Shown piece after piece: positions 1 to 58,412 of a stretch of DNA of 58,412 nt; the stretch's first letter is position 1; each line of letters opens with the position of its first letter. The position numbers and the translations under genes are program-made. This stretch comes from Aureimonas sp. AU22 (GTDB taxonomy: Bacteria > Pseudomonadota > Alphaproteobacteria > Rhizobiales > Rhizobiaceae): contig NZ_BBWJ01000034.1 of NCBI RefSeq assembly GCF_001463745.1, positions 1 through 58,412 of the forward strand, written 5' to 3'. The notes beneath the pieces were generated by a model, which saw only the letters and a list, made by a program, of their open reading frames with translations, was not told the origin of the DNA and searched no databases.

Positions 1-1560
1 GCGCCCGAGCGCGCCGCCCCGCGCCCGCCGGCGCCAAGCTTCCCACGCGCGACGCCGACGGCGCGCAGCGCAGAGCCCGGCGCGCCGCTTGGGGTGCCGG
101 GTAGCCAGCCGCCGCACGGCGCCGCCTATCGCGCGCCCGAGGCACCTACCGAACCGCTGCGTGCCGAGCGCACGGCACCGCGTGCCGAGCCGCGATCGCC
201 CGAGCCGTCTCGCCGCGACAGCCATCCTGCCGAAGACGAGGCTCCGCTTGTCGGCGTGGTCGGCCCGGCCGCCGAAACGCCCGCCTCCGCTCCCCCTTCC
301 GCGCGCGAGCGTCGGCCGCAGGCCGATGCGACGACCGCCGGCGAGCCGCGCATCGGGCGCGGGGCGCTTCGACCGGCCAGCCCGGTGCCGGCGTCCGCCG
401 ACGCGCGAACGGGCACACCTTCGCCCGGCGCCATGCTGTCGGGCATCCCCGAGGCCGATCTTGCGGCGCCCCGCTATGCGCCCCGTCGCCAGGCCGCACG
501 CAGCCGCCCGCCGCTTCTCGCGGGCGTGGCGGTGGTCGCGCTGATTGGACTCGGCGCACTCGGTTGGGTGTATCTCGACGACATCCGCTCGGTGGTGCTC
601 GGGTCTCCGCAGACAGCTTCCGTACCTGCGGGCACCGCCCCCGGCCAGACCACCGACAGCGGGGAAGCCGCCGCGCCCGTCGGCGGCACGGCGCCCGAAA
701 CGGCGGCGCCGCCGAGCGGCGTCGTCACGGACACCGCACCCGCGACCCCTGCCACGACGCCGCCGGCGCCGGGCGGGCGTCAGTTCACGCAGCGCCTCTT
801 GCCCGATGGTTCCGAGGTCGACGAAGGCCCGGGCGCCAGCGCACCCAACGCCTTCGAAGAAGGCACGAACGTCGCGACCGCCACCATATCGGCACCTCCG
901 GAATCACCGCCGCCCACTGCGACGACCCCCGCCGAGACGCCGGCTGCGCCGAGCGCGACAACCGCACCGCAGGCGCCGGCCGGTGCACCAGCGGTGGCGT
1001 CCGGCACCGTGCCGGTCGGTCAGCGCGCCGTGTTCTACGAGGAGCGTTCGGCCGATCGCGAAGGCAGCCAGCAGAACGGCAACGTCGTCTGGAGCCTCGC
1101 CAGCGAGCCGCCCGCCGACGGTCAGGCGGCGGAACCGGCGATCCGCGCCGTCGTGGACGTGCCCGACACCAACCTGAAAATGACCCTGACGATCCGTCGC
1201 AACGCCGACACGACGCTGCCCGCCAGCCACGTGATCGAGATCATGTTCGACACCCCGGCCGGTTTCCCCGGCGGACAGATCGAAAACGTCCAGCGTCTGG
1301 CGCTGAAGCCGACCGAACAGGCGCGCGGCGAGCCCTTGATCGGTGTCGCCGGCAAAATCTCGGACGGGTTCTTCATCATCGCGCTGAACGACCTGCCGCA
1401 GGCCGTTCAAAGCAATCTCGCGCTGCTCGGCAGCCAGGAGTGGATCGACATCCCGATCGCCTACGCGTCCGGCCAGCGCGCGCTGATGTCGATCGAGAAG
1501 GGCATTCCGGGCGAGCGTGTGTTCCGCGAGGCGATCGAGGCCTGGAACGGGCGCACCTGA
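1..1560 (+). CDS. Pro/Ala-rich single-pass membrane protein, 5' end outside the window
   Basis: The reading frame is open from base 1, so the true start is probably upstream of the window; the first in-frame start inside it is a GTG at 94. Counting from that GTG (488 residues), about 135 residues of low-complexity Pro/Ala/Arg-rich sequence come first. One transmembrane helix follows (about 139-160, PLLAGVAVVALIGLG), then a second Pro/Ala/Thr-rich linker to about residue 310. A compact, better-ordered C-terminal domain (about 310-488, starting near GQRAVFYEERS) ends the protein. This is a bitopic protein with an extracytoplasmic C-terminal domain. I do not recognise the family. It converges on rpoH across a shared terminator. 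Confidence 0.7.
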   Translation, partial: APERAAPRPPAPSFPRATPTARSAEPGAPLGVPGSQPPHGAAYRAPEAPTEPLRAERTAPRAEPRSPEPSRRDSHPAEDEAPLVGVVGPAAETPASAPPSARERRPQADATTAGEPRIGRGALRPASPVPASADARTGTPSPGAMLSGIPEADLAAPRYAPRRQAARSRPPLLAGVAVVALIGLGALGWVYLDDIRSVVLGSPQTASVPAGTAPGQTTDSGEAAAPVGGTAPETAAPPSGVVTDTAPATPATTPPAPGGRQFTQRLLPDGSEVDEGPGASAPNAFEEGTNVATATISAPPESPPPTATTPAETPAAPSATTAPQAPAGAPAVASGTVPVGQRAVFYEERSADREGSQQNGNVVWSLASEPPADGQAAEPAIRAVVDVPDTNLKMTLTIRRNADTTLPASHVIEIMFDTPAGFPGGQIENVQRLALKPTEQARGEPLIGVAGKISDGFFIIALNDLPQAVQSNLALLGSQEWIDIPIAYASGQRALMSIEKGIPGERVFREAIEAWNGRT

Positions 1561-1590
1561 GCCGCCTTCCGCCTCTCCAGACGAAAGAAA

Positions 1591-1614
1591 GGCCGGTCTC
1601 GCGGGAGACCGGCC
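1591..1614. terminator. Bidirectional rho-independent terminator
   Basis: A perfect 10-bp inverted repeat, GGCCGGTCTC and GAGACCGGCC, is separated by a 4-nt loop. It is followed on the plus strand by CTTCGTTGTTTC and, read from the minus strand, by TTTCTTTCGT. It lies between the convergent left-edge gene and rpoH and can serve both. Confidence 0.85.
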
Positions 1615-1647
1615 CTTCGTTGTTTCATAGCCCTGGACGGCCCGCCG

Positions 1648-2559
1648 TCAGGCGTGCGCGTCCTCGACGACGCGGAGCGAGCGGCGCGTGGCTTCGGCCG
1701 TGTCCTGCACGGCCTTCTGCACCTTCTCGAACGCGCGCACCTCGATCTGGCGCACTCGCTCTCGGCTGATGTCGAACTCGCCGGACAGGGCTTCCAGCGT
1801 CAGCGGGTCTTCCGCCAGCCGGCGCGCCTCGAAGATCCGACGCTCGCGGTCGTTGAGCACGTCCATCGCCCGGTGCAGCATGCCGCGGCGCTGCTGAAGC
1901 TCGTCCTGCTCGACGAGAACGTCCTCCTGGCTTTCCGACTGATCGACCAGCCAGTCCTGCCACTCGCCGGATTCGCCTTCGGTCGCACGGATCGGAGCGT
2001 TCAGCGACGCATCGCCCGACAGGCGGCGGTTCATCGACACGACCTCTTCCTCGGACACGCCGAGCGAGGTGGCGATCTGCTGCACCTGATCGGGCCGCAG
2101 GTCGCCCTCGTCGAGCGCCTGAATGCGGCTCTTCATCTTGCGCAGGTTGAAGAACAGGCGCTTCTGGTTGGCCGTGGTGCCCATCTTCACGAGGCTCCAG
2201 GACCGCAGGATGTATTCCTGGATCGAAGCCTTGATCCACCACATCGCATAGGTCGCCAGGCGGAAGCCGCGGTCGGCGTCGAAGCGCTTGACCGCCTGCA
2301 TCAGCCCGACATTGCCCTCGGACACGACCTCGCCGATCGGCAGGCCGTAGCCGCGATAGCCCATCGCGATCTTCGCCACGAGGCGCAGATGGCTCGTCAC
2401 CAGCTTGCCCGCCGCGTCGCGGTCGTCGTGCTCGGCATAACGCTTGGCCAGCATGTATTCTTCGTTCGGTTCCAGCATCGGGAAACGCCGGATCTCGTCG
2501 AGGTAGCGGCTCAGACCGCCTTCGCCCGACGCGATGCTGGGAAGATTGGCTCTCGCCAT
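1648..2559 (-). CDS. rpoH: RNA polymerase sigma factor RpoH (sigma-32)
   Basis: This is a 303-residue heat-shock sigma factor, the usual length for the family. Region 2 contains the characteristic RpoH stretch GNVGLMQAVKRFD followed by FRLATYAMWWIKASIQEY. The RpoH box (NQKRLFFNLRK, about residues 130-140) is intact; this element separates RpoH from the housekeeping sigma factor. Region 4 ends with the helix-turn-helix GEFDISRERVRQIE. It directs RNA polymerase to chaperone and protease promoters after heat or other proteotoxic stress. It lies 198 bp downstream of rluD on the same strand; that gap probably holds its promoter. Many Hyphomicrobiales carry two rpoH paralogues; which one this is cannot be told here. 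Confidence 0.96.
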   Translation of the reverse strand: MARANLPSIASGEGGLSRYLDEIRRFPMLEPNEEYMLAKRYAEHDDRDAAGKLVTSHLRLVAKIAMGYRGYGLPIGEVVSEGNVGLMQAVKRFDADRGFRLATYAMWWIKASIQEYILRSWSLVKMGTTANQKRLFFNLRKMKSRIQALDEGDLRPDQVQQIATSLGVSEEEVVSMNRRLSGDASLNAPIRATEGESGEWQDWLVDQSESQEDVLVEQDELQQRRGMLHRAMDVLNDRERRIFEARRLAEDPLTLEALSGEFDISRERVRQIEVRAFEKVQKAVQDTAEATRRSLRVVEDAHA

Positions 2560-2757
2560 ATGGAACCCTCCTTCTGCCCTGATCGCTCGTTTTTCCGAGC
2601 CGATCGGCTGCGGACGCCCTGAAGGCGCAGTCCGCCGAGCTTCGATATGGTGACTCTATGCCCGGATTACACGGCCCGACTGGGGCAAACGAAGGTTACA
2701 TTTCGTTCACAGAAGGCACGCGTCGAAGCGTGCGGCCTCGTCGTGGTCGCGGGCGTC

Positions 2758-3786
2758 TCAGCCTTCCAAACGGGCGAGCGCTTCCAGAAGTTCCTGCATG
2801 TCGTCCGGCAACTCTGTCTCGAACTCCATCGGCTCTCCACTCACGGGATGCTCGAAGGCGAGGCGGAAAGCGTGAAGCGCCTGACGGGGAAAGGCCGCGA
2901 CCACATCGCCCACTTCGCCGAGCTTCTTCGACTTGGTGCGGAAGTGCGCGCCGTAGACCTCGTCGCCGATCAAGGGATGGCCGATATGGCTCATGTGGAC
3001 GCGGATCTGGTGGGTGCGTCCGGTTTCGAGGACGCAGGCGATCAGCGCGGCGTTGGCGCCTTCGGTGCCGAACCGCTCCAGCACCTCGAAATGCGTGACC
3101 GCATGGCGGGCGTCCGGCCGCCCGTCCTTGACGACCTGGCGTTTGGTGCGATCAGAATTGGACCGACCGAGAGAGGCTTCGACCGTGCCGACGGGGCGCG
3201 AGGGCACGCCCCAGACCACGGCTTGGTAGGCGCGCTCCATCTTGCCGTCCTGCCCGTGGGCCGCGAACTGCTTGGCGAGCGAGCGATGGGCGGCGTCGGA
3301 CTTCGCCACGACCATGACGCCGCTCGTCTCCTTGTCGAGACGGTGGACGATGCCCGGCCGCTTCACCCCGCCGATGCCCGACAGCGTGTCGCCGCAATGG
3401 AAGAGGAGGGCGTTGACGAGCGTGCCGGTCCAGTTGCCGGGGCCGGGATGGACCACCAGCCCCGCCGGCTTGTCGAGGACCACGAGGTGTTCGTCCTCGT
3501 AGAGGATCGCGAGCGGGATGTCTTCGGCCACGGGTTCGGGCGCCTCGGGCTCGGGCACCGCGAGCCGCACCGTCTCGCCCGCCGCGACCTTGCGCTTGGG
3601 AAGGAGCACGGGCGTCTCGTCGACGCGCACCTGACCGTCCTCGATGAGGGACTGCAGGCGCGAGCGCGACAACTCGCCGCCGAGCGCGGTGGCCAGGAAC
3701 TGGTCGAGCCGTCGTCCGGCTTCCTGCTCCGAGACGACGAACTCGCTTGCGTCCGTTTCGTCTCCCCCTGTACCAACGATCGACAT
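2758..3786 (-). CDS. rluD: 23S rRNA pseudouridine synthase RluD
   Basis: A 342-residue RluA/RluD-family enzyme that isomerises specific uridines of helix 69 in 23S rRNA to pseudouridine. An N-terminal S4 RNA-binding domain (about residues 20-75, RRLDQFLATAL) precedes the catalytic domain. The family signature PGIVHRLDKETSG (about 143-155) contains the catalytic Asp. The family's later motifs LETGRTHQIRVH and HPLIGDEVYG are also present. The gene starts 27 bp from a divergent small membrane-protein gene and is followed by rpoH, an order common in Hyphomicrobiales. The C-terminal tail is short and acidic, as usual. Confidence 0.93.
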   Translation of the reverse strand: MSIVGTGGDETDASEFVVSEQEAGRRLDQFLATALGGELSRSRLQSLIEDGQVRVDETPVLLPKRKVAAGETVRLAVPEPEAPEPVAEDIPLAILYEDEHLVVLDKPAGLVVHPGPGNWTGTLVNALLFHCGDTLSGIGGVKRPGIVHRLDKETSGVMVVAKSDAAHRSLAKQFAAHGQDGKMERAYQAVVWGVPSRPVGTVEASLGRSNSDRTKRQVVKDGRPDARHAVTHFEVLERFGTEGANAALIACVLETGRTHQIRVHMSHIGHPLIGDEVYGAHFRTKSKKLGEVGDVVAAFPRQALHAFRLAFEHPVSGEPMEFETELPDDMQELLEALARLEG

Positions 3787-3813
3787 CTGACACTCCAGCG
3801 GCGCGGGAAGAAC

Positions 3814-4191
3814 GTGACGGGAAACCTAGACAACGACGGCGTACCGCCCGATCCGGCCTTCGAGAAGGTGCGGCGCAAAATGGTCCGCCTGCTGGGCGTT
3901 TCGATCGCCGTCCTGTTCGTCGGGCTTATCGCGGTTCTGAGTGCCGTTGTCTATCGCACCTCCGACGGCGAGGGCAGCCGTCGTGCCGGCGGCACGCTGC
4001 CCCCGGTGGCGATCGGTGCGGGCGCGCGAATCACAAACGCCACGCTGGACGGAGACCAGGCGCTTCTCACCGTGGAGCGGGCCGACGGGGGGCAGGACCT
4101 CCTGCTTCTCGACCTCGCCAGCGGCGCCGTGGCCTCGCGTTACCCGATCGCGGCGACGGATGCGGCGCCGGCCGCCGAAGGCGCGAACTGA
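3814..4191 (+). CDS. Small single-pass membrane protein, DUF6476-like
   Basis: The start chosen is GTG 3814, which has a GGGAAG ribosome-binding site 5 nt upstream and gives 125 residues. The longer open frame upstream is only the antisense shadow of rluD. Residues 1-27 are polar and cytoplasmic (FEKVRRKMVRLLG). A transmembrane helix covers about 29-47 (SIAVLFVGLIAVLSAVVY). The rest is periplasmic, with a LLLLDLASG motif resembling a beta-propeller-like or WD-type strand. A small protein of this layout divergent from rluD is common in the order and I associate it with DUF6476, but the assignment is from memory. Function unknown. Confidence 0.7.
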   Translation: MTGNLDNDGVPPDPAFEKVRRKMVRLLGVSIAVLFVGLIAVLSAVVYRTSDGEGSRRAGGTLPPVAIGAGARITNATLDGDQALLTVERADGGQDLLLLDLASGAVASRYPIAATDAAPAAEGAN

Positions 4192-4249
4192 CCTGCAGAA
4201 TCCGCTTGCCAATCCGGAAGGGGCCGACTATACACCCGATCACTGGTTC

Positions 4250-4324
4250 GCGCCCATCGTCTAGCGGTTAGGACGGCGCCCTCTCACGGCGCAAACAGGG
4301 GTTCGATTCCCCTTGGGCGTACCA
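4250..4324 (+). tRNA. tRNA-Glu (anticodon CTC)
   Basis: Seventy-five bases fold as a tRNA. The acceptor stem pairs GCGCCCA with TGGGCGT, with a G1-U72 wobble. The D arm is GTCTAGCGGTTAGGAC. The anticodon stem GGCGC/GCGCC closes the loop CTCTCAC, giving anticodon CTC, which reads GAG. The T arm is AGGGGTTCGATTCCCCT and the CCA end is encoded. Sequence and structure are those of bacterial tRNA-Glu. The CTC isoacceptor supplements the universal TTC one in GC-rich genomes. Confidence 0.95.
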
Positions 4325-4457
4325 GTTTTCTTCCTTCCGATATCTGGTTCGAACTTGCTGCCGGTTTTCTGCCGCGACCATCCCTTGCGTGCGGGCTCGG
4401 TTCGTCGGATCAGGCGGAGCGGGCGCCGTGTCCGCTGCGAGGAGAGGGCGGGACGGC

Positions 4458-5303
4458 ATGGCGATGGAAGAGACGTGGGCGGGCTCTGGCGCCGTCATCG
4501 ACATCACCGATCCCGACGACCAGCGCATCGCAGCCTTTCGCGACGTGCGTGAGCGCGACCTCACGCGGCACGGTCAGTTCATCGCTGAAGGGGCGGTGGT
4601 GCTCGATCAGATCCTCGCCTCGCACCGCTTCCGGCCGGTGGCGCTTCTGGTGCTGCGCGAGCGGTTGGCGGGTCTTGCGCCGCGCCTCGGCGCTCTGCCG
4701 CGGGAAACGCCGGTCTATCGTGCCGAGCGGGACGTCTTCGACCGGATCGCGGGCTTTCCCGTGCATCGCGGTGTCATGGCCCTTGCAGAACCCGTCTCAC
4801 CGGCGGCCACGACCGATCTCGATGCGGCCTTGGCTGCGACGCTGGCGGCAAGCGGCAGCGTCGTCGTCGCCTGCGGCCTCTCCAACCACGACAACATGGG
4901 CGCGATCTTCCGCAACGCCGCGGCGTTCGGCGCCGGCGCCGTGATCCTCGACGAGCGCGCCTGCGACCCCCTCTATCGAAAGGCGATCCGGGTTTCGGTC
5001 GGAACGGTGTTCACCGTGCCCTTCGCGCGCTGGGGTGGCGCGGAAGCGATCGCGGAGCGTCTCGCCTCGCTCGGCTTCGAATGTCTGGCGCTGACGCCCG
5101 GTGCCACCGAGCCTCTTTGTTCGATTCGCGACAAGACCCCGCGCGCTCTGTTTCTCGGCGCCGAGGGGGCGGGGCTGAGCGAGGGCGTGATGGATCGCTG
5201 CCGGCCGGTGCGCATCGAGATGGCACCAGGGCTCGACAGCCTCAACGTCGCGACTTCCGCCGCGGTCGTCCTGCACCATTTGGGGTTTGCGCCGCAGCCT
5301 TGA
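4458..5303 (+). CDS. TrmH/SpoU-family RNA 2'-O-methyltransferase
   Basis: A 281-residue SPOUT methyltransferase that transfers a methyl group from S-adenosylmethionine to ribose in rRNA or tRNA. The three SpoU motifs are present: NHDNMGAIFRNAAAFGA (motif 1), LGAEGAGLS (motif 2, the AdoMet knot) and LDSLNVATSAAVVLHH (motif 3). The N-terminal 90 residues form the usual substrate-binding domain. ATG 4458 was preferred because AGGAGAGG lies 11 nt upstream; ATG 4464 is an alternative, and the extension to 4389 overlaps low-coding sequence after the tRNA. The exact target nucleotide cannot be deduced. Its 3' end overlaps the convergent coiled-coil gene by 62 bp. Confidence 0.88.
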   Translation: MAMEETWAGSGAVIDITDPDDQRIAAFRDVRERDLTRHGQFIAEGAVVLDQILASHRFRPVALLVLRERLAGLAPRLGALPRETPVYRAERDVFDRIAGFPVHRGVMALAEPVSPAATTDLDAALAATLAASGSVVVACGLSNHDNMGAIFRNAAAFGAGAVILDERACDPLYRKAIRVSVGTVFTVPFARWGGAEAIAERLASLGFECLALTPGATEPLCSIRDKTPRALFLGAEGAGLSEGVMDRCRPVRIEMAPGLDSLNVATSAAVVLHHLGFAPQP

Positions 5304-6261
5304 CCGGCGCCTCGTCCGCCTGAAGCCGGCGAACCCGGTCGGCGAGGAGCGGCTCGCCTCCTTGCGCGGGCGGCGCCTCGGCGATGATGCGGGCAAGCGA
5401 GGAATCCTTGCCCTCGACTTTGATGCGATCATGGATCACGCGCGCCGCAATGTCGCCGATGCGCTCGCGGATCTCGGCATGATCGGCATTCGTGGGTTTG
5501 GCCCCGCCCGTGCGCGCGATGGCCGCCCGCAAGCGGCTGCTGCCGGTCGATGGTGCCACGCCTTTGGCGTCGGTTGCGGGCGCCGATGCCGGGGGCGGCA
5601 GGGCGATCTCGTTGCCGGACTTCGAAGTCGGGGCGACCGCCACTGTCGTTGTTTGCCCAGCGGAGGAGGCAGCCGCGGTAGTAAATGATGCCGCTCCGGT
5701 GGTTTGCGCCCGGAGGGGGGCTGCGAGATCCGCAAGCCGCGCCTCCGCGCTGGCGAGGCGGAAGCGCTGTTCGTCGAAGCGTTCGCTGAGAGCTTGATGC
5801 TTGCTGGAGAGACCGGCCAGTTCCGCTTCGCGCCGATCCAGCCGCATGCCCAGGTCCTGGCGCGCCGCCAGAAGGACGTCACGCTCGGCGGTGAGCGCTT
5901 TGAGCTCCTCTTCGAGCCGACGGGTTCGGCCCGAGCCTTCCTCGATCTGCCGCGTCAGGTCGGCCTGACGGGCAAGAAGCTGGCCGTTCTCCAGGATCGC
6001 ACGCCCGGCCTCGGCCCGCTCGCGAACGGCCTTCTCGTGCGCCGCGCGCTGATGCAGCGCGTCCTTGCGCATCTCGAAGGCGGCGCGTGCGCGGGCGGCG
6101 TCGATCTCGCCCTGCATCTCTCGCACGGATGTGGGGATCGATGCCTGGAACTCTCGCCGGGCGAGCCGTTGGGCGTTGCTCCAGAGGACGGGGGCGAAGA
6201 CGAGGGCGACGAAACTGGCGACGAGGGCGCCGAGTGCGAAGACGAGCGCGGTTGCGATCAT
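5242..6261 (-). CDS. Membrane-anchored coiled-coil protein, unknown function
   Basis: A 339-residue protein. Residues 3-28 form an N-terminal transmembrane helix (TALVFALGALVASFVALVFAP) with little sequence before it. A long charged helix runs from about 30 to 190, rich in Arg/Glu/Ala/Gln heptads (for example RQADLTRQIEEGSGRTRRLEEELKA split over several turns), and is very probably coiled coil. A Thr/Ala/Pro-rich linker (about 195-245) and a more ordered C-terminal segment of about 90 residues containing RERIGDIAARVIHD follow. The architecture resembles membrane-tethered scaffold proteins but I do not recognise a named family. Its last 62 bp overlap the end of the convergent SpoU methyltransferase gene. 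Confidence 0.75.
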   Translation of the reverse strand: MIATALVFALGALVASFVALVFAPVLWSNAQRLARREFQASIPTSVREMQGEIDAARARAAFEMRKDALHQRAAHEKAVRERAEAGRAILENGQLLARQADLTRQIEEGSGRTRRLEEELKALTAERDVLLAARQDLGMRLDRREAELAGLSSKHQALSERFDEQRFRLASAEARLADLAAPLRAQTTGAASFTTAAASSAGQTTTVAVAPTSKSGNEIALPPPASAPATDAKGVAPSTGSSRLRAAIARTGGAKPTNADHAEIRERIGDIAARVIHDRIKVEGKDSSLARIIAEAPPAQGGEPLLADRVRRLQADEAPVKAAAQTPNGAGRPRRKSRR

Positions 6262-6457
6262 GGAACAGTCGACCTCGTGCCTGGCACCTGCCTATCGACC
6301 GGGCTTCCTCGGGGAGAGGCCCGGTCGCCAGCCCGCGAAGGCCGCATCCGATTGTCTTACGTCAATCCGGTGCGCCCTGCCTAGAGCATCGCAAGGCAGG
6401 GTCGGGGCGCCATTCCGGCGAGGATCGCCGCAGCATTCGCAGGCTGGCAACCCTGCC

Positions 6458-7054
6458 TCAGAACGGGTTCCAGGTCGCGTTCGGGGTCAGCTTGAGATAG
6501 CCGACATTGACGCCAAGCCGAGCGCCGAGGCCCGTGCGAATCGGGACGAGGGTGATGGCGTCGCGCTGCAGGAAGGTCATGCCGACGCCGCCGACCAGGT
6601 AGGCGCTGCCGCTCATGCCGATGAAGCGACCGTAGACGCCTTCGACGGACGGAAGGTTGTAGACCAGCATCATGGTGCGCGCGCCGTCGCCGCCGGCGTC
6701 GAAGCCGATGGATGGCCCCTGCCAGTAGATGCGATGCTCGCCCGCGTTCTTCGTGAAAAGCGTGCCCTCGCCGAAGCGCAAGCCGCCGATGAAGGCGCCG
6801 GAGCCCTCCTCGCCGAGGATGTAGCCGTTGGGAAGGCCGCGCTCCTGGAAGGCGCGTTCGATCACGGTGGCAAGCCCGCCCGCCGTCGCGCCGAAGAAGC
6901 GGTGCCCTTCGCCGACGATCTCTTCCATCGTGTAGCCGCCGCTCTGCGCCTGCGCGGCAGCCGGCATGGTCGTCAAGGCGAGGGTCGCCGGTAGCGCCGT
7001 GGCGGCGAGAGCGGCGAAGGCGAGGCGGCGGACCGACCGGGTCATGCGGTTCAT
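6458..7054 (-). CDS. eipA: EipA, DUF1134 envelope-integrity protein
   Basis: A 198-residue secreted protein. ATG 7054 is preferred over an upstream GTG at 7123 because AAGGA precedes it and it begins directly with a signal peptide (MNRMTRSVRRLAFAALAAT, cleavage near AAAQA). The mature domain has DUF1134 hallmarks: TMEEIVGEGHRFFG, a glycine-rich stretch around GEEGSGAFIGGLRFGEG, and YWQGPSIGFDAGGDG. In Brucella this family is the periplasmic protein EipA, conditionally essential for envelope integrity and controlled by CtrA. That is established knowledge for Brucella; here it is inference, supported by position beside chpT and ctrA. The name rests on family recognition. Confidence 0.85.
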   Translation of the reverse strand: MNRMTRSVRRLAFAALAATALPATLALTTMPAAAQAQSGGYTMEEIVGEGHRFFGATAGGLATVIERAFQERGLPNGYILGEEGSGAFIGGLRFGEGTLFTKNAGEHRIYWQGPSIGFDAGGDGARTMMLVYNLPSVEGVYGRFIGMSGSAYLVGGVGMTFLQRDAITLVPIRTGLGARLGVNVGYLKLTPNATWNPF

Positions 7055-7163
7055 CGGGAAATCCTTCCGAAAGCTCTGGCGACCCGCGCGCATCAGGCGA
7101 CGGGGCGACGGTCTCCTCCACAACTTGCGCGCTCCATGGTTTCCGCTTTCCTAACGAGAGCCG

Positions 7164-7180
7164 CCTGCCGTTACGGCAGG
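7164..7180. promoter_or_regulatory. 17-bp palindrome between eipA and chpT
   Basis: CCTGCCG-TTA-CGGCAGG is a perfect 7-bp inverted repeat with a 3-nt centre. It lies in the divergent intergenic region, 110 bp upstream of eipA and 129 bp upstream of chpT. With no T tract after it, it could be an operator rather than a terminator. The binding protein is unknown. Confidence 0.35.
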
Positions 7181-7277
7181 TGTCGTTCGGATGCCACAGG
7201 CGACGGAAAGGACGACCGGGAGGCGCCTTGGCCTCGCGGCCGGGCGGGCCGGCGTGATAGGCCGGTCATGTCGCATT

Positions 7278-7293
7278 TTCATCGAATGTTAAC
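7278..7293 (+). promoter_or_regulatory. Possible CtrA-type site upstream of chpT
   Basis: TTCA-N7-TTAAC matches the CtrA consensus TTAA-N7-TTAAC at all but one position. It is 16 bp upstream of the chpT ATG. Only one base separates it from consensus, but a chance match in an AT-richer intergenic region is possible. Confidence 0.35.
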
Positions 7294-7308
7294 CAGGACG
7301 GAACGCCG

Positions 7309-7992
7309 ATGTCGAACCTGCCCGCCTTGTCCGCGCCGGATCTAGCGGCTCTCCTGGCCAGCCGCCTCTGCCACGACATCATCTCGCCCGTCGGCGCGAT
7401 CCAGAGCGGGCTCGAGCTTCTGGACGACATGCCGGACGATCCGGAGTCAATGGCCCTGGTGCGCTCCTCCACGAAGAGCGCCGTCGCCAAGCTCCAGTTC
7501 GCGCGCATCGCCTATGGCGCGTCCGGCTCGTCCACTGCCCAGATCGACATGGGCGACGCCAAGTCGGTGGCCGAGGGCTGGATGTCCTTCGAGAAGGCCA
7601 ACCTGCAGTGGACGGGCGAGCGTGCCTATGTTCCGAAGAACATCGCCAAGCTGGTGCTCAATCTCCTCGTCGTCGCCAACGCCTCCGTGCCGCGCGGGCG
7701 CGAGGTCGACGTGACGATCGAGCAGCTGGAGCCGGTCGCCCGCTTCACCATCGCCGCGCGCGGCAAGCCGCTGCGCGTGCCGGCGAAGTTCCGCGAGCTT
7801 CTGGCCGGCGAAGCGGTGCCGGAATCGATCGACGCCCATGCGATCCAGCCCTATTACGCGCTGCTGCTCGCCCGCGAGGCCGGCCTCTCCGTTCGCCTGG
7901 ACCAAGGCGACGAGGAAGTGACCTTCCACGTCGAGCCCGCCGCCACGGCTGCGGAGCCGGAACAGTCGGTCGAAATCGACGGATCGCGTTGA
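7309..7992 (+). CDS. chpT: Histidine phosphotransferase ChpT
   Basis: A 227-residue essential phosphorelay protein that passes phosphate from the hybrid kinase CckA to CtrA and CpdR. The DHp-like helix carries the phospho-accepting His22 in SRLCHDIISPVGAI, typical of ChpT. The second half (about 85-210) is the degenerate Bergerat-fold domain (KNIAKLVLNLLVVANASVPRG), which resembles a kinase ATPase domain but does not bind ATP in the family. Start ATG 7309 has AGGACGGA upstream. A receiver-like gene lies downstream on the same strand and ctrA, its expected target, converges beyond that, so donor and acceptor are encoded within 2 kb. Confidence 0.92.
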   Translation: MSNLPALSAPDLAALLASRLCHDIISPVGAIQSGLELLDDMPDDPESMALVRSSTKSAVAKLQFARIAYGASGSSTAQIDMGDAKSVAEGWMSFEKANLQWTGERAYVPKNIAKLVLNLLVVANASVPRGREVDVTIEQLEPVARFTIAARGKPLRVPAKFRELLAGEAVPESIDAHAIQPYYALLLAREAGLSVRLDQGDEEVTFHVEPAATAAEPEQSVEIDGSR

Positions 7993-8093
7993 CGGATCGC
8001 TAGGCGTCTCCGTGAACCGCTCCCTAAAGATCGACTGCTAGGGTCTCTCCCATACGCCGGGCCTCGAGGTCCGGGTCGAGCGGGAGCCGTGCC

Positions 8094-8486
8094 ATGACAA
8101 CCTGCCTGGTGATCGACGAATCCAGCATCGTCGCCAAGGTCGCCGCCCGCATCCTGACGGGGATCGACCTGACGACGGTCGGCGCCGAGAGCGTGGCGGG
8201 GGCGGCGCGGCTCCTGGCCGAGCCCGGCGCTGCTGCTCCGGTACTGGTGCTGGTTTCGGCCTCTTTGCAGAACACCACGGTGGACGCGTCGGTTCGCGCC
8301 CTGCGGGCCGATCCGAGGACGGCTAAAGCCAAGATCCTCGTCTCCCTGGTGGAGTCCAATCTCGGCACCATGACCCGCGCCAAGCGCGCCGGCGCCGACG
8401 GCTTCATCTTCCGTCCCTTCGACCGCGCATCGCTGCTCGAATGGGTCGGTCCGTTCGTTCAGGCGGCCACGCCCGTCGCCGCATGA
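8094..8486 (+). CDS. Degenerate receiver-domain protein (pseudo-response regulator)
   Basis: A 130-residue protein consisting of one CheY-like fold and nothing else. The first strand MTTCLVIDES keeps an acidic pair (D8, E9). Strand 3 reads PVLVLVSASL, so the residue where the phospho-acceptor Asp is expected is Ser55. The Ser/Thr switch position is Ser84 (ILVSLVES). The conserved Lys is Arg107 (FIFRPFD). It is therefore probably not phosphorylated in the normal way and may act as a constitutive protein-binding module. It lies 101 bp after chpT and before convergent ctrA; a role in the CckA-ChpT-CtrA circuit is inference. Confidence 0.8.
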   Translation: MTTCLVIDESSIVAKVAARILTGIDLTTVGAESVAGAARLLAEPGAAAPVLVLVSASLQNTTVDASVRALRADPRTAKAKILVSLVESNLGTMTRAKRAGADGFIFRPFDRASLLEWVGPFVQAATPVAA

Positions 8487-8501
8487 CCCGGACGCGCCAA
8501 A

Positions 8502-8530
8502 GCCCGCCGTTCCCTTGAGGGGAGGCGGGC
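8502..8530. terminator. Hairpin between convergent receiver gene and ctrA
   Basis: GCCCGCC pairs with GGCGGGC, with an inner TCCC/GGGA stem and a TTGAG loop; the flanking CGCCA/TGGCG can extend it. There is no clear T tract, so termination may be inefficient or rho-dependent. Confidence 0.5.
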
Positions 8531-8559
8531 CTGGCGATGCGATGCTGTCGGCTGTCGGA

Positions 8560-9255
<696 letters not shown>

Positions 9256-9478
9256 CAGTTAAATCCTCTGCATCAGCCCGGCCGGGGCGAGTCGTCCGAC
9301 TAGGTTGGAGTTCGTCTTGGAGCTAGAACGCATCGTGCCCGTAAATGGTTAACAATGCCTTCCGCCCAAATCCTTTAATCAACCGAGTCTTTCGATCTGT
9401 GTTCGCATCGCGGCGAAGCTGTGTGGCATCGGTGACTGAAAACACGTTGCTCCCTCCCTTCGACTTGAACCTGATCGG

Positions 9479-9493
9479 TTTACCCTGCCTTAA
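9479..9493 (+). promoter_or_regulatory. CtrA-box-like site 1
   Basis: TTTA-CCCTGCC-TTAA has the TTAA-N7-TTAA layout with one mismatch. It lies 224 bp upstream of ctrA and 141 bp upstream of the fliJ-like gene, so it could serve ctrA autoregulation or flagellar control. Confidence 0.5.
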
Positions 9494-9523
9494 ATGATCC
9501 GTGGCTATGATTAACGGCGCGCG

Positions 9524-9538
9524 TAAACAGACGGTTAA
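9524..9538 (-). promoter_or_regulatory. CtrA-box-like site 2
   Basis: On the minus strand the sequence reads TTAA-CCGTCTG-TTTA, again one mismatch from the CtrA layout. It is 45 bp from site 1, centre to centre, and about 95 bp upstream of the fliJ-like start. Confidence 0.5.
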
Positions 9539-9633
9539 GGTGTAGCCGCCGAGGCTTGCCTGAAGCCGCAGACGCTTCGCGAAACGGGGGTTCATGTTGA
9601 GAGCCTCTATGGAACACAGGAGATGAGGGCGTC

Positions 9634-9993
9634 ATGGCCAAACGTGACAACCTGGTTCGGCTGGCGCGCTTCAAGGTTGCCGAGAAGCGCAGGCAAGCCG
9701 ACCAGCTGCAGATGATGCTCAACGAGTTCGAGCGGATGGCCGGCGAGCTCGACGCCCAGATCGCCAGCGAAGAGAAGAAGTCCGGCATCACGGACCTCGC
9801 TCATTTCGCCTACCCGACCTTCGCAAAGGCCGCGCGCACCCGCCGCGACAACCTCACGAATTCGGCCGGCGATCTGCGCATCCAGATGAACGCCGCGCGA
9901 ATCGCGCTGGAGGAAGCGGAGGCCGAACTGGTCAACGCCGAGAAGCTCGAGCAGCGCGATGCGGGGGAGGAGCGGCGGACCGCCGTGGCCTGA
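9634..9993 (+). CDS. FliJ-like flagellar export chaperone
   Basis: A 119-residue, almost entirely helical protein. Its charged coiled-coil pattern begins LVRLARFKVAEKRRQADQLQ and continues to the C-terminus (RIALEEAEAELVNAEKLEQ). Length and pattern fit FliJ, the central stalk-like component of the flagellar type III export ATPase complex. In Hyphomicrobiales and relatives a FliJ-like gene divergent from ctrA is common. Start ATG 9634 follows AGGAGATGAGG. CtrA-like sites upstream suggest class II flagellar regulation. Coiled-coil similarity alone is weak evidence, so the name depends partly on context. Confidence 0.65.
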   Translation: MAKRDNLVRLARFKVAEKRRQADQLQMMLNEFERMAGELDAQIASEEKKSGITDLAHFAYPTFAKAARTRRDNLTNSAGDLRIQMNAARIALEEAEAELVNAEKLEQRDAGEERRTAVA

Positions 9994-10022
9994 CCCTCCA
10001 GGACAGCGGTACACCCCTATCG

Positions 10023-10059
10023 AAAGGGCCCGGCGCGAAAAATCGCCCGGGCCCTTTTT
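10023..10059 (+). terminator. Rho-independent terminator after fliJ-like gene
   Basis: A perfect 11-bp stem (AAAGGGCCCGG with CCGGGCCCTTT) is followed by further T residues (TTTTTC). This is a canonical intrinsic terminator 30 bp after the stop codon. Confidence 0.9.
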
Positions 10060-10096
10060 CGTGCGCCGAGTTTTCTGCCACGCGTCGCGAGCCCAA

Positions 10097-10127
10097 GAAA
10101 AAAGGCCGGCACCTTTCGGGCCGACCT
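10097..10127 (-). terminator. Rho-independent terminator after sciP
   Basis: Read on the minus strand, AGGTCGGC and GCCGGCCT form an 8-bp stem with one G-U pair and are followed by TTTTTTC. It lies 28 bp beyond the sciP stop codon. Confidence 0.8.
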
Positions 10128-10154
10128 CTCGTCATCTCGCCGCCGGGCGATCGA

Positions 10155-10445
10155 TCAGTGAAAATCGATCTTCTTGCGGTATTCCTGCAGCTGCGTGGTG
10201 CGCAGGCCTGCAAGGCCATGGCTGTCGATAGAGGCCTGCCACGACAGAAACTCTTCGACGGTCAGGGTGTATCGCGAACAGGCTTCGTCGAGGCTGAGAA
10301 GCCCGCCGCGCACCGCCGCGACCACTTCCGCCTTGCGACGGATCACCCAACGCCTCGTGTTCGAGGGTGGCAGGTCGGCGATCGTCAGCGGACTCCCATC
10401 GGGTCCAATGACGTATTTCACTCTTGGTCTAACCTGATCGGTCAT
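10155..10445 (-). CDS. sciP: CtrA inhibitory protein SciP (DUF1153)
   Basis: A 96-residue small DNA-binding protein. ATG 10445 was chosen over ATG 10481 because it yields the family's standard N-terminus (MTDQVRPRVKYVIGPDGSPL) and has AGAGAG upstream. The DUF1153 helix-turn-helix is complete (RRWVIRRKAEVVAAVRGG, then ACSRYTLTVEEFLSWQ). In Caulobacter SciP accumulates in G1 and blocks transcription from CtrA-activated promoters. Here it lies 1 kb from ctrA, separated by the FliJ-like gene, keeping activator and antagonist together. Confidence 0.93.
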   Translation of the reverse strand: MTDQVRPRVKYVIGPDGSPLTIADLPPSNTRRWVIRRKAEVVAAVRGGLLSLDEACSRYTLTVEEFLSWQASIDSHGLAGLRTTQLQEYRKKIDFH

Positions 10446-10502
10446 TGAACTCTCTACATTACGCAAAGACCTAATCGCCATGCCAAGCTAGACCAGCGGC
10501 TC

Positions 10503-10517
10503 TAAACATTCCGCTAA
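10503..10517 (-). promoter_or_regulatory. Weak CtrA-like site upstream of sciP
   Basis: On the minus strand TTAG-CGGAATG-TTTA has two mismatches from TTAA-N7-TTAA, 58 bp upstream of the sciP start. A GANTC site (GAATC) lies at about 10546. sciP is CtrA-activated in Caulobacter, which makes the site plausible but not strong. Confidence 0.25.
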
Positions 10518-10696
10518 GCCGTTATTAGCAATTCGATAACAGGTTGAATCAAGCTTGGCCGCAGCCCAAGTTATGCTTGCGCCGGCGATCCGCCGCCGGA
10601 AACGCCGGGATTGCCGAAAGGTTGGCACGTCGGCGCGGCCGGATTAAAAGAGGCGCATACCTGCCGGATCGTCCGGCGCAGCCGAGTTTGCCTTCC

Positions 10697-11869
10697 ATGC
10701 TGAACAGCCTCGACTTGCCGAAGGCGCCCGCCGACACGCGCGTCGTGGTCGCCATGTCGGGCGGCGTCGATTCGTCGGTCACCGCCGCCATCCTGAAGGC
10801 GGAGGGCTACGACGTCGTCGGAATCACGCTCCAGCTCTACGACGGCGGCGCTACCCCGAAGCGCGCGGGCGCCTGCTGCGCCGGGCAGGACATCGCCGAC
10901 GCGCGTCGCACGGCCGAGATCGTCGGCATTCCGCACTACGTCCTCGACTACGAGGAGCGGTTCCGCGAGGCGGTCATCAACCCGTTCGCCGAAAGCTACC
11001 TGGCGGGCGAGACGCCGATCCCGTGCGTCGCCTGCAACCAGACGGTCAAGTTCCGCGACCTCCTGGCCACCGCGCGCGATCTCGGCGCCGACGCTCTGGC
11101 GACGGGGCATTACATCCTGTCTCGTCCCAACGGCGCGCATCGCAGCCTCTACCGCCCCGCCGACCTCGACCGCGACCAGAGCTACTTCCTGTATGCGACG
11201 ACGCAGGAGCAGATCGACTTCCTGCGCTTTCCCCTCGGGCGGCTGACCAAGCCGGAGACGCGCGAGATCGCGGCCCGGCTTTCGCTCGGCGTCGCCTCCA
11301 AGCCCGACAGCCAGGACATCTGCTTCGTCGCCAAGGGCCGCTACAGCGACGTCATCTCGCGGCTGCGGCCCGAAGCCGGAGAGCCCGGGGAGATCGTGCA
11401 TCTCGACGGCCGATCGCTCGGTCGCCACGAAGGCATCGTGCACTTCACCATCGGCCAGCGGCGTGGCCTTGGCATCGCCTCGGGCGAGCCGCTCTACGTC
11501 GTCGGCATCGATGCCGGCGCGAACCGCGTCACCGTCGGTCCCCGCTCGGCGCTGGAAACGCGACGCCTGGGGCTTCGCGCGGTCAACTGGCTGGGTTCCG
11601 CACCGATGCCGCGCCCAGGCGAGGACGGCATCGACCTTTTCGTCCGCATTCGCTCCACCCGCCCGCCCGCGCCCGCCCGCCTTTTCGGTGGGGCGGACGG
11701 CGTGCCGGTGGTGGAGCTTCTGACCGGCGAGGACGGCGTCTCGCCCGGCCAGGCCTGCGTCTTCTATGCCGGCGAAGGGGAGGGGGCGCAGGTACTCGGC
11801 GGCGGTGTGATCGCGCGCACCGAGCGGGCGCTGCCGGCGGTGGCGGCCGGCGAGAGCCTCGTCGCCTGA
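10697..11869 (+). CDS. mnmA: tRNA 2-thiouridine(34) synthase MnmA
   Basis: A 390-residue enzyme that thiolates wobble uridine 34 of tRNA-Lys, -Glu and -Gln using ATP and persulfide sulfur. The PP-loop motif SGGVDSSV (residues 21-28) binds ATP. Catalytic cysteines are Cys113 in [10 protein letters not shown] and a Cys near residue 209 in [12 protein letters not shown] and DRDQSYFLY are further family motifs. ATG 10697 gives the usual N-terminus; the open frame extends upstream to 10544 but the extra 51 residues are Arg-rich and not conserved in character. It lies 4 bp from a convergent oxidoreductase gene. Confidence 0.95.
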
Positions 11870-11873
11870 CGCC

Positions 11874-12827
11874 TCAGGCCGTTTTGCGGGGCGAGGCGGC
11901 CTCCAGGATGCGCACGGTCTCGACCGCCTCGTCCGCGCCGGTGCGCGGGGCTTGGCGCGTGGCGACGCATTCGAGGAAATGGCGAAGCTCGCGATCCAGC
12001 GGCAGGCCGGGTTCGGTGTCGAGATAATCCGCATCCGCCGATTGGAAGGCGAAAGCCGCGCCGTCGCGCCAGACGCGATGCCCGTGGAAGGCGAGCTTCT
12101 GTCCCTCCGGGGCCAGATCGTCGAAGGTCAGCATGCCCTCGGTGCCGACCACCGAGAAGCGCCGGTCGCGGAACGGCGAGACGCGCGAGACGTGGATCTC
12201 CGCGCCGATGCCCGATGGGAATCGAAGGGCGATGTCGGCGACGTCGGTTTCGTCGCTGAGCACCGTGCGGCGGAGCGTTTCGATACCGGAGGGATGTTCG
12301 CCCGCGATCTGCAGTACGAGCGACAGGTCGTGCGGCGCGAGATCCCAGACCGCATCCATGCCGAGGAAGCGCCCGAGACCGAGGCGCGTCGAAATGATGT
12401 GCCGCACCGTTCCGACACGGCCCTCAGCGACGGCCGCGTCCAGACGCTCGAACACGGGGTGGAAGCGCAGGACGTGCCCGACCATCAGGATGCGGCCGGC
12501 CTCGCTCGCCGCCTCGGCGGTCAGCGCCGCGTCGGCCGGGTCGAGGCCGATCGGCTTCTCGATCAGGACGTCCTTGCCGGCGGCGAATGCGCGGCGCGCG
12601 GTCGGGCCATGCAGCGACGGCGGCAGGGCCAGCACCAGCGCATCGATCCCGGGATCGTCGAGAAGCGCGTCGAGGGTGACGGCCGGGACCGCGAAGCGCT
12701 CCGACAGGGCGGCGGCCTTCTGCGCGGATTGGTCTGACAGGGCGGCGAGCGCCCCGATCTCCTTCAGCGTGCGGACATGGTTCTGACCCCATTGTCCACA
12801 GCCGACGACGGCAACGCGCGGTGTCAT
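11874..12827 (-). CDS. Gfo/Idh/MocA-family NAD(P)-dependent oxidoreductase
   Basis: A 317-residue protein. The N-terminal Rossmann fold begins RVAVVGCGQWGQNHVRTL (GxGxxG variant). The family signature EKP is present at about residues 91-93 (DVLIEKPIGLD). The C-terminal alpha/beta dimerisation domain carries WDLAPHDLSLVLQ, where the conserved HDL/His region takes part in catalysis in relatives. Members oxidise or reduce hydroxyls of sugars and inositols; some act in nucleotide-sugar pathways. The substrate cannot be predicted. It lies 68 bp downstream of the GGDEF-EAL gene on the same strand, possibly co-transcribed. Confidence 0.88.
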   Translation of the reverse strand: MTPRVAVVGCGQWGQNHVRTLKEIGALAALSDQSAQKAAALSERFAVPAVTLDALLDDPGIDALVLALPPSLHGPTARRAFAAGKDVLIEKPIGLDPADAALTAEAASEAGRILMVGHVLRFHPVFERLDAAVAEGRVGTVRHIISTRLGLGRFLGMDAVWDLAPHDLSLVLQIAGEHPSGIETLRRTVLSDETDVADIALRFPSGIGAEIHVSRVSPFRDRRFSVVGTEGMLTFDDLAPEGQKLAFHGHRVWRDGAAFAFQSADADYLDTEPGLPLDRELRHFLECVATRQAPRTGADEAVETVRILEAASPRKTA

Positions 12828-12895
12828 GACAGCTCCATCGGCATTCTCTCAAGCGCGTTGCCTAGCTTCGCGAAGGGAGAGCCGCAAGGGCGGGG

Positions 12896-14851
12896 TCAGG
12901 CGCTGCGCGCCGAACGGTCGGCGGGCAGGCCCTTCATCCACTCGATCATATCGGCGGGCGGCATCGGCCGCGCGATGAGGTAGCCTTGCAGAGCATCGCA
13001 GCCCGCCGAACTCAGGAAGGCCATCTGCTCGTCGGTCTCGACGCCTTCGGCGACGCACGGCAGGTCCAGCGACCGGCACATGGCGATCACGGCGCCGAGC
13101 AGGTCGCGACGCGCCAACGCCTTCTCGCCGGACACGAAGCTGCGGTCGATCTTCACCCGGCCGATCGGCAGTTCCCGGAGATAGCTGAGGCTGGCGTGCC
13201 CGGTGCCGAAGTCGTCGATGGCGACCTGCGCGCCCATGGCGCTCAGCATGCCGAGCGCCTCGCGGGCGGCGCCGAAGTCGCGCAGCATCGCGGTTTCCGT
13301 CAGTTCGAAGACGATGCGCGAGGGCGCGACGCCGGACTGGCGAAGGGCCGATACGAGCGACAGGATCGTCCCGTGCGACGTCAGGTCGTGGGCCGACAGG
13401 TTGAAGCACACCGTGATGGAGGCCGGCAGGTCCTTCGCCGCCGCGAGCGTCAGTTCGAAGAGCTTGACCGTCAGTCGATGGACGATGCCCGTTCGTTCCG
13501 CGACGGGCACGAAGACGGCCGGGCTGACGGATCCGAGCGTCGGCGACGTCCAGCGTGCGAGCGCTTCCACCGCGGTGACGGCGTGCGTGCGCGTATCCAC
13601 CACGGGCTGGAGATGGATCACGAATTCCCGGTCGAGATCGGCCGCTTGGAGCGCGGCCTCGATGGCGCGATCCGAGCGGACGGCCGCCTCGTGGGCCGCC
13701 GAGTAGAGCGTCGGCAATCCGCGGCGCGTGCTCTTCGATGTGTAAAGGGCATAGTCCGCCCGTTCGTAGAGCGCCGAAGCGCCGCCCGCCGATCCCTCGG
13801 TGGTCGCGATGCCGCAGGATGCGCCGATGGAGATCGTGACGTCGTCGGCGACATAGGGCGCCGACAGCCGCTGGCAGACACCGGTCATCAGAGCGATCGC
13901 CGTCTCGCCGTCGGCCTCGATCACGAACGCGAATTCATCGCCGCCCAGGCGTGCGACACCGCCGCGGTTGTCGAATTCCGACGCCAGCCGCGCGCCCACC
14001 TCGGCGAGGATCAGGTCGCCCACGATATGGCCGTAGGTGTCGTTGGCCGCCTTGAACCGATCGAGGTCGATGACGCCGAGCGAAAGCGGCCCGTTCGTCC
14101 CGCCGCACTCCTTCATCCGCCGTTCCAGGTCGGCGAAGAAGAGACGGCGGTTGGGCAGGCCGGTGAGCATGTCGGTATGCGCGAGGACCGTGACCTCGCG
14201 ATTGAGCCGCACGGTCTCGCTTTGCGAGCGCACGAGCGTTGCGAAGGCGGAGAACCCGTTCATCAGGACCCGCATCACCACGAGCGTCACGAGAACGATG
14301 TTGAGCGCGATCGCCTTGTAGACGGTGCTCTCGAACACCAGCGTGTAGAACGCGAGGTAGGGGATCGTGGTGGCGACCGCGACCAGGATCGCGGCTTGCG
14401 GGAGATGGCTGAGGCAGAAGATGCACCCGATCACCGTGATCCCGACGAACATGGCCACATGCGCCCGCTCGTCCGGTCCGCCGTAGTCGGTGAGCTTCAG
14501 CGACCAAGTGATGTAGGCGACCGAGATGAGGCAGCCGAGCACGGTCGTGCGCCGCAGGATCGTCAGGATCGCGGCGTGGTCGAAACCCCTTCGATCGTAG
14601 CGGAGCCAGGCGACGGCACGAAAGATGCCAATGAGCGCCAGCGCGCCCGGCACCCAGATCGACATCCAGTCGGGGGCAACGCCGTGATGGGTGTAACCGA
14701 GCGCCAGCGCGTTGACGCCGAGAAGCGCATAGAGCAGGGGAACCTGCGACCGCAGCTCGAGGAACTGCTTCTCCGCCAGGTGAGGATCGACCGACGAGAG
14801 TGTCAGCCACTGTATCGCTCTGAGGAACATCGACCGCCCGGCGTCTTCCAT
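12896..14851 (-). CDS. Membrane GGDEF-EAL cyclic-di-GMP protein
   Basis: A 651-residue protein with about six transmembrane helices in residues 36-200 (for example LLYALLGVNALALGY and IALNIVLVTLVVMRVL). A GGDEF domain follows (about 215-385), with intact GGDEF at 303-307. An EAL domain (about 393-640) has EAL at 429-431, FNLS, ELTET, DDFGTG, KIDRSF, AEGVET and QGYLIARP, so phosphodiesterase residues look complete. The RxxD inhibitory site expected just before GGDEF is absent (FDNRGGVARLGGDEF). The protein should make and/or degrade c-di-GMP at the inner membrane, affecting attachment and motility. ATG 14830, seven codons in, is an alternative start. Confidence 0.93.
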   Translation of the reverse strand: MEDAGRSMFLRAIQWLTLSSVDPHLAEKQFLELRSQVPLLYALLGVNALALGYTHHGVAPDWMSIWVPGALALIGIFRAVAWLRYDRRGFDHAAILTILRRTTVLGCLISVAYITWSLKLTDYGGPDERAHVAMFVGITVIGCIFCLSHLPQAAILVAVATTIPYLAFYTLVFESTVYKAIALNIVLVTLVVMRVLMNGFSAFATLVRSQSETVRLNREVTVLAHTDMLTGLPNRRLFFADLERRMKECGGTNGPLSLGVIDLDRFKAANDTYGHIVGDLILAEVGARLASEFDNRGGVARLGGDEFAFVIEADGETAIALMTGVCQRLSAPYVADDVTISIGASCGIATTEGSAGGASALYERADYALYTSKSTRRGLPTLYSAAHEAAVRSDRAIEAALQAADLDREFVIHLQPVVDTRTHAVTAVEALARWTSPTLGSVSPAVFVPVAERTGIVHRLTVKLFELTLAAAKDLPASITVCFNLSAHDLTSHGTILSLVSALRQSGVAPSRIVFELTETAMLRDFGAAREALGMLSAMGAQVAIDDFGTGHASLSYLRELPIGRVKIDRSFVSGEKALARRDLLGAVIAMCRSLDLPCVAEGVETDEQMAFLSSAGCDALQGYLIARPMPPADMIEWMKGLPADRSARSA

Positions 14852-14974
14852 GACGCGGCCGACGATAGAAAAGAGGTCTTAGGATTGTGTTCTGCGAGGC
14901 GATCGAAAACGCACAGCCACGACCCATGAAGCTCGGCAGCTTCCGGCGCCCCGATCATCCAGCCGAAAGAAGTT

Positions 14975-15051
14975 TGGTAGCAGTGGGCAGATTTGAACTG
15001 CCGACCTCCGGGTTATGAATCCGGCGCTCTCACCAACTGAGCTACACTGCC
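14975..15051 (-). tRNA. tRNA-Met (anticodon CAT, probably elongator)
   Basis: Seventy-seven bases on the minus strand. The acceptor GGCAGTG pairs with CACTGCT (G1-U72 wobble), followed by ACCA with CCA encoded. The D arm is GTAGCTCAGTTGGTGAGAGC. The anticodon stem CCGGA/CCCGG-type closes the loop with CAT. The T arm is CGGCAGTTCAAATCTGCC. The paired first acceptor position excludes an initiator tRNA, which has an unpaired C1. Elongator Met is preferred over lysidine-modified Ile2 by the D-arm and loop sequence. Confidence 0.9.
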
Positions 15052-15191
15052 ATGACGGATGGTCGGCCCTTGCCACATCCAAAGCGCCCGCCGTTGTTGA
15101 ACGGCGAGTTCGGGGCGATATACGGACGCTTCGCCGCGCCTGTCAAGACGAGTCGCGTATGGGGTGCCGAGGGTTTGCGGGACGAGGGTGC

Positions 15192-15767
15192 ATGCAGGGG
15201 CTGCCGGATGGTTTCTTCGATGCGGATGCGGTGACGCTCGCCCGGACACTGATCGGCGCGGAGCTCTTTTTCGCGGGTGCGGGCGGGCGGATCGTCGAGA
15301 CGGAAGCCTACCGGGCCGACGATCCCGCCTCGCATTCGTTCCGCGGGATGACGCCGCGCAACCGCGCGATGTTCGGCCCCGTCGGCTGCGCCTACGTCTA
15401 CCGGTCCTATGGAATGCACTGGTGCCTCAACGTCGTCTGCCACGCCGTTGAACCCGGCAGCGCCGTGCTCGTGCGCGCGCTGGAGCCGCTGGAGGGGCTG
15501 GACGCCATGGCGACGCGGCGCGGCACGTCGGATCCGCGGCTGCTCTGCTCCGGCCCGGGACGACTGACCCAGGCGCTCGGCATCGACGGGGGGCAGGACG
15601 GCCTCGCCCTCGACAAGCCACCCTTCGCCCTGCGTCCCGCGAGCGGACCTGTCGAGGTGTCGGCCGGGCCGCGGATCGGCATCAGCAAGGCGGTCGACAT
15701 GCCCTGGCGCTTCGGTCTCGCAGGCTCCCGCTTCCTCAGTCGACCCATGCGCGCCGTGTCCTCCTGA
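15192..15767 (+). CDS. DNA-3-methyladenine glycosylase (AAG/MPG family)
   Basis: A 191-residue base-excision repair enzyme that removes alkylated purines such as 3-methyladenine. The family's active-site block [18 protein letters not shown] (about 33-50) contains the conserved ETEAY glutamates, followed by [23 protein letters not shown]. The Tyr in YVYRSYG corresponds to the residue that intercalates into the helix in the human enzyme. Start ATG 15192 was chosen with GAGG upstream; the longer open frame reads antisense through the tRNA-Met gene. This is the eukaryotic-like AAG fold, not the helix-hairpin-helix AlkA type. Confidence 0.92.
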
Positions 15768-15888
15768 GGGCCGCATGCCGGCACCGAAACCGGCGGAAAC
15801 GATGCGTTCGCGCGTTCGGCATGGACGCTGCGGGCGGCGCCCTGTAACCCGGAGGGAAGCCACCGCAGCCAGCGACCAGCGAGTCTCC

Positions 15889-16845
15889 ATGTCGACGCTA
15901 ACCAGCGCTTCCTACCCCAGAAAGGCGGCCCTTCTGGGCGTTTGCTTCATGCTGCTCGGCTGCTTCATGTTCTCCGTCAACGACGCGATGGGCAAGTGGC
16001 TGGTCGGCACCTATTCGGTTGGCCAGGTTCTCCTGTTGCGCAGCGTTTCGGCACTCCTGCTCCTGGCTCCCTTCGTCCTTCGCGCCCGGCCGGGCAGCAT
16101 CGTGCGGCCGGCGCGGCCAGGGCTTCATGTCCTGCGCGCCGCCGGTTCGGCAATGGAGACCGGCTTCTTCTACTGGGCGCTGAGCTATCTGCCGCTCGCC
16201 AACGTCATGACCTTCTATCTCGCCGGCCCGATCTACGTGACGGCGCTCTCGGCGCTGATCCTGAAGGAGCGGGTCGGCTGGGTACGCTGGAGCGCGGTGC
16301 TGATCGGTTTCGGCGGCGTCTTGATCGCGCTGGGGCCGGATCTCGCCAGCGCCGGCTGGCCCGCGCTGATCGCGGTGGCCGGGAGCTTCTGCTACGCGCT
16401 CCTGATGATCACGACGCGCATCCTGGCCGGCGCTGGGGAAACGACGCTGATCACCTGGCAGACGGTCGCGGCGCTCATGTTCGGGGCTCTTCTGGCGCCG
16501 ATGCAGTGGGTGACGCCGTCCGCCTTCGACCTCGGCTTCCTGTTCCTGTTGGGCATCGTCGCGATGGCCGCGCACTCCGCGGTGAACCGTTCGCTTCTCC
16601 TGGCGCCGGCCTCGACCGTGGTGCCCTACCAGTACACGCTGATCGTCTGGGCGCTCCTGTTCGGCGCCGTGTTCTTCGACGAGACCCCGCGCGTCTCGAT
16701 GCTGGTCGGCGCTGCGATCATCACGGCATCCGGGGTCTTCATCTTCCTGCGCGAGCAACGGTTGAAGGCCGGTGTGACCGCGGAAGGCGCGGCGGGCATG
16801 GTCGGCGCGCCCGACGACGTCCAGGTGCCGCGCGCGAAGGACTGA
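15889..16845 (+). CDS. EamA-family (DMT superfamily) transporter
   Basis: A 318-residue protein with ten predicted membrane helices in two EamA repeats. Repeat 1 covers about 12-145 (LLGVCFMLLGCFMFSVNDAMGK to IGFGGVLIALGP) and repeat 2 about 152-290 (ending GAAIITASGVFIFLREQRLK). ATG 15889 begins naturally just before helix 1; the nearest strong ribosome-binding sequence (GGAGGGAA) lies about 30 nt upstream, so an earlier start at 15775 (356 residues) is possible. Drug/metabolite exporters of this type move small metabolites such as amino acids or nucleosides; the substrate is unknown. The C-terminal 25 residues are hydrophilic. Confidence 0.88.
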   Translation: MSTLTSASYPRKAALLGVCFMLLGCFMFSVNDAMGKWLVGTYSVGQVLLLRSVSALLLLAPFVLRARPGSIVRPARPGLHVLRAAGSAMETGFFYWALSYLPLANVMTFYLAGPIYVTALSALILKERVGWVRWSAVLIGFGGVLIALGPDLASAGWPALIAVAGSFCYALLMITTRILAGAGETTLITWQTVAALMFGALLAPMQWVTPSAFDLGFLFLLGIVAMAAHSAVNRSLLLAPASTVVPYQYTLIVWALLFGAVFFDETPRVSMLVGAAIITASGVFIFLREQRLKAGVTAEGAAGMVGAPDDVQVPRAKD

Positions 16846-16858
16846 CGCGCAAACGAAA

Positions 16859-16886
16859 CCGCCGACCCGCGTGAGCGGGCCGGCGG
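16859..16886. terminator. Terminator between convergent transporter and OMP genes
   Basis: CCGCCGACCCGC pairs with GCGGGCCGGCGG (12 bp, one G-U) around a GTGA loop. Read on the minus strand it is followed by TTTCGTTTGC, so it best serves the outer-membrane protein gene; it may also stop the transporter transcript. Confidence 0.75.
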
Positions 16887-16976
16887 TGGGGGCGGAGACG
16901 GAACCGGGCAGGCGATCCCGTCCCCGCATTCGGTCTCCGGCGGCAGAACGTCAGTGCCGAGGACCGAACGGGCGGA

Positions 16977-18206
16977 TCAGTTGAAGCGGAACGAGGCCTT
17001 GGCCCAGACCGTGTGGAAGTCGAAGTCGTCGTCGGACTTCGTCGTCAGCGTCGACCCGTCGGCGAGCGGGATCACCAGTTCGGAATCGGTCGATCCGAGG
17101 TCGGTGTACAGGTACTCGAGCCCGAGGATCAGGTTGTCGGTCACCGCGTAATCGGTGCCGGCGCCCACGGCGTATCCGACGCGCGTGTCGTCGTCGCTGG
17201 CCGCCAGGCCGAATGGCGTGTTGACGATCGTGGTCTCGACGTTGCCGAAGGCGACGCCGCCCGTGCCGTAGACGAGGAAGCGGTCGAGGCCGACGCCGCC
17301 CTTGAGGCGCACGGTGGCGAGGTAGTCGAGCTCGCGCGACGCCCCGATCGTGTCCACGCCGTTGGTGATGCCCGCGCTCTTGGTGATGTCGACATAGGAC
17401 AGGTCGCCGACGACGCCGAGCACGAAGGCCTGCCCGCCGAGCGCATCGCCGAGCGCGAAGTTGTAGCCCACGTGGCCGCCGCCGGCGAAGCTGTCGTCGT
17501 CCTCGGAGTAGGAGCGATGGTTGGCGCCGAAATCGTAGGCGTAGGTCTGGGCTGGCCGGCCGGGCGTCGGGGCGACGGCGGGCGAGCCGGCGGTCGCGGG
17601 CGTATCCGGGGTTGCCGGGACCGCCGGGGTGCCGGGGGTCGCTGGCACGGCCGGAGTGCCGGGCGTTCCGGGCTGGGCTGGTGTCACAATAGTCTGGAAC
17701 TGGCCCGCCGCGGCAAGGGCGCCCACGCCGCCAACGGCCGCATAGGCGGCGGAGAGCTCTTCCGCGGTCAGGATGCCGTCCGTGCCATCGGGATATTCGA
17801 CGGCGCAACTACCGGCCGCGATGCCCCCGACGGCCGCGCCCGTGCAGGAATATTCCAGGGTTCCGAACACGGCAGGCGTGCCAGGGGTACCTGGCGTTCC
17901 CGGCGAACCAGGGGTGCCGGGGATGGCGGGGCTGCCGGGGCTGCCGGGAATGAACGGGGTGGGTGGCAGCGCTTCGCGCCCGGGCGATGCAGCGATGCCG
18001 GGGACGAAGACGAAGCTCGACGGCATGTTCGACGAGCCGCCGTTGAAGGAGCCACCTGCCTGACCGCCGACATAGAGACCGGTCCAGGAGAAGGCCGGAG
18101 CGAGAACGGCGACCGGAGGGGGCTCCGGCGGATAGTCGACGATGTCGGCCGCGAAGGCCGGACCGGCGATCGCGCTGGCCGTCAGCGCGAGGAGGAGTTT
18201 CTTCAT
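16977..18206 (-). CDS. Outer-membrane beta-barrel protein with collagen-like inserts
   Basis: A 409-residue protein from ATG 18206 (GGAG upstream; the frame continues upstream without support). Signal peptide MKKLLLALTASAIAGPAFAA is cleaved near residue 20. The start of the mature domain (FSWTGLYVGGQAGGSF) and the C-terminal barrel (about 235-409, VGYNFALGDALG, ending KASFRFN with a terminal aromatic-rich strand) are typical of the Omp25/Omp31-like OMP_b-brl family of Hyphomicrobiales. Between strands lies an unusual 160-residue insertion. It has Gly-(Ser/Thr)-Pro triplets at 88-110 and Pro-Gly-Thr/Ala-Val-Pro repeats at 176-218, around a segment with a Cys pair (C121, C134). The insert is probably an exposed loop. 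Confidence 0.85.
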   Translation of the reverse strand: MKKLLLALTASAIAGPAFAADIVDYPPEPPPVAVLAPAFSWTGLYVGGQAGGSFNGGSSNMPSSFVFVPGIAASPGREALPPTPFIPGSPGSPAIPGTPGSPGTPGTPGTPAVFGTLEYSCTGAAVGGIAAGSCAVEYPDGTDGILTAEELSAAYAAVGGVGALAAAGQFQTIVTPAQPGTPGTPAVPATPGTPAVPATPDTPATAGSPAVAPTPGRPAQTYAYDFGANHRSYSEDDDSFAGGGHVGYNFALGDALGGQAFVLGVVGDLSYVDITKSAGITNGVDTIGASRELDYLATVRLKGGVGLDRFLVYGTGGVAFGNVETTIVNTPFGLAASDDDTRVGYAVGAGTDYAVTDNLILGLEYLYTDLGSTDSELVIPLADGSTLTTKSDDDFDFHTVWAKASFRFN

Positions 18207-18384
18207 GACATCAGCTCCAGTCGTTTGGTTGTGTCCGACGTCATTGATGGTCCGCCGGTATCTTGGGTCCTGAGGGTGTCGAGGCCGCACCGACCCATCC
18301 GCCGGCGCGGGCCGGAGGTGGCGGCACATGGGATCGGAGGTCGGGAGGCGGAGCGGCGCACCGCCTCCCGGGACTTGGATCGCC

Positions 18385-19224
18385 TTAGTTCGGCAGGTCG
18401 GCCGTGATGGCCTGATTGAAGGCCGATCCGTCGAAGCCCATCGAGATCGTGCCGGTGTTCAGGGCACCGACGACGGTCGTCGACACGCCGGCGAGATCCA
18501 TGCTGTTGGCAATCGCCGCGACGTTGCCGGTGATTTCGCCCACGTTGTAGGCGAGGTTGCTGGCATAGAGGTCGGTGAGCGGGCCGTTGGTCAGCGCCTC
18601 CGTGGCCGCGGTCACCGTCGTGGACGGGCCTTCGAGCGTCAGAGAGGTGAGCTGCGAGGCCGTCGCGGACGATGCCGTGTTCGACGTGTTGGCGGCGGCG
18701 GAAGTCGCCGAGCCGACCGAGGTGCTCAGGCTGCCCGTGGCGGCGGTGGTGGAGTTGCTGGCGCGCAAGGCGGTCGACGAAACCGCCGATGCGACGTCGC
18801 CCGTGTTCAGGGCGCCGACGACCGTGGTGGCGATCTCGGCGGAGCTGGCGATCTCACCGATGGTGCGGACCGCCGTCGACGTCGCGCCGAGGTCCAGGCC
18901 GAGTTCCAGTTCAGCGCCCGCGGCGATCGACAGGGCTGGAGGAGCGAGGGTCAGGCCGCCGCCGGCTGCAGCCTCGAGATTGATGTTCAGGGTCGGCGCG
19001 TCGATGTTCGCGAGGGTCTCGGCGCCGGTCTGGCCGAGAACGATGCCGCCGTTGATCGTGCCGACGTTGACGGCCTGGTTCGCCCAGTTGCCGTTGGCGA
19101 AGGTGCCCTGAAGGCCGATCAGGTTGGCGCCGATCGCGTCGGAGAGCGACTGGGCCTGGGCACCGCCGACCGTGGCGAGGCCCATGACGAACGCCGAGGC
19201 GCCGATTGCGAGTAGGGTCTTCAT
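18385..19224 (-). CDS. Secreted Ala/Ser/Thr-rich protein, HfaD-like (tentative)
   Basis: A 279-residue protein with a signal peptide (MKTLLAIGASAFVMGLATVG, cleavage near AQAQ, residue 25). The mature part is rich in Ala, Ser, Thr, Asn and Gly and poor in charge, like adhesins or functional amyloid subunits. The decamer TTVVGALNTG occurs twice (133-142 and 249-258), and related N-T-G turns occur at 44-66. It follows a CsgG-family lipoprotein gene and a small HfaA-like gene, the order of hfaA-hfaB-hfaD in stalked alphaproteobacteria, which anchor holdfast polysaccharide to the cell. The HfaD call rests on position and composition more than sequence. Confidence 0.5.
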   Translation of the reverse strand: MKTLLAIGASAFVMGLATVGGAQAQSLSDAIGANLIGLQGTFANGNWANQAVNVGTINGGIVLGQTGAETLANIDAPTLNINLEAAAGGGLTLAPPALSIAAGAELELGLDLGATSTAVRTIGEIASSAEIATTVVGALNTGDVASAVSSTALRASNSTTAATGSLSTSVGSATSAAANTSNTASSATASQLTSLTLEGPSTTVTAATEALTNGPLTDLYASNLAYNVGEITGNVAAIANSMDLAGVSTTVVGALNTGTISMGFDGSAFNQAITADLPN

Positions 19225-19345
19225 TTGATAGCTCCAGCTTGTTGCCCGAGATCGTCCGGCTCCCTGTCGGTCGTCTCGATGATTGGACAGGGTTTTTCGA
19301 GAGCCTGTCTCTCGGCGGGACGATTGCAGCGTCCCGTCGAATTCC

Positions 19346-20404
19346 TCATTGCGTCAGGATGGCCTGCGCCTTGGCCTGCGCGCTCGTGTCCTCGCCGCTG
19401 CCGTTGCTGCCTGCGAAGTTTCCGCTGGCGCCGGCATAGGGCTTCTCCTTCTGCGCTGCGGCCGGCGTTGCGGGCGCAGCAGCCTGTGGCTGAGGCATCC
19501 TCGCGGCGGCACCGGCCGAGGGAATGGGACCTGCGACACCCGGAGGCAGAGCGCCCACCGCCTTCGCGGCGGCCTTCGACGTCGCCAGCGCCTTCACGGC
19601 TTCGGCCGTCTTGGTGTGGTCGACATAGCCGTGCCCGCGATCGACGTACTCGCGGCAATCGGCGAAATTGTTCGCGTTCATCACCTGCGTCAGCAGTTCG
19701 AACGTCGAGAGGTTGAGCATCTGACGCAGCGCGAAGTGGATGGCCTCGCGTTCGCGGCCGCCGAAATCGATGCTGGTCAGCTGATCTCCGATGAACCGGC
19801 CGACCCCGATCCCCGCCTCGGACGAGAAGATCTGCTTCTGGAGCGGCACGTTGGCGACGATCAGCCCGCTGTTGGCGTCCGTCATCGCCAGATCGAGACC
19901 GATCAGAATGCGGTTCTGACGGTACTTCACGCCGACGCCGCCGACCTCGACTTCCGCTCCGCTCCCGGGGATGAAATCCAGCGAATTGATCGACCCGGTG
20001 ATGTAGAAGTTCGACGGGATCTGGCGCGAGGTGTCGCGGATCCGCCATTCGGCTTCCGTGGTCATCACGCGGGGGTCGCGCCGGTTCACCACCGTCGCAC
20101 CCGCCTTGAACAGCGCCGACTGGATCATGTCGCCGGCGCCCTGCGTGACGAACTTGCCGACGCCGCCGTCGGTGAAGCTTTCCTTGCCGGTCTGGTCGAG
20201 GACCGCGCCGACCGAGAACACAAGGTTCCGCGCGATCCGCCCGTTCAGACAGGTCAGCGCCTTGTCGAACGGTGTGACGATGTCGCTGATCGGCGGCCCC
20301 TGAACGAGCTTCGCGTTGCTGGTGGAGCCCGCGACACCGGGTGCCCCGGCGCAGCCCGACAGAAGGGCGAGGCAGAGAAGCGACGAGACGAGCGAGCGAC
20401 GCAT
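19346..20404 (-). CDS. CsgG-family outer-membrane lipoprotein, HfaB-like
   Basis: A 352-residue lipoprotein: the signal sequence ends in the lipobox LLSGC (Cys18). The core (about 30-255) is CsgG-like, with a cluster GVGKFVTQGAGDMIQSALFKAG, then VVNRRDPRVMTTEAEW, SNFYITGSINSLDF and a conserved strand pair around RILIGLDLAMTDANSGLIV. CsgG forms the outer-membrane secretion pore for curli; the Caulobacter homologue HfaB secretes and assembles the holdfast anchor proteins HfaA and HfaD. The C-terminal 90 residues are Ala/Pro/Gln-rich and disordered. It starts 8 bp after the hfaA-like stop, so the two are one transcription unit. No csgA/csgE/csgF neighbours exist, which favours HfaB over curli. 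Confidence 0.75.
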   Translation of the reverse strand: MRRSLVSSLLCLALLSGCAGAPGVAGSTSNAKLVQGPPISDIVTPFDKALTCLNGRIARNLVFSVGAVLDQTGKESFTDGGVGKFVTQGAGDMIQSALFKAGATVVNRRDPRVMTTEAEWRIRDTSRQIPSNFYITGSINSLDFIPGSGAEVEVGGVGVKYRQNRILIGLDLAMTDANSGLIVANVPLQKQIFSSEAGIGVGRFIGDQLTSIDFGGREREAIHFALRQMLNLSTFELLTQVMNANNFADCREYVDRGHGYVDHTKTAEAVKALATSKAAAKAVGALPPGVAGPIPSAGAAARMPQPQAAAPATPAAAQKEKPYAGASGNFAGSNGSGEDTSAQAKAQAILTQ

Positions 20405-20412
20405 CAGGGGAC

Positions 20413-20874
20413 TCAGTTACACGTCGGGGACGTGTTGAAAGGCTGGCTGTCGATGGAAACGCGCCCATCCTGACAGCCGCTCGAAACCGCCTGATTGTCG
20501 GTGGCGACGGATATGTTTCCGCGACCGGAGATGTCGATATTGTTGGTCGACGTGTTGACGGCGCCGATCGCCGTCGTCTGCTGACCGATTTCGTTGGTTT
20601 CCGAGTTGGTCTGCGTCTCGATCCGGTCGCCGTACTGGATGTGGTTCGTCGATGTGATCTGTGTCTTGCCCAGCGACTCGTAGTATCCCGACTCTTCCTT
20701 CTTGATGAGGTCGGAGCGAAGGAGCCGAAGGTTCCTGTCGGCCGTCGAGGAAAAGCTGAAGTTCCCGTTCCAGTCGGAAGAAGGGCTGACAGTACTTTGC
20801 GCAGCTGCAGGCGGCGAGGCGGACGCAAGAAGAACGACGATGCACCAGAGCTTGTGTCGTGCCCGGATCGACAT
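20413..20874 (-). CDS. Small secreted Asn/Thr/Ser-rich protein, HfaA-like
   Basis: A 153-residue protein with a signal peptide (MSIRARHKLWCIVVLLASASPPAAAQ, cleavage about residue 26). The C-terminal half has curlin-like alternation of Gln/Asn/Thr/Ser (TNSETNEIGQQTTAIGAVN, then TNNIDISGRGNISVATDNQAV) and ends with two Cys (C133, C152) that could form a disulfide. HfaA proteins are small, secreted, amyloid-forming holdfast anchors with a similar AIG...N...Q...SG pattern. It is the first gene of a three-gene minus-strand operon with the CsgG-like gene. Another possibility is an unrelated curlin-like subunit. Confidence 0.6.
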   Translation of the reverse strand: MSIRARHKLWCIVVLLASASPPAAAQSTVSPSSDWNGNFSFSSTADRNLRLLRSDLIKKEESGYYESLGKTQITSTNHIQYGDRIETQTNSETNEIGQQTTAIGAVNTSTNNIDISGRGNISVATDNQAVSSGCQDGRVSIDSQPFNTSPTCN

Positions 20875-21209
20875 GGATGTCTCGTCCCTTCTCTGGCCGA
20901 GCGCGTTCGACTTCCCGGATAGCGTTCCGGCAAGGTGATCGACACACTCGATTTTCGGGGAAGATCTGTCGCCAGACCTGCCGTTTCCTCAACGGGAGGT
21001 AGCCACAGAGAAGGCGTCGCATGCAACTATAAAGTGCATACGGTGGTGTTCCTGCAACCACTGTGTGGCAGTGGAGGCACAACCATGGCGCGAGTGCGAC
21101 ACGGAAGCACTGGCCGACGGCGATGCGATCGGCACGCGACACTATCCGCGGGAACTCCCCCTGCCGCTAGTGCTCATAGAATTGGGCTTTCACGAAGGAG
21201 AGCCCGGTC
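20875..21209. promoter_or_regulatory. Divergent intergenic region, holdfast operon and DUF2793 gene
   Basis: A 335-bp region with no credible gene. It must hold both divergent promoters. It contains an inverted repeat CCACTG-N5-CAGTGG at about 21059-21075 and a short ATGCA/TGCAT pair around 21020-21041 enclosing an AT-rich ACTATAAAG. No TTAA-N7-TTAA site was found, so direct CtrA control is not suggested by sequence. GAAGGAGA near 21196 is the ribosome-binding site of the plus-strand gene. Confidence 0.4.
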
Positions 21210-22061
21210 ATGTCGCAGTCGCCCCGCCTGTCCCTGCCGCTGCTGATGCCTCAGCAGGCCCAGCGCCACCTGACGTTGAACGACGCCTTCCGTCTCCTGG
21301 ATGTGCTGGTTCAGACCGCGGTCGTTTCGGCGACCCGGACGGACGAGCCGGACGCGGTGTCCGAAGGAATGCTCTTCATCCTGCCGGCCGGGGCGAGCGG
21401 TGCCCGCTGGGGCGACATGGCGGCAGGCTCGCTCGCCCTGTTCGAGAACGGTGGCTTCGTGGAAATCCGCCCGGTCGCGGGTCAGATCGCCTATGTCGCC
21501 GATCAGGGGGCGCTGGTCGTCTTCGACGGCACGGCTTGGGGAGGCGGGCCGCTCTCGCGCGACGAGTGGCCGGCGATCGGCATCAATGCCGAAGCGTCCG
21601 AGGCGAACCGGCTGACCGTCGCGGCCGATTCCGAACTCCTGACCTTCGACGCGCGCACGCCGGGATCGGGGGATGCCCGCAAGGTCGTCAACAAGCAGTC
21701 GCCGGCACATGTCGCCTCCGTCCTGTTCCAGTCCGGCTTCGCGGGGCTGGCCGAGATCGGGCTGGTCGGGGACGATGGCTTCGCCGTCCGCGTTTCGACG
21801 GACGGCGCCTTGTTCCGGCCCGCGATGAAGGCCGACCCGGCATCCGGGCATGTTTCGGTGGCTCAGGATGCCGCACCGGTCTGTGCCCTCGATGTGGGTG
21901 GCGCCGTGCGCGTCGCTTCCTATCTGAAGTCGGCGCTGCCACCGGCCGGAGCCGGGGCGGGCCAGATCGTCCTCGTGGCGAACGAGGCGGGCGGCGCGGT
22001 GCTGGCCTTCAGCGACGGCGCCAGCTGGAGACGGGTGACGGATCGCGCCATTGTGAGCTGA
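21210..22061 (+). CDS. DUF2793 protein, GTA head-spike (GhsA)-like
   Basis: A 283-residue protein. The N-terminal 110 residues match DUF2793: [29 protein letters not shown], then [34 protein letters not shown] and [11 protein letters not shown]. The C-terminal part (about 115-283) is variable with beta-rich repeats. DUF2793 occurs in proteins of alphaproteobacterial GTAs; in Rhodobacter capsulatus the head-spike protein GhsA, needed for binding to the recipient capsule, is encoded away from the main cluster and, as I recall, carries this domain. The GTA structural cluster lies 26.5 kb downstream in this window. Start ATG 21210 has GAAGGAGA upstream. A tail-fibre or prophage remnant origin is the alternative. 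Confidence 0.75.
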
Positions 22062-22164
22062 AGCGCGCGATGGCGGCTCGCCCGTCAGCTTGGCGCCGGG
22101 CATGGCATGGCACAGCCTCGGGCTGGCGAGCATCGAATCGCCGCGGTGCGTGCTTTGGAGACGG

Positions 22165-23304
22165 ATGATCATGTCGGTTTGGGCGATCGGATTGATGACC
22201 GGAACGGTGCTCGACGGCAATGTCGACATCGCCATGCTCTGCACGGACGGCGAGACGATCCACGAGTTCGGACCGACGCTGCTGGCGCCTTACCCGAAGG
22301 ACATTCGGCCCCTCCTGAAGGAAACGCTGGCGGCCGCGTCGCGCTGGAACTTCGAGGGACACGAACCGGTCATCTTCGATACCGCCGAGGAAGCGCTGAC
22401 GATCGCCCAGTCGGACGCGGTGCAGGCATTTCTCGAAGACGAGGGATTGCCGAACGTCGATTGCGGCGTGATCGGCTTCCACGGACAGACCGTCCTGCAT
22501 CGTGCGCCGACGGCCGAGCGCTTCGGTGACACGCGCCAGCTCGGCGACGGCGAGGAAATGGCGCGTCGCCTCGGCATCACCGTGGTCTACGATTTCCGGA
22601 GCCGCGACGTGGCCTTCGGCGGCCAGGGCGCACCGTTGGCGCCGATCTATCACAAGGCGCTGCTGGCTCGGATCGGGGCCGGCGAGGACACTGCCTTCCT
22701 CAATCTCGGCGGCGTCGCCAACATCACCTGGGTGTCGGCGGACGGCGAGATGCACGCCTTCGACACGGGACCCGCCAACGCACCGCTCAACGACTGGGTC
22801 CATTCCCACACGAAGCGCGAAATGGATCGCGACGGGCTTCTGGCCGCGGCCGGCCATGTGGACGAGGCGCGGCTCGCCGCGCTCCTCGAGCATCCCTATC
22901 TCGGCGCTCCTTATCCGAAGTCGCTCGACCGCAACGACTTCACGGCGCACATGGCCGACGGCCTGTCGCTGGAGGACGGAGCGGCGCTCCTGACCGCCTT
23001 CACGGCCGGCGCCGTCGGGCGGGCGCTGGACCTCCTGCCCGTGCGCCCGACACGGCTGGTCGTCGGCGGCGGCGGACGGCGCAACCCGGTGCTGATGCGC
23101 GAGATTACCAGACGGGCGGGCGCCGAGGCCGTGGACTGCGACGCGCTCGGCCTGCGCGGCGATGCCGTCGAGGCCGAGTGCTTCGCGTTTCTCGCCGTGC
23201 GCGTCCTGCGCGGGCTGCCCATCAGCTTTCCCTCGACGACGGGTGCGCCGAAGCCGCTGACGGGCGGACGAATCGCCCGGCCGATCGGGATTGCGACGAC
23301 CTGA
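22165..23304 (+). CDS. anmK: Anhydro-N-acetylmuramic acid kinase AnmK
   Basis: A 379-residue enzyme that hydrolyses and phosphorylates 1,6-anhydro-MurNAc from cell-wall turnover to MurNAc-6-phosphate, feeding peptidoglycan recycling. The N-terminal ATP-binding motif is [48 protein letters not shown] and [11 protein letters not shown] are the family's conserved blocks, and [13 protein letters not shown] is the C-terminal nucleotide motif. ATG 22165 lies 4 nt after GGAG; ATG 22171 gives better spacing and is an alternative (377 residues). MurQ or other recycling genes are not adjacent. Confidence 0.93.
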
Positions 23305-23395
23305 CGCCGGAAAAGAGCGGCGACGTTCCTTTCCGCGCATCCAAGCCGCTCCAACTGCGTTCCCGAATTGGAAACGTTACAGAGAGCGGAACCCC

Positions 23396-23899
23396 ATGCG
23401 ACTCAAGGTCAACGGATCGGAGTACGATCTCGACGTGGACATCCGCACGTCGCTGCTCGATGCCCTGCGCGATCACCTCGCACTGACTGGATCCAAGAAA
23501 GGCTGCGACCACGGCCAGTGCGGTGCCTGCACGGTGCTGATCGACGGTCGCCGCGTGAACTCGTGCCTGACGCTCGCGGTGATGCACGAGGGTGACGAGA
23601 TCACCACGATCGAGGGCCTCGGCGCCCCCGGCCACCTGCATCCGATGCAGGAGAGCTTCCTCCACCACGACGGTTACCAGTGCGGCTACTGCACGCCGGG
23701 CCAGATCGTCTCGGCCGTCGGCATGCTCGGCGAGGCGCGTGACAACTGGCCGAGCCATGCGTCGGAAACTCTGGATGGCAAGGTGGAGCTGACCGACGCC
23801 GAGATTTCCGAGCGCATGAGCGGCAATCTCTGCCGCTGCTCGGCCTATCCCAACATCGTGGACGCGATCCGCGACGCCAGCGGAAAGGGCGCGGCATGA
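23396..23899 (+). CDS. Molybdenum hydroxylase, [2Fe-2S] subunit (PaoA/YagT-like)
   Basis: A 167-residue electron-transfer subunit. The plant-ferredoxin-type cluster uses Cys37, 42, 45 and 57 ([13 protein letters not shown]). The second cluster uses Cys96, 99, 146 and 148 (CGYCTPGQ and NLCRC). There is no N-terminal twin-arginine signal, unlike E. coli PaoA, so the complex is probably cytoplasmic. ATG 23396 was chosen (GAGCGGA upstream); upstream codons are Arg/Pro-rich. It overlaps the next gene by 4 bp, and the three subunit genes form one operon. The substrate is likely an aldehyde or N-heterocycle but cannot be fixed. Confidence 0.93.
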
Positions 23900-24879
23900 A
23901 GACCTTCGATTATCAGCGCGCGTCCAGCGCGACCGAGGCTGCCGCCGTCGCCGCCGATGCCGCGACCAAGTTCATCGCGGGCGGCACCAACCTTCTCGAC
24001 CTCATGAAGCTTCAGGTCGAGACGCCGAGCCGCCTGGTGGACATCACCCGTCTGCCGCTCAAGAGCATCGAAGCGGACGGGGAGGGGCTGCGGATCGGCG
24101 CGCTCGTCTCGAACAGCGACCTTGCCGCCGACGAGCGCATCCGGCGCGACTACGCGGTGCTCGCCCGCGCGCTCCTGTCGGGTGCGTCCGGCCAGCTGCG
24201 CAACAAGGCGACGACCGGCGGCAACCTCCTGCAGCGCACCCGCTGCGGCTATTTCTACGAGACCAGCGCTCGCTGCAACAAGCGCGAGCCAGGCTCCGGC
24301 TGCGACGGGCGGGGCGGCTTCAACCGCATCCTCGCCATTCTCGGCACGTCCGAGCACTGCATCGCGACGCACCCGTCCGACATGGCGGTGGCGATGCGCG
24401 CGCTCGACGCCGAGGTGCTCACGCTCAAGGCCGACGGAACCGAGCGGACCATTCCGATCGAGGAACTGCACCGCCTGCCCGGGGACACGCCTCATATCGA
24501 GACGATCCTCGAGCCAGGTGAACTCATCACCGCGGTTCGCCTGCCCAAGCCTCTCGCCGGGCGCCACCTGTATCGAAAGGTGCGCGACCGCGCGTCCTAC
24601 GCCTTCGCGCTCTTTTCCGTCGCAGCCGTGGTGCGGATGGAGGAGGAGCGCATGGCCGACGTGCGCCTTGCCTTCGGCGGCATCGGCACCGTGCCGTGGC
24701 GCTCCAGGGGCGTCGAGGAGGTTCTGATCGGCGAAGCGCCGGGCGAGGTCGTCTTCTCGCGCGCGGCGGACCTCCTCCTGTCGGATGCCAAGGGCTACGG
24801 CGACAACGACTTCAAGATCGATCTGGTGCGCCGGACGCTTCCGGCCGTGCTCGCCGAAGCGGCGCAGGGAGGCGCATGA
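23896..24879 (+). CDS. Molybdenum hydroxylase, FAD subunit with extra 4Fe-4S site (PaoB/YagS-like)
   Basis: A 327-residue medium subunit. FAD-binding motifs are [14 protein letters not shown] (about 25-38) and ATTGGNLLQ (106-113). Between them and the C-terminal CO-dehydrogenase flavoprotein domain is an insertion with Cys117, 127, 136 and 155 ([17 protein letters not shown], then GC, then EHC). In E. coli PaoB the equivalent insertion holds a [4Fe-4S] cluster; here that is inferred from the four cysteines. The gene overlaps both neighbours by 4 bp (ATGA), indicating translational coupling and equal subunit dosage. Confidence 0.93.
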
Positions 24880-27122
24880 TGGATACGACCCACAGCTTCA
24901 AGCAGGACGAGCCGATCGGCGAGACCCGCCTCGACCGCGCCGTGCAGAACGTGATCGGCAAGGGCGTCGACCGGTTCGAGGGACCGCTCAAGGTCTCGGG
25001 CCGCGCGCCCTATGCCTATGAGAATCTGCCCGGCGAGAAGGTGGCCTACGGCTACATGGTGCTGTCCACCATCGGCTCGGGCAAGGTGAAGCGGATCGAC
25101 ACGATGCGGGCACGCTCGTCGGCCGGCGTCCTCACCGTGGTCGTGGACAAGCGATCCCCGCGCGCGGCTGCCGATCCCAACGATCCGGCGCCCAAGCCCG
25201 CGGCGGGCGAGGTGACACATTACGGCCAGCCGCTCTGCCTCGTGGTCGCCGAGAGCTTCGAGGCGGCGCGCGACGCGGCCAAGCTCGTGGACATCGAATA
25301 CGAGACGTCCGAGGGCCGCTACGACCCGGTAGCGCTGCAAGGCGAGGCACACTATCCGCCGGACGGCGCGACGCCGACGAAGTCGGAGAAGGGCGATTTC
25401 GAGGCCGCCTTCCGCAAGGCGGACGTGACGCTGGACGCGACCTACACCACCCCGAGCCAGAGCCATTCGGCGATGGAGCCGCATGCCGCCGTTGCCCATT
25501 GGGACGGCGACAAGCTCAAGCTCTACGGCTGCTACCAGCTCGTTTCCACGAATGTCGGTCAGCTCGCCAAGGCGCTCGGCATTTCGAAGTCCAAGGTCGA
25601 GATCGTCGCGCCCTATATCGGCGGCGGCTTCGGCGGCAAGCTCGGCATCGGACCGGAATCGGTCTTCGCCGCCATGGCGGCGCAGGAAACCGGCCGTCCG
25701 GTGAAGATCGCGCTGACGCGCCAGCAGGTGTTTCAGACGACCTCGCGTCGTTCCGACACGATCCAGCGCATACGCCTGGGGACCACCAAGGACGGCGTCA
25801 TCACCGCGATCGGCCACGACACGATCGCCAGCAACACGCCAGGCGACGAGTTCTTCGAGCCGGCCGGCATCTCCACCGTGTTTCTCTACGGCGGCGAGAA
25901 CCGGCTCATCACGCACAAGAAGACGGACGTGAACATCCTTCTGTCGTCGTCCATGCGTGCGCCGGGCGAGGCGGTCGGCATGTTGGCCCTCGAAAACGCG
26001 ATGGACGAGATGGCCGAGAAGCTCGGCCTCGATCCGATCGAATTCCGCAAGCGCAACGAGCCGGACGTCGATCCCCAGGACGGACTGCCGTTCTCCTCGC
26101 GCAAGCTCGTCGAATGCATGGACGAGGGGGCCAAGCGCTTCGGCTGGGACAAACGCGCGACACAACCCGGCACGCGCCGGGAAGGCGAGTGGCTGATCGG
26201 CATCGGCATGTCGACCGCCTCGCGCAAGAACATGGTGCAGCAGTCCTCGGCCCGCGTGACGCTTTCGCCCGAAGGCACGGCGCTGGTCGAGACCAACATG
26301 ACCGACATCGGCACGGGCACCTACACGATCCTGCAGCAGATCGCGGCCGAGGTGCTCGGGCTGCAGCTCGAGAAGGTGAGCGTCAAGCTCGGCCACTCCG
26401 GTGATCCCGATGCGCCGGGCTCCGGCGGCTCGTGGGGCGCTAATTCCTCGGGCTCGTCCGTCTTCGTCGCCTGCGAGGGCATCGTGGAGGCGATCGCCAA
26501 GAAGCTGAAGGTGAAACCGGACGAGCTGACCCTGAAGGACGGCACGGCGATCGCCGGCAACCGGCAGACGAGTTTCGTCGATATCCTCGCGGGCGAGCCG
26601 ATCGTGGTGACCGGCACGTTCAAGCCGGGCAAGACCTCGACCAACACACACCAGGCGAGCTACGGCGCGCATTTCTGCGAGGTGGCCGTCAACGCCTACA
26701 CGGGCGAGACGCGCGTGCGCCGGCTGCTCACCGTGGCGGCGGCGGGCCGCATCCTCAACGAGAAGACGGCGCGTTCGCAATGCTTCGGCGGCCAGATCTT
26801 CGGCATCGGCACGGCGCTGACCGAGGAACTCGTGGTCGACAAGCGGTCGGGCCTGATGGTGAACCACGACCTCGCCGAGTACCATCTGCCGGTGAACGCG
26901 GACGTTCCGCAGCTCGAAGTGGTGATGCTCGAGGAGCGCGACCATGCGGCGAGCCCGCTGGCCGGCAAGGGCATCGGGGAACTGGCGATCAGCGGCGTCG
27001 GGGCGGCGGTGACCAACGCCATCTACAACGCCTGCGGCGTGCGCGTTCGCGACTATCCGATGACGCTGGACAAGGTGCTGCGCGGCATGCCGCGCGCGAG
27101 CGTGGCGCAAGCGGCGGAGTGA
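24876..27122 (+). CDS. Molybdenum hydroxylase, molybdopterin subunit (PaoC/YagR-like)
   Basis: A 748-residue catalytic subunit binding the molybdenum cofactor. The glycine-rich motif GGGFGGKLG lies near residues 248-256. The catalytic Glu is about residue 702 in GKGIGELAISGVG. MRAPGEAVGMLALENAMDE and TDIGTGTYTILQQIAAEVLG are typical of the xanthine dehydrogenase/aldehyde oxidase superfamily. ATG 24876 overlaps the upstream stop (ATGA); a second ATG is at 24879. No XdhC-type cofactor-insertion chaperone is encoded next to it. A molybdate importer (modABC) lies 2.5 kb downstream. The 777-codon open frame on the opposite strand is a GC-rich shadow. Confidence 0.94.
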   Translation: MMDTTHSFKQDEPIGETRLDRAVQNVIGKGVDRFEGPLKVSGRAPYAYENLPGEKVAYGYMVLSTIGSGKVKRIDTMRARSSAGVLTVVVDKRSPRAAADPNDPAPKPAAGEVTHYGQPLCLVVAESFEAARDAAKLVDIEYETSEGRYDPVALQGEAHYPPDGATPTKSEKGDFEAAFRKADVTLDATYTTPSQSHSAMEPHAAVAHWDGDKLKLYGCYQLVSTNVGQLAKALGISKSKVEIVAPYIGGGFGGKLGIGPESVFAAMAAQETGRPVKIALTRQQVFQTTSRRSDTIQRIRLGTTKDGVITAIGHDTIASNTPGDEFFEPAGISTVFLYGGENRLITHKKTDVNILLSSSMRAPGEAVGMLALENAMDEMAEKLGLDPIEFRKRNEPDVDPQDGLPFSSRKLVECMDEGAKRFGWDKRATQPGTRREGEWLIGIGMSTASRKNMVQQSSARVTLSPEGTALVETNMTDIGTGTYTILQQIAAEVLGLQLEKVSVKLGHSGDPDAPGSGGSWGANSSGSSVFVACEGIVEAIAKKLKVKPDELTLKDGTAIAGNRQTSFVDILAGEPIVVTGTFKPGKTSTNTHQASYGAHFCEVAVNAYTGETRVRRLLTVAAAGRILNEKTARSQCFGGQIFGIGTALTEELVVDKRSGLMVNHDLAEYHLPVNADVPQLEVVMLEERDHAASPLAGKGIGELAISGVGAAVTNAIYNACGVRVRDYPMTLDKVLRGMPRASVAQAAE

Positions 27123-27147
27123 CGGCACCCGATTGTGGGCAGGAGAG

Positions 27148-27174
27148 GGCGCGGGGACGAGTGGTCCCCGCGCC
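27148..27174. terminator. Bidirectional terminator after molybdenum hydroxylase operon
   Basis: GGCGCGGGGAC and GTCCCCGCGCC form a perfect 11-bp stem with a GAGTG loop, followed on the plus strand by TTCGTCGTTT. It separates the convergent hydroxylase and kdgK operons. Confidence 0.88.
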
Positions 27175-27183
27175 TTCGTCGTT

Positions 27184-28143
27184 TCAGCCGAGCGGACCGC
27201 GCGGCCAGACAGTGCCCTCGCGCCCGACGATCGCGCCGTATTCGCCGATCACGGCGGAGGCCATGCGGTGGCCGGCTTCGGCCGCTTCGTCGAGCGTGCC
27301 GCCCTTGAGGCAGACAGCCATGGCGGCGCCGTTGAAGCTGTCGCCGGCCGCCGTCGTGTCGACGATGCGCGGTGCCTGCTGGCCCGCGACCTCGCGGACA
27401 TGGCCGGGCTCGGCCACCACCGCGGGATCGCCGCCCGACTTCACGATCGCCGCCGAAGCGCCGAAGCCGAGGAGTCGCTCGGCGGCGGCGAGCGCGTCGC
27501 GATCGCCGTAGAGCGCCTGCTCGTCGTCGAGGCCGGGCATGGTGATCGTCGCCGAGCCGTGGGCGCTCGCGATCGTCTCGCGCGCGGCGTCGGCGCTTTC
27601 CCAGAGACGAGGACGATAGTTGCCGTCGAAGCCGACGATGCGCCCGGCCGCCTTCATCTCCCGCGCCAGCGAAAGGAGCCGGGCGCGGCACTCGGGCGGC
27701 AGGATCGCCAGCGAAATACCGGTGAAATAGAAGGCGTCGAAACCGGCGAGATCTCGGGCGAGCGCCGCCTCGCGCCCGTCGGTGAAGAGCCGCCGTGCGG
27801 CCGCGACCGAGCGCCAGTAGGCGAAGGAGCGCTCGCCTCGGCTGTCGCGGCTGATGGCGTAGAGGCCCGTCGTCTCGCCCTCCGCCAGATGGACGTGGGT
27901 CGTCTCGACGCCCTGGCTCTCGATGAAGGCCGGAATCTCGCGCCCGAACGGGTCGTCGCCGAGCCGCGTGACGTAGTGGACGGCGACGGACGCGTCGTCG
28001 CCCAAAGCCCGGCGGCAATACACGGCGGCGTTCAGCGTATCGCCGCCCACCGTCCGGTGCATCGTGCCGGGCGCTTCGCCGGGCTTCTCGTAAAGTTCGA
28101 TCATGCACTCGCCGAGGAAGGCGATGCGTAGCGGCGGCGCCAT
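27184..28143 (-). CDS. kdgK: 2-dehydro-3-deoxygluconokinase (KdgK), PfkB family
   Basis: A 319-residue sugar kinase. The N-terminus RIAFLGECMIELYEKPG is the KDG-kinase version of the PfkB fold. VGGDTLNAAVYCRRAL contacts the sugar. The C-terminal PfkB signature DTTAAGDSFNGAAM holds the catalytic Asp. The enzyme phosphorylates 2-keto-3-deoxygluconate in uronate/Entner-Doudoroff catabolism. The start ATG 28143 overlaps the stop of the upstream ribokinase gene by one base (TGATG), so the pair is translationally coupled. No aldolase or uronate genes are adjacent, so the exact sugar is inference from motif similarity. Confidence 0.82.
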   Translation of the reverse strand: MAPPLRIAFLGECMIELYEKPGEAPGTMHRTVGGDTLNAAVYCRRALGDDASVAVHYVTRLGDDPFGREIPAFIESQGVETTHVHLAEGETTGLYAISRDSRGERSFAYWRSVAAARRLFTDGREAALARDLAGFDAFYFTGISLAILPPECRARLLSLAREMKAAGRIVGFDGNYRPRLWESADAARETIASAHGSATITMPGLDDEQALYGDRDALAAAERLLGFGASAAIVKSGGDPAVVAEPGHVREVAGQQAPRIVDTTAAGDSFNGAAMAVCLKGGTLDEAAEAGHRMASAVIGEYGAIVGREGTVWPRGPLG

Positions 28144-29066
28144 CAGTTCGCGCCTTCGAGGAACGCGTCGATGCGGCCGGCGCTCGGCATGGCGCTGCGT
28201 GCGCCGAACGACAGGCAGGCGAGGGACGCCGCCGCCACGGCGCGGCGCACGGCAGTCGGCATATCGAGCCCGGCGTCGAGCCCGGTCGCCAGCACGCCGC
28301 ACAAGGTGTCGCCGGCGCCGGTCGTATCCACCGGCTCGATGCGAGGCGCGGCGAAGCGCTCCACGGTGCCGCCGCGCGCGACGAGAAGCGCGCCTGCGCC
28401 GCCGAGCGTCGCCAGCACCGACAGGTCGGTTTCCTCCGCGACGGCCCGGGCGGTTGCCTCAGGGGCGCCGGGAACGAGGCCGAGGATGCGAGCCGCCTCG
28501 TCCAGCTCGTGTTCGTTTACGATCAGAAGATCGGTGGACTGGAGGAGGTCCTTCAACCGCTCCGGATCGACGCCCTGCGGCACGGGAGCGAGGTTGAGGA
28601 TGACCCGCGCGCCGACGCCGCGTCCGGCGCGCGCGGCCGCCACCGTCTCGTCGAAGGGAAGCTCCATCTGGAGGACGAGAACGGAGGAGCCGGGCTCCCA
28701 GCGCCCCGTCAGCTGGCTGGCCGCGACCGAACGGTTGGCGCCGCTTGCCACCGTGATCGCGTTCTCGCCGTCCGCCGCCACCGAGATGAAGGCGCAGCCC
28801 GTCGGCTCGTCAAGGCGCGCGAGGCTGCCGATGTCGATGCCTTCGCGCTCCAGCGTGTTCGCCTCTCCGTCGCCGAACGCATCGCGTCCCACGGCGCCGA
28901 CGAAGCGAACGCGCCCTCCCGAGCGCGCGGCGGCCACGGCCTGGTTCGCACCCTTGCCGCCGGACAGCTGCTCGTAGCCCGGTGCCAGCACCGTCTCGCC
29001 GGGTTTGGCGATGGCCGCAACCTTGCAGACCAGATCGACATTCACCGACCCGAACACGACGATCAT
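28143..29066 (-). CDS. rbsK: Ribokinase, PfkB family
   Basis: A 307-residue kinase. IVVFGSVNVDLVCKV at the N-terminus and LSGGKGANQAVAAARSG (about 36-52) are ribokinase signatures; the Gly-Gly-Lys-Gly-Ala-Asn-Gln block binds ribose. PVDTTGAGDTLCGVLATGL near residue 245 contains the catalytic Asp and anion hole. It phosphorylates ribose (or deoxyribose) at O5. ATG 29066 with GGGAGGGT upstream is preferred over GTG 29075. First gene of a two-gene operon with kdgK. No ribose ABC transporter is nearby. Confidence 0.85.
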   Translation of the reverse strand: MIVVFGSVNVDLVCKVAAIAKPGETVLAPGYEQLSGGKGANQAVAAARSGGRVRFVGAVGRDAFGDGEANTLEREGIDIGSLARLDEPTGCAFISVAADGENAITVASGANRSVAASQLTGRWEPGSSVLVLQMELPFDETVAAARAGRGVGARVILNLAPVPQGVDPERLKDLLQSTDLLIVNEHELDEAARILGLVPGAPEATARAVAEETDLSVLATLGGAGALLVARGGTVERFAAPRIEPVDTTGAGDTLCGVLATGLDAGLDMPTAVRRAVAAASLACLSFGARSAMPSAGRIDAFLEGAN

Positions 29067-29180
29067 GGCGTCCACCCTCCCGTTATCCCTCCAAGCTCCC
29101 TAGCGAAGAGGCGAAGAGCGAACAAGCGGGCATCCGGCCGGCTGCTGGACAACCGCGAGCCAAGCATCGACAAGACGGGC

Positions 29181-29573
29181 ATGGCCAGCGACCGTCCCCC
29201 CTTCGATCTCGACCGCGTTCCGCGCCTCCGCCTCGTCTTCGGCGAGCGTCGCATCGTGGGGCCGGGGCGGGCGGATCTTCTGGAAGGCATCCGCGAGACC
29301 GGGTCCATCGCCGGGGCGGGACGGCGCATGAACATGAGCTACAAGCGCGCCTGGAGCCTGATCGAGGAACTGAACGCCACCTTCGACGCGCCGCTCGTCT
29401 CGATGAGCCGGGGCGGCAGCGGCCATGGCGGCGCGGCGCTGACCGAACTGGGAGCCGAGGTGCTCCGGCGTTATCGACGGATGCAGGAACTCAGCGACGC
29501 GGCCATCGCGGACGATCTCGAAGCCCTGGCAAGCAGGCTGGGGACCGCCGCGCATTCAAGCGATATGTCCTGA
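29181..29573 (+). CDS. modE: Short ModE-type winged-helix regulator (DNA-binding domain only)
   Basis: A 130-residue protein equal to the N-terminal half of E. coli ModE. PRLRLVFGERRIVGPGRADLLEGIRETGSIAGAGRRMNMSYKRAWSLI contains the winged helix (recognition helix around MSYKRAW), followed by a SRGGSGHGGAALTELG wing. The C-terminal molybdate-binding MOP domains of full-length ModE are missing, so molybdate sensing, if any, must occur otherwise. ATG 29181 has only a weak ribosome-binding site. It ends 78 bp before modA, and the first Mo-box-like palindrome overlaps its stop codon. Confidence 0.85.
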   Translation: MASDRPPFDLDRVPRLRLVFGERRIVGPGRADLLEGIRETGSIAGAGRRMNMSYKRAWSLIEELNATFDAPLVSMSRGGSGHGGAALTELGAEVLRRYRRMQELSDAAIADDLEALASRLGTAAHSSDMS

Positions 29574-29588
29574 CGGAAATATCGCTTG
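29557..29588. promoter_or_regulatory. Mo-box-like operator 1
   Basis: CAAGCGATAT-N12-ATATCGCTTG is a perfect 10-bp inverted repeat with a 12-nt spacer. It overlaps the modE stop codon and lies 64-95 bp upstream of modA, the expected position for a ModE operator controlling modABC. Confidence 0.75.
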
Positions 29589-29618
29589 CCGAGTTGGCGG
29601 GGCCATGGCTAGCCTTGG

Positions 29619-29642
29619 CGATATGTCCTCTCGACCATATCG
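29619..29642. promoter_or_regulatory. Mo-box-like operator 2, at the modA start
   Basis: CGATAT-N12-ATATCG repeats the core of operator 1, including GTCCT after the left arm; the centres are 58 bp apart. It ends 9 bp before the modA ATG, so bound regulator would block promoter clearance or the ribosome-binding site. Confidence 0.7.
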
Positions 29643-29651
29643 GTGGCTTTC

Positions 29652-30407
29652 ATGATTCGTAAGCTTGCACGCGCCCTGTCGCTGTCCGTTCTGGGGATCG
29701 CGCTCCTGCCGACAGGCGCCTTCGCGGCCTCCACGCAGGTCGCTGTGGCCGCTAACTTTACCGACGCGGCCAAGGAAATCGCCGAAGCCTTCAAGGCGAA
29801 GACGGGTGACGATGCCGTTCTCTCCTTCGGCTCGACCGGCCAGTTCTACACGCAGATCACGCAAGGCGCGCCGTTCGAGGTGTTCCTCGCCGCCGACGAC
29901 GTCAGGCCGAAGAAGGCGGTCGACGAAGGCTACGGCGTGGCTGGCAGCGTCTTTACCTACGCCATCGGTCAGCTCGTTCTCTATTCGAACCAAGCCGGCA
30001 AGGTGACGGGCGAGGACACGTTGAAGGGCGGCGACTTCGCCAAGATCGCCATCGCCAACCCGGAAGCCGCGCCCTACGGCGCCGCCGCGATCGAGGCGAT
30101 GAAGGGGCTCGGTCTCTACGAGACGCTTCGGCCGAAGATCGTGCAGGGCACCTCGATCGCGCAGGCCTACCAGTTCGTCCAGACCGGCAATGCCGAACTC
30201 GGCTTCGTGGCGCTCGGCCAGGTGATCAACGCCAAGGGCGGCTCGCGGTGGGATGTGCCGCAGTCGCTCTACACGCCGATCCGCCAGGACGCAGTGCTTC
30301 TCAAGACGGGCGAGACGAACGAAGCGGCGAAGGCCTTCGTGGAATTCCTGAAGACGCCGGAAGCCGTCGAGATCATCAGGAAATACGGCTACCGCACCGG
30401 CGAATAG
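29652..30407 (+). CDS. modA: Molybdate ABC transporter substrate-binding protein ModA
   Basis: A 251-residue periplasmic protein. Signal peptide about 1-27 (MIRKLARALSLSVLGIALL, cleavage after GAFA). The mature start QVAVAANFTDAAKEIAEAF and SFGSTGQFYTQITQGAPFEVFLAADD form the ModA anion-binding site; Ser/Thr/Ala main-chain contacts hold molybdate or tungstate. NPEAAPYGAAAIEAM and YQFVQTGNAELGFVALGQV are further family motifs. ATG 29652 is preferred over GTG 29643 because it starts the signal peptide. It precedes modB by 6 bp. Confidence 0.95.
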   Translation: MIRKLARALSLSVLGIALLPTGAFAASTQVAVAANFTDAAKEIAEAFKAKTGDDAVLSFGSTGQFYTQITQGAPFEVFLAADDVRPKKAVDEGYGVAGSVFTYAIGQLVLYSNQAGKVTGEDTLKGGDFAKIAIANPEAAPYGAAAIEAMKGLGLYETLRPKIVQGTSIAQAYQFVQTGNAELGFVALGQVINAKGGSRWDVPQSLYTPIRQDAVLLKTGETNEAAKAFVEFLKTPEAVEIIRKYGYRTGE

Positions 30408-30413
30408 CGCTTG

Positions 30414-31094
30414 ATGAACTGGGGCGAGCTCTGGTCGCCGATCCGGCTGACGCTGGAACTCGCGACGCTGACGACCTTGCTGCTCCTGGTGATCGGCACG
30501 CCGATCGCCTGGTGGCTGTCGCGCTCGCGCGCCTGGTGGAAGGAGGCGGTGGCGACCGTGGTGGCGCTGCCGCTCGTGCTGCCGCCGACCGTCCTCGGCT
30601 TCTACCTCCTGATCGCGCTGGGGCCGGATGGGCTCGGCGGCTGGTTCGGGCCGTTGTTCGGCCTGCGCACCTTCGCCTTCACCTTTCCGGGTCTGGTGCT
30701 CGGGTCGGTGATCTATTCCATGCCGTTCGTGGTGCAGCCGATCCGCAACGCCTTCGAGGCGGCGGGCGAGCGCCCGTGGGAGGTGGCGGCCACCCTGCGC
30801 GCCTCGCCCTGGGACCGGTTCTGGAGCGTCGCCGTGCCGCTTGCCCGGCCGGGCTTCCTGACGGGCGCCGTGCTCGGATTCTCCCATACGGTCGGCGAGT
30901 TCGGCGTGATCCTGATGATCGGCGGCAATATTCCGGGCACGACCAAGGTCCTGTCGGTCGCGATCTACGACTATGTCGAAACGCTGCAGTGGCAGAAGGC
31001 GCATGTGCTGGCGCTTGGGATGCTGGTGTTCTCCTTCCTCGTCATCTTCTCCGTCTCCCTGCTCGAGCGGCGTCGCGGGGGGGCGGCGCGATGA
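30414..31094 (+). CDS. modB: Molybdate ABC transporter permease ModB
   Basis: A 226-residue inner-membrane permease with about five transmembrane helices. The EAA loop that docks on ModC is [22 protein letters not shown]. It ends [27 protein letters not shown]. An upstream in-frame TTG at 30411 is less likely than ATG 30414. The stop overlaps the modC start (ATGA). The permease and ModC dimers form the importer fed by ModA, supplying the molybdenum cofactor pathway. Confidence 0.95.
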
Positions 31095-32239
31095 CGGCCG
31101 GCATCATCGAGGCGGCGTTTCGTGGACGGCTCGGCGGCTTCACGCTCGACGCCGCGTTTCAGGCGCCGATGCGCGGCGTCACCGCGCTGTTCGGCCCCTC
31201 GGGATGCGGCAAGACCACGCTCCTGCGCTGCATGGCCGGCCTCCAGAGGCTCGACGGGCGTTTGAGCGTCGGCGGCGAGGTCTGGCAGGACGAGCGGACC
31301 TTTCTCCCGCCCCACCGGCGTCCGATCGGCTACGTGTTCCAGGAGGCCAGCCTCTTCGCGCATCGCTCGGTGCGTGGGAACCTCACCTACGGCTTCGATC
31401 GGGCAATGCGCGGGCGCCGGGAGGCGCCGGCGATCGGCTTCGAGGAAGTCGTCGACCTCCTCGGTCTCGATCGTCTGATCGACCGGTCGCCCGCGCACCT
31501 GTCGGGCGGCGAGCGCCAGCGCGTCTCGCTCGGACGGGCGCTCCTGTCGCAGCCGCGTCTCCTCCTGATGGACGAGCCGCTGTCGGCTCTGGATGCGATG
31601 GCGCGCCAGGAGATCCTTCCCTATTTCGAGCGTCTACACGCCCGTCTCGCCTTGCCGATCCTCCTCGTGTCGCACGACATCGCCGAGGTCGAGCGGCTGG
31701 CCGACCGGCTGGTGCTGGTGCGCGCCGGCCGGGTGGAAGCCGAGGGGTGGATCAACGACCTCCTGACCGATCCCGCGCTGCCTTTCGCCCGGGCGCGCGG
31801 CACGGCCGCCGTCCTGTCGGCACAGGTCGTCGGCCACGAGGCGGGGGACGGGCTGCTGCGGCTCGACCTCGACGGGCAGACGGTGCTGGTCGCCGCCGGG
31901 GCGCAGGCGCCCGGCGCCGCGGTTCGACTGCGGATCGCGGCTTCCGATGTCAGCCTGGCCCTCGATCGTCCGTCGCGCTCGACGATCCTCAACATCCTGC
32001 GCGCACGCATCCTCGCGATCGCGGAGGTCGGGGAGGGCGAGGCAGTGGTCACCCTCGGTCTCGGGGCGGGGGAGGGGCAGCGCCTGCAGGCGCGCATCAC
32101 GCGCCGCTCGCTCGCCGCTCTGGCGCTTGCGACCGGGATGGACGTCTTCGCGCAGGTGAAGGGGGCGTCGCTGGCCGCATCGCCCGGCATCGTGGACGCG
32201 CGCCTTCTCGATGATGATCGAAGGCGGCCGGCAACCTAG
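31091..32239 (+). CDS. modC: Molybdate ABC transporter ATP-binding protein ModC
   Basis: A 382-residue ATPase. Walker A GPSGCGKT (35-42), Q-loop in [12 protein letters not shown], signature [16 protein letters not shown], Walker [14 protein letters not shown] and the switch His in [14 protein letters not shown] are all intact. The C-terminal part (about 235-375) holds the Mop/TOBE molybdate-binding domain ([16 protein letters not shown]), as in E. coli ModC. It is the last gene of modABC and is followed by a strong terminator. Confidence 0.95.
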
Positions 32240-32300
32240 CGCGTCTGGCCAAGGCGCACCGCATGACCGGCACGCGCTCCGCGCGCTGCCTCTCATGAAG

Positions 32301-32324
32301 AAGGGGCGCCTCTCGGCGCCCCTT
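32301..32324. terminator. Terminator between modC and the RND operon
   Basis: AAGGGGCGCC and GGCGCCCCTT form a perfect 10-bp stem with a TCTC loop between two convergent operons. The T tract is poor on both strands, so it may rely on the stem's stability. Confidence 0.8.
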
Positions 32325-32335
32325 CCGGCCTATCG

Positions 32336-35300
32336 TCAGTGGGCCGGCTTGGCCTCCGGAGGGGCCGCAGCCTGCTTCTTCGGCTTCTTGTCCCGAGCCA
32401 GGAGCTTGTAGAACAGCGGGATGAAGAAAATCGCGACGAAGGTCGCCATCAACATGCCGCCGATGACGCCGGTGCCGATCGAATGGCGGCTCGCCGAAGA
32501 CGCGCCGGTCGCCAGCGCCAGCGGCACGACGCCGAGGATGAAGGCGAGCGATGTCATCACGATCGGGCGGAAGCGAAGCTTCGCGCCTTCGAGAGCCGCG
32601 TCGAACGCCGACATGCCTTCCTCGCGCTTTAGGACCGCGAACTCGACGATCAGGATCGCGTTTTTCGCGGCAAGGCCCACCAGCGTCACCAGACCGATCT
32701 GGAAGTAGGTGTCGATCTCGAGACCCCGCAGCCAGATGGCGAGCAGCGCGCCGAACATGGCGAACGGCACCGCCAGGATCACGGCGACCGGCAGCGACCA
32801 GCGCTCGTACTGGGCGGCCAGGATCAGGAACACCATCACCATGCCGAAACCGATAGCGATGGCGCCGGTGCCGCCGGCCTGGATCTCCTGGTAGGCCGAA
32901 CCGGTCCAGGCGATCTCGTAGCCCTCGGGGAGGACCTCCGCCGCCGCCTCCTGCATGGCCTGCAGCGACTGGCCGGACGAGAAGCCGGGAGCCGGACCGC
33001 CGGAGACCTTGGCGGCGGTGAAGGCGTTGAACCGTTCGATGAGATCCGGGCCGATGATGCGCTTGGTGATCAGGAGCGTATCCAGCGGCACCATGGAGCC
33101 GTTGGACGCCTGCACGTAGACGAAGCGCAGGTCTTCCGGCTTCTGACGGAAGTCCGATTCGGACTGGAGCGAGACGCGGTAGTTGCGCCCCAGCAGCGTG
33201 AAGTCGTTGACGTAGAGCGACCCGAAGGTCGACTGCATGGTCTCGAAGATCGAGGCGATGGGAACCCCGAGCGCCTTGGCCTTCTCGCGGTCGACGTCGA
33301 TCTGGTACTGCGGCACGCTGGCGTCGAACGTGGTGCGCACGCCGGCGAGTTCGGGACGCTTGGATGCGGCCTCGACCAGGGCGTTGGTGGCTTCGATCAG
33401 CGCCTGGCTTCCCTGACCCGTGCGGTCCTGCACGAAGAGGTCGAAGCCGCCCGTCGTCGACAGGCCCTGGATCGGCGGCGGCGAGAAGGCCAGGACCATG
33501 CCGTCCTGGATGCCGGCGTTCATGCCGATGAAGGTGCCCGGCAGGTTGCGCGCGTCGGAAGCCGGATCGATGCGCTCCCCCCAGTCCTTCAGCGTGATGA
33601 AGGCGGCGCCCGCGCTCGTCTTCTGCGAACCCGACAGAAGGTCGAAGCCCGCGAAGGCGACGACATCCTGAACGGCGGGATGCTTCATGACGTTCTGCGA
33701 CAGCTCGGCCATCACGTCCGTGGTGCGCGACAGCGAACTGGCGGGCGGCAGCATGGCGACGGCGAGGTTCGTGCCCTGGTCTTCGTCCGGCACCAGCGAG
33801 GACGGAATGGTCTGGAAGAAATAGACCACGCCGCCGATCATCGCCGCGAACAGGACGATCGAGAGAAGGGCGCGACGCATGATGAACGCGACGCCGTGTC
33901 CGTAGGCGTTGGTCAGCCGGTCGAACATCCGGTTGAACCAGCGGAACGGCGCGATCGGCTCCTTGTGTTCGGACCGGAGGAGGAGACCGCACAGCGCCGG
34001 GGTCAGCGTCAGGGCGACGATGCCGGAGATCGTGACGGAGGTCGCGATGGTCACGGCGAACTGCCGGTACATCGTGCCGGTGAGCCCGCCGAGGAACGCG
34101 ACGGGAATGAACACGGCGCAGAGCACGAGAACGATGGCGATCACGGGCGAGGTGACCTCGCCCATCGCCTTGGCCGTCGCTTCCTTCGGCGGCAGCTTGT
34201 CGTCGCGCATGATGCGCTCGACGTTCTCGAGCACCACGATGGCGTCGTCCACCACGATGCCGATGGCAAGGACGAGCGCGAACAGGGTGAGGAGGTTGAT
34301 CGAGAAGCCGAGCGCGAGAAGCACGCCGAACGTGCCGATGATCGACACGGGCACCGCTATCATCGGGATCAGCGTCGCGCGGAAGCTCTGGAGGAACAGG
34401 TAGACCACCACGAGAACGAGCACCATCGCCTCGATGAAGGTGTGGATTACCGATTCGATCGAGGCGTTGATGAACTTCGTCGTGTCGTAGGGCACCGAGT
34501 AGGTGATGCCGTCCGGGAACTGTTCGGACAGTTCCGCCAGCCGCGTGTTCACGTCGGCCAGCACGTTCAGGGCGTTCGCGCCCGGCTGGAGGTAGAGACC
34601 GATCGGGATCGTCTCGTTGCCGTTGTAGGTGGCGTTGAACGCGTAGTCCTGCGCGCCGAGCTCGACCCGGGCGACGTCCTTCAGAAGCAGCGAGGCGCCG
34701 TTGGCGTCCGAGCGGATGATGATGTTCTCGAAGGCGTCGGCATCGGGCAGGCGGCCTGCCGTGGTCACCGAATAGGTGAAGGCGACGGGCGAGTTGGAGG
34801 GCTGCGCGCCGAACTGGCCGGCGGCGAACTGGGCGTTCTGCTCGCGGATCGCATTGGCGACGTCGCCCGGCGTGAGCTGGTACTGGGCCAGCTGGTCGGG
34901 GCGCAGCCAGATGCGCATGGAGTAGTTGCGCTGGCCGAAGAGCTGCGCGTTGCCGATGCCCGGAATGCGCTTCAGCTCGTCGAGGACGTAGAGCAGCGCG
35001 TAGTTCGACACGTAGGTCGCGTCGTAGCGCGGGTCCGACGAGGTCATCGTCGCCACGGCGAGGATCGACGAGGACTGCTTCGTCACCGTCACGCCGAGGC
35101 GCTGCACCTCGGCCGGAAGCTGCGAGATCGCCTGCTGGACACGGTTGTTGACGTTGATCGTCGCCTGGTCCGGGTCGGTGCCGGACGTGAAGGTGACGTT
35201 GATCGTCGAGGTGCCCGCCGAGGAGTTCGACGAGTTCATGTAGATCATGTCCTCGACGCCGTTCACCACCTGCTCGATGGGGGCGGCGACCGTCTGCGCG

Positions 35301-35470
35301 ACGGTCTCGGCGGAGGCGCCGGGATAGTTCGCGGAGATCTGGACCTGAGGGGGGACGAGTTCGGGATACTGCTCGATCGGCAAGGCGCGCATGCCGGCGA
35401 GGCCCGCCAGCACGATGATGATCGAGATGACGGCCGCGAAGACCGGCCGGTCGACGAAGAAACGGTTCAC
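32336..35470 (-). CDS. RND efflux pump permease (HAE1/AcrB family)
   Basis: A 1044-residue inner-membrane pump with two duplicated halves, 12 transmembrane helices and large periplasmic loops. It starts [21 protein letters not shown] and has [14 protein letters not shown]. The proton-relay Asp pair lies in [18 protein letters not shown] and the Lys in [14 protein letters not shown]. It exports hydrophobic drugs, detergents or similar compounds using proton influx. The start is GTG 35470 overlapping the adaptor's stop (GTGA), giving translational coupling. No outer-membrane TolC-like gene is in the operon, so a shared channel is probably used. Confidence 0.95.
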
Positions 35471-36666
35471 TGAGCGGCTCCCGTCGCGGCCTCGGCCTGA
35501 ACGCCGGGTGCGGGAGGCGCGCCCGCGGCGGCGACGCCGCCGTCAGTCGCCGCCGGCGTATCCGTCGGGGCCACGGGCGAGCCGGGCCGAACCTTGATCA
35601 CGCCCACTGCGACGACGCGATCGCCGGCCTTCAGGCCGTTGGAGATCAGGAGCCGCTTGTCGAGCTCGCGACCGACCGTCACGGGGCGCACGGCAGCGAC
35701 GTTCTTCTCGTCCAGCGTATAGACGAAGGTACCCTGCGGGCCCTGCATCAGCGCTTCCGTCGGGATGGTCACGGCGTTCTCCACCACGAGGCCGTTGATC
35801 TCGACGCGCACGAACTGACCCGGCAGAAGCTGGTTTCCGGGATTGGGTAGCACGGCGCGCGACAGGATCGTGCCGGTCGCCTGGTCGATGGAGGAGGAGG
35901 TGAAGTCGATCTTGCCCGTCTGGTCGTAGTCCGTGCCGTTGCCGAAGCGGACGGTGACCGTCAGCGTGTCGAGCGAGCCCTCCGCGGTTCCCTCCTCGAT
36001 CATGCGGCGGATCGAGAACGCTTCCGTATCGGCCGCGGCGAAGTTGACGTAGGCCGGATCGAGCTGCGTGATGCGCGTCAGGAGGTCGCCCGACGTCAGA
36101 AGCGAGCCTTCGGGCACCTGCTCGCGGCTCGTGGTGCCGCTGGCGGGCGCTTCGACCGAGGCGTAGTCGAGCGACAGGGTAGCGGTCTGAAGACGCGCCT
36201 GCGCCTGGGCCACCGTCGCGTCGGCCAGCTCGCGCTGCGATGTCGCGTCATCGAGATTGGCGGTGGAGGTGGCGCCCGTACGCACGAGTGCCTGCGCACG
36301 CTCCTCCGTCCGGCGAGCCTGCGCCTGCTGCGCCTGTGCCTGTTGCAGTTGCGCCTCGGCGAGGGCCACTTCCGCCTCGAACGGCCGGCGATCGATCTCG
36401 AACAGGAGGTCGCCTTCCTTCACCCGCGCCCCTTCGTTGAAGGTCCGCTTCAGGACGATGCCGCCCACCCGCGCGCGCACCTCGACCTCGCGCGATGCGA
36501 CGACGCGAGCGGGATATTCGTAGGTCACGGGCACGTTCTCGGGCTTCACGGTCATCACCGTCACCGCCGGCGGGGGCGGGGCGGCACCCCCGGCCTGTTG
36601 GGCGAGCGAAGGAGACGACAGCACGAGGACGACTGCCGCCGTGAGCAGAAGGTGTGGACGAGGCAT
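35467..36666 (-). CDS. RND efflux periplasmic adaptor (membrane fusion protein)
   Basis: A 399-residue adaptor. The signal peptide covers about 1-23 ([21 protein letters not shown]); no lipobox Cys is present. The barrel-sandwich half motif [23 protein letters not shown], an alpha-hairpin rich in Gln/Ala/Arg ([21 protein letters not shown], about 100-180) and beta-barrel segments ([13 protein letters not shown]) are typical of AcrA/MexA. ATG 36666 has GGAG upstream; the frame continues to 36723 but that crosses the operator. The C-terminal 40 residues are Ala/Pro-rich. It links the RND permease to an outer-membrane channel and is divergent from a TetR repressor. Confidence 0.94.
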
Positions 36667-36713
36667 CAGGAACTCCGGAAGGCCGGACCGCAGAATCCGG
36701 CTTGATCGATCGC

Positions 36714-36739
36714 TTACATACATTCATATATGGATGTAA
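36714..36739. promoter_or_regulatory. TetR-type operator between efflux operon and repressor
   Basis: TTACATACAT-N6-ATGGATGTAA is a 26-bp near-perfect palindrome (10 of 13 base pairs match). It resembles the operators of AcrR/TtgR-type repressors (TACATACATT-like half sites). It sits 48 bp upstream of the adaptor gene and 15 bp upstream of the repressor's TTG start, so one site can regulate both. Confidence 0.75.
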
Positions 36740-36753
36740 TCAAGGAGGCAGGC

Positions 36754-37386
36754 TTGCGGCGGACCAAGGCAGAAGCGCTGGAGACGCGAAGCGTCATTCT
36801 CGACGCAGCGGAACAGGTGTTCTTCGATCGGGGTGTCAGTCAGACCAGCCTGACGCACATAGCGTCGCATGCCGGGCTGACGAGGGGCGCCATCTACTGG
36901 CACTTCAGCGGCAAGAGCGACCTGTTCCTGGCGATGCACGAACGAGCCTATCTGCCGCAGCGCGTGTTCCTGGAAAGCCAGAACCTTCTGTCGGACGAGC
37001 GCCCGCTTCTGGCGCTCGAGCGGACCATGCTGGAAAGCATGCGTCGCTTCGTCACCGACGAGCGGGCCAAGCGGGTGTATTCGATCCTGGTCCTGCGCTG
37101 CGAGTACGTTGGGGAGATGGAAAGCGCGATGTGCGCCCACCGCGAGGGCGAGGATCACATGAACGACGTGATCTTCGCCGCCTTTCGGAAGGCCGCCGAA
37201 CTCGGGCGGCTCCGGCCCGGTCTCGACCCTGCCATGGCGACGAACGTCTGCGTCGGATCGATGACGGGGCTTCTGACCGAATGGCTTCGCTTGAACGAGA
37301 GCTTCGATCTCGTGAAGGCCGCCGAACTGACGCTGTCTGCCCTGTTCGACAGCTTCCGAGCGGCGGAGCGCGCGGAAGCGGCCTGA
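36754..37386 (+). CDS. TetR-family repressor of the RND pump (AcrR/TtgR-like)
   Basis: A 210-residue protein from TTG 36754, which has AAGGAGG 4 nt upstream and gives the family's usual start (RRTKAEALETRSVILDAAEQVFFDRG). An upstream ATG at 36730 would place 26-bp operator sequence inside the gene and lacks a ribosome-binding site. The TetR helix-turn-helix is SQTSLTHIASHAGLTRGAIYWHFSGKSDLF, close to AcrR. The C-terminal ligand-binding domain contains LLALERTMLESMRRF and is variable. By family precedent it represses the divergent pump until a drug binds. Confidence 0.9.
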   Translation: MRRTKAEALETRSVILDAAEQVFFDRGVSQTSLTHIASHAGLTRGAIYWHFSGKSDLFLAMHERAYLPQRVFLESQNLLSDERPLLALERTMLESMRRFVTDERAKRVYSILVLRCEYVGEMESAMCAHREGEDHMNDVIFAAFRKAAELGRLRPGLDPAMATNVCVGSMTGLLTEWLRLNESFDLVKAAELTLSALFDSFRAAERAEAA

Positions 37387-37431
37387 GCCGAGGTCTCTGG
37401 AGACGACACATCCGAGCCGCTTCGCAGGGTG

Positions 37432-37707
37432 CTAGCAAACGGGACCGGGCATGGCCTCGGCCTTTGCGATCAGTCGTCGGACGGCGATGTGCCGGTTGAG
37501 ATCGTAGCTGGGGGCATTGCGTCGGGCCTGACGGCGAAGGCGGCCCTCCTCGACCAGCAGCGCTTCCATCCCGCTCACGGTGCTCCCGATGATGCCCCGA
37601 TGGGGCAGCGCGCCGCCTACGTGGTGCCGGAGGCGCTTGGCGAAGTCCTCGATGGCTTCCCTTAAGTGTCGTTCGAATCGCGAGATAGGGTCGTCGGTCC
37701 CGGGCAT
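37432..37707 (-). CDS. Small hypothetical protein
   Basis: A 91-residue basic helical protein with no recognised domain. Starts ATG 37707 after a good ribosome-binding site (TGGAGGA, 7 nt spacing), which is the main reason to accept it. Two amphipathic helices are likely (RFERHLREAIEDFAKRLRHH and GMEALLVEEGRLRRQARRN). Lies alone between the TetR gene and the DnaA-like gene. No signal peptide or membrane segment. Confidence 0.55.
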   Translation of the reverse strand: MPGTDDPISRFERHLREAIEDFAKRLRHHVGGALPHRGIIGSTVSGMEALLVEEGRLRRQARRNAPSYDLNRHIAVRRLIAKAEAMPGPVC

Positions 37708-37754
37708 CGCTCGTCCTCCAGTTGCCCGACGAACCTGGCGCGTCCGTCCAAAGA

Positions 37755-37788
37755 TGTGGATTATGTTCCTATTTCGCGCTGTGGATTG
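37755..37788. promoter_or_regulatory. Two DnaA-box-like repeats upstream of the DnaA-IV gene
   Basis: TGTGGATTA (37755-37763) and TGTGGATTG (37780-37788) are direct repeats, 25 bp start to start. They share TGTGGAT with the complement of the DnaA box TTATCCACA. They lie about 125-155 bp upstream of a gene encoding a DnaA domain IV. Confidence 0.4.
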
Positions 37789-37911
37789 CGGGGAAACGCG
37801 TCAGCGAAAGCGCCCTTGCCGGTCGTATTCGCACGGTGATGGAAAGAAAATATTCCTACATGCGTTCGGGACTTGCTAGCCTTCGTTCATCCCGAGCCAT
37901 GGAGTCGTGCG

Positions 37912-38316
37912 ATGTCCCAATATCTCGATCAGACCGCAAGCCGCCGGTACCAACCCGCTCCCGGAGGAGCCGATCCCGGCGGGCGCGGCCGGCTGCAATG
38001 CCGGGTGGCGGTCGACATCGTTTCGGCCTTCCTCGGCGTTCCGGCGGCCGACATCCTGTCGGAACGCCGCGCCCAGGCGCCGATCGCCCGGGCGCGCCAT
38101 GTGGCGATGTACCTGGCGCACGTCGCCTTCCAACTTTCCCTCAACGCCGTCGCCCATGGCTTCGGCCGCGACCGGACCAGCGTTTCCTATGCGGTCGGAC
38201 GGATCGAGGACGAGCGGGACGATCGTGGGTTCGACGCGCTCCTGAACCGGATGGAGGCCCTGGCCCAATCGTGCCGGCGCCTGTCGGTTCCGGGCGCCGG
38301 GGAAGGGGACTTCTGA
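37912..38316 (+). CDS. Stand-alone DnaA domain IV (DnaA-box-binding) protein
   Basis: A 134-residue protein from ATG 37912 (GGAG, 7 nt spacing). Residues about 40-110 match the C-terminal domain of DnaA: VDIVSAFLGVPAADILSERRAQAPIARARHVAMYLAH, then the helix-turn-helix HGFGRDRTSVSYAVGRIE. Domains I-III, including the AAA+ ATPase, are absent. It could compete with DnaA for boxes at the origin or regulate genes. It is followed 5 bp later by a DUF6456 gene, a conserved pair in Hyphomicrobiales in my recollection. Its exact role is unknown. Confidence 0.8.
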   Translation: MSQYLDQTASRRYQPAPGGADPGGRGRLQCRVAVDIVSAFLGVPAADILSERRAQAPIARARHVAMYLAHVAFQLSLNAVAHGFGRDRTSVSYAVGRIEDERDDRGFDALLNRMEALAQSCRRLSVPGAGEGDF

Positions 38317-38320
38317 TCCG

Positions 38321-38776
38321 ATGGCGGCGACCGACGAATCTCCGCTCACCCGGCTTTCCTCCCGCAAGGGCGCGGACGGCAAGCCGTTCCTTGCCGCACA
38401 CGAGGTTGCGGCCGGAGAACGCCTGCGCGCCGACTTCACGCGCGGTGGTCTCAGTCCAAGTGTCACGCAGCGTTGGGAGGACACGCCGCGATCGGGCCCC
38501 CGGTCCGGCCCAGCGGACCTTTCGGATGCGGTGCTGGATTGCCGCGCTCGGGTCCAGCATGCGCTGAAGGCCGTGGGACCCGAACTGTCAGGCGTCCTGC
38601 TGGACGTCTGCTGCTTTCTGAAGGGCACGGAGCGTGTGGAGGCGGAGCGGCAGTGGCCCGCGCGCTCGGCCAAGCTCATGCTGAAGACCGGTCTTGCCGC
38701 GCTCGCTCGTCATTACGGTCTGGTGCACGACGCGGGAGAGGCGCGCAGGGGCATACGCGCCTGGAAGGGCGGCTGA
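38321..38776 (+). CDS. DUF6456 domain protein
   Basis: A 151-residue protein. Almost all of it fits DUF6456: SPLTRLSSRKGADGKPFL, AAHEVAAGERLRADFTRGGL and GPELSGVLLDVCCFLKGTERVEAERQWPARSAK, ending in a short helical segment LAALARHYGL. The helical C-terminus has HTH-like character, so a DNA-binding role is plausible but unproven. It is coupled to the DnaA-domain-IV gene and may act with it. It converges on sufE with a 2-bp gap. Confidence 0.8.
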   Translation: MAATDESPLTRLSSRKGADGKPFLAAHEVAAGERLRADFTRGGLSPSVTQRWEDTPRSGPRSGPADLSDAVLDCRARVQHALKAVGPELSGVLLDVCCFLKGTERVEAERQWPARSAKLMLKTGLAALARHYGLVHDAGEARRGIRAWKGG

Positions 38777-38778
38777 CG

Positions 38779-39201
38779 TCAGGCGGCTTCCATCGCCGCG
38801 CGGGCGTCCGCCTGGATCCGGCGCACCATGGAGCGCAGGCCGTTCGACCGCTGCGGGGTCAGGTGGTCCTGCAGCCCGATCCTGCCGAACAGGGCTTCGG
38901 CATCGAGCGACAGGATTTCGGGCGCGGTGCGACCGGAATAGAGCGAGAGCGCAACGGCGACGAGCCCCTTCACGATATGCGCGTCCGACTGCCCCTTGAA
39001 GCGGATATGCGGCGGGGACCCGCCGTCCGCCTGGCTAATGAGCCAGACCTGGCTGACGCAACCCGGCACCTTGGTCCGCTCGTTCATCTCCGCCTCGTCC
39101 ATCGCGGGGAGTTCGCGGCCGAGTTCGATGAGGTAGCGGTAGCGGTCTTCCCAGTCGTCGAGAAGCTCGAAGTCGGAGACGATCTCATCGATGTCGCGCA
39201 T
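38779..39201 (-). CDS. sufE: SufE-family sulfur acceptor
   Basis: A 140-residue protein that takes persulfide sulfur from a cysteine desulfurase (SufS) for Fe-S cluster assembly. The acceptor Cys48 lies in the family motif KVPGCVSQVWL. DDWEDRYRYLIELGRELP near the N-terminus and RSNGLRSMVRRIQ near the C-terminus are also typical. It lies alone here rather than in a suf operon, common for SufE in Hyphomicrobiales. Length matches the family (about 140). Confidence 0.93.
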   Translation of the reverse strand: MRDIDEIVSDFELLDDWEDRYRYLIELGRELPAMDEAEMNERTKVPGCVSQVWLISQADGGSPPHIRFKGQSDAHIVKGLVAVALSLYSGRTAPEILSLDAEALFGRIGLQDHLTPQRSNGLRSMVRRIQADARAAMEAA

Positions 39202-39275
39202 GATGTCCTCGTTGCCGGACCCCCGTCGCGGCCCGGCTCACATATAGGGACCGGGGCGCGACTTGTCAGGCGGGC

Positions 39276-39671
39276 TCAGCCCGCTGGTGCGAGATACGGG
39301 CGCGGGGGCGGGGCGGCGGGAACCCTGGCCTGATGCGCGCTCGGAGCGTCACCCGCCTTCGCCTCGGGCACTGCGGCGGAGGGCGGAGCGGGCTCGTTCG
39401 GCCGTTGGGCGGTGCCCACCGCCAGACCGTAGACGAAGGTCAGTCCTTCCGCGATCCGCGCCCCGGCGAAATGAATGGCGTCCCGCCCGCTCTCGCAGGC
39501 CATCGGGGATCGTTCGCAGAAGCCACCGAGATCGGCCACGGTCTGCTGCGCTGCGAAGAAGAGCGCCCCGGCCGAGAGGCCGGCCGGCATGCCGTCCTGG
39601 TCCTGGCGCGCCGGCGCGAGGAAGAACAGGGCAAGACCGATCAGAAAGGCGAGCTTCAGAAGAAGGCGCAT
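39276..39671 (-). CDS. DUF5330-type small exported protein
   Basis: A 131-residue protein from ATG 39671. An N-terminal signal peptide or membrane anchor (LLLKLAFLIGLALFFLAPA, residues 3-21) is followed by a short conserved region with two Cys (LGGFCERSPMACESGRDAI, about 48-66), then a Pro/Ala-rich tail. The conserved region matches my memory of DUF5330, which occurs mainly in Hyphomicrobiales. The ribosome-binding site is weak, so the start is uncertain. It is next to sufE and divergent from a histidine kinase. Function unknown. Confidence 0.7.
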   Translation of the reverse strand: MRLLLKLAFLIGLALFFLAPARQDQDGMPAGLSAGALFFAAQQTVADLGGFCERSPMACESGRDAIHFAGARIAEGLTFVYGLAVGTAQRPNEPAPPSAAVPEAKAGDAPSAHQARVPAAPPPRPYLAPAG

Positions 39672-40076
39672 GGGGGGGCGAGTGTCTCCGCGTTCCGCTT
39701 GGCCTCCCCGTACCGCCGTGCGGGCGCGACGGCTCCGGGCGTATGGGCTGCGGTCCAAGGTCTTCGTTTCCTGTTTAGCGCAAATCGTAGCGATTGCGGT
39801 AACCAGACAACCGCGATTTCGCGAGCCGAACCCGAGGAAGGCGCGCTAACACATTGTCTTGCTTGTGTTTTCAGCGAATACATTTCCTTAACCATAACGC
39901 GAAGTCGGGGGCTCTGCCTTCGCTTGGAACGCCGGTGCGGCGGCGGGGCAACGGTGTCCCGCCGCCAGGCTTATGGCTTCCTTAAAAGGTTAAGGGCCAA
40001 TCTCGCCCCATGGTGATTGACGGTTCGCAGGGTCCATGACGGGCCCGTTGATCGGGCCGCCGCATGTGGATGAGTG
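39672..40076. promoter_or_regulatory. Promoter region of the membrane histidine kinase
   Basis: A 405-bp AT-richer non-coding region between divergent genes. It contains several TTAA motifs (CCTTAACC at about 39886, AAGGTTAAGG at about 39986-39995), one of which belongs to a CtrA-like site listed separately. No gene or hairpin terminator was identified. Confidence 0.4.
39971..39985 (+). promoter_or_regulatory. CtrA-box-like site upstream of the histidine kinase
   Basis: TTAT-GGCTTCC-TTAA is one mismatch from TTAA-N7-TTAA. A further TTAA follows at 39990. It lies 92 bp upstream of the kinase start. Confidence 0.45.
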
Positions 40077-41804
40077 ATGGCGCAGTCGCGAAACAGCCGG
40101 GAAGCCGGACGATCGGTCGACTTCAAGATGGGACTGATCCACGGGCTGGATCGGCTCTCGGAAATGGTCGGCGCTTCGGGCGGTGCGGCGCCGATACCGC
40201 ACGACCACGGGCGTCTGGCCGCCGGCCTGATCGCCGCGGGGTTCCTGTCCGCGGCGCTGTCTCCGCTGGCGCTCGTCGTGCCGGGCGGGGCGGGGCTGCT
40301 GCCGGTGCTCCTCGGTAGTGCCGTCGTGCTGCTGGCCCTCGCCGCTGCGATCAAGGCGGGCATGGAGTTCGATCTCGTGCTGGTCGGACTGCATCTGGCC
40401 GGGTCGGTGATGATCGGGGTCCTGGCGCTCGTTCTCGACAGCCTCTGGCCGCTGGTGCTGGTGGCGGTCGGCCCGGTCGAGGCCTGGAGCGCCGGAGCGC
40501 GTGTTCGCGCCAAGCTGATGATGCCGGCGATGCTGGCCGCCTTCGGTCTCACCGGTTTCCTGTCGCTGCATGGCATGGGACCGGCGGGGCAGGGGCTGGC
40601 CGGGTACACGATCGCGCTGCCGCTGTGCGCGGCCTATGCCACCTTCGTCGTCTGCCGCTGGTTCTATGGAACGCGCAAGAACACGATGCCGATGCGCGTC
40701 GAGACGCCGCTTGCGGTGCTCGACGCCGACGGAATGCTGCCGGCGAGGGCCGATGGCGCGGCGGAGCCATTCACGCAGCATCTTCATCTGCTCGACCGCG
40801 TGGTGTTCCTGCATGCGCTAAACGACATGCGTGCCGGCGGCCCGGCCCGGCGGATCGCTCTGCGCCTGCGCTCGCAGGGCGAGAGCTTCCGTGCGGTCGA
40901 CTTGGCTCTCGATCCGGTTCGCAATGCGAGCGGCGTGCTTCAGGCGATCCGTGTCGTCGAACTCGGCGGGGGTGCGGCGTCTTCGCAGTCCGACGCCGCC
41001 GACGACGGCCGGCAGGCGGCATTCATCGCCACCGTTTCGCACGAGCTGCGCACGCCGCTCAACGCGATCGTCGGGTTCGCCGACATGCTGGACCAGGAAA
41101 TGTGCGGCCGCTTCTCGGATCCGCGCCAGAAGGAATATGTCGGGCTGATCCGCCGTTCGAGCGAGCATCTCCTGGCGGTCGTCAACGGACTGCTCGACAT
41201 GTCGAAGATCGAGGCGGGGCGCTACGAACTGCAGATGGCCGCCTTCGCTCCGGCCGAGATCGTTTCCGCGGCGACCGAAATGGTTCAGGGCGATGCCGAT
41301 CGCAAAGGGCTGCGGCTGATCGTGCGCGGACCGGCTCCGACCGAGACGCTCGTCGCGGACGCCCATGCCTGCCGCCAGATCCTCGTCAATCTCCTCTGCA
41401 ACGCCGTGAAATTCACCGATCGCGGCACGGTGTGCCTGACGGCGGCGCGCGATGCGGACTGGCTGACCTTCACGGTGAGCGATACCGGTATCGGGATCGC
41501 GCCGGACGACATCGCCCGCCTCGCCCGGCCCTTCGTGCAGCTTTCGCAAGGGCCCTCGCGGCGCTACGAGGGAACGGGTCTCGGCCTGTCGCTCGTGAAG
41601 GGGCTGGCCGAACTCCATCATGGCAGCCTGCACATCCGCAGCCAGCCGGACAAGGGGACCACCGTCACCGTTCGTATTCCCACCGACTGCGCCGACCGGA
41701 TCCAGGCCGCCCAAACCCATTCCGAAAACATCGTAGCGTTGACCGATGCCCGCAAGAAAACCAGCTCCCTCCGCCAAGACCCGCAAGCCCGCCGCACGGC
41801 GTAA
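40077..41804 (+). CDS. Membrane sensor histidine kinase, possibly DivJ-like
   Basis: A 575-residue kinase. About six transmembrane helices lie in residues 42-200 (LAAGLIAAGFLSAALSPLAL, LLGSAVVLLALAAAI, LHLAGSVMIGVLALVL and others) with short loops, so there is no large periplasmic sensor. A small PAS-like region (about 215-300) precedes the DHp helix with His322 in FIATVSHELRTPLNAIVGFAD. The ATPase domain has N-, G1- and G2-box motifs (NLLCNAVKFTD, DTGIGI, GTGLGLSLV). A multi-helix kinase with a CtrA-like upstream site could be DivJ, which phosphorylates DivK, but PleC/PdhS-type alternatives remain. The last 59 bp overlap the next gene in another frame. Confidence 0.85.
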   Translation: MAQSRNSREAGRSVDFKMGLIHGLDRLSEMVGASGGAAPIPHDHGRLAAGLIAAGFLSAALSPLALVVPGGAGLLPVLLGSAVVLLALAAAIKAGMEFDLVLVGLHLAGSVMIGVLALVLDSLWPLVLVAVGPVEAWSAGARVRAKLMMPAMLAAFGLTGFLSLHGMGPAGQGLAGYTIALPLCAAYATFVVCRWFYGTRKNTMPMRVETPLAVLDADGMLPARADGAAEPFTQHLHLLDRVVFLHALNDMRAGGPARRIALRLRSQGESFRAVDLALDPVRNASGVLQAIRVVELGGGAASSQSDAADDGRQAAFIATVSHELRTPLNAIVGFADMLDQEMCGRFSDPRQKEYVGLIRRSSEHLLAVVNGLLDMSKIEAGRYELQMAAFAPAEIVSAATEMVQGDADRKGLRLIVRGPAPTETLVADAHACRQILVNLLCNAVKFTDRGTVCLTAARDADWLTFTVSDTGIGIAPDDIARLARPFVQLSQGPSRRYEGTGLGLSLVKGLAELHHGSLHIRSQPDKGTTVTVRIPTDCADRIQAAQTHSENIVALTDARKKTSSLRQDPQARRTA

Positions 41805-42549
41805 GCCGTCCGGCGGTCTCGCCGGTCAGGTCGCGCTTCTGGGCGCGCGCGCGTCGCTGGCCGGACTGGCCGCGGGAGCGCGGATTGTGGCCGCGCGGCC
41901 CGCACTGTTCGGCGGGATCGCCGTATTCTCGGTCTCGGCCGGTCTCGTGGCCGACAACGCCCTGAACCGGCAGGCCGGCCCGCACCGCCACCCCATGCTG
42001 GTGACGCGGGACGTCGAACCTCAGGCGACGGCGACGCGCACGGCGGTTCAGAAGGCCAAACCCGCGCCGATCGGCAACGATCCGCGGATCGTCGCATTCC
42101 CACTGGTTCGCGAGGTCCAGTCGCTGCTCGCCGACCAGGGCTACTACAAGGCCGAGGTGGACGGGCGCGCCGGCCAGGCGACCGATATGGCGATCCGCGC
42201 ATTCCAGACGGAACGCGGCCTGCGGGTCGACGGCATGGCGACGCCTCTGCTGCTGACGCAGATCCGAGCGGCCGGTCACGCCGAAGAGATCGATCCGACG
42301 CAGGTCGCAAGCCTCGAGACGGCCGGCGTCGCCTCGGACGCATCGCAAGGCTCGGGCAGCGACCTCGTGCGCCAGATCCAGGCCGGTCTCGCCGACGCGA
42401 AGGTCGCGGACCTTCAGGCGGACGGGATCCTGGGCGAGCGGACCAAGGCGGCGATCCGCACCTTCCAGGCACTGGAAAGCCTCGACGTGACCGGCGAGCC
42501 CTCGCAGCAGGTGCTCGACCGCCTGCGTGCGATCGCGGTCGGCGGCTGA
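41746..42549 (+). CDS. Peptidoglycan-binding membrane protein with two PG_binding_1 repeats
   Basis: A 267-residue protein. A Lys/Arg-rich cytoplasmic head (about 1-25) is followed by a transmembrane segment near residues 47-70 (RPALFGGIAVFSVSAGLVAD). It has two peptidoglycan-binding domains: about 120-180 (VREVQSLLADQGYYKAEVDGR) and about 205-265 (VRQIQAGLADAKVADLQADGI, ending TFQALESLDV). No catalytic domain is present. It probably tethers the envelope or senses the cell wall. Its start overlaps the kinase gene by 59 bp, suggesting co-translation and possibly partnership. Confidence 0.85.
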   Translation: MPARKPAPSAKTRKPAARRKPSGGLAGQVALLGARASLAGLAAGARIVAARPALFGGIAVFSVSAGLVADNALNRQAGPHRHPMLVTRDVEPQATATRTAVQKAKPAPIGNDPRIVAFPLVREVQSLLADQGYYKAEVDGRAGQATDMAIRAFQTERGLRVDGMATPLLLTQIRAAGHAEEIDPTQVASLETAGVASDASQGSGSDLVRQIQAGLADAKVADLQADGILGERTKAAIRTFQALESLDVTGEPSQQVLDRLRAIAVGG

Positions 42550-42557
42550 TCCGCAGC

Positions 42558-42893
42558 ATGCGACTGACAAGCGAGATGTTCGCGGCCTACGTGGTGCGCC
42601 GCGTGTTCTCAGATGGGGGCTTCGCGGCCGTGGTGCGCCGGGGCGCGGATGCGGCGGGCGCCGTGTTCGTGGTCCTGCGCGACCGGGAGGGGGCGATCCG
42701 GCTCCTCGGTCCTGCGCCGCAATCCATGGCCGACGAGAAGGGGGATCGCCGCTTCGTGGCCGAGAGCGTCGCGGACGAGGCGGCGCTCGAAACGCGCTTC
42801 GCGCGCGAGGCGCGGTTCGACCCGGACTTCTGGGTGGTGGAGCTCGAGACCGACCGCCCCGACCGCTATCTGACGATCGTCGAGGCGGACTGA
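42558..42893 (+). CDS. DUF1491 family protein
   Basis: A 111-residue protein. MRLTSEMFAAYVVRRVFSDG, AVFVVLRDREGAIRLLGP and PDFWVVELETDRPDRYLTIV are recognisable DUF1491 features. The family is small and of unknown function, typical of alphaproteobacteria. It follows the peptidoglycan-binding protein by 8 bp, so it is probably in the same operon with the kinase. Confidence 0.88.
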   Translation: MRLTSEMFAAYVVRRVFSDGGFAAVVRRGADAAGAVFVVLRDREGAIRLLGPAPQSMADEKGDRRFVAESVADEAALETRFAREARFDPDFWVVELETDRPDRYLTIVEAD

Positions 42894-42897
42894 AAGG

Positions 42898-42917
42898 GCA
42901 GGGCTTCTCAGCCCTGC
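42898..42917. terminator. Hairpin between convergent DUF1491 and DUF2336 genes
   Basis: GCAGGGC pairs with GCCCTGC around TTCTCA. The loop includes the stop codon of the minus-strand gene. No T tract is evident, so this is a weak candidate. Confidence 0.5.
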
Positions 42918-43942
42918 GCTTCGCGCGGGGCGGGGCGCTCGGTCCGGCGGCCGAACTCGCGGCGCGCAGGCTCGAAGGAGCGGATGCCTTCCCCGGTCGA
43001 CCGCTCCGCCGGCTGCAGACGCGCGGCGTTGACCATCGAGCGGCAGTCTTCCGCGCGCAGGGTGCGATAGAAGAGGGCCAGCCGGTCGAAGGCGAGGACG
43101 TCGAGGCCAACAGCCGGTTTCAGCATCATCAGGATGCTCATCGCATCGGCCGAGGGAACCTTCAGCGCCTTCAAGGCGACGGCGAGGCGCTCGCCGGTGG
43201 GATCGGCGGCGATCTCGAGGATCGTGCGTCCGTCGATCGGCAGGGCCTGCGCCAGCATGTCGTAGAAGGCTGCTTCCTGCCGCTCCATCGCGAGGAGCAT
43301 CAGGGCTTCCATGTCGACCGGCCGGGTCGAGGGCGCCGTGCGGCCGGTGAGCGCCAGACGGCGCAGCGCCTCGCGCACGCCGTCGACCGATGGTCCCGAT
43401 CGCCGCGTCGTCGCGCCGGCTTCCAGTAGCGGCGTCTCGGACAGAAAGTCGGGCGACAGGGATGGACTGTCCGGCAGCGGGTCGGTGCTGGCAGGCTGGG
43501 CCTCGGCGGCCTTCGCGACCTCCGGCTCGATCTCCTCGAGCTGCGGCGCCGGGCCTTCGTTGCGGCGCGTCCGGTTGTCGAGAAGGCGGGCGACCCGCTC
43601 GTCGCCGGTGCTTCGAAGCCGCGTGATGTCGCGATCCTCTAGCGCGGGACTGGAGATCAGGAAGGGGGCCGAGATCTCGATCGGTTCGGCGAGAAGGAGA
43701 TCCACCAGCGAGCGGGGAACGCGGGCGGAGTGGGAGAGGGCCGCAGCCGCGTTGCGCCGCGTGTCCGCGCCGATCTTCGACCAGAGCGGCACCACCAGCC
43801 GCGCCATGTCGTCGGCCTGCCTCTGGGTGGGACGGCGTAGCGCGCCATAGGCCGTGATGGCGGCTGTGACGACCGTGTCGAACTGCTGCTGGGCCTGATG
43901 ACGTTCAAGGGATCGGAAGATCCGCGGTGCGGCGTCCTTCAT
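42908..43942 (-). CDS. DUF2336 domain protein
   Basis: A 344-residue soluble helical protein. The N-terminal 130 residues carry repeated helical pairs typical of DUF2336 (RRPTQRQADDMARLVVPL, ALSHSARVPRSLVDLLL, EPIEISAPFLISSPALEDRDI). A Ser/Pro/Glu-rich linker (about 145-190) and a C-terminal helical region follow (AVALKALKVPSADAMSILMML). DUF2336 is widespread in alphaproteobacteria without an assigned function; the helical repeats suggest protein binding. A CtrA-like site lies 61 bp upstream. Confidence 0.85.
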   Translation of the reverse strand: MKDAAPRIFRSLERHQAQQQFDTVVTAAITAYGALRRPTQRQADDMARLVVPLWSKIGADTRRNAAAALSHSARVPRSLVDLLLAEPIEISAPFLISSPALEDRDITRLRSTGDERVARLLDNRTRRNEGPAPQLEEIEPEVAKAAEAQPASTDPLPDSPSLSPDFLSETPLLEAGATTRRSGPSVDGVREALRRLALTGRTAPSTRPVDMEALMLLAMERQEAAFYDMLAQALPIDGRTILEIAADPTGERLAVALKALKVPSADAMSILMMLKPAVGLDVLAFDRLALFYRTLRAEDCRSMVNAARLQPAERSTGEGIRSFEPARREFGRRTERPAPREAQG

Positions 43943-44002
43943 GGGGCTCCAGACATGTGTGCGGGTGGGATGCGGCAGTCCGATAGGATTAGATCGAATC
44001 CC

Positions 44003-44018
44003 TTAGCAACCTGTTAAC
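44003..44018 (+). promoter_or_regulatory. CtrA-box-like site next to a GANTC site
   Basis: TTAG-CAACCTG-TTAAC is one mismatch from TTAA-N7-TTAAC. A CcrM-type GAATC lies 2 bp before it (43996-44000). It lies between divergent DUF2336 and the small orphan gene, 61 and 207 bp from their starts. Confidence 0.45.
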
Positions 44019-44224
44019 CCTGCGAAGCCTGCCCACGCCTGACCTCCGCGGCGGCCATGGACCGACGGCGCCGCGTGCGCCGGAGTCAGCGCCGGACAAG
44101 GCGGATGGGGGAAGGTGGGACAGGGAAGACGACGGTCCGTCCGCGCGTGGCGTGATCGAGGAACCGGACGGCTCGTCGAAATCTTCCCGCAACCGAAACC
44201 TCGGGTTCGGGACGGAGGCGAGAA

Positions 44225-44428
44225 ATGAACAACGTGCATCGACTCGTCGTCCCCATGCGGGACGAGACCCGCGGGACGCCGGCGGAAGCCACTCCGCGCA
44301 CGGCGGATGTGCTGATCCTGCCCTGCATTCGCTACGAGCGGATGGATGCGCGGGACGGGCAGATGGGGCGCAGGGCCCATTCGCCCGTGCTGACCCATGA
44401 AGCGGTCTTGCAGGACCTGACCGCTTAA
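44225..44428 (+). CDS. Small orphan protein
   Basis: A 67-residue protein from ATG 44225 with a good GGAGG site 7-8 nt upstream. Residues 1-12 (MNNVHRLVVPMR) and 28-42 (DVLILPCIRYERMD) look ordered; a single Cys occurs in LPCIRYE. The C-terminus SPVLTHEAVLQDLTA is mildly amphipathic. No family recognised. It is accepted for its ribosome-binding site and position in an otherwise empty 500-bp gap. Confidence 0.5.
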   Translation: MNNVHRLVVPMRDETRGTPAEATPRTADVLILPCIRYERMDARDGQMGRRAHSPVLTHEAVLQDLTA

Positions 44429-44480
44429 GCGCGGAAACGACACGCCGTTTGCGCGGCGCTCCGGGCGCTCCGACGCCGCG

Positions 44481-45071
44481 TCAGCCCGTGGGCGTTCCAG
44501 CCTCCTCGTCCGTGGCGGGACGGCAACCGATGGAGCGCACGAAGCGGTCGACGAAAGGGCGCTCGCTTTCACTGTCGACCAGCGAACGGACCATCACGTA
44601 GCCTTCCTCGCTCGGCATCTCGACGGAGATGGTCTGGTCGGGAAGCTCCGATCCTTCGACGCGGGCGAGGTCGAGCTGCTCGCGCGTGCCCACCAGGAGA
44701 TCGAGCGCGCCTTCCAGGGCGACACGCTCGCTGATCGAGTAGAGGTTGTCGCCGTTGCGCGCATAGACCGAGGCCGTCCAGAAACCGGTGCGCTCGTCCG
44801 CGGTGACGCGCGCCGGACCGTTCTCCAGCGAGAAGCGGCAGGCGGCGTCGATGAAGGCGGGGTCGATGAAGGCGAAGCCCGGCGCGCCCGGCTGGTTTCC
44901 CGCCGCGCTCGGCCGCCCCTCGATCCGCACCACGGCGAAGAGGTCGCCGAGCCGCGACAGCCGGCCCCACGCATCGTTCTCGGCCTGCAGCGGTATCGAG
45001 AAGATGATGCCGATATGGACGATCGCCGCGCCGACGAGGCCGATCAGAAGGGCGAGAACGAGCTTACCCAT
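44481..45071 (-). CDS. DUF1254-type exported protein
   Basis: A 196-residue protein with an N-terminal membrane segment (KLVLALLIGLVGAAIVHIGIIFSI). The rest is periplasmic, with a PGAPGFAFIDPAFIDAACRFSLENGPARV region and NLYSISERVALEGALDLLVGTREQL. It is the second of a pair with the DUF1214-like gene, overlapping it by 8 bp. In Hyphomicrobiales such short DUF1254 and DUF1214 proteins are encoded side by side next to a bifunctional penicillin-binding protein, as here. Assignment from neighbourhood and layout; function unknown. Confidence 0.65.
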   Translation of the reverse strand: MGKLVLALLIGLVGAAIVHIGIIFSIPLQAENDAWGRLSRLGDLFAVVRIEGRPSAAGNQPGAPGFAFIDPAFIDAACRFSLENGPARVTADERTGFWTASVYARNGDNLYSISERVALEGALDLLVGTREQLDLARVEGSELPDQTISVEMPSEEGYVMVRSLVDSESERPFVDRFVRSIGCRPATDEEAGTPTG

Positions 45072-45651
45072 CGACGAGGCAACCGGTGCGCACGATCAGA
45101 GGCATGGCGATGGGAGCGGCTCCGATGTCGGTGGAGATCGGCGTGTCGTAGAAGGTGAGCGCGAGGATGTAGCCGCCGGTGCCCTCGACCGCGAGCCAGT
45201 TGCCCGGCTGGGCACGTGGCCCCACGGCGATCGTCGCGCGGTTGTCGTCCGCGCGCATCCAGTTGAGCGATACGAGCTGCGACGGCCGGCCTTCGGCGAC
45301 CGGCACCGGCCGACCGGTGTAGTCGAAGGCGGAAAGGGTCGCGATGCGGGCGGGCGGATAGGCGCCTTCCAGCCGGTAGTCGCATTCGCGGCGAAGCTCG
45401 CGGCTCTCTGTGTCCACCCTGGCCTGAAACGCGACGCCTTCGCCGAGCCCGAGCGTCAGGTCGCCGGAGCGGGCGAGGCGGGCCTTGGAGTAGGGGTCGG
45501 CCGTGGGCGAGCCCGCCGTGCGGTTGGCATGCCAGGGCCCGACCGCCTGGATGTCGGCACCCTCGTAGCTTTCGAGCATGCGGGCGGCCGACCAGGTGCC
45601 GAGACCCAGTGCCACGCCGATGGCCAGGAGAGTGAGGAGAAGGAAACGCAT
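45064..45651 (-). CDS. DUF1214-type exported protein
   Basis: A 195-residue protein from ATG 45651. Signal anchor about 1-24 (FLLLTLLAIGVALGLGTWSA). The mature part has a beta-rich domain with a conserved CDYRLEGAYPPARIATLSAFDYTGRP block, SLNWMRADDNRATIAVGP and ALTFYDTPI; these fit DUF1214. A Cys pair (one in RECDYR, one near the C-terminus) may form a disulfide. Downstream of the penicillin-binding protein and coupled to the DUF1254-like gene, so a cell-envelope role is plausible. Confidence 0.7.
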   Translation of the reverse strand: MRFLLLTLLAIGVALGLGTWSAARMLESYEGADIQAVGPWHANRTAGSPTADPYSKARLARSGDLTLGLGEGVAFQARVDTESRELRRECDYRLEGAYPPARIATLSAFDYTGRPVPVAEGRPSQLVSLNWMRADDNRATIAVGPRAQPGNWLAVEGTGGYILALTFYDTPISTDIGAAPIAMPLIVRTGCLVDG

Positions 45652-45697
45652 GGGCGGTGTATGACCCCGATCCGGCCAGGAGGCTAGAGGACCCGGA

Positions 45698-47899
45698 TCA
45701 GCGGCTGACGCTGGGGCCTGGGCCGTCGGGCCGGGTGGCGGCGAACTTTTCCGGCCCTGTGGGCTCCAGGGTCGACAGGAGAAGCTCGAGGTCGGACAGG
45801 ACGCGGCGCGTGTTGTTGTTGATGACGCTCGGCCGCGCGATCTGGGGCGCTTCGGCACCTTCCGGCTTGGGGACGTCGATGGAGCCGGGCGCGGGAATAG
45901 GATCGTCGATGTAGGGGATGGGACGCAGGTCGATGCCCTGATGCGCGGCTTCCATGAAGCGTTGCCAGGTCATGGCGGGCAGGCCGCCGCCGGTCAGCTT
46001 GTTGGTGGGCTTGAAGCTGTCGTTGCCGTACCAGACGGCGGCGGTGAAGTTGCCGGTGAAGCCGACGAACCAAGCGTCGCGGTAGCTCTGGGTGGTGCCG
46101 GTCTTGCCACCGGCGCGCGTCATCGACAGGCGGGCGCGACGGGCGGTGCCTATCTCGGGAATGCGCACGAACATCTCGTTCATACTCTTGGTCGCCTGCT
46201 CCGACAGGACGCGGCGGCGCGGGGGCATGTCGCGCTCGGCGTCCCAGAGGATGTGGCCTTCCGCGTCGGTGATCTGCTGGATCGCATGGCGGTTGGAGGT
46301 GAGACCGCCGGCCGGGAAGACGGAATAGCCGGTGGCCTGATCGAGGATCGTCACCTCGTTGGTGCCGAGCGCGATCGTCTTGTCGCCCCTCAGGGGGGTC
46401 TCGACGCCCATGTTGCGGGCGAGTTCGGCCACCTTGCCGGGGCCCGACTCCTGGCTCAGCTTGACCGCCACCGTGTTGAGCGAGCGGGCCATGGCGTCCT
46501 GGATCTGAAGGCGGCCGGCGTATTTCAGGCCGTAGTTCTGCGGCGACCAGTTGCCGACACTGACCGGGCCGTCGACGATCATGTCGGTCGGCTTGTGGCC
46601 GTTCTCCATCGCCAGCGCGTAGACATAGGCCTTGAACGAGGAGCCCGGCTGGCGAAGAGCGCGGGTCGCGCGGTTGAACTGGGACAGGCCGTAGTCCCTG
46701 CCGCCGACCATGGCGACGACCCCGCCGTCGTCGGCGATCACCGCCATAGCGCCTTCCTCGACGCCGAAGGTCTTGCCGTATTGGCGCAGGTGGAAATCGA
46801 CCGATTCGTCGGCGAGCTGCTGCAGGCCCATGTCGATCGTGGTGCGCGCGACGACCGTGCGCTGCGGCAGGTCGGCTGCGATGCGCTGGATCTCGTCGAA
46901 GGCGAAGTCCAGGAAGTAGTCCGGCGACTTGATGACGGAGCGGTCCACCGCGGTCGCCGGATGGCGCCGCGCGGCGACGACCTGGCCTTCGGTCATGAAG
47001 CCGGAATCGACCATGGCCGATAGCACGACGTTGGCGCGGGCGCGGGCGGCGGGCAGGTTATTGTGGGGCGCGTATTGCGTCGGCGCCTTGAAAAGGCCGG
47101 CGAGCATCGCGGATTCGGCAAGGTTCACGTCGCGGATGTTCTTGCCGAAATAGAACTCGGCCGCCGCCGCCGCGCCGTTGGCGCCGCCGCCCATGTAGGC
47201 GCGGTCGAGATACATGCCGAGGATCTCGCGCTTGGTGAGGTTCGCCTCGAGCCAGAGCGACAGGAACGCCTCGTTGATCTTGCGCTCGAGCGATCGCTCG
47301 TTGGAGAGGAAGACGTTCTTGGCGAGCTGCTGGGTGAGCGTCGAGCCGCCCTGAACGACGCCGCCGGCGCGCGCGTTCTGGCCGAGGGCGCGGCCGAGGC
47401 CGATGAAGTCGATGCCCCAGTGCTCGAAGAAGCGACGGTCCTCGGTCGCCAGCACCGCCTTGACGAAATGGTCGGGCAGTTCGTCGATCGGGACCGCGTC
47501 GGCCTTGAGGATGCCGCGGCGGCCGATCTCGTTGCCGTGGCGGTCGAGGAAGAGGACGGAATAGTCGGCCTGCTGGGGAAGCCCGGCAACGGTCTTCTGC
47601 ATGGCGGGCTGAGCGAGCACGAGCAGCACGACGAAACCGGCGAGACCGATGGTCAGCGACTCGCAGCAGAGCTCGACCACGACGCGGTTGAAACCGCGCA
47701 CCCGGAAGCGGCGCGAGGCGATGGTGACCGTTTCCCAAGCGCCGGAAAAGCCATGGAAAAGCCGCCAGAGCGTGGTATCCAGCCAAGCATCGACTTCCAT
47801 CAGTCGAGACGGGGCGCGCCGGCCCTTCGGCTTGGACGAGAACAGTTTCGGCACGGTCAGCCTATCCCCCCGGCGCGCCGCAACGACGCGTCGGACCAT
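45698..47899 (-). CDS. Bifunctional penicillin-binding protein (class A, PBP1-like)
   Basis: A 733-residue peptidoglycan synthase. A cytoplasmic basic head and transmembrane helix (about 82-99, TIGLAGFVVLLVLAQ) precede the glycosyltransferase 51 domain with catalytic Glu153 in ATEDRRFFEHWGID and QGGSTLTQQLAKN. The transpeptidase has Ser420/Lys423 in PGSSFKAYVYA, the SxN motif SLN and KTGTT. Both enzymatic halves look intact. GTG 47854 has a GGGGGAT-like site and is a possible alternative start giving 718 residues. It is the first gene of a run with DUF1214 and DUF1254. The C-terminal 70 residues are Pro-rich. Confidence 0.93.
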   Translation of the reverse strand: MVRRVVAARRGDRLTVPKLFSSKPKGRRAPSRLMEVDAWLDTTLWRLFHGFSGAWETVTIASRRFRVRGFNRVVVELCCESLTIGLAGFVVLLVLAQPAMQKTVAGLPQQADYSVLFLDRHGNEIGRRGILKADAVPIDELPDHFVKAVLATEDRRFFEHWGIDFIGLGRALGQNARAGGVVQGGSTLTQQLAKNVFLSNERSLERKINEAFLSLWLEANLTKREILGMYLDRAYMGGGANGAAAAAEFYFGKNIRDVNLAESAMLAGLFKAPTQYAPHNNLPAARARANVVLSAMVDSGFMTEGQVVAARRHPATAVDRSVIKSPDYFLDFAFDEIQRIAADLPQRTVVARTTIDMGLQQLADESVDFHLRQYGKTFGVEEGAMAVIADDGGVVAMVGGRDYGLSQFNRATRALRQPGSSFKAYVYALAMENGHKPTDMIVDGPVSVGNWSPQNYGLKYAGRLQIQDAMARSLNTVAVKLSQESGPGKVAELARNMGVETPLRGDKTIALGTNEVTILDQATGYSVFPAGGLTSNRHAIQQITDAEGHILWDAERDMPPRRRVLSEQATKSMNEMFVRIPEIGTARRARLSMTRAGGKTGTTQSYRDAWFVGFTGNFTAAVWYGNDSFKPTNKLTGGGLPAMTWQRFMEAAHQGIDLRPIPYIDDPIPAPGSIDVPKPEGAEAPQIARPSVINNNTRRVLSDLELLLSTLEPTGPEKFAATRPDGPGPSVSR

Positions 47900-48024
47900 C
47901 TTACAAGAACCAGTCGGCGAGACAAACAGCCATCGAAACCGACCCCTTCTGACGATCGTCCCATGACGGGCGAAGAGGGCGGTTCCGAGGCGTGCGCGTC
48001 GGGTTCCACGGATCGCAGAGCAAG

Positions 48025-48525
48025 ATGAACGAAACCCCCTTCTGGGCGCGCAAATCGCTGGACGAGATGACGACGGAGGAATGGGAGTCCCTGTGCGACG
48101 GGTGCGGGCGCTGCTGCCTGAACAAGCTGGAGGATTGGGACACCGGCGAGATCGTCTGGACCGAGGTCGCCTGCCACATGCTGGACGGGGGAAGCTGCCG
48201 ATGCTCGGACTACGAGAACCGCCATGCCACCGTGCCGGACTGCGTCACTCTCAGCCCCGACCTCGTGCGCTCCATCGCCTGGCTGCCGCCGACGTGCGGC
48301 TACCGCCTGGTGGCGGAGGGGCACCCCCTCCGGTGGTGGCATCATCTCGTGTCGGGCGATCCGCAGACCGTGCACGAGGCGGGGATCTCGGTTCGGGGGC
48401 GGACCGTGAGCGAAGAGGGGATGGAGCCGGAGGACTACGAGGACCACCTCGCGGCCTGGCCCGGAGACGATCCGGACGAGGATCGATCCAACGATGTAGG
48501 AAAATTATCTGAAATAGGAAAATAG
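48025..48525 (+). CDS. YcgN-family cysteine-cluster protein
   Basis: A 166-residue protein. [19 protein letters not shown] (about 20-38) and the following [19 protein letters not shown] region hold the Cys pattern of the YcgN/YkgJ zinc/iron chelatase-like family. [25 protein letters not shown] is a further conserved block. The family probably binds a metal or Fe-S cluster; its function is unknown. ATG 48025 is chosen by family length. The last few codons overlap AT-rich direct repeats that lie just before the GTA promoter. Confidence 0.88.
48497..48523 (+). repeat. Direct repeats just upstream of the GTA promoter
   Basis: TAGGAAAAT occurs at 48497-48505 and again at 48515-48523, 18 bp apart. 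They are inside the last codons of the YcgN-like gene and 6 bp before the -35 element of the GTA promoter. In a GC-rich genome such an AT-rich pair on one helix face stands out as a possible activator-binding site. Confidence 0.55.
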
Positions 48526-48528
48526 TCA

Positions 48529-48557
48529 TTGACACCGTGACGGTGCCGATGTAGGGT
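48529..48557 (+). promoter_or_regulatory. Sigma-70-like promoter of the GTA cluster
   Basis: TTGACA (48529-48534), a 17-bp spacer and TAGGGT (48552-48557) match a -35/-10 promoter, with a perfect -35 and a weaker -10. It lies 85 bp before the first GTA gene and follows the end of the YcgN-like gene. Confidence 0.65.
48533..48545. promoter_or_regulatory. 13-bp palindrome in the GTA promoter
   Basis: CACCGT-G-ACGGTG is a perfect 6-bp inverted repeat around a single G. It overlaps the -35 element and spacer of the GTA promoter, a position typical of repressor operators. Confidence 0.55.
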
Positions 48558-48641
48558 TCAGGCATAGTCGAATTGGTGCGCTCAAGAGGCGGTCGTTTCC
48601 GGAAGGAGCGGCCGCCTTCGGCGTTTCGGAGGACAGGGCGA

Positions 48642-49025
48642 ATGGGCAAGCCGGACGAGACGCTGCTTTCGGAGCGCCTGTTCGTGGCGCTCACCGCCGA
48701 GGTCTCGGCACTGGAGAAACGGCCGCGTCGGGTGGCCGAGAAGCCCGGCGAACCAGTGCCGAAGAAGACGTTGGCGGAGCGCGGGGCGGAGGCGAAAGCG
48801 CGGGTGGAGACGATCTCGCAGCTGACGCGCACCTTGGAGAAGCTTCTGGAGCTTCGCCAGTTGGAGGCGCTGTCGCGCGAGACCGGGCGGCGCGAGGACG
48901 AGGCGGAAGCCGGTGCCTTGCGTGCCGAGATGTTGAAGCGTCTGCGATCGATCGACGCGCAGCGCGGCGGAGCGGCGGGGCTGTTCGATGCGATCGCGGC
49001 GCCGGGCGGCGAGGCGGTGGGCTGA
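48642..49025 (+). CDS. GTA small terminase subunit (gp1-like)
   Basis: A 127-residue helical protein from ATG 48642 (GGAGGA upstream). Long charged helices (LLSERLFVALTAEVSALEKR, AEAKARVETISQLTRTLEKLLELRQLEA) fit gp1 of Rhodobacter-type GTAs, the small terminase that helps recruit DNA for headful packaging. The frame continues upstream to 48573 but lacks support. It is the first gene after the GTA promoter and its stop overlaps the large terminase start. Identification relies on context plus helical character. Confidence 0.7.
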   Translation: MGKPDETLLSERLFVALTAEVSALEKRPRRVAEKPGEPVPKKTLAERGAEAKARVETISQLTRTLEKLLELRQLEALSRETGRREDEAEAGALRAEMLKRLRSIDAQRGGAAGLFDAIAAPGGEAVG

Positions 49026-50317
49026 TGGACGGGGGATTCTGGGCGGAGATCGAGCGCGAACTGGAGGGCCAGCCGGCGCATGTGCTGCGGCGGGCGCTTC
49101 CGCGCTGGGCCCTGTGCGCACGGCCCGCGCAATTGCCGCCGCCGGGCGACTGGCGGCAATGGCTGCTGATCGGCGGACGCGGGTCGGGCAAGACACGGGC
49201 CGGCGCCGAATGGGTGCGCGCGATGGCGCTGGGCGAGGCGCCGCTGGCGGGACGCGTCCATGGGCGCATCGCGCTGGTGGCAGAGACGCTGGGCGACGCG
49301 CGCGAGGTAATGGTGGAGGGCGAGAGCGGGCTGCGGGCGCTCGACTACGAAACGCGCCCCGTGTTCGAGGCCTCGCGGCGCCGGCTGGTCTTCGCCAACG
49401 GCGCGGTGGCGCAGGTGTTTTCCTCGGAGGACCCGGACGCGCTGCGCGGCTACCAGTTCGATGCGGCCTGGGGCGACGAATTGGCCAAGTGGACCTATGC
49501 GGAGGGCTGTTTCGACAATCTGCAGCTGGCGCTGCGGCTGGGCGAGAACCCCCGCATGGTGCTGACGACGACGCCGCGCGCGGTGCCGATCCTCAAACGG
49601 CTCATGGCCGAGGAGGGGACGGCGGTGACGCGGATGCGCACCGGCGAGAACGCCGGCAATCTCGCCGCCGGGTTCGTGGCGGCGATGGAGACGCGTTACG
49701 GCGGATCGCGTCTGGCACGGCAGGAACTTGACGGCGAGATGATCGAGGCGCGCGAGGACGCGCTGTTCGACCGTGGCGCGATCGACCGCATGCGGGTGCG
49801 CGCGGTGCCGTCGCTCGGCCGGATCGTGGTGGCGGTGGATCCGCCGGCCTCGTCCGGACGCACGTCGGACGCCTGCGGCATCGTGGCGGCGGGGCTGGGC
49901 GGCGATGGGACCATCTACGTGCTGGCCGATCGGAGCAGGCGCGGGCTGAAGCCGCCGGAATGGGCAGCGGCTGCCGTTTCGCTCTATCGCGAGCTGGAGG
50001 CGGACCGGATCGTCGCCGAGGTGAACCAGGGCGGCGAGATGGTGGAGGCCGTGCTGCGAACGGTGGCACCGGACGTGCCGGTGTCGAGCGTTCGGGCGAC
50101 GCGCGGCAAATGGGTGCGGGCCGAACCGGTCGCGGCGCTCTACGAGCAGGGGCGCGTCCGGCATGCCGGCAGCTTTGCCGAACTGGAGGACGAGCTCTGC
50201 GATTTCGGCCCCAACGGGCTGTCGAACGGGCGCTCGCCGGACCGGCTGGACGCCATGGTCTGGGCGGTGACCGCGCTGAACCAGCCGCGCTCGGAGCCGC
50301 GTATCCGGCGGCTGTGA
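49025..50317 (+). CDS. GTA large terminase (gp2)
   Basis: A 430-residue DNA-packaging motor. Walker A is GGRGSGKT (50-57), followed by the conserved VHGRIALVAETLGDAREVM and the Walker B region YQFDAAWGDELAKW. The C-terminal RNase-H-like nuclease has an Asp in VVAVDPPASSGRTSDACGI and acidic/His residues later (RSPDRLDAMVWAVTAL). In GTAs it packages random host DNA fragments. ATG 49025 overlaps gp1's stop (TGATG). The length is near RcGTA gp2. Confidence 0.93.
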   Translation: MDGGFWAEIERELEGQPAHVLRRALPRWALCARPAQLPPPGDWRQWLLIGGRGSGKTRAGAEWVRAMALGEAPLAGRVHGRIALVAETLGDAREVMVEGESGLRALDYETRPVFEASRRRLVFANGAVAQVFSSEDPDALRGYQFDAAWGDELAKWTYAEGCFDNLQLALRLGENPRMVLTTTPRAVPILKRLMAEEGTAVTRMRTGENAGNLAAGFVAAMETRYGGSRLARQELDGEMIEAREDALFDRGAIDRMRVRAVPSLGRIVVAVDPPASSGRTSDACGIVAAGLGGDGTIYVLADRSRRGLKPPEWAAAAVSLYRELEADRIVAEVNQGGEMVEAVLRTVAPDVPVSSVRATRGKWVRAEPVAALYEQGRVRHAGSFAELEDELCDFGPNGLSNGRSPDRLDAMVWAVTALNQPRSEPRIRRL

Positions 50318-50357
50318 CCGCAAAGACTTGAAGCCTTCCGTTGAACGGAGACATGAG

Positions 50358-51560
50358 ATGGGTTTGACGACGAGGCTGAAGGCCTTGGCGGGGCTGACGC
50401 CTGCGCCGGAGGTGCGGTCGGGCTCGCCCGGCGGGGCGCTGGTGTTCACCGGCGCGGCGGACGAGGCGGACTGGACGGAGCGCTCCTACGGGTCGCTGGC
50501 GCGCGCTGGCTTCATGCGCAATCCGCTGGTCTATCGCTGCGTCAGGCTGATCGCAGAGAACGCCGCGGCTGTGCCCTTCGTTCTGTACCAGGGGCGGGAG
50601 GAGGTGGAAGCGCACGCGATTCTCGACCTTCTGCGCCAGCCGAACGGGCTGCAGGACGGCGCGGCGCTGATCGAGACGCTGGTCGGTCATCTCCTTCTGT
50701 CGGGGGCGGCGCATGTCGAGGCGAGCGTGCTGGACGGTGTGCCGCGCCAGATCCACGCGCTACGGCCGGACCAGATCCGTACGATCTCCTCCGTCGACGG
50801 CTGGCCGGAGGCGGTGGAGCAGCGGGTGGGCGGGCGCGTCCGGCGCATTCCGCTGGAGGCGGACGGCGAAAGGCCGGCGCGCGTGCTGGCGATCCGGCTG
50901 TTTCACCCTTTGAGCGAAGCGGACGGGTTCGCGCCGGTGAGCGCGGCGCAGACGGCGCTCGACCTCCACAATGCGGCGACGCGCTGGAACAAGGCGCTGC
51001 TCGACAATTCGGCCCGGCCCTCCGGCGCGCTAGTCTATCAGCCCGGCGACGGCGGCAACCTGTCGAGCGACCAGTTCGAGCGGCTGAAGACCGAGTTGGA
51101 GAGCGGCTATGCGGGCGCTGCGCGGGCCGGGCGGCCCATGCTGCTGGAGGGCGGGCTCGACTGGAAGGCGATGGCGCTCTCCCCCCGCGACATGGATTTC
51201 ATGGAAGCGCGCAACGGCGCGGCGCGGGACGTGGCGATTGCCTTCGGTGTTCCGCCGATGCTGCTCGGCATCCCGGGCGATGCGACCTACGCCAACTACG
51301 CCGAGGCGAACCGGGCGCTGATCCGGCTGACCGTGCTGCCGCTGGTGGCGCGGCTCTCGGCGGCGCTCGGCAACTGGCTCGGCGGCTTCTTCGAGGACGA
51401 GCGGGACTTGCGGCTCGGTTTCGACGCGGACCGGATCGAGGGTCTGTCGGTGGAGCGCGAGGCGCTCTGGGCACGGCTCGGGGCGGCGAGCTTCCTCGAC
51501 GACGACGAGAAGCGCGAGGCCGTGGGCTATGGGGCGCGCAGCCGACGCACGGCGACATGA
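50358..51560 (+). CDS. GTA portal protein (gp3)
   Basis: A 400-residue HK97-type portal that forms the ring through which DNA enters and leaves the head. FMRNPLVYRCVRLIAENAAAVPFVLYQG, LLSGAAHVEASVLDGVPRQIHALRPDQI and VAIAFGVPPMLLGIPGDATYANYAEANRALI are portal signatures. ATG 50358 has GGAG upstream. It lies 40 bp after gp2. Confidence 0.92.
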   Translation: MGLTTRLKALAGLTPAPEVRSGSPGGALVFTGAADEADWTERSYGSLARAGFMRNPLVYRCVRLIAENAAAVPFVLYQGREEVEAHAILDLLRQPNGLQDGAALIETLVGHLLLSGAAHVEASVLDGVPRQIHALRPDQIRTISSVDGWPEAVEQRVGGRVRRIPLEADGERPARVLAIRLFHPLSEADGFAPVSAAQTALDLHNAATRWNKALLDNSARPSGALVYQPGDGGNLSSDQFERLKTELESGYAGAARAGRPMLLEGGLDWKAMALSPRDMDFMEARNGAARDVAIAFGVPPMLLGIPGDATYANYAEANRALIRLTVLPLVARLSAALGNWLGGFFEDERDLRLGFDADRIEGLSVEREALWARLGAASFLDDDEKREAVGYGARSRRTAT

Positions 51561-51573
51561 CGGGGGAACGACG

Positions 51574-51924
51574 ATGGATACGATGACGGGGGATGTGGCG
51601 TCCCCGCTGGCGCTGTTCGGCGCCAAGCTGGCGGGGGCGGTGGGAGGATCGGTGATTTCCATCGCCTACCTCCTGCCGAACGGGCGGCGTGAGGCGATGG
51701 CTCGCTTCCTGACGGGGGCGGTGACGGGGGTCGTGTTCGGTGGCCCGGCGGGGATCGCGCTCGGGGACCATCTGCGCCTCGGCGGCCGGATCGGAGCCAC
51801 CGAACTGATGCTGATCGGTTCGGCGGCGGTGAGCCTGTCGGCCTGGTGGGCGCTCGGCGCGCTGCAAAGGTTTGCCGAAGGCCTGTGGGTGCGGCCGGCG
51901 CGGGCGGGGGAGGCGGTGCAATGA
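51574..51924 (+). CDS. Small membrane protein in the GTA cluster (gp3.5-like, DUF6107-like)
   Basis: A 116-residue protein with two or three hydrophobic helices (AKLAGAVGGSVISIAYLLP, MARFLTGAVTGVVFGGPAGIAL, LMLIGSAAVSLSAWWALGAL). It lies between portal and protease, the place of gp3.5 in RcGTA. I associate it with DUF6107 of Hyphomicrobiales GTAs, from memory. Membrane helices in a capsid cluster are unusual; a role in assembly at the membrane or in release is speculation. Its stop overlaps the protease start (ATGA). Confidence 0.65.
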   Translation: MDTMTGDVASPLALFGAKLAGAVGGSVISIAYLLPNGRREAMARFLTGAVTGVVFGGPAGIALGDHLRLGGRIGATELMLIGSAAVSLSAWWALGALQRFAEGLWVRPARAGEAVQ

Positions 51925-52469
51925 TGCGTGTTCCATCGATCAAGCGGACGATGCCGCTGCCGGCGATCGACGAGGACGAGCCGGGCGTCATCCGGGGGTA
52001 TGCCAGCCTCTTCGACCGGACGGACCGGTCGGGCGATCGCATCCAGCGCGGGGCCTTCGCCCGGTCGCTGGAGGAGCGGACGGCCGCCGGCATCCGCATG
52101 CTCTGGCAGCACGATCCCGGCGAGCCGATCGGACGCTGGACGGTCCTGCGCGAGGACGCGCGGGGGCTCTACGCGGAGGGGCGGCTGGAGCTCGGCAGCC
52201 AACGTGGACGCGAGGCGCTGGCGCTCCTGCGGGGCGGGGCGATCGACGGTCTGTCGATCGGTTTCCGGACCCGGCGCGCGCAGCCGCTGCGCGACGTGGC
52301 GCGACGGCTGCTGACGGACATCGATCTCTGGGAGATCTCGCTCGTGACCTTTCCCATGCAGGAAGCGGCGCGGGTGCGCGAAGTGCGTGGGATCGCGGTG
52401 GATTTCGCAAGGGCGCTGCGCGAGGCGGCGTGGCGGATCGCGCCTCGAGGGCTGGCCGTCGGCGCCTGA
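51921..52469 (+). CDS. GTA prohead protease (gp4), HK97 family
   Basis: A 182-residue serine protease that trims the capsid protein during head maturation. The catalytic His is in MLWQHDPGEPIGRW and the Ser in DGLSIGFRT, as in HK97 gp4; an acidic residue follows in the C-terminal half (LWEISLVTFPM). ATG 51921 overlaps the preceding stop. A hairpin terminator lies between it and the capsid gene. Confidence 0.92.
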   Translation: MMRVPSIKRTMPLPAIDEDEPGVIRGYASLFDRTDRSGDRIQRGAFARSLEERTAAGIRMLWQHDPGEPIGRWTVLREDARGLYAEGRLELGSQRGREALALLRGGAIDGLSIGFRTRRAQPLRDVARRLLTDIDLWEISLVTFPMQEAARVREVRGIAVDFARALREAAWRIAPRGLAVGA

Positions 52470-52493
52470 GAGCCAGAAGTTTTCGACTTTCCT

Positions 52494-52533
52494 GAGCCCC
52501 GCGTCCGGACCACCGGCACGGGGTTCGCTTTTT
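52494..52533 (+). terminator. Imperfect hairpin between protease and capsid genes
   Basis: GAGCCCCG-N2-TCCGG can pair with CCGGCACGGGGTTC with one bulge, followed by GCTTTTT. A partial terminator here would set capsid transcription relative to the upstream genes. Confidence 0.5.
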
Positions 52534-52551
52534 CCAGCCTGAGGAGACGAC

Positions 52552-53802
52552 ATGCAGACCTTCAACCAGGGCGCGCCGGAGACGAAAGCCAACGGGGGAC
52601 GCGAGGGCGCCGAGGCGCTGAACGACTTCATGGGGGCTTTCGACGCCTTCCGCGAGGCCAACGACGACCGCCTGTCGCAGATCGAGAAGCGCATGAGCGC
52701 CGACGTCCTGACCGGCGAGAAGGCCGACCGCATCGCCAAGGCGATGGACGAGCACGAGAGGCGGCTGGAGCGTCTCGTGCTGAAGGGCATGCGCCCGCCA
52801 GCCGGCGGTGGCGAGACGGCGAGCGCCGAGCCGAGCGAGCATCGCTCCGCCTTCGAGGCCTATGTGCGCGGCGGTGACGAGACGCGCCTGCGGCGGCTGG
52901 AGGAGAAGGCGATGTCGGGCCTCGTCGGCGCCGACGGGGGCTTCCTGGTGCCGAGCGAAACGGAGACGGAGATCGGTCGGCGACTGGCCGCCGTCTCGCC
53001 CATCCGCGGGATCGCCACCGTGCGCACCGTGTCGTCGGCAGTGCTGCGCAAGCCCTTCGCGGTGAACGGGGCGCAGACGGGTTGGGTGGGCCAGGCCGAT
53101 GCCCGGCCGCAGACGAACGCGCCGCAGCTCGCCGAGCTGAGCTTCCCGACGATGGAGCTCTACGCGATGCCGGCGGCGACCAACGCGCTGCTCGACGACT
53201 CCGCCGTCGATATCGACGCCTGGATCGGCGAGGAGGTCGAGCAGGCCTTCGCGGCGCAGGAGGGCGCGGCTTTCGTGAGCGGCGACGGGGTGTCGAAGCC
53301 GAAGGGCTTCATGAGCTATCCGACCGTTGCCGAGAGCGCTTTTGCCTGGGGCAGCGTCGGCACGATCTCGACGGGGGCGAACGGCGGGTTCCTTGCCGGG
53401 GCTGCGGGCGACGCGCTGATCGACCTGATCTATGCGCTGAAGGCGGGCTACCGTCAGAACGCCAGCTTCGTGATGAACCGCCGCACGCAGAGCGCGGTGC
53501 GCAAGCTGAAGGATGGCGACGGAAACTACCTCTGGGCGCCGCCCTCGGCGGTGGGCGCGCGGGCGACGCTGATGGGCTTTCCCGTTGTGGAGGCCGAGGC
53601 GATGCCGGACATCGAGACGGGCGCAAAGGCCATCGCCTTCGGCGACTTCGGCCGCTTCTATCTCGTGGTCGACCGGCAGGGCGTGCGGGTGCTGCGCGAT
53701 CCCTACAGCGCCAAGCCCTACGTCCTTTTCTACACGACCAAGCGCGTGGGCGGCGGCATCCAGGACTTCGATGCGGCCAAGCTCCTGAACTTCGCGGCCT
53801 GA
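52552..53802 (+). CDS. GTA major capsid protein (gp5), HK97 fold
   Basis: A 416-residue coat protein. An N-terminal delta/scaffold-like helical region (about 1-105, including DDRLSQIEKRMSADVL and DEHERRLERLVLKG) is expected to be removed by gp4. The mature HK97 fold includes GLVGADGGFLVPSETETEIGRRL, EEVEQAFAAQEGAAFVSGDG, YPTVAESAFAWGSVGTI and GFPVVEAEAMPD. ATG 52552 has GAGGAG upstream. Followed by a perfect 10-bp hairpin. Confidence 0.94.
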   Translation: MQTFNQGAPETKANGGREGAEALNDFMGAFDAFREANDDRLSQIEKRMSADVLTGEKADRIAKAMDEHERRLERLVLKGMRPPAGGGETASAEPSEHRSAFEAYVRGGDETRLRRLEEKAMSGLVGADGGFLVPSETETEIGRRLAAVSPIRGIATVRTVSSAVLRKPFAVNGAQTGWVGQADARPQTNAPQLAELSFPTMELYAMPAATNALLDDSAVDIDAWIGEEVEQAFAAQEGAAFVSGDGVSKPKGFMSYPTVAESAFAWGSVGTISTGANGGFLAGAAGDALIDLIYALKAGYRQNASFVMNRRTQSAVRKLKDGDGNYLWAPPSAVGARATLMGFPVVEAEAMPDIETGAKAIAFGDFGRFYLVVDRQGVRVLRDPYSAKPYVLFYTTKRVGGGIQDFDAAKLLNFAA

Positions 53803-53809
53803 CGATGCC

Positions 53810-53835
53810 GGGACCGGGCGGCGACGCCCGGTCCC
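53810..53835 (+). terminator. Hairpin after the capsid gene
   Basis: GGGACCGGGC and GCCCGGTCCC form a perfect 10-bp stem with a GGCGAC loop, followed by TCGATTTCTC. A strong hairpin directly after the capsid gene can act as an attenuator or protect the capsid mRNA. Confidence 0.7.
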
Positions 53836-53864
53836 TCGATTTCTCATGCGGAACGGGACGCACG

Positions 53865-54416
53865 ATGATCTGGATCGACAACGGGCAGCCGGTCGCCGAG
53901 CCGGTGACGCTGGCTGAAGCAAAAGCGCAGATGCGCGTCGAACGCGACGACGAGGATGGGGCGATCGCGGGTTTCATCCGCGCCGCGCGCGAGACGATCG
54001 AAGCGCGCACTGGGCTCGTCGTAGCGCGGCGGGCGTTCCGGTTGTGCCTGGAATGCCCGGCGGAGGCGGACCTCGCGCTGTCGCGCCGTCCGGCCCGCGC
54101 CGTGCTGGCGGCCCGGATCTTCGGCCTGGACGGGACCCCGGAGGCCGTGGACGCCGCCGATGTGCGGATCGTGCGCGACGGGGGCACACTGCGCCTGCCA
54201 CAGGCGCTGACGGGACGCGGCGGACGCGAGGTGGAGATCGAGTTGGACATGGGGCTCGACGCGGCTGCCGTTCCGGACATGCTGAAGCTTGCGATGCTGC
54301 ATCTCGTCGGCGTTTCCTACGAGATGCGAGGTGCGGCGCCGGCGTCGATGCAGCCGGCGTTCCTGCCGCCGCTGGTGCGCGGGCTGCTGGCGCCCTACCG
54401 GCGGGTCGGTCTGTGA
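53865..54416 (+). CDS. GTA head-tail adaptor (gp6), connector family
   Basis: A 183-residue protein that links the portal to the tail. VTLAEAKAQMRVERDDEDGAIAGFIRAARETIEARTG is the conserved N-terminal helical pair of the phiE125 gp8/HK97 gp6-like adaptor family. A C-terminal beta/helix part (about 90-183) ends in VRGLLAPYRRVGL. ATG 53865 fits the family length. Its stop overlaps the next gene's start (TGATG). Confidence 0.85.
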   Translation: MIWIDNGQPVAEPVTLAEAKAQMRVERDDEDGAIAGFIRAARETIEARTGLVVARRAFRLCLECPAEADLALSRRPARAVLAARIFGLDGTPEAVDAADVRIVRDGGTLRLPQALTGRGGREVEIELDMGLDAAAVPDMLKLAMLHLVGVSYEMRGAAPASMQPAFLPPLVRGLLAPYRRVGL

Positions 54417-54748
54417 TGACGCCGCTGTTCATCGACGCGGGCCTGCTTCGCCACCGAGCCGCGATCGAGCGCAACGACGTCGTGCCGGACGCCATGGGCG
54501 GCGGCCAGGACGTCTGGGTGGAGATCGGTGAAACCTCCGTGCGGCTGGAGCCGCTTGCGGTGGATGTCGACGAGCGACTGGGGCAGCGGGTGGGCACCGC
54601 CACGCATCGCGTGACCCTGCGGGCGCGCCCGGGGCTCGACCGAGGCATGGCGTTTCGTGTCGGCGGGCGGCGGTTCGTGATCCGCACGCTGCACGACCCG
54701 GACGAGACGGGACGCTATCTCGTGTGTCGCTGCGAGGCCGAGGCATGA
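54416..54748 (+). CDS. GTA head-tail stopper (gp7), phage head-closure family
   Basis: A 110-residue protein of the SPP1-gp16-like head-tail joining family. DAGLLRHRAAIERNDVVPDAMGGGQDVWVEI, RVGTATHRVTLRARPGL and GRRFVIRTLHDPDETGRYLVCRCE are typical beta-strand blocks. It caps the filled head and gives the surface for tail docking. Coupled to gp6 by a 1-bp overlap and to the following small gene by ATGA. Confidence 0.85.
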   Translation: MTPLFIDAGLLRHRAAIERNDVVPDAMGGGQDVWVEIGETSVRLEPLAVDVDERLGQRVGTATHRVTLRARPGLDRGMAFRVGGRRFVIRTLHDPDETGRYLVCRCEAEA

Positions 54749-54933
54749 TTGCGCGCGTGGCCTTGCGGCTGCGGCGGGATGTGCTGCGGACCGGCATGCG
54801 CGAGGCCGTTCGGCGCGAGGCGGCGACACGGGCGGTGGACGTCTTGGCCGAACGCGAGAACGGCGGCGGCGATACTCCTGACGAAAAGTTAACGACGGAC
54901 GAGCCGCCGTCCGGGTTATCACGCGATATGTGA
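54745..54933 (+). CDS. Small basic GTA-cluster protein
   Basis: A 62-residue protein translationally coupled to gp7 (ATGA). The N-terminus is helical and basic (ARVALRLRRDVLRTGMREAVRRE), and the tail is acidic/Thr-rich (DTPDEKLTTDEPP). Its stop codon lies inside a 14-bp inverted repeat. No homologue is recognised; RcGTA has no clear counterpart at this position as far as I recall. It may be a tail-assembly factor or a coupling peptide. Confidence 0.45.
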   Translation: MIARVALRLRRDVLRTGMREAVRREAATRAVDVLAERENGGGDTPDEKLTTDEPPSGLSRDM

Positions 54934-54953
54934 CACCATACATATCGCGTGAT
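54918..54953. repeat. Perfect 14-bp inverted repeat with Mo-box layout
   Basis: ATCACGCGATATGT-N8-ACATATCGCGTGAT is a perfect 14-bp inverted repeat. Its core CGATAT-N12-ATATCG is the same as the two sites at modA. It spans the stop codon of the small GTA gene and precedes gp8. As RNA it would form a strong hairpin; no T tract follows. Confidence 0.75.
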
Positions 54954-55034
54954 CGATCTTTGTCCGAGCGGTTCCGGGCGCGCCGATGAACGGCGCTTTC
55001 GGACCGGCTCCCGGAGCCGAGAGGACCGAATCCC

Positions 55035-55445
55035 ATGGCGCATCCCAGCGCTGAACTGCAGACCACCATCGTTTCCGCCCTGACGCACGACCCGGCACTA
55101 CTCGCCCGCTTGGGCGGACCAAAGGTGTTCGACCGGGTGCCTGAGCGCACCGCCTTTCCCTATCTGACGCTCGGCCGTACGGCGGTGGTGGACTGGTCCA
55201 CCGGCACCGAGGACGGTGCCGAGCACATCCTGACGCTGCATGTCTGGGCGAAGGGCGGCTCGAAGCAGGAAACCTACGAGATCATGGACATGGTCTCGAA
55301 TACGCTGCACGACCAGACGCTGCCCCTGACGGGTCACCGGCTGGTCAACCTCCAGCTTCAGTTCGCCGAAGCGCGTCAGGAGCCGGAAAGCCCGGCCTAT
55401 CACGGCATCCTGCGCTTTCGCGCGGTGACGGAGCCGCTGGCCTGA
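55035..55445 (+). CDS. GTA tail terminator (gp8), DUF3168
   Basis: A 136-residue DUF3168 protein (lambda gpU-like fold) that ends the tail tube at the head side. SAELQTTIVSALTHDPALLARLGGPKVFDRVPERTAFPYLTLGRT and SKQETYEIMDMVSNTLHD are family blocks. ATG 55035 follows GAGAGGA. Followed by a hairpin with T residues. Confidence 0.88.
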   Translation: MAHPSAELQTTIVSALTHDPALLARLGGPKVFDRVPERTAFPYLTLGRTAVVDWSTGTEDGAEHILTLHVWAKGGSKQETYEIMDMVSNTLHDQTLPLTGHRLVNLQLQFAEARQEPESPAYHGILRFRAVTEPLA

Positions 55446-55473
55446 ACCAACCGGCAGCAGGGATGAATTTCGC

Positions 55474-55501
55474 GAAGGGCGGTCCGGGAGGGCCGCCCTT
55501 C
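55474..55501 (+). terminator. Hairpin between gp8 and the tail-tube gene
   Basis: GAAGGGCGG and CCGCCCTTC form a 9-bp stem around TCCGGGAGGG, followed by TTCGTT. Good terminator or attenuator shape within the GTA cluster. Confidence 0.6.
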
Positions 55502-55535
55502 TTCGTTCGGCACATCGGAAAGGACGTTACGCATC

Positions 55536-55949
55536 ATGGGCGCGCAGAAAGGCAAGGACCTGCTTCTCAAGGCCGATCCAGAGGGGATCGGCGCATTCGC
55601 GACCGTCGCGGGCCTGCGCTCGCGCCGCATCTCGTTCAACGCCGAGACGGTCGACGTGACCGATGCCGAGAGCGCCGGGCGATGGCGCGAGTTGCTCGGC
55701 GGGGCGGGGGTGCAACGCGCTTCGCTCTCTGGATCCGGCATCTTCAAGGATGCGGCGTCCGACGCCTCTCTGCGGCGGCTGTTCTTCGAAGGCCGGATCG
55801 CCGCGTTCCAGGCGGTGATCCCGGATTTCGGCAGCGTGACCGGGCCGTTCCAGGTCACCGCGCTGGAATATGGCGGCGAGCACAACGGCGAGGTCTCTTT
55901 CGAGGTCTCGCTGGAATCGGCCGGCGCACTCCAGTTCGCGGCGCTCTGA
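55536..55949 (+). CDS. GTA major tail (tube) protein (gp9)
   Basis: A 137-residue tail tube protein, TP901-1/HK97 gpV-like. It begins MGAQKGKDLLLKADPEG. FATVAGLRSRRISFNAETVDVTDAES is the diagnostic N-terminal block, and RLFFEGRIAAFQAVIPDFGSVTGPFQVT and FEVSLESAGALQF are further beta-strand segments. It is small and standard for GTA/siphovirus tubes. Confidence 0.9.
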   Translation: MGAQKGKDLLLKADPEGIGAFATVAGLRSRRISFNAETVDVTDAESAGRWRELLGGAGVQRASLSGSGIFKDAASDASLRRLFFEGRIAAFQAVIPDFGSVTGPFQVTALEYGGEHNGEVSFEVSLESAGALQFAAL

Positions 55950-55950
55950 G

Positions 55951-56286
55951 ATGGCCGTGAACAGAAGGCGCGGCGAGGTGGAGGCCGTGCTCAATGGGCA
56001 GCCGCATCGGCTCTGCCTGACGCTGGGCGCGCTTGCCGAACTCGAGGACGCCTTTGCGCTCGAGGACGTCGCTAGCCTTGCCCAGCGCTTCGGCTCCGGG
56101 CGGCTTTCGGCGCGCGACCTGACGCGCATCATCGGGGCAGGCTTGCGCGGCGGCGGGTCGCCCGCCACCGACGACGAGGTGGCCGCCATGGCGATCGAAG
56201 GCGGAGCGGCCGGTGCGGCGCGGATCGCAGCCGATCTCCTCGCGGCGGCCTTCGGTGGGCCGGAGGAAACGCCCGGCCGCCCTTGA
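55951..56286 (+). CDS. GTA tail-assembly chaperone (gp10)
   Basis: A 111-residue GTA family protein (Phage_TAC type). VNRRRGEVEAVLNGQPHRLCLTLGALAELEDAFA gives a short beta part then helix; SLAQRFGSGRLSARDLTRIIGAGLRGGG follows. ATG 55951 starts 1 bp after the tail-tube stop. Overlaps the next gene by TTGA. Tail-assembly chaperones guide tape-measure and tube assembly. Confidence 0.85.
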   Translation: MAVNRRRGEVEAVLNGQPHRLCLTLGALAELEDAFALEDVASLAQRFGSGRLSARDLTRIIGAGLRGGGSPATDDEVAAMAIEGGAAGAARIAADLLAAAFGGPEETPGRP

Positions 56287-56504
56287 ACGCCGCCGCGCCC
56301 GACGATGCGACGGGCACGGCGGCATTTCCCTGGGATGAAGTGTTCGCGACGGCCTCATGCGTGCTGCGCATGACGCCGGACGCGATCTGGCGCGCCACCC
56401 CGCGCGAGCTGGCTCTGGCGCTCAGGCCCTTCGCAAGCCTCCGCGAGCCGCCCAGCCGGGCGCGCCTCGTGGATCTCATGCAACGCTTTCCCGACACGAG
56501 GTGA
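56283..56504 (+). CDS. Second tail-assembly chaperone (gp10.1, rcc01693-like)
   Basis: A 73-residue helical protein starting at TTG 56283, which overlaps gp10's stop (TTGA). FPWDEVFATASCVLRMTPDAIWRATPRELALAL matches the small GTA family known from Rhodobacter (rcc01693). Only a TTG start is available to give this N-terminus. It is the probable partner of gp10, analogous to the G/GT pair of siphophages. Confidence 0.8.
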   Translation: MNAAAPDDATGTAAFPWDEVFATASCVLRMTPDAIWRATPRELALALRPFASLREPPSRARLVDLMQRFPDTR

Positions 56505-56507
56505 GAG

Positions 56508-57101
56508 ATGGTGGAAACCGTGGATGCCCTGCGCATCGCTGTCGAGGCCGACACGAGCGGCTTCGAGCGCGCGCTCGGCGACCTTTCGACCCGAGCCAGC
56601 GCCTTCGGCACCGCGCTCACATCGGCGTTCCGCGGCGCCGCCGGTGGCGGGCGGTCGCTGGACGGGGTGCTGAAGCAACTCGGCGGACGGATCTCGACGA
56701 TCGCTCTGGATGCCGCGCTCCGACCGCTGACGCAGTTGGCGGGCGGGATGCTGGGGCAGGTGCTTTCGGGGATCGGCGGCGGAGGTGTCGCGGGCGCGGC
56801 CGGGGCTACGGCCGGCGGCATCGTGCCGTTTGCCAAGGGCGGGGTCGTGCGCGCGCCGACCTTCTTTCCGAACGGCGGTCGGATCGGCCTGATGGGCGAA
56901 GCCGGCGCCGAGGCGATCCTGCCGCTCCGCCGGGGGCCGGACGGATCGCTCGGCGTCGCGGCTCCGGGCGGACAGGCACGATCCGGTCCCTCGATCGTCT
57001 TCAATGTGACGACGCCGGACGCGCCGAGCTTCCGGCGGGCCGAAGTGCAGATCCAGGCGATGGTGGCGCGCGCGGCCATGCGCGGCCATAGGGGGCTCTG
57101 A
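56508..57101 (+). CDS. GTA tape-measure protein (gp11)
   Basis: A 197-residue short tape measure. Helical N-terminal half (LRIAVEADTSGFERALGDLSTRASAF), a Gly/Ala-rich hydrophobic middle (LAGGMLGQVLSGIGGGGVAGAAGA, about 78-105) and the tape-measure end motif GGIVPFAKGGVVRAPTFFPNGG, LMGEAGAEAILPLRRG are present. Phage tape measures scale with tail length; this length implies a short tail, as in RcGTA (gp11 of similar size). Confidence 0.85.
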   Translation: MVETVDALRIAVEADTSGFERALGDLSTRASAFGTALTSAFRGAAGGGRSLDGVLKQLGGRISTIALDAALRPLTQLAGGMLGQVLSGIGGGGVAGAAGATAGGIVPFAKGGVVRAPTFFPNGGRIGLMGEAGAEAILPLRRGPDGSLGVAAPGGQARSGPSIVFNVTTPDAPSFRRAEVQIQAMVARAAMRGHRGL

Positions 57102-57103
57102 CC

Positions 57104-57736
57104 ATGCTGGCTTCCTTCAGCGAAGAGCGGTTTCCGCTGCGCGTCGCCTTCGGCACCGCCGGCGGGCCGGAGCGGCGAACGGACATCGTGCGCTTGTCCA
57201 CCGGCTACGAGAACCGCAACCAGCGCACGCGCCATTCCTGGCGCCGCTACGACGCGGGGTCCGGGGTTCGCAGCGTCGAGGATCTCATGGCGGTTCTTCA
57301 CTTCTTCGAGGCGCGGCGCGGGCGGCTGGTCGGGTTCCGCTTCCGCGATCCGTTCGATTTCTCCTCGGCGGGCGGGGGGCTCGCCCCCGGCGCCACCGAC
57401 CAGCCGCTCGGGATCGGCGACGGGGAGACGACGGTGTTTCAGCTCGTCAAACGCTACGGACGTGATGCGGACGCCTATGTCCGGCCGATCGGCAAACCGG
57501 TGCCGGGCAGCGTGCGGATCGCGGTCGGCGGCTCCGCGACGACCAGCGGGCTCGTGGTCGATCCGACGAACGGCACGGTGACGTTCGCCGCACCTCCCGC
57601 AGTCGGCGCGTTGCTGACCGCTGGATTCGAGTTCGACGTGCCGGTGCGTTTCGACATGGACCATCTCGCGATCAACGTCGCCGCCTTCGAGGCCGGCGAC
57701 ATCCCGACCATTCCTCTGGTGGAGGTCCGGCCGTGA
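57104..57736 (+). CDS. GTA distal tail protein (gp12), DUF2460
   Basis: A 210-residue DUF2460 protein. FSEERFPLRVAFGTAGGPERRTDIV, GYENRNQRTRHSWRRYDAG and LAVLHFFEARRGRLVGFRFRDPFDF (with A for M at one position in the reading) are the family's blocks; FDMDHLAINVAAFEAGDIPTIPLVEV ends the protein. It attaches the tail hub to the tube. Overlaps the next gene (GTGA). Confidence 0.9.
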   Translation: MLASFSEERFPLRVAFGTAGGPERRTDIVRLSTGYENRNQRTRHSWRRYDAGSGVRSVEDLMAVLHFFEARRGRLVGFRFRDPFDFSSAGGGLAPGATDQPLGIGDGETTVFQLVKRYGRDADAYVRPIGKPVPGSVRIAVGGSATTSGLVVDPTNGTVTFAAPPAVGALLTAGFEFDVPVRFDMDHLAINVAAFEAGDIPTIPLVEVRP

Positions 57737-58412
57737 CCGGCATTTCGGACGATTTTCGCGCGCGGCTTCGGCAGCCCGCGACGACGCTGGCCCATGCCTG
57801 GCGGGTGACGCGGGCGGACGGACGGGTGTTCGGGTTCACCGACCACGACGAGGACCTCCATTTCGCGGACACGACATTCGCGGCGCGAACGGGGTGGACG
57901 GCGGGCGAGGCCGAGGCGGCTCTCGGCCTGGCGGCGGGAACGCACGGCGTCGAGGCGGCTCTGTCCGCCGAGGCGATCGGCGAGGCGGACATCGCCGCGG
58001 GGCTCTTCGACGGCGCTGGCGTCGAGGTGTTCCGCGTGGATTGGCAGCGGCCGGAGGATCATCTCCTGATCGATGCGGCTGATTTCGGCGAGATCACCCG
58101 CAACGATGTCGGGATCTCCGTGGAACTGCGCGGGCTCGCCGCGCGGCTCGACCGGCAGCATGGCCGATACTACCGGCGTCGGTGCGACGCGGCGCTCGGC
58201 GACGCGCGCTGTGGTGTCGACCTCGCGCGCTGGACGAAGGTCGGGCGGATCGCCTCGGTCGGCGTCGGGCGTGTGGTGCTGGAGGGGGTCGGCGCGTTCG
58301 ACCGGGAATCCTATCGCGAGGGGCGGCTGCAGGTGGGCACGGCTCCCGCACTCACCGTGGCGGGCCTGCGCCTCGGCGAGGACGGGACGCTGGCGGTCGA
58401 TCTCCTCGAGCC
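57733..58412 (+). CDS. GTA hub protein N-terminal part (gp13, DUF2163), cut by the right edge
   Basis: Starts at GTG 57733 overlapping gp12's stop and is open to the last base, giving 226 codons. ISDDFRARLRQPATTLAHAWRVTRADG is the DUF2163 start, with VFGFTDHDEDLHF and DEITRNDVGISVELRGL-like segments later. RRRCDAALGDARCGVDL (about residues 150-165) contains two Cys; in RcGTA gp13 conserved Cys of this region bind an iron-sulfur cluster. The remaining cysteines are outside the window. gp14 and gp15 are expected next. Confidence 0.88.
   Translation, partial: MTGISDDFRARLRQPATTLAHAWRVTRADGRVFGFTDHDEDLHFADTTFAARTGWTAGEAEAALGLAAGTHGVEAALSAEAIGEADIAAGLFDGAGVEVFRVDWQRPEDHLLIDAADFGEITRNDVGISVELRGLAARLDRQHGRYYRRRCDAALGDARCGVDLARWTKVGRIASVGVGRVVLEGVGAFDRESYREGRLQVGTAPALTVAGLRLGEDGTLAVDLLE

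Follow-up and report, generated by a model that had tools for sequence, protein, structure and literature searches.

A promoter module conserved across Hyphomicrobiales precedes the GTA cluster of Aureimonas sp. AU22 and resembles antitermination-dependent late promoters

The DNA analysed here, hereafter the window, is a stretch of 58,412 nt of Aureimonas sp. AU22 (contig NZ_BBWJ01000034.1) that carries on its forward strand the cluster of a gene transfer agent (GTA, a phage-like particle that transfers DNA) together with homologs of its regulators. The cluster starts with an ORF of 127 aa in the g1 position (48642..49025, ATG at 48642), for which no Pfam, PHROG or NCBIfam match was found and which has a similar frame in 42 of 98 loci. 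This ORF is followed on the same strand by the genes of the GTA large terminase (49025..50317; PF03237/PF17289), the portal protein (50328..51560; PF04860) and the major capsid protein (52552..53802; PF05065), and a prohead protease is also encoded in the cluster. The promoter described below thus has terL, portal and capsid genes downstream and lies directly before the GTA packaging and head genes. About 10 kb upstream of this promoter, a gafY homolog with a DnaA domain IV-like region (37873..38316, plus strand; PF08299, 2.1e-14) directly precedes a gafZ homolog (DUF6456; 38321..38776, plus strand; PF20057, 8.3e-47), the sole match to this family in the genome, and the pair is followed by sufE. 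A gafY-gafZ-sufE synteny is described for Hyphomicrobiales (PMC9638019), and judged by domains and gene order gafY and gafZ are here a split gafA with that synteny. Three other Aureimonas genomes (G004, G011 and G014) also have gafZ, with a more divergent product (49-52%), while no terminase match was found in them at E 0.001.

Direct reading of the sequence confirmed the elements listed by the initial annotation. Two copies of TAGGAAAAT are located at 48497-48505 and 48515-48523, 18 bp from start to start, and are followed on the plus strand by a TTGACA -35 (48529..48534), a 17-bp spacer and a TAGGGT -10 (48552..48557), with a 13-bp palindrome, CACCGTGACGGTG (48533..48545), that overlaps the -35 and the spacer. 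TAGGAAAAT occurs twice in the 58-kb window, a number reached in none of 100 shuffles (mean 0.03), and the repeat pair is found only once in the 4.6-Mb genome (4.63 Mb). TTGACA-N17-TANNNT likewise occurs once in the window (shuffle mean 0.02), as does the exact palindrome sequence (shuffle mean 0.14 with one mismatch allowed). Both repeats are contained in the last codons of an upstream YcgN-family ORF, the TAG stop of which (48523-48525) forms part of repeat 2. TAGGGT agrees with TATAAT at just three of six positions; generic scans called neither a sigma-70 promoter nor a terminator at 47000-50000, and Rfam at gathering scores returned two tRNAs only for the whole window. Further features had not been part of the initial annotation, namely an invariant initially transcribed region, a leader hairpin and the presence of gafY and gafZ in the same window.

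Sites for two other regulators were searched for. No CtrA-type TTAA-N7-TTAA motif was found at the GTA or the gafYZ promoter with one mismatch allowed, and CtrA control of the GTA promoter was rejected on this ground. Five CtrA-like half-site pairs with one mismatch do occur in the window (7278, 9479, 9524, 39971 and 44003; 0.46 expected), none of them at either promoter. With one mismatch allowed, the IHF consensus, applied in its E. coli form, had no match near the GTA promoter.

Conservation was assessed on 80 named Hyphomicrobiales terminase loci and on the loci of the genus; 18 of its 21 genomes gave a terminase match, in two cases at 49% identity. Among named organisms, Aureimonas comes closest to the window in its GTA terminase. 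Two genus loci with a divergent terminase (L028 and L029) were left out before anchoring, 96 loci were anchored without gaps on whichever stretch best matched a seed of 30 columns, and 81 were kept once seven duplicates and eight loci with more than nine mismatches to the seed had been dropped. These 81 loci form a gapless alignment of 67 columns with TAGGAAAATAGTCC-TTGAC-NN-CGTNACGGT as their common consensus. Since the loci were anchored on their best seed match, part of the conservation seen in columns 0-29 results from the procedure itself; TTGAC, for instance, is present in 80 of 81 loci, with a variable sixth base. Outside the seed, the spacer is fixed at 17 bases, the TA of the -10 is found in 79 of 81 loci, and A+1, T+5 and C+6 occur in all of them. 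The initial annotation had made its claim of a layered control region depend on conservation in related species, and the claim withstood this check: a module does precede the GTA genes across the order, with an uneven conservation of its parts: the CGTNACG core of the palindrome is kept, but the full 13 bp are perfect in 14 of 81 loci and the first repeat stands at exactly 18 bp (at least 7 of 9 bases) in 17 of 81.

The upstream and core pattern, with at most three mismatches, was detected in 131 of the 347 genomes of the order, compared with 28 matches in a backwards control, and 111 of these 131 genomes have a single match. Of the 347 genomes, 246 encode a terminase of GTA type (E 1e-60 or better), and for 149 of these its place is among the matches listed. 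When matches with at most two mismatches in these listed genomes are considered, 40 of 51 sit 0.46-2.6 kb upstream of the terminase on the same strand, in a tally that takes in most of the matches listed and omits further copies of one genus (G263, G299, G137, G196, G220 and G315); adding five further such matches, none near a terminase, gives 40 of 56. The exact 28-base core was also found in 25 contigs of IMG/VR, with a GTA terminase (24 contigs) or a GTA capsid gene (one contig) downstream on the same strand, and since this collection holds virus-like contigs the 25/25 shows a tie to GTA genes, not rarity elsewhere. One genome with a spread-out cluster (G051) has three module copies, before the terminase, portal and capsid genes (L162, positions 979, 8258 and 14584). 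Because it is conserved order-wide and its matches are tied to GTA genes, the region is, as a module, a GTA promoter.

Several other occurrences of the module were recorded. At locus L176, where the GTA cluster is spread out, a promoter copy precedes the capsid gene. Three genomes of a single genus (g36; G263, G299 and G168, stretches L142-L161 and L164-L168) carry up to 11 copies each, most of them away from GTA genes; one precedes purH (L154), another is separated by ca. 1.4 kb from a dihydropteroate synthase gene downstream (L150), and the upstream element of these copies is a cleaner inverted repeat, e.g. GGAT-N4-ATCC. Finally, an 18-kb entry named Bacteriophage sp. 103231 (MW091529.1) displays a promoter match of 77% over 52% of the query and a terminase match of 60%, which together suggest a GTA cluster deposited under a phage name.

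The upstream repeats belong to an element that recurs at a few defined places. A matrix trained on the 49 loci outside the Aureimonas group was run over the 116,798 positions of the window, and its five best matches correspond to four sites, both repeats and two sites before gafYZ. The main operator-like element, an inverted repeat of AGGA-N6-TCCT type represented here by AGGAAAATAGTCAT (48515..48529, plus strand), abuts the -35, is aligned in the 81 loci and is the best match; the upstream copy, TAGGAAAATTATCT (48497..48510, plus strand), ranks fourth. Before gafYZ, the inverted repeat AAAGAAAATATTCCTA (37843..37858) scores on both strands and provides the second and fifth best matches, and TAGGAACATAATCC (37758..37771, minus strand) the third. 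The octamer TGTGGATT at 37780-37787, ca. 60 bp upstream of the element at 37843 and before gafY, looks DnaA-box-like by eye and is also seen in the same region of L194-L199. Across the 81 loci the outer pairs of the main element are complementary in 72, 55, 78 and 70 cases, GGA-N6-TCC is exact in 46 and GGA-N6-TC in 61, the site of the window having TCAT; the second repeat is close to the consensus in most loci, but it is part of the anchoring seed.

Upstream of gafYZ, an operator-like element scoring at least 10 was present in 18 of 21 Aureimonas loci and scored below 10 in the other three. The same element also precedes the gene of an S24 (LexA/cI-like) repressor of 214 aa: of 30 loci, taken as the best among 50 genomes with a match, 27 have it and three score below 10; no such score was seen in 394 null windows drawn from this contig, coding DNA included. 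A scan of the genome with two mismatches was noisy, with 19 matches where the backwards control gave 11, and its four one-mismatch matches fall at the GTA promoter, at the gafYZ promoter, on the upstream side of the S24 gene and in a YkuD/ImuA-like gap. The last of these (L218:1501-1514) is flanked by a YkuD gene and by an ORF on the minus strand whose likeness to ImuA is below the family cut-off; seen in this one genome, it may be an additional target with a link to DNA damage.

In Caulobacter, the LexA-like RogA (213 aa) is reported to bind the gafYZ promoter, and inverted repeats GGAA-N4-TTCC are given for it (PMC9632790). Because the same element stands at gafYZ and at the S24 gene and resembles GGAA-N4-TTCC, the repeats are best fitted by putative operators of a RogA/LexA-like S24 repressor, and not by the activator site proposed in the initial annotation. 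The simplest reading of the sequences would place putative operators of RogA type at three promoters: that of gafYZ, that of the repressor gene itself and, against the -35, that of the GTA cluster. Some observations run against it: Caulobacter RogA is reported as not enriched at the GTA cluster promoter (PMC9632790), and one genome (G017) has an operator-like site near gafY while no S24 gene match was found in it at 1e-20. The protein itself could be cleavable, since the S24 Ser/Lys pair and the Ala-Gly pair are kept in 120 of 120 homologs (the listed best of 8000); Caulobacter RogA is reported to lack key residues, a difference that also counts against the RogA reading.

GafY had first been taken as the owner of the repeats, a view displaced by the element before the S24 gene. 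A related alternative holds that the AGGA-N6-TCCT element is a GafY activator box, set beside the -35 so that GafY touches sigma region 4, with no repressor acting at the GTA promoter. The element is indeed common to the GTA and gafYZ promoters, both of which are GafY targets in Caulobacter according to PMC9632790, and Caulobacter GafY is reported to contact domains 3-4 of RpoD (PMC11150451). However, the presence of the element before the S24 gene in 27 of 30 loci is a usual sign of autoregulation, the element is of the published RogA operator type (PMC9632790), and the GafY element mapped in Caulobacter lies at -123 to -113 with another sequence (PMC11150451), so that we regard a GafY box as rather doubtful and retain the repressor operator.

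Downstream of the start, the leader contains a terminator-like hairpin (48586..48618, plus strand, i.e. +23..+55) of -23.4 kcal/mol, with a fold z of -3.8 for the leader of the window. A search for bulge-free hairpins scored in 1 of the 32 Aureimonas-group leaders and in 15 of the 49 others (shuffles 1.0 and 1.5) and was replaced by a fold-based search; in 31 of the 32 best folds obtained for the group, the hairpin starts between +15 and +28. The automatic leader alignment misplaced the hairpin, RNAalifold keeping three pairs on it, and an arm-swap test was therefore used: arms paired with their own partner reach -24.1 kcal/mol compared with -16.1 when swapped and beat 90% of swaps in 25 of 32 leaders, with the caveat that arm lengths differ between species, which also weakens swapped pairs. 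Under a strict terminator rule that combines a T-rich tail with -15 kcal/mol or better, 24 of 32 Aureimonas-group leaders score (shuffles 3.3; 1 at a position further down), as do 19 of 49 at the other loci (shuffles 3.9; 0 further down), the first ~120 nt of the remaining 30 containing none by this rule. The hairpin of the window fails both the strict rule and the generic scan, its tail CGGCGTTTCG being a weak U-tract, and termination may consequently be weak there. AlpA-controlled leaders offer a precedent, with terminators that start 26 and 54 nt downstream of the start (PMC7969949).

The hairpin persists even in leaders with a weak U-tract, that of the window among them, and several of its loops look GNRA-like by eye. 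Both points would also suit a role other than termination, namely as a boxB/nut-like site in the RNA, in stabilising the transcript or in controlling translation. We nevertheless consider such a role unlikely, as terminators with a strict tail are far above shuffles and the best-fold hairpins are directly followed by at least four T in 7 of 32 leaders and by at least three in 14 of 32.

Only a part of the palindrome is conserved. CG-N3-CG is found in 77 of 81 loci, and the conserved part amounts to CGTNACG (48536-48542) with a centre base that varies among loci. This inverted repeat lies between the -35 and the -10, as do the GafZ element of Caulobacter (PMC11150451), the QBE of lambdoid Q (PMC6606751) and the ABE of AlpA (PMC7969949), although its sequence is unlike the Caulobacter ZBE, and by analogy we propose CGTNACG as a candidate GafZ-loading element. 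A core matrix scores 26.9 at the GTA promoter and 12.1 at the next place in the window, and a start-region matrix (columns 35-66) 38.3 and 9.8, respectively; these lone high scores are in keeping with the single target reported for Caulobacter GafZ (PMC11150451). The initial annotation had read the palindrome as a repressor operator overlapping the core promoter. Such an operator would account for an inverted repeat that overlaps the -35 and the spacer and is perfect over 13 bp in this genome; it is made quite improbable by the unconserved outer arms (14 of 81 perfect), by a position that coincides with the loading sites of Q, AlpA and GafZ, and by the -10-like hexamer and leader hairpin that accompany the palindrome. 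The roles first given to the repeats and to the palindrome thus look swapped.

The hexamer in question, CATAGT (48563..48568, plus strand), covers -1 to +5 relative to the predicted start at A48564 and opens onto a conserved initially transcribed region (48564..48581, plus strand; matrix of columns 35-66). A -10-like sequence in the initially transcribed region, as found with Q and AlpA, is present. Besides the 81 loci, A+1, T+5 and C+6 are retained in all 25 viral contigs and in all 30 copies of L142-L168, which come from 27 stretches of five genomes; both sets had been picked by upstream and core columns only. AlpA is reported to need a -10-like hexamer at -1 to +5, with A+1 and T+5, for a sigma-dependent pause (PMC9371919), and on this analogy CATAGT is proposed as a candidate sigma-dependent pause element. 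Conservation of A+1 may be explained equally well by start-base preference, which does not account for that of T+5 and C+6.

The near-consensus -35, the 17-bp spacer and the extra copies away from GTA in one genus, including the one before purH, might suggest a strong but otherwise ordinary sigma-70 promoter of the host that stands by chance before GTA genes. This reading is highly improbable given that 111 of 131 genomes have one match only, that matches are tied to GTA genes and that the conserved stretch extends beyond what sigma-70 requires.

The anatomy observed here, its order-wide conservation and its place before the GTA genes, together with the shared element, the conserved leader hairpin and the gafY/gafZ pair, probably correspond to a GTA promoter of late type that is repressed and antitermination-dependent, with GafZ loaded at the promoter, a pause and a leader terminator. 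From these features we infer where transcription starts, which proteins contact the DNA, and how pausing and antitermination take place, in an order of events proposed after Q and AlpA. Without induction, an S24 repressor (LexA/cI-like, of the RogA kind) would occupy both AGGA-N6-TCCT-type elements (48497-48529) and obstruct the near-consensus -35; through similar elements it would also keep gafYZ and its own gene in check. Once repression is lifted and GafY and GafZ are made, sigma-70 RNA polymerase would start at about A48564 and stall early, with sigma region 2 gripping the -10-like hexamer at -1 to +5. GafZ on the CGTNACG repeat would then load onto this stalled polymerase in the manner of Q and AlpA; the loaded enzyme would read through the leader hairpin and the cluster, and an unloaded one would stop, fully or partly, in the leader.

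A broader version of this scheme is tentative and, taken as a whole, somewhat doubtful. It supposes a prophage-like late operon throughout the order, with a self-cleavable repressor on gafYZ, on its own gene and on the GTA promoter, GafZ as an antiterminator of the Q/AlpA type that loads at a sigma-dependent pause and overcomes a leader terminator, a release inducible by DNA damage and a switch copied to host genes of the purH kind. Damage-inducible GTA release would follow from the Ser/Lys and Ala-Gly residues of the S24 protein, which are intact, in contrast to what is reported for Caulobacter RogA. Should the scheme be true, host genes such as purH would be enrolled in the GTA programme in at least one genus.

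A search of the open-licence literature found no base-level account of how a GTA cluster is switched on in Hyphomicrobiales, and no order-wide promoter, operator on a GTA promoter, pause element or leader terminator described for GTAs. Antitermination of the BaGTA genes of Bartonella, a member of the same bacterial order, is reportedly the subject of work by Korotaev et al. in 2025, to judge by its title. BaGTA is another GTA lineage. The proposed map, which places an operator, a loading site, a pause element and a terminator, makes GTA switch-on directly testable, and the module gives a sequence signature for GTA clusters, as seen with the 25/25 of the viral collection.

Among the systems described, the GTA of Rhodobacter capsulatus is controlled by GafA, which binds 76-125 bp before the g1 start (PMC6363796). 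The same distance corresponds here to 48517-48566 and spans the operator, the -35, the palindrome, the -10 and +1. R. capsulatus differs by its fused GafA and by a site that is not mapped to the base, and no repressor operator or terminator is described for its promoter in the available parts of these papers (PMC6363796, PMC9638019).

PgtaT of Caulobacter crescentus shares with the promoter of the window the GafYZ-type genes, an inverted repeat between -35 and -10 and, with the leader hairpin as its candidate here, a terminator to pass (PMC11150451), as well as a LexA-like repressor with sites of the GGAA-N4-TTCC type at gafYZ (PMC9632790), which is putative here. GafZ antitermination is thus already known in that species (PMC11150451). 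The differences from the promoter described in PMC11150451 lie in the -35, near consensus here and degenerate there; in the spacer repeat, which has another sequence; in the absence here of an IHF consensus (E. coli form), whereas GafY there binds far upstream with IHF; and in the hairpin, found here in the leader before g1, while the terminator there comes after gtaT. Compared with the part of the Caulobacter system described, the operator-like element of the window also abuts the -35 of the GTA promoter itself.

The lambdoid PR'/Q system has in common with it an element between -35 and -10, a -10-like initially transcribed sequence and a downstream terminator (PMC6606751), for which the terminator-like leader hairpin is the candidate here. 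It differs in that the element of 21Q is a direct repeat (PMC6606751) and in that the promoter here controls GTA genes. The AlpA promoters of Pseudomonas aeruginosa likewise combine a loading element between -35 and -10 with a hexamer at -1 to +5 that has A+1 and T+5 (PMC7969949, PMC9371919), and their intrinsic terminator, 26 or 54 nt after the start, has its counterpart here in the leader hairpin (PMC7969949). Compared with AlpA as described there, the candidate antiterminator is a DUF6456 protein of GafZ type, its element is an inverted repeat and operator-like sites are located upstream. GafZ is reported to show no similarity to known antiterminators (PMC11150451), and the likeness of these promoters suggests that it joins Q and AlpA in a single mechanism that would have been reached by an unrelated protein.
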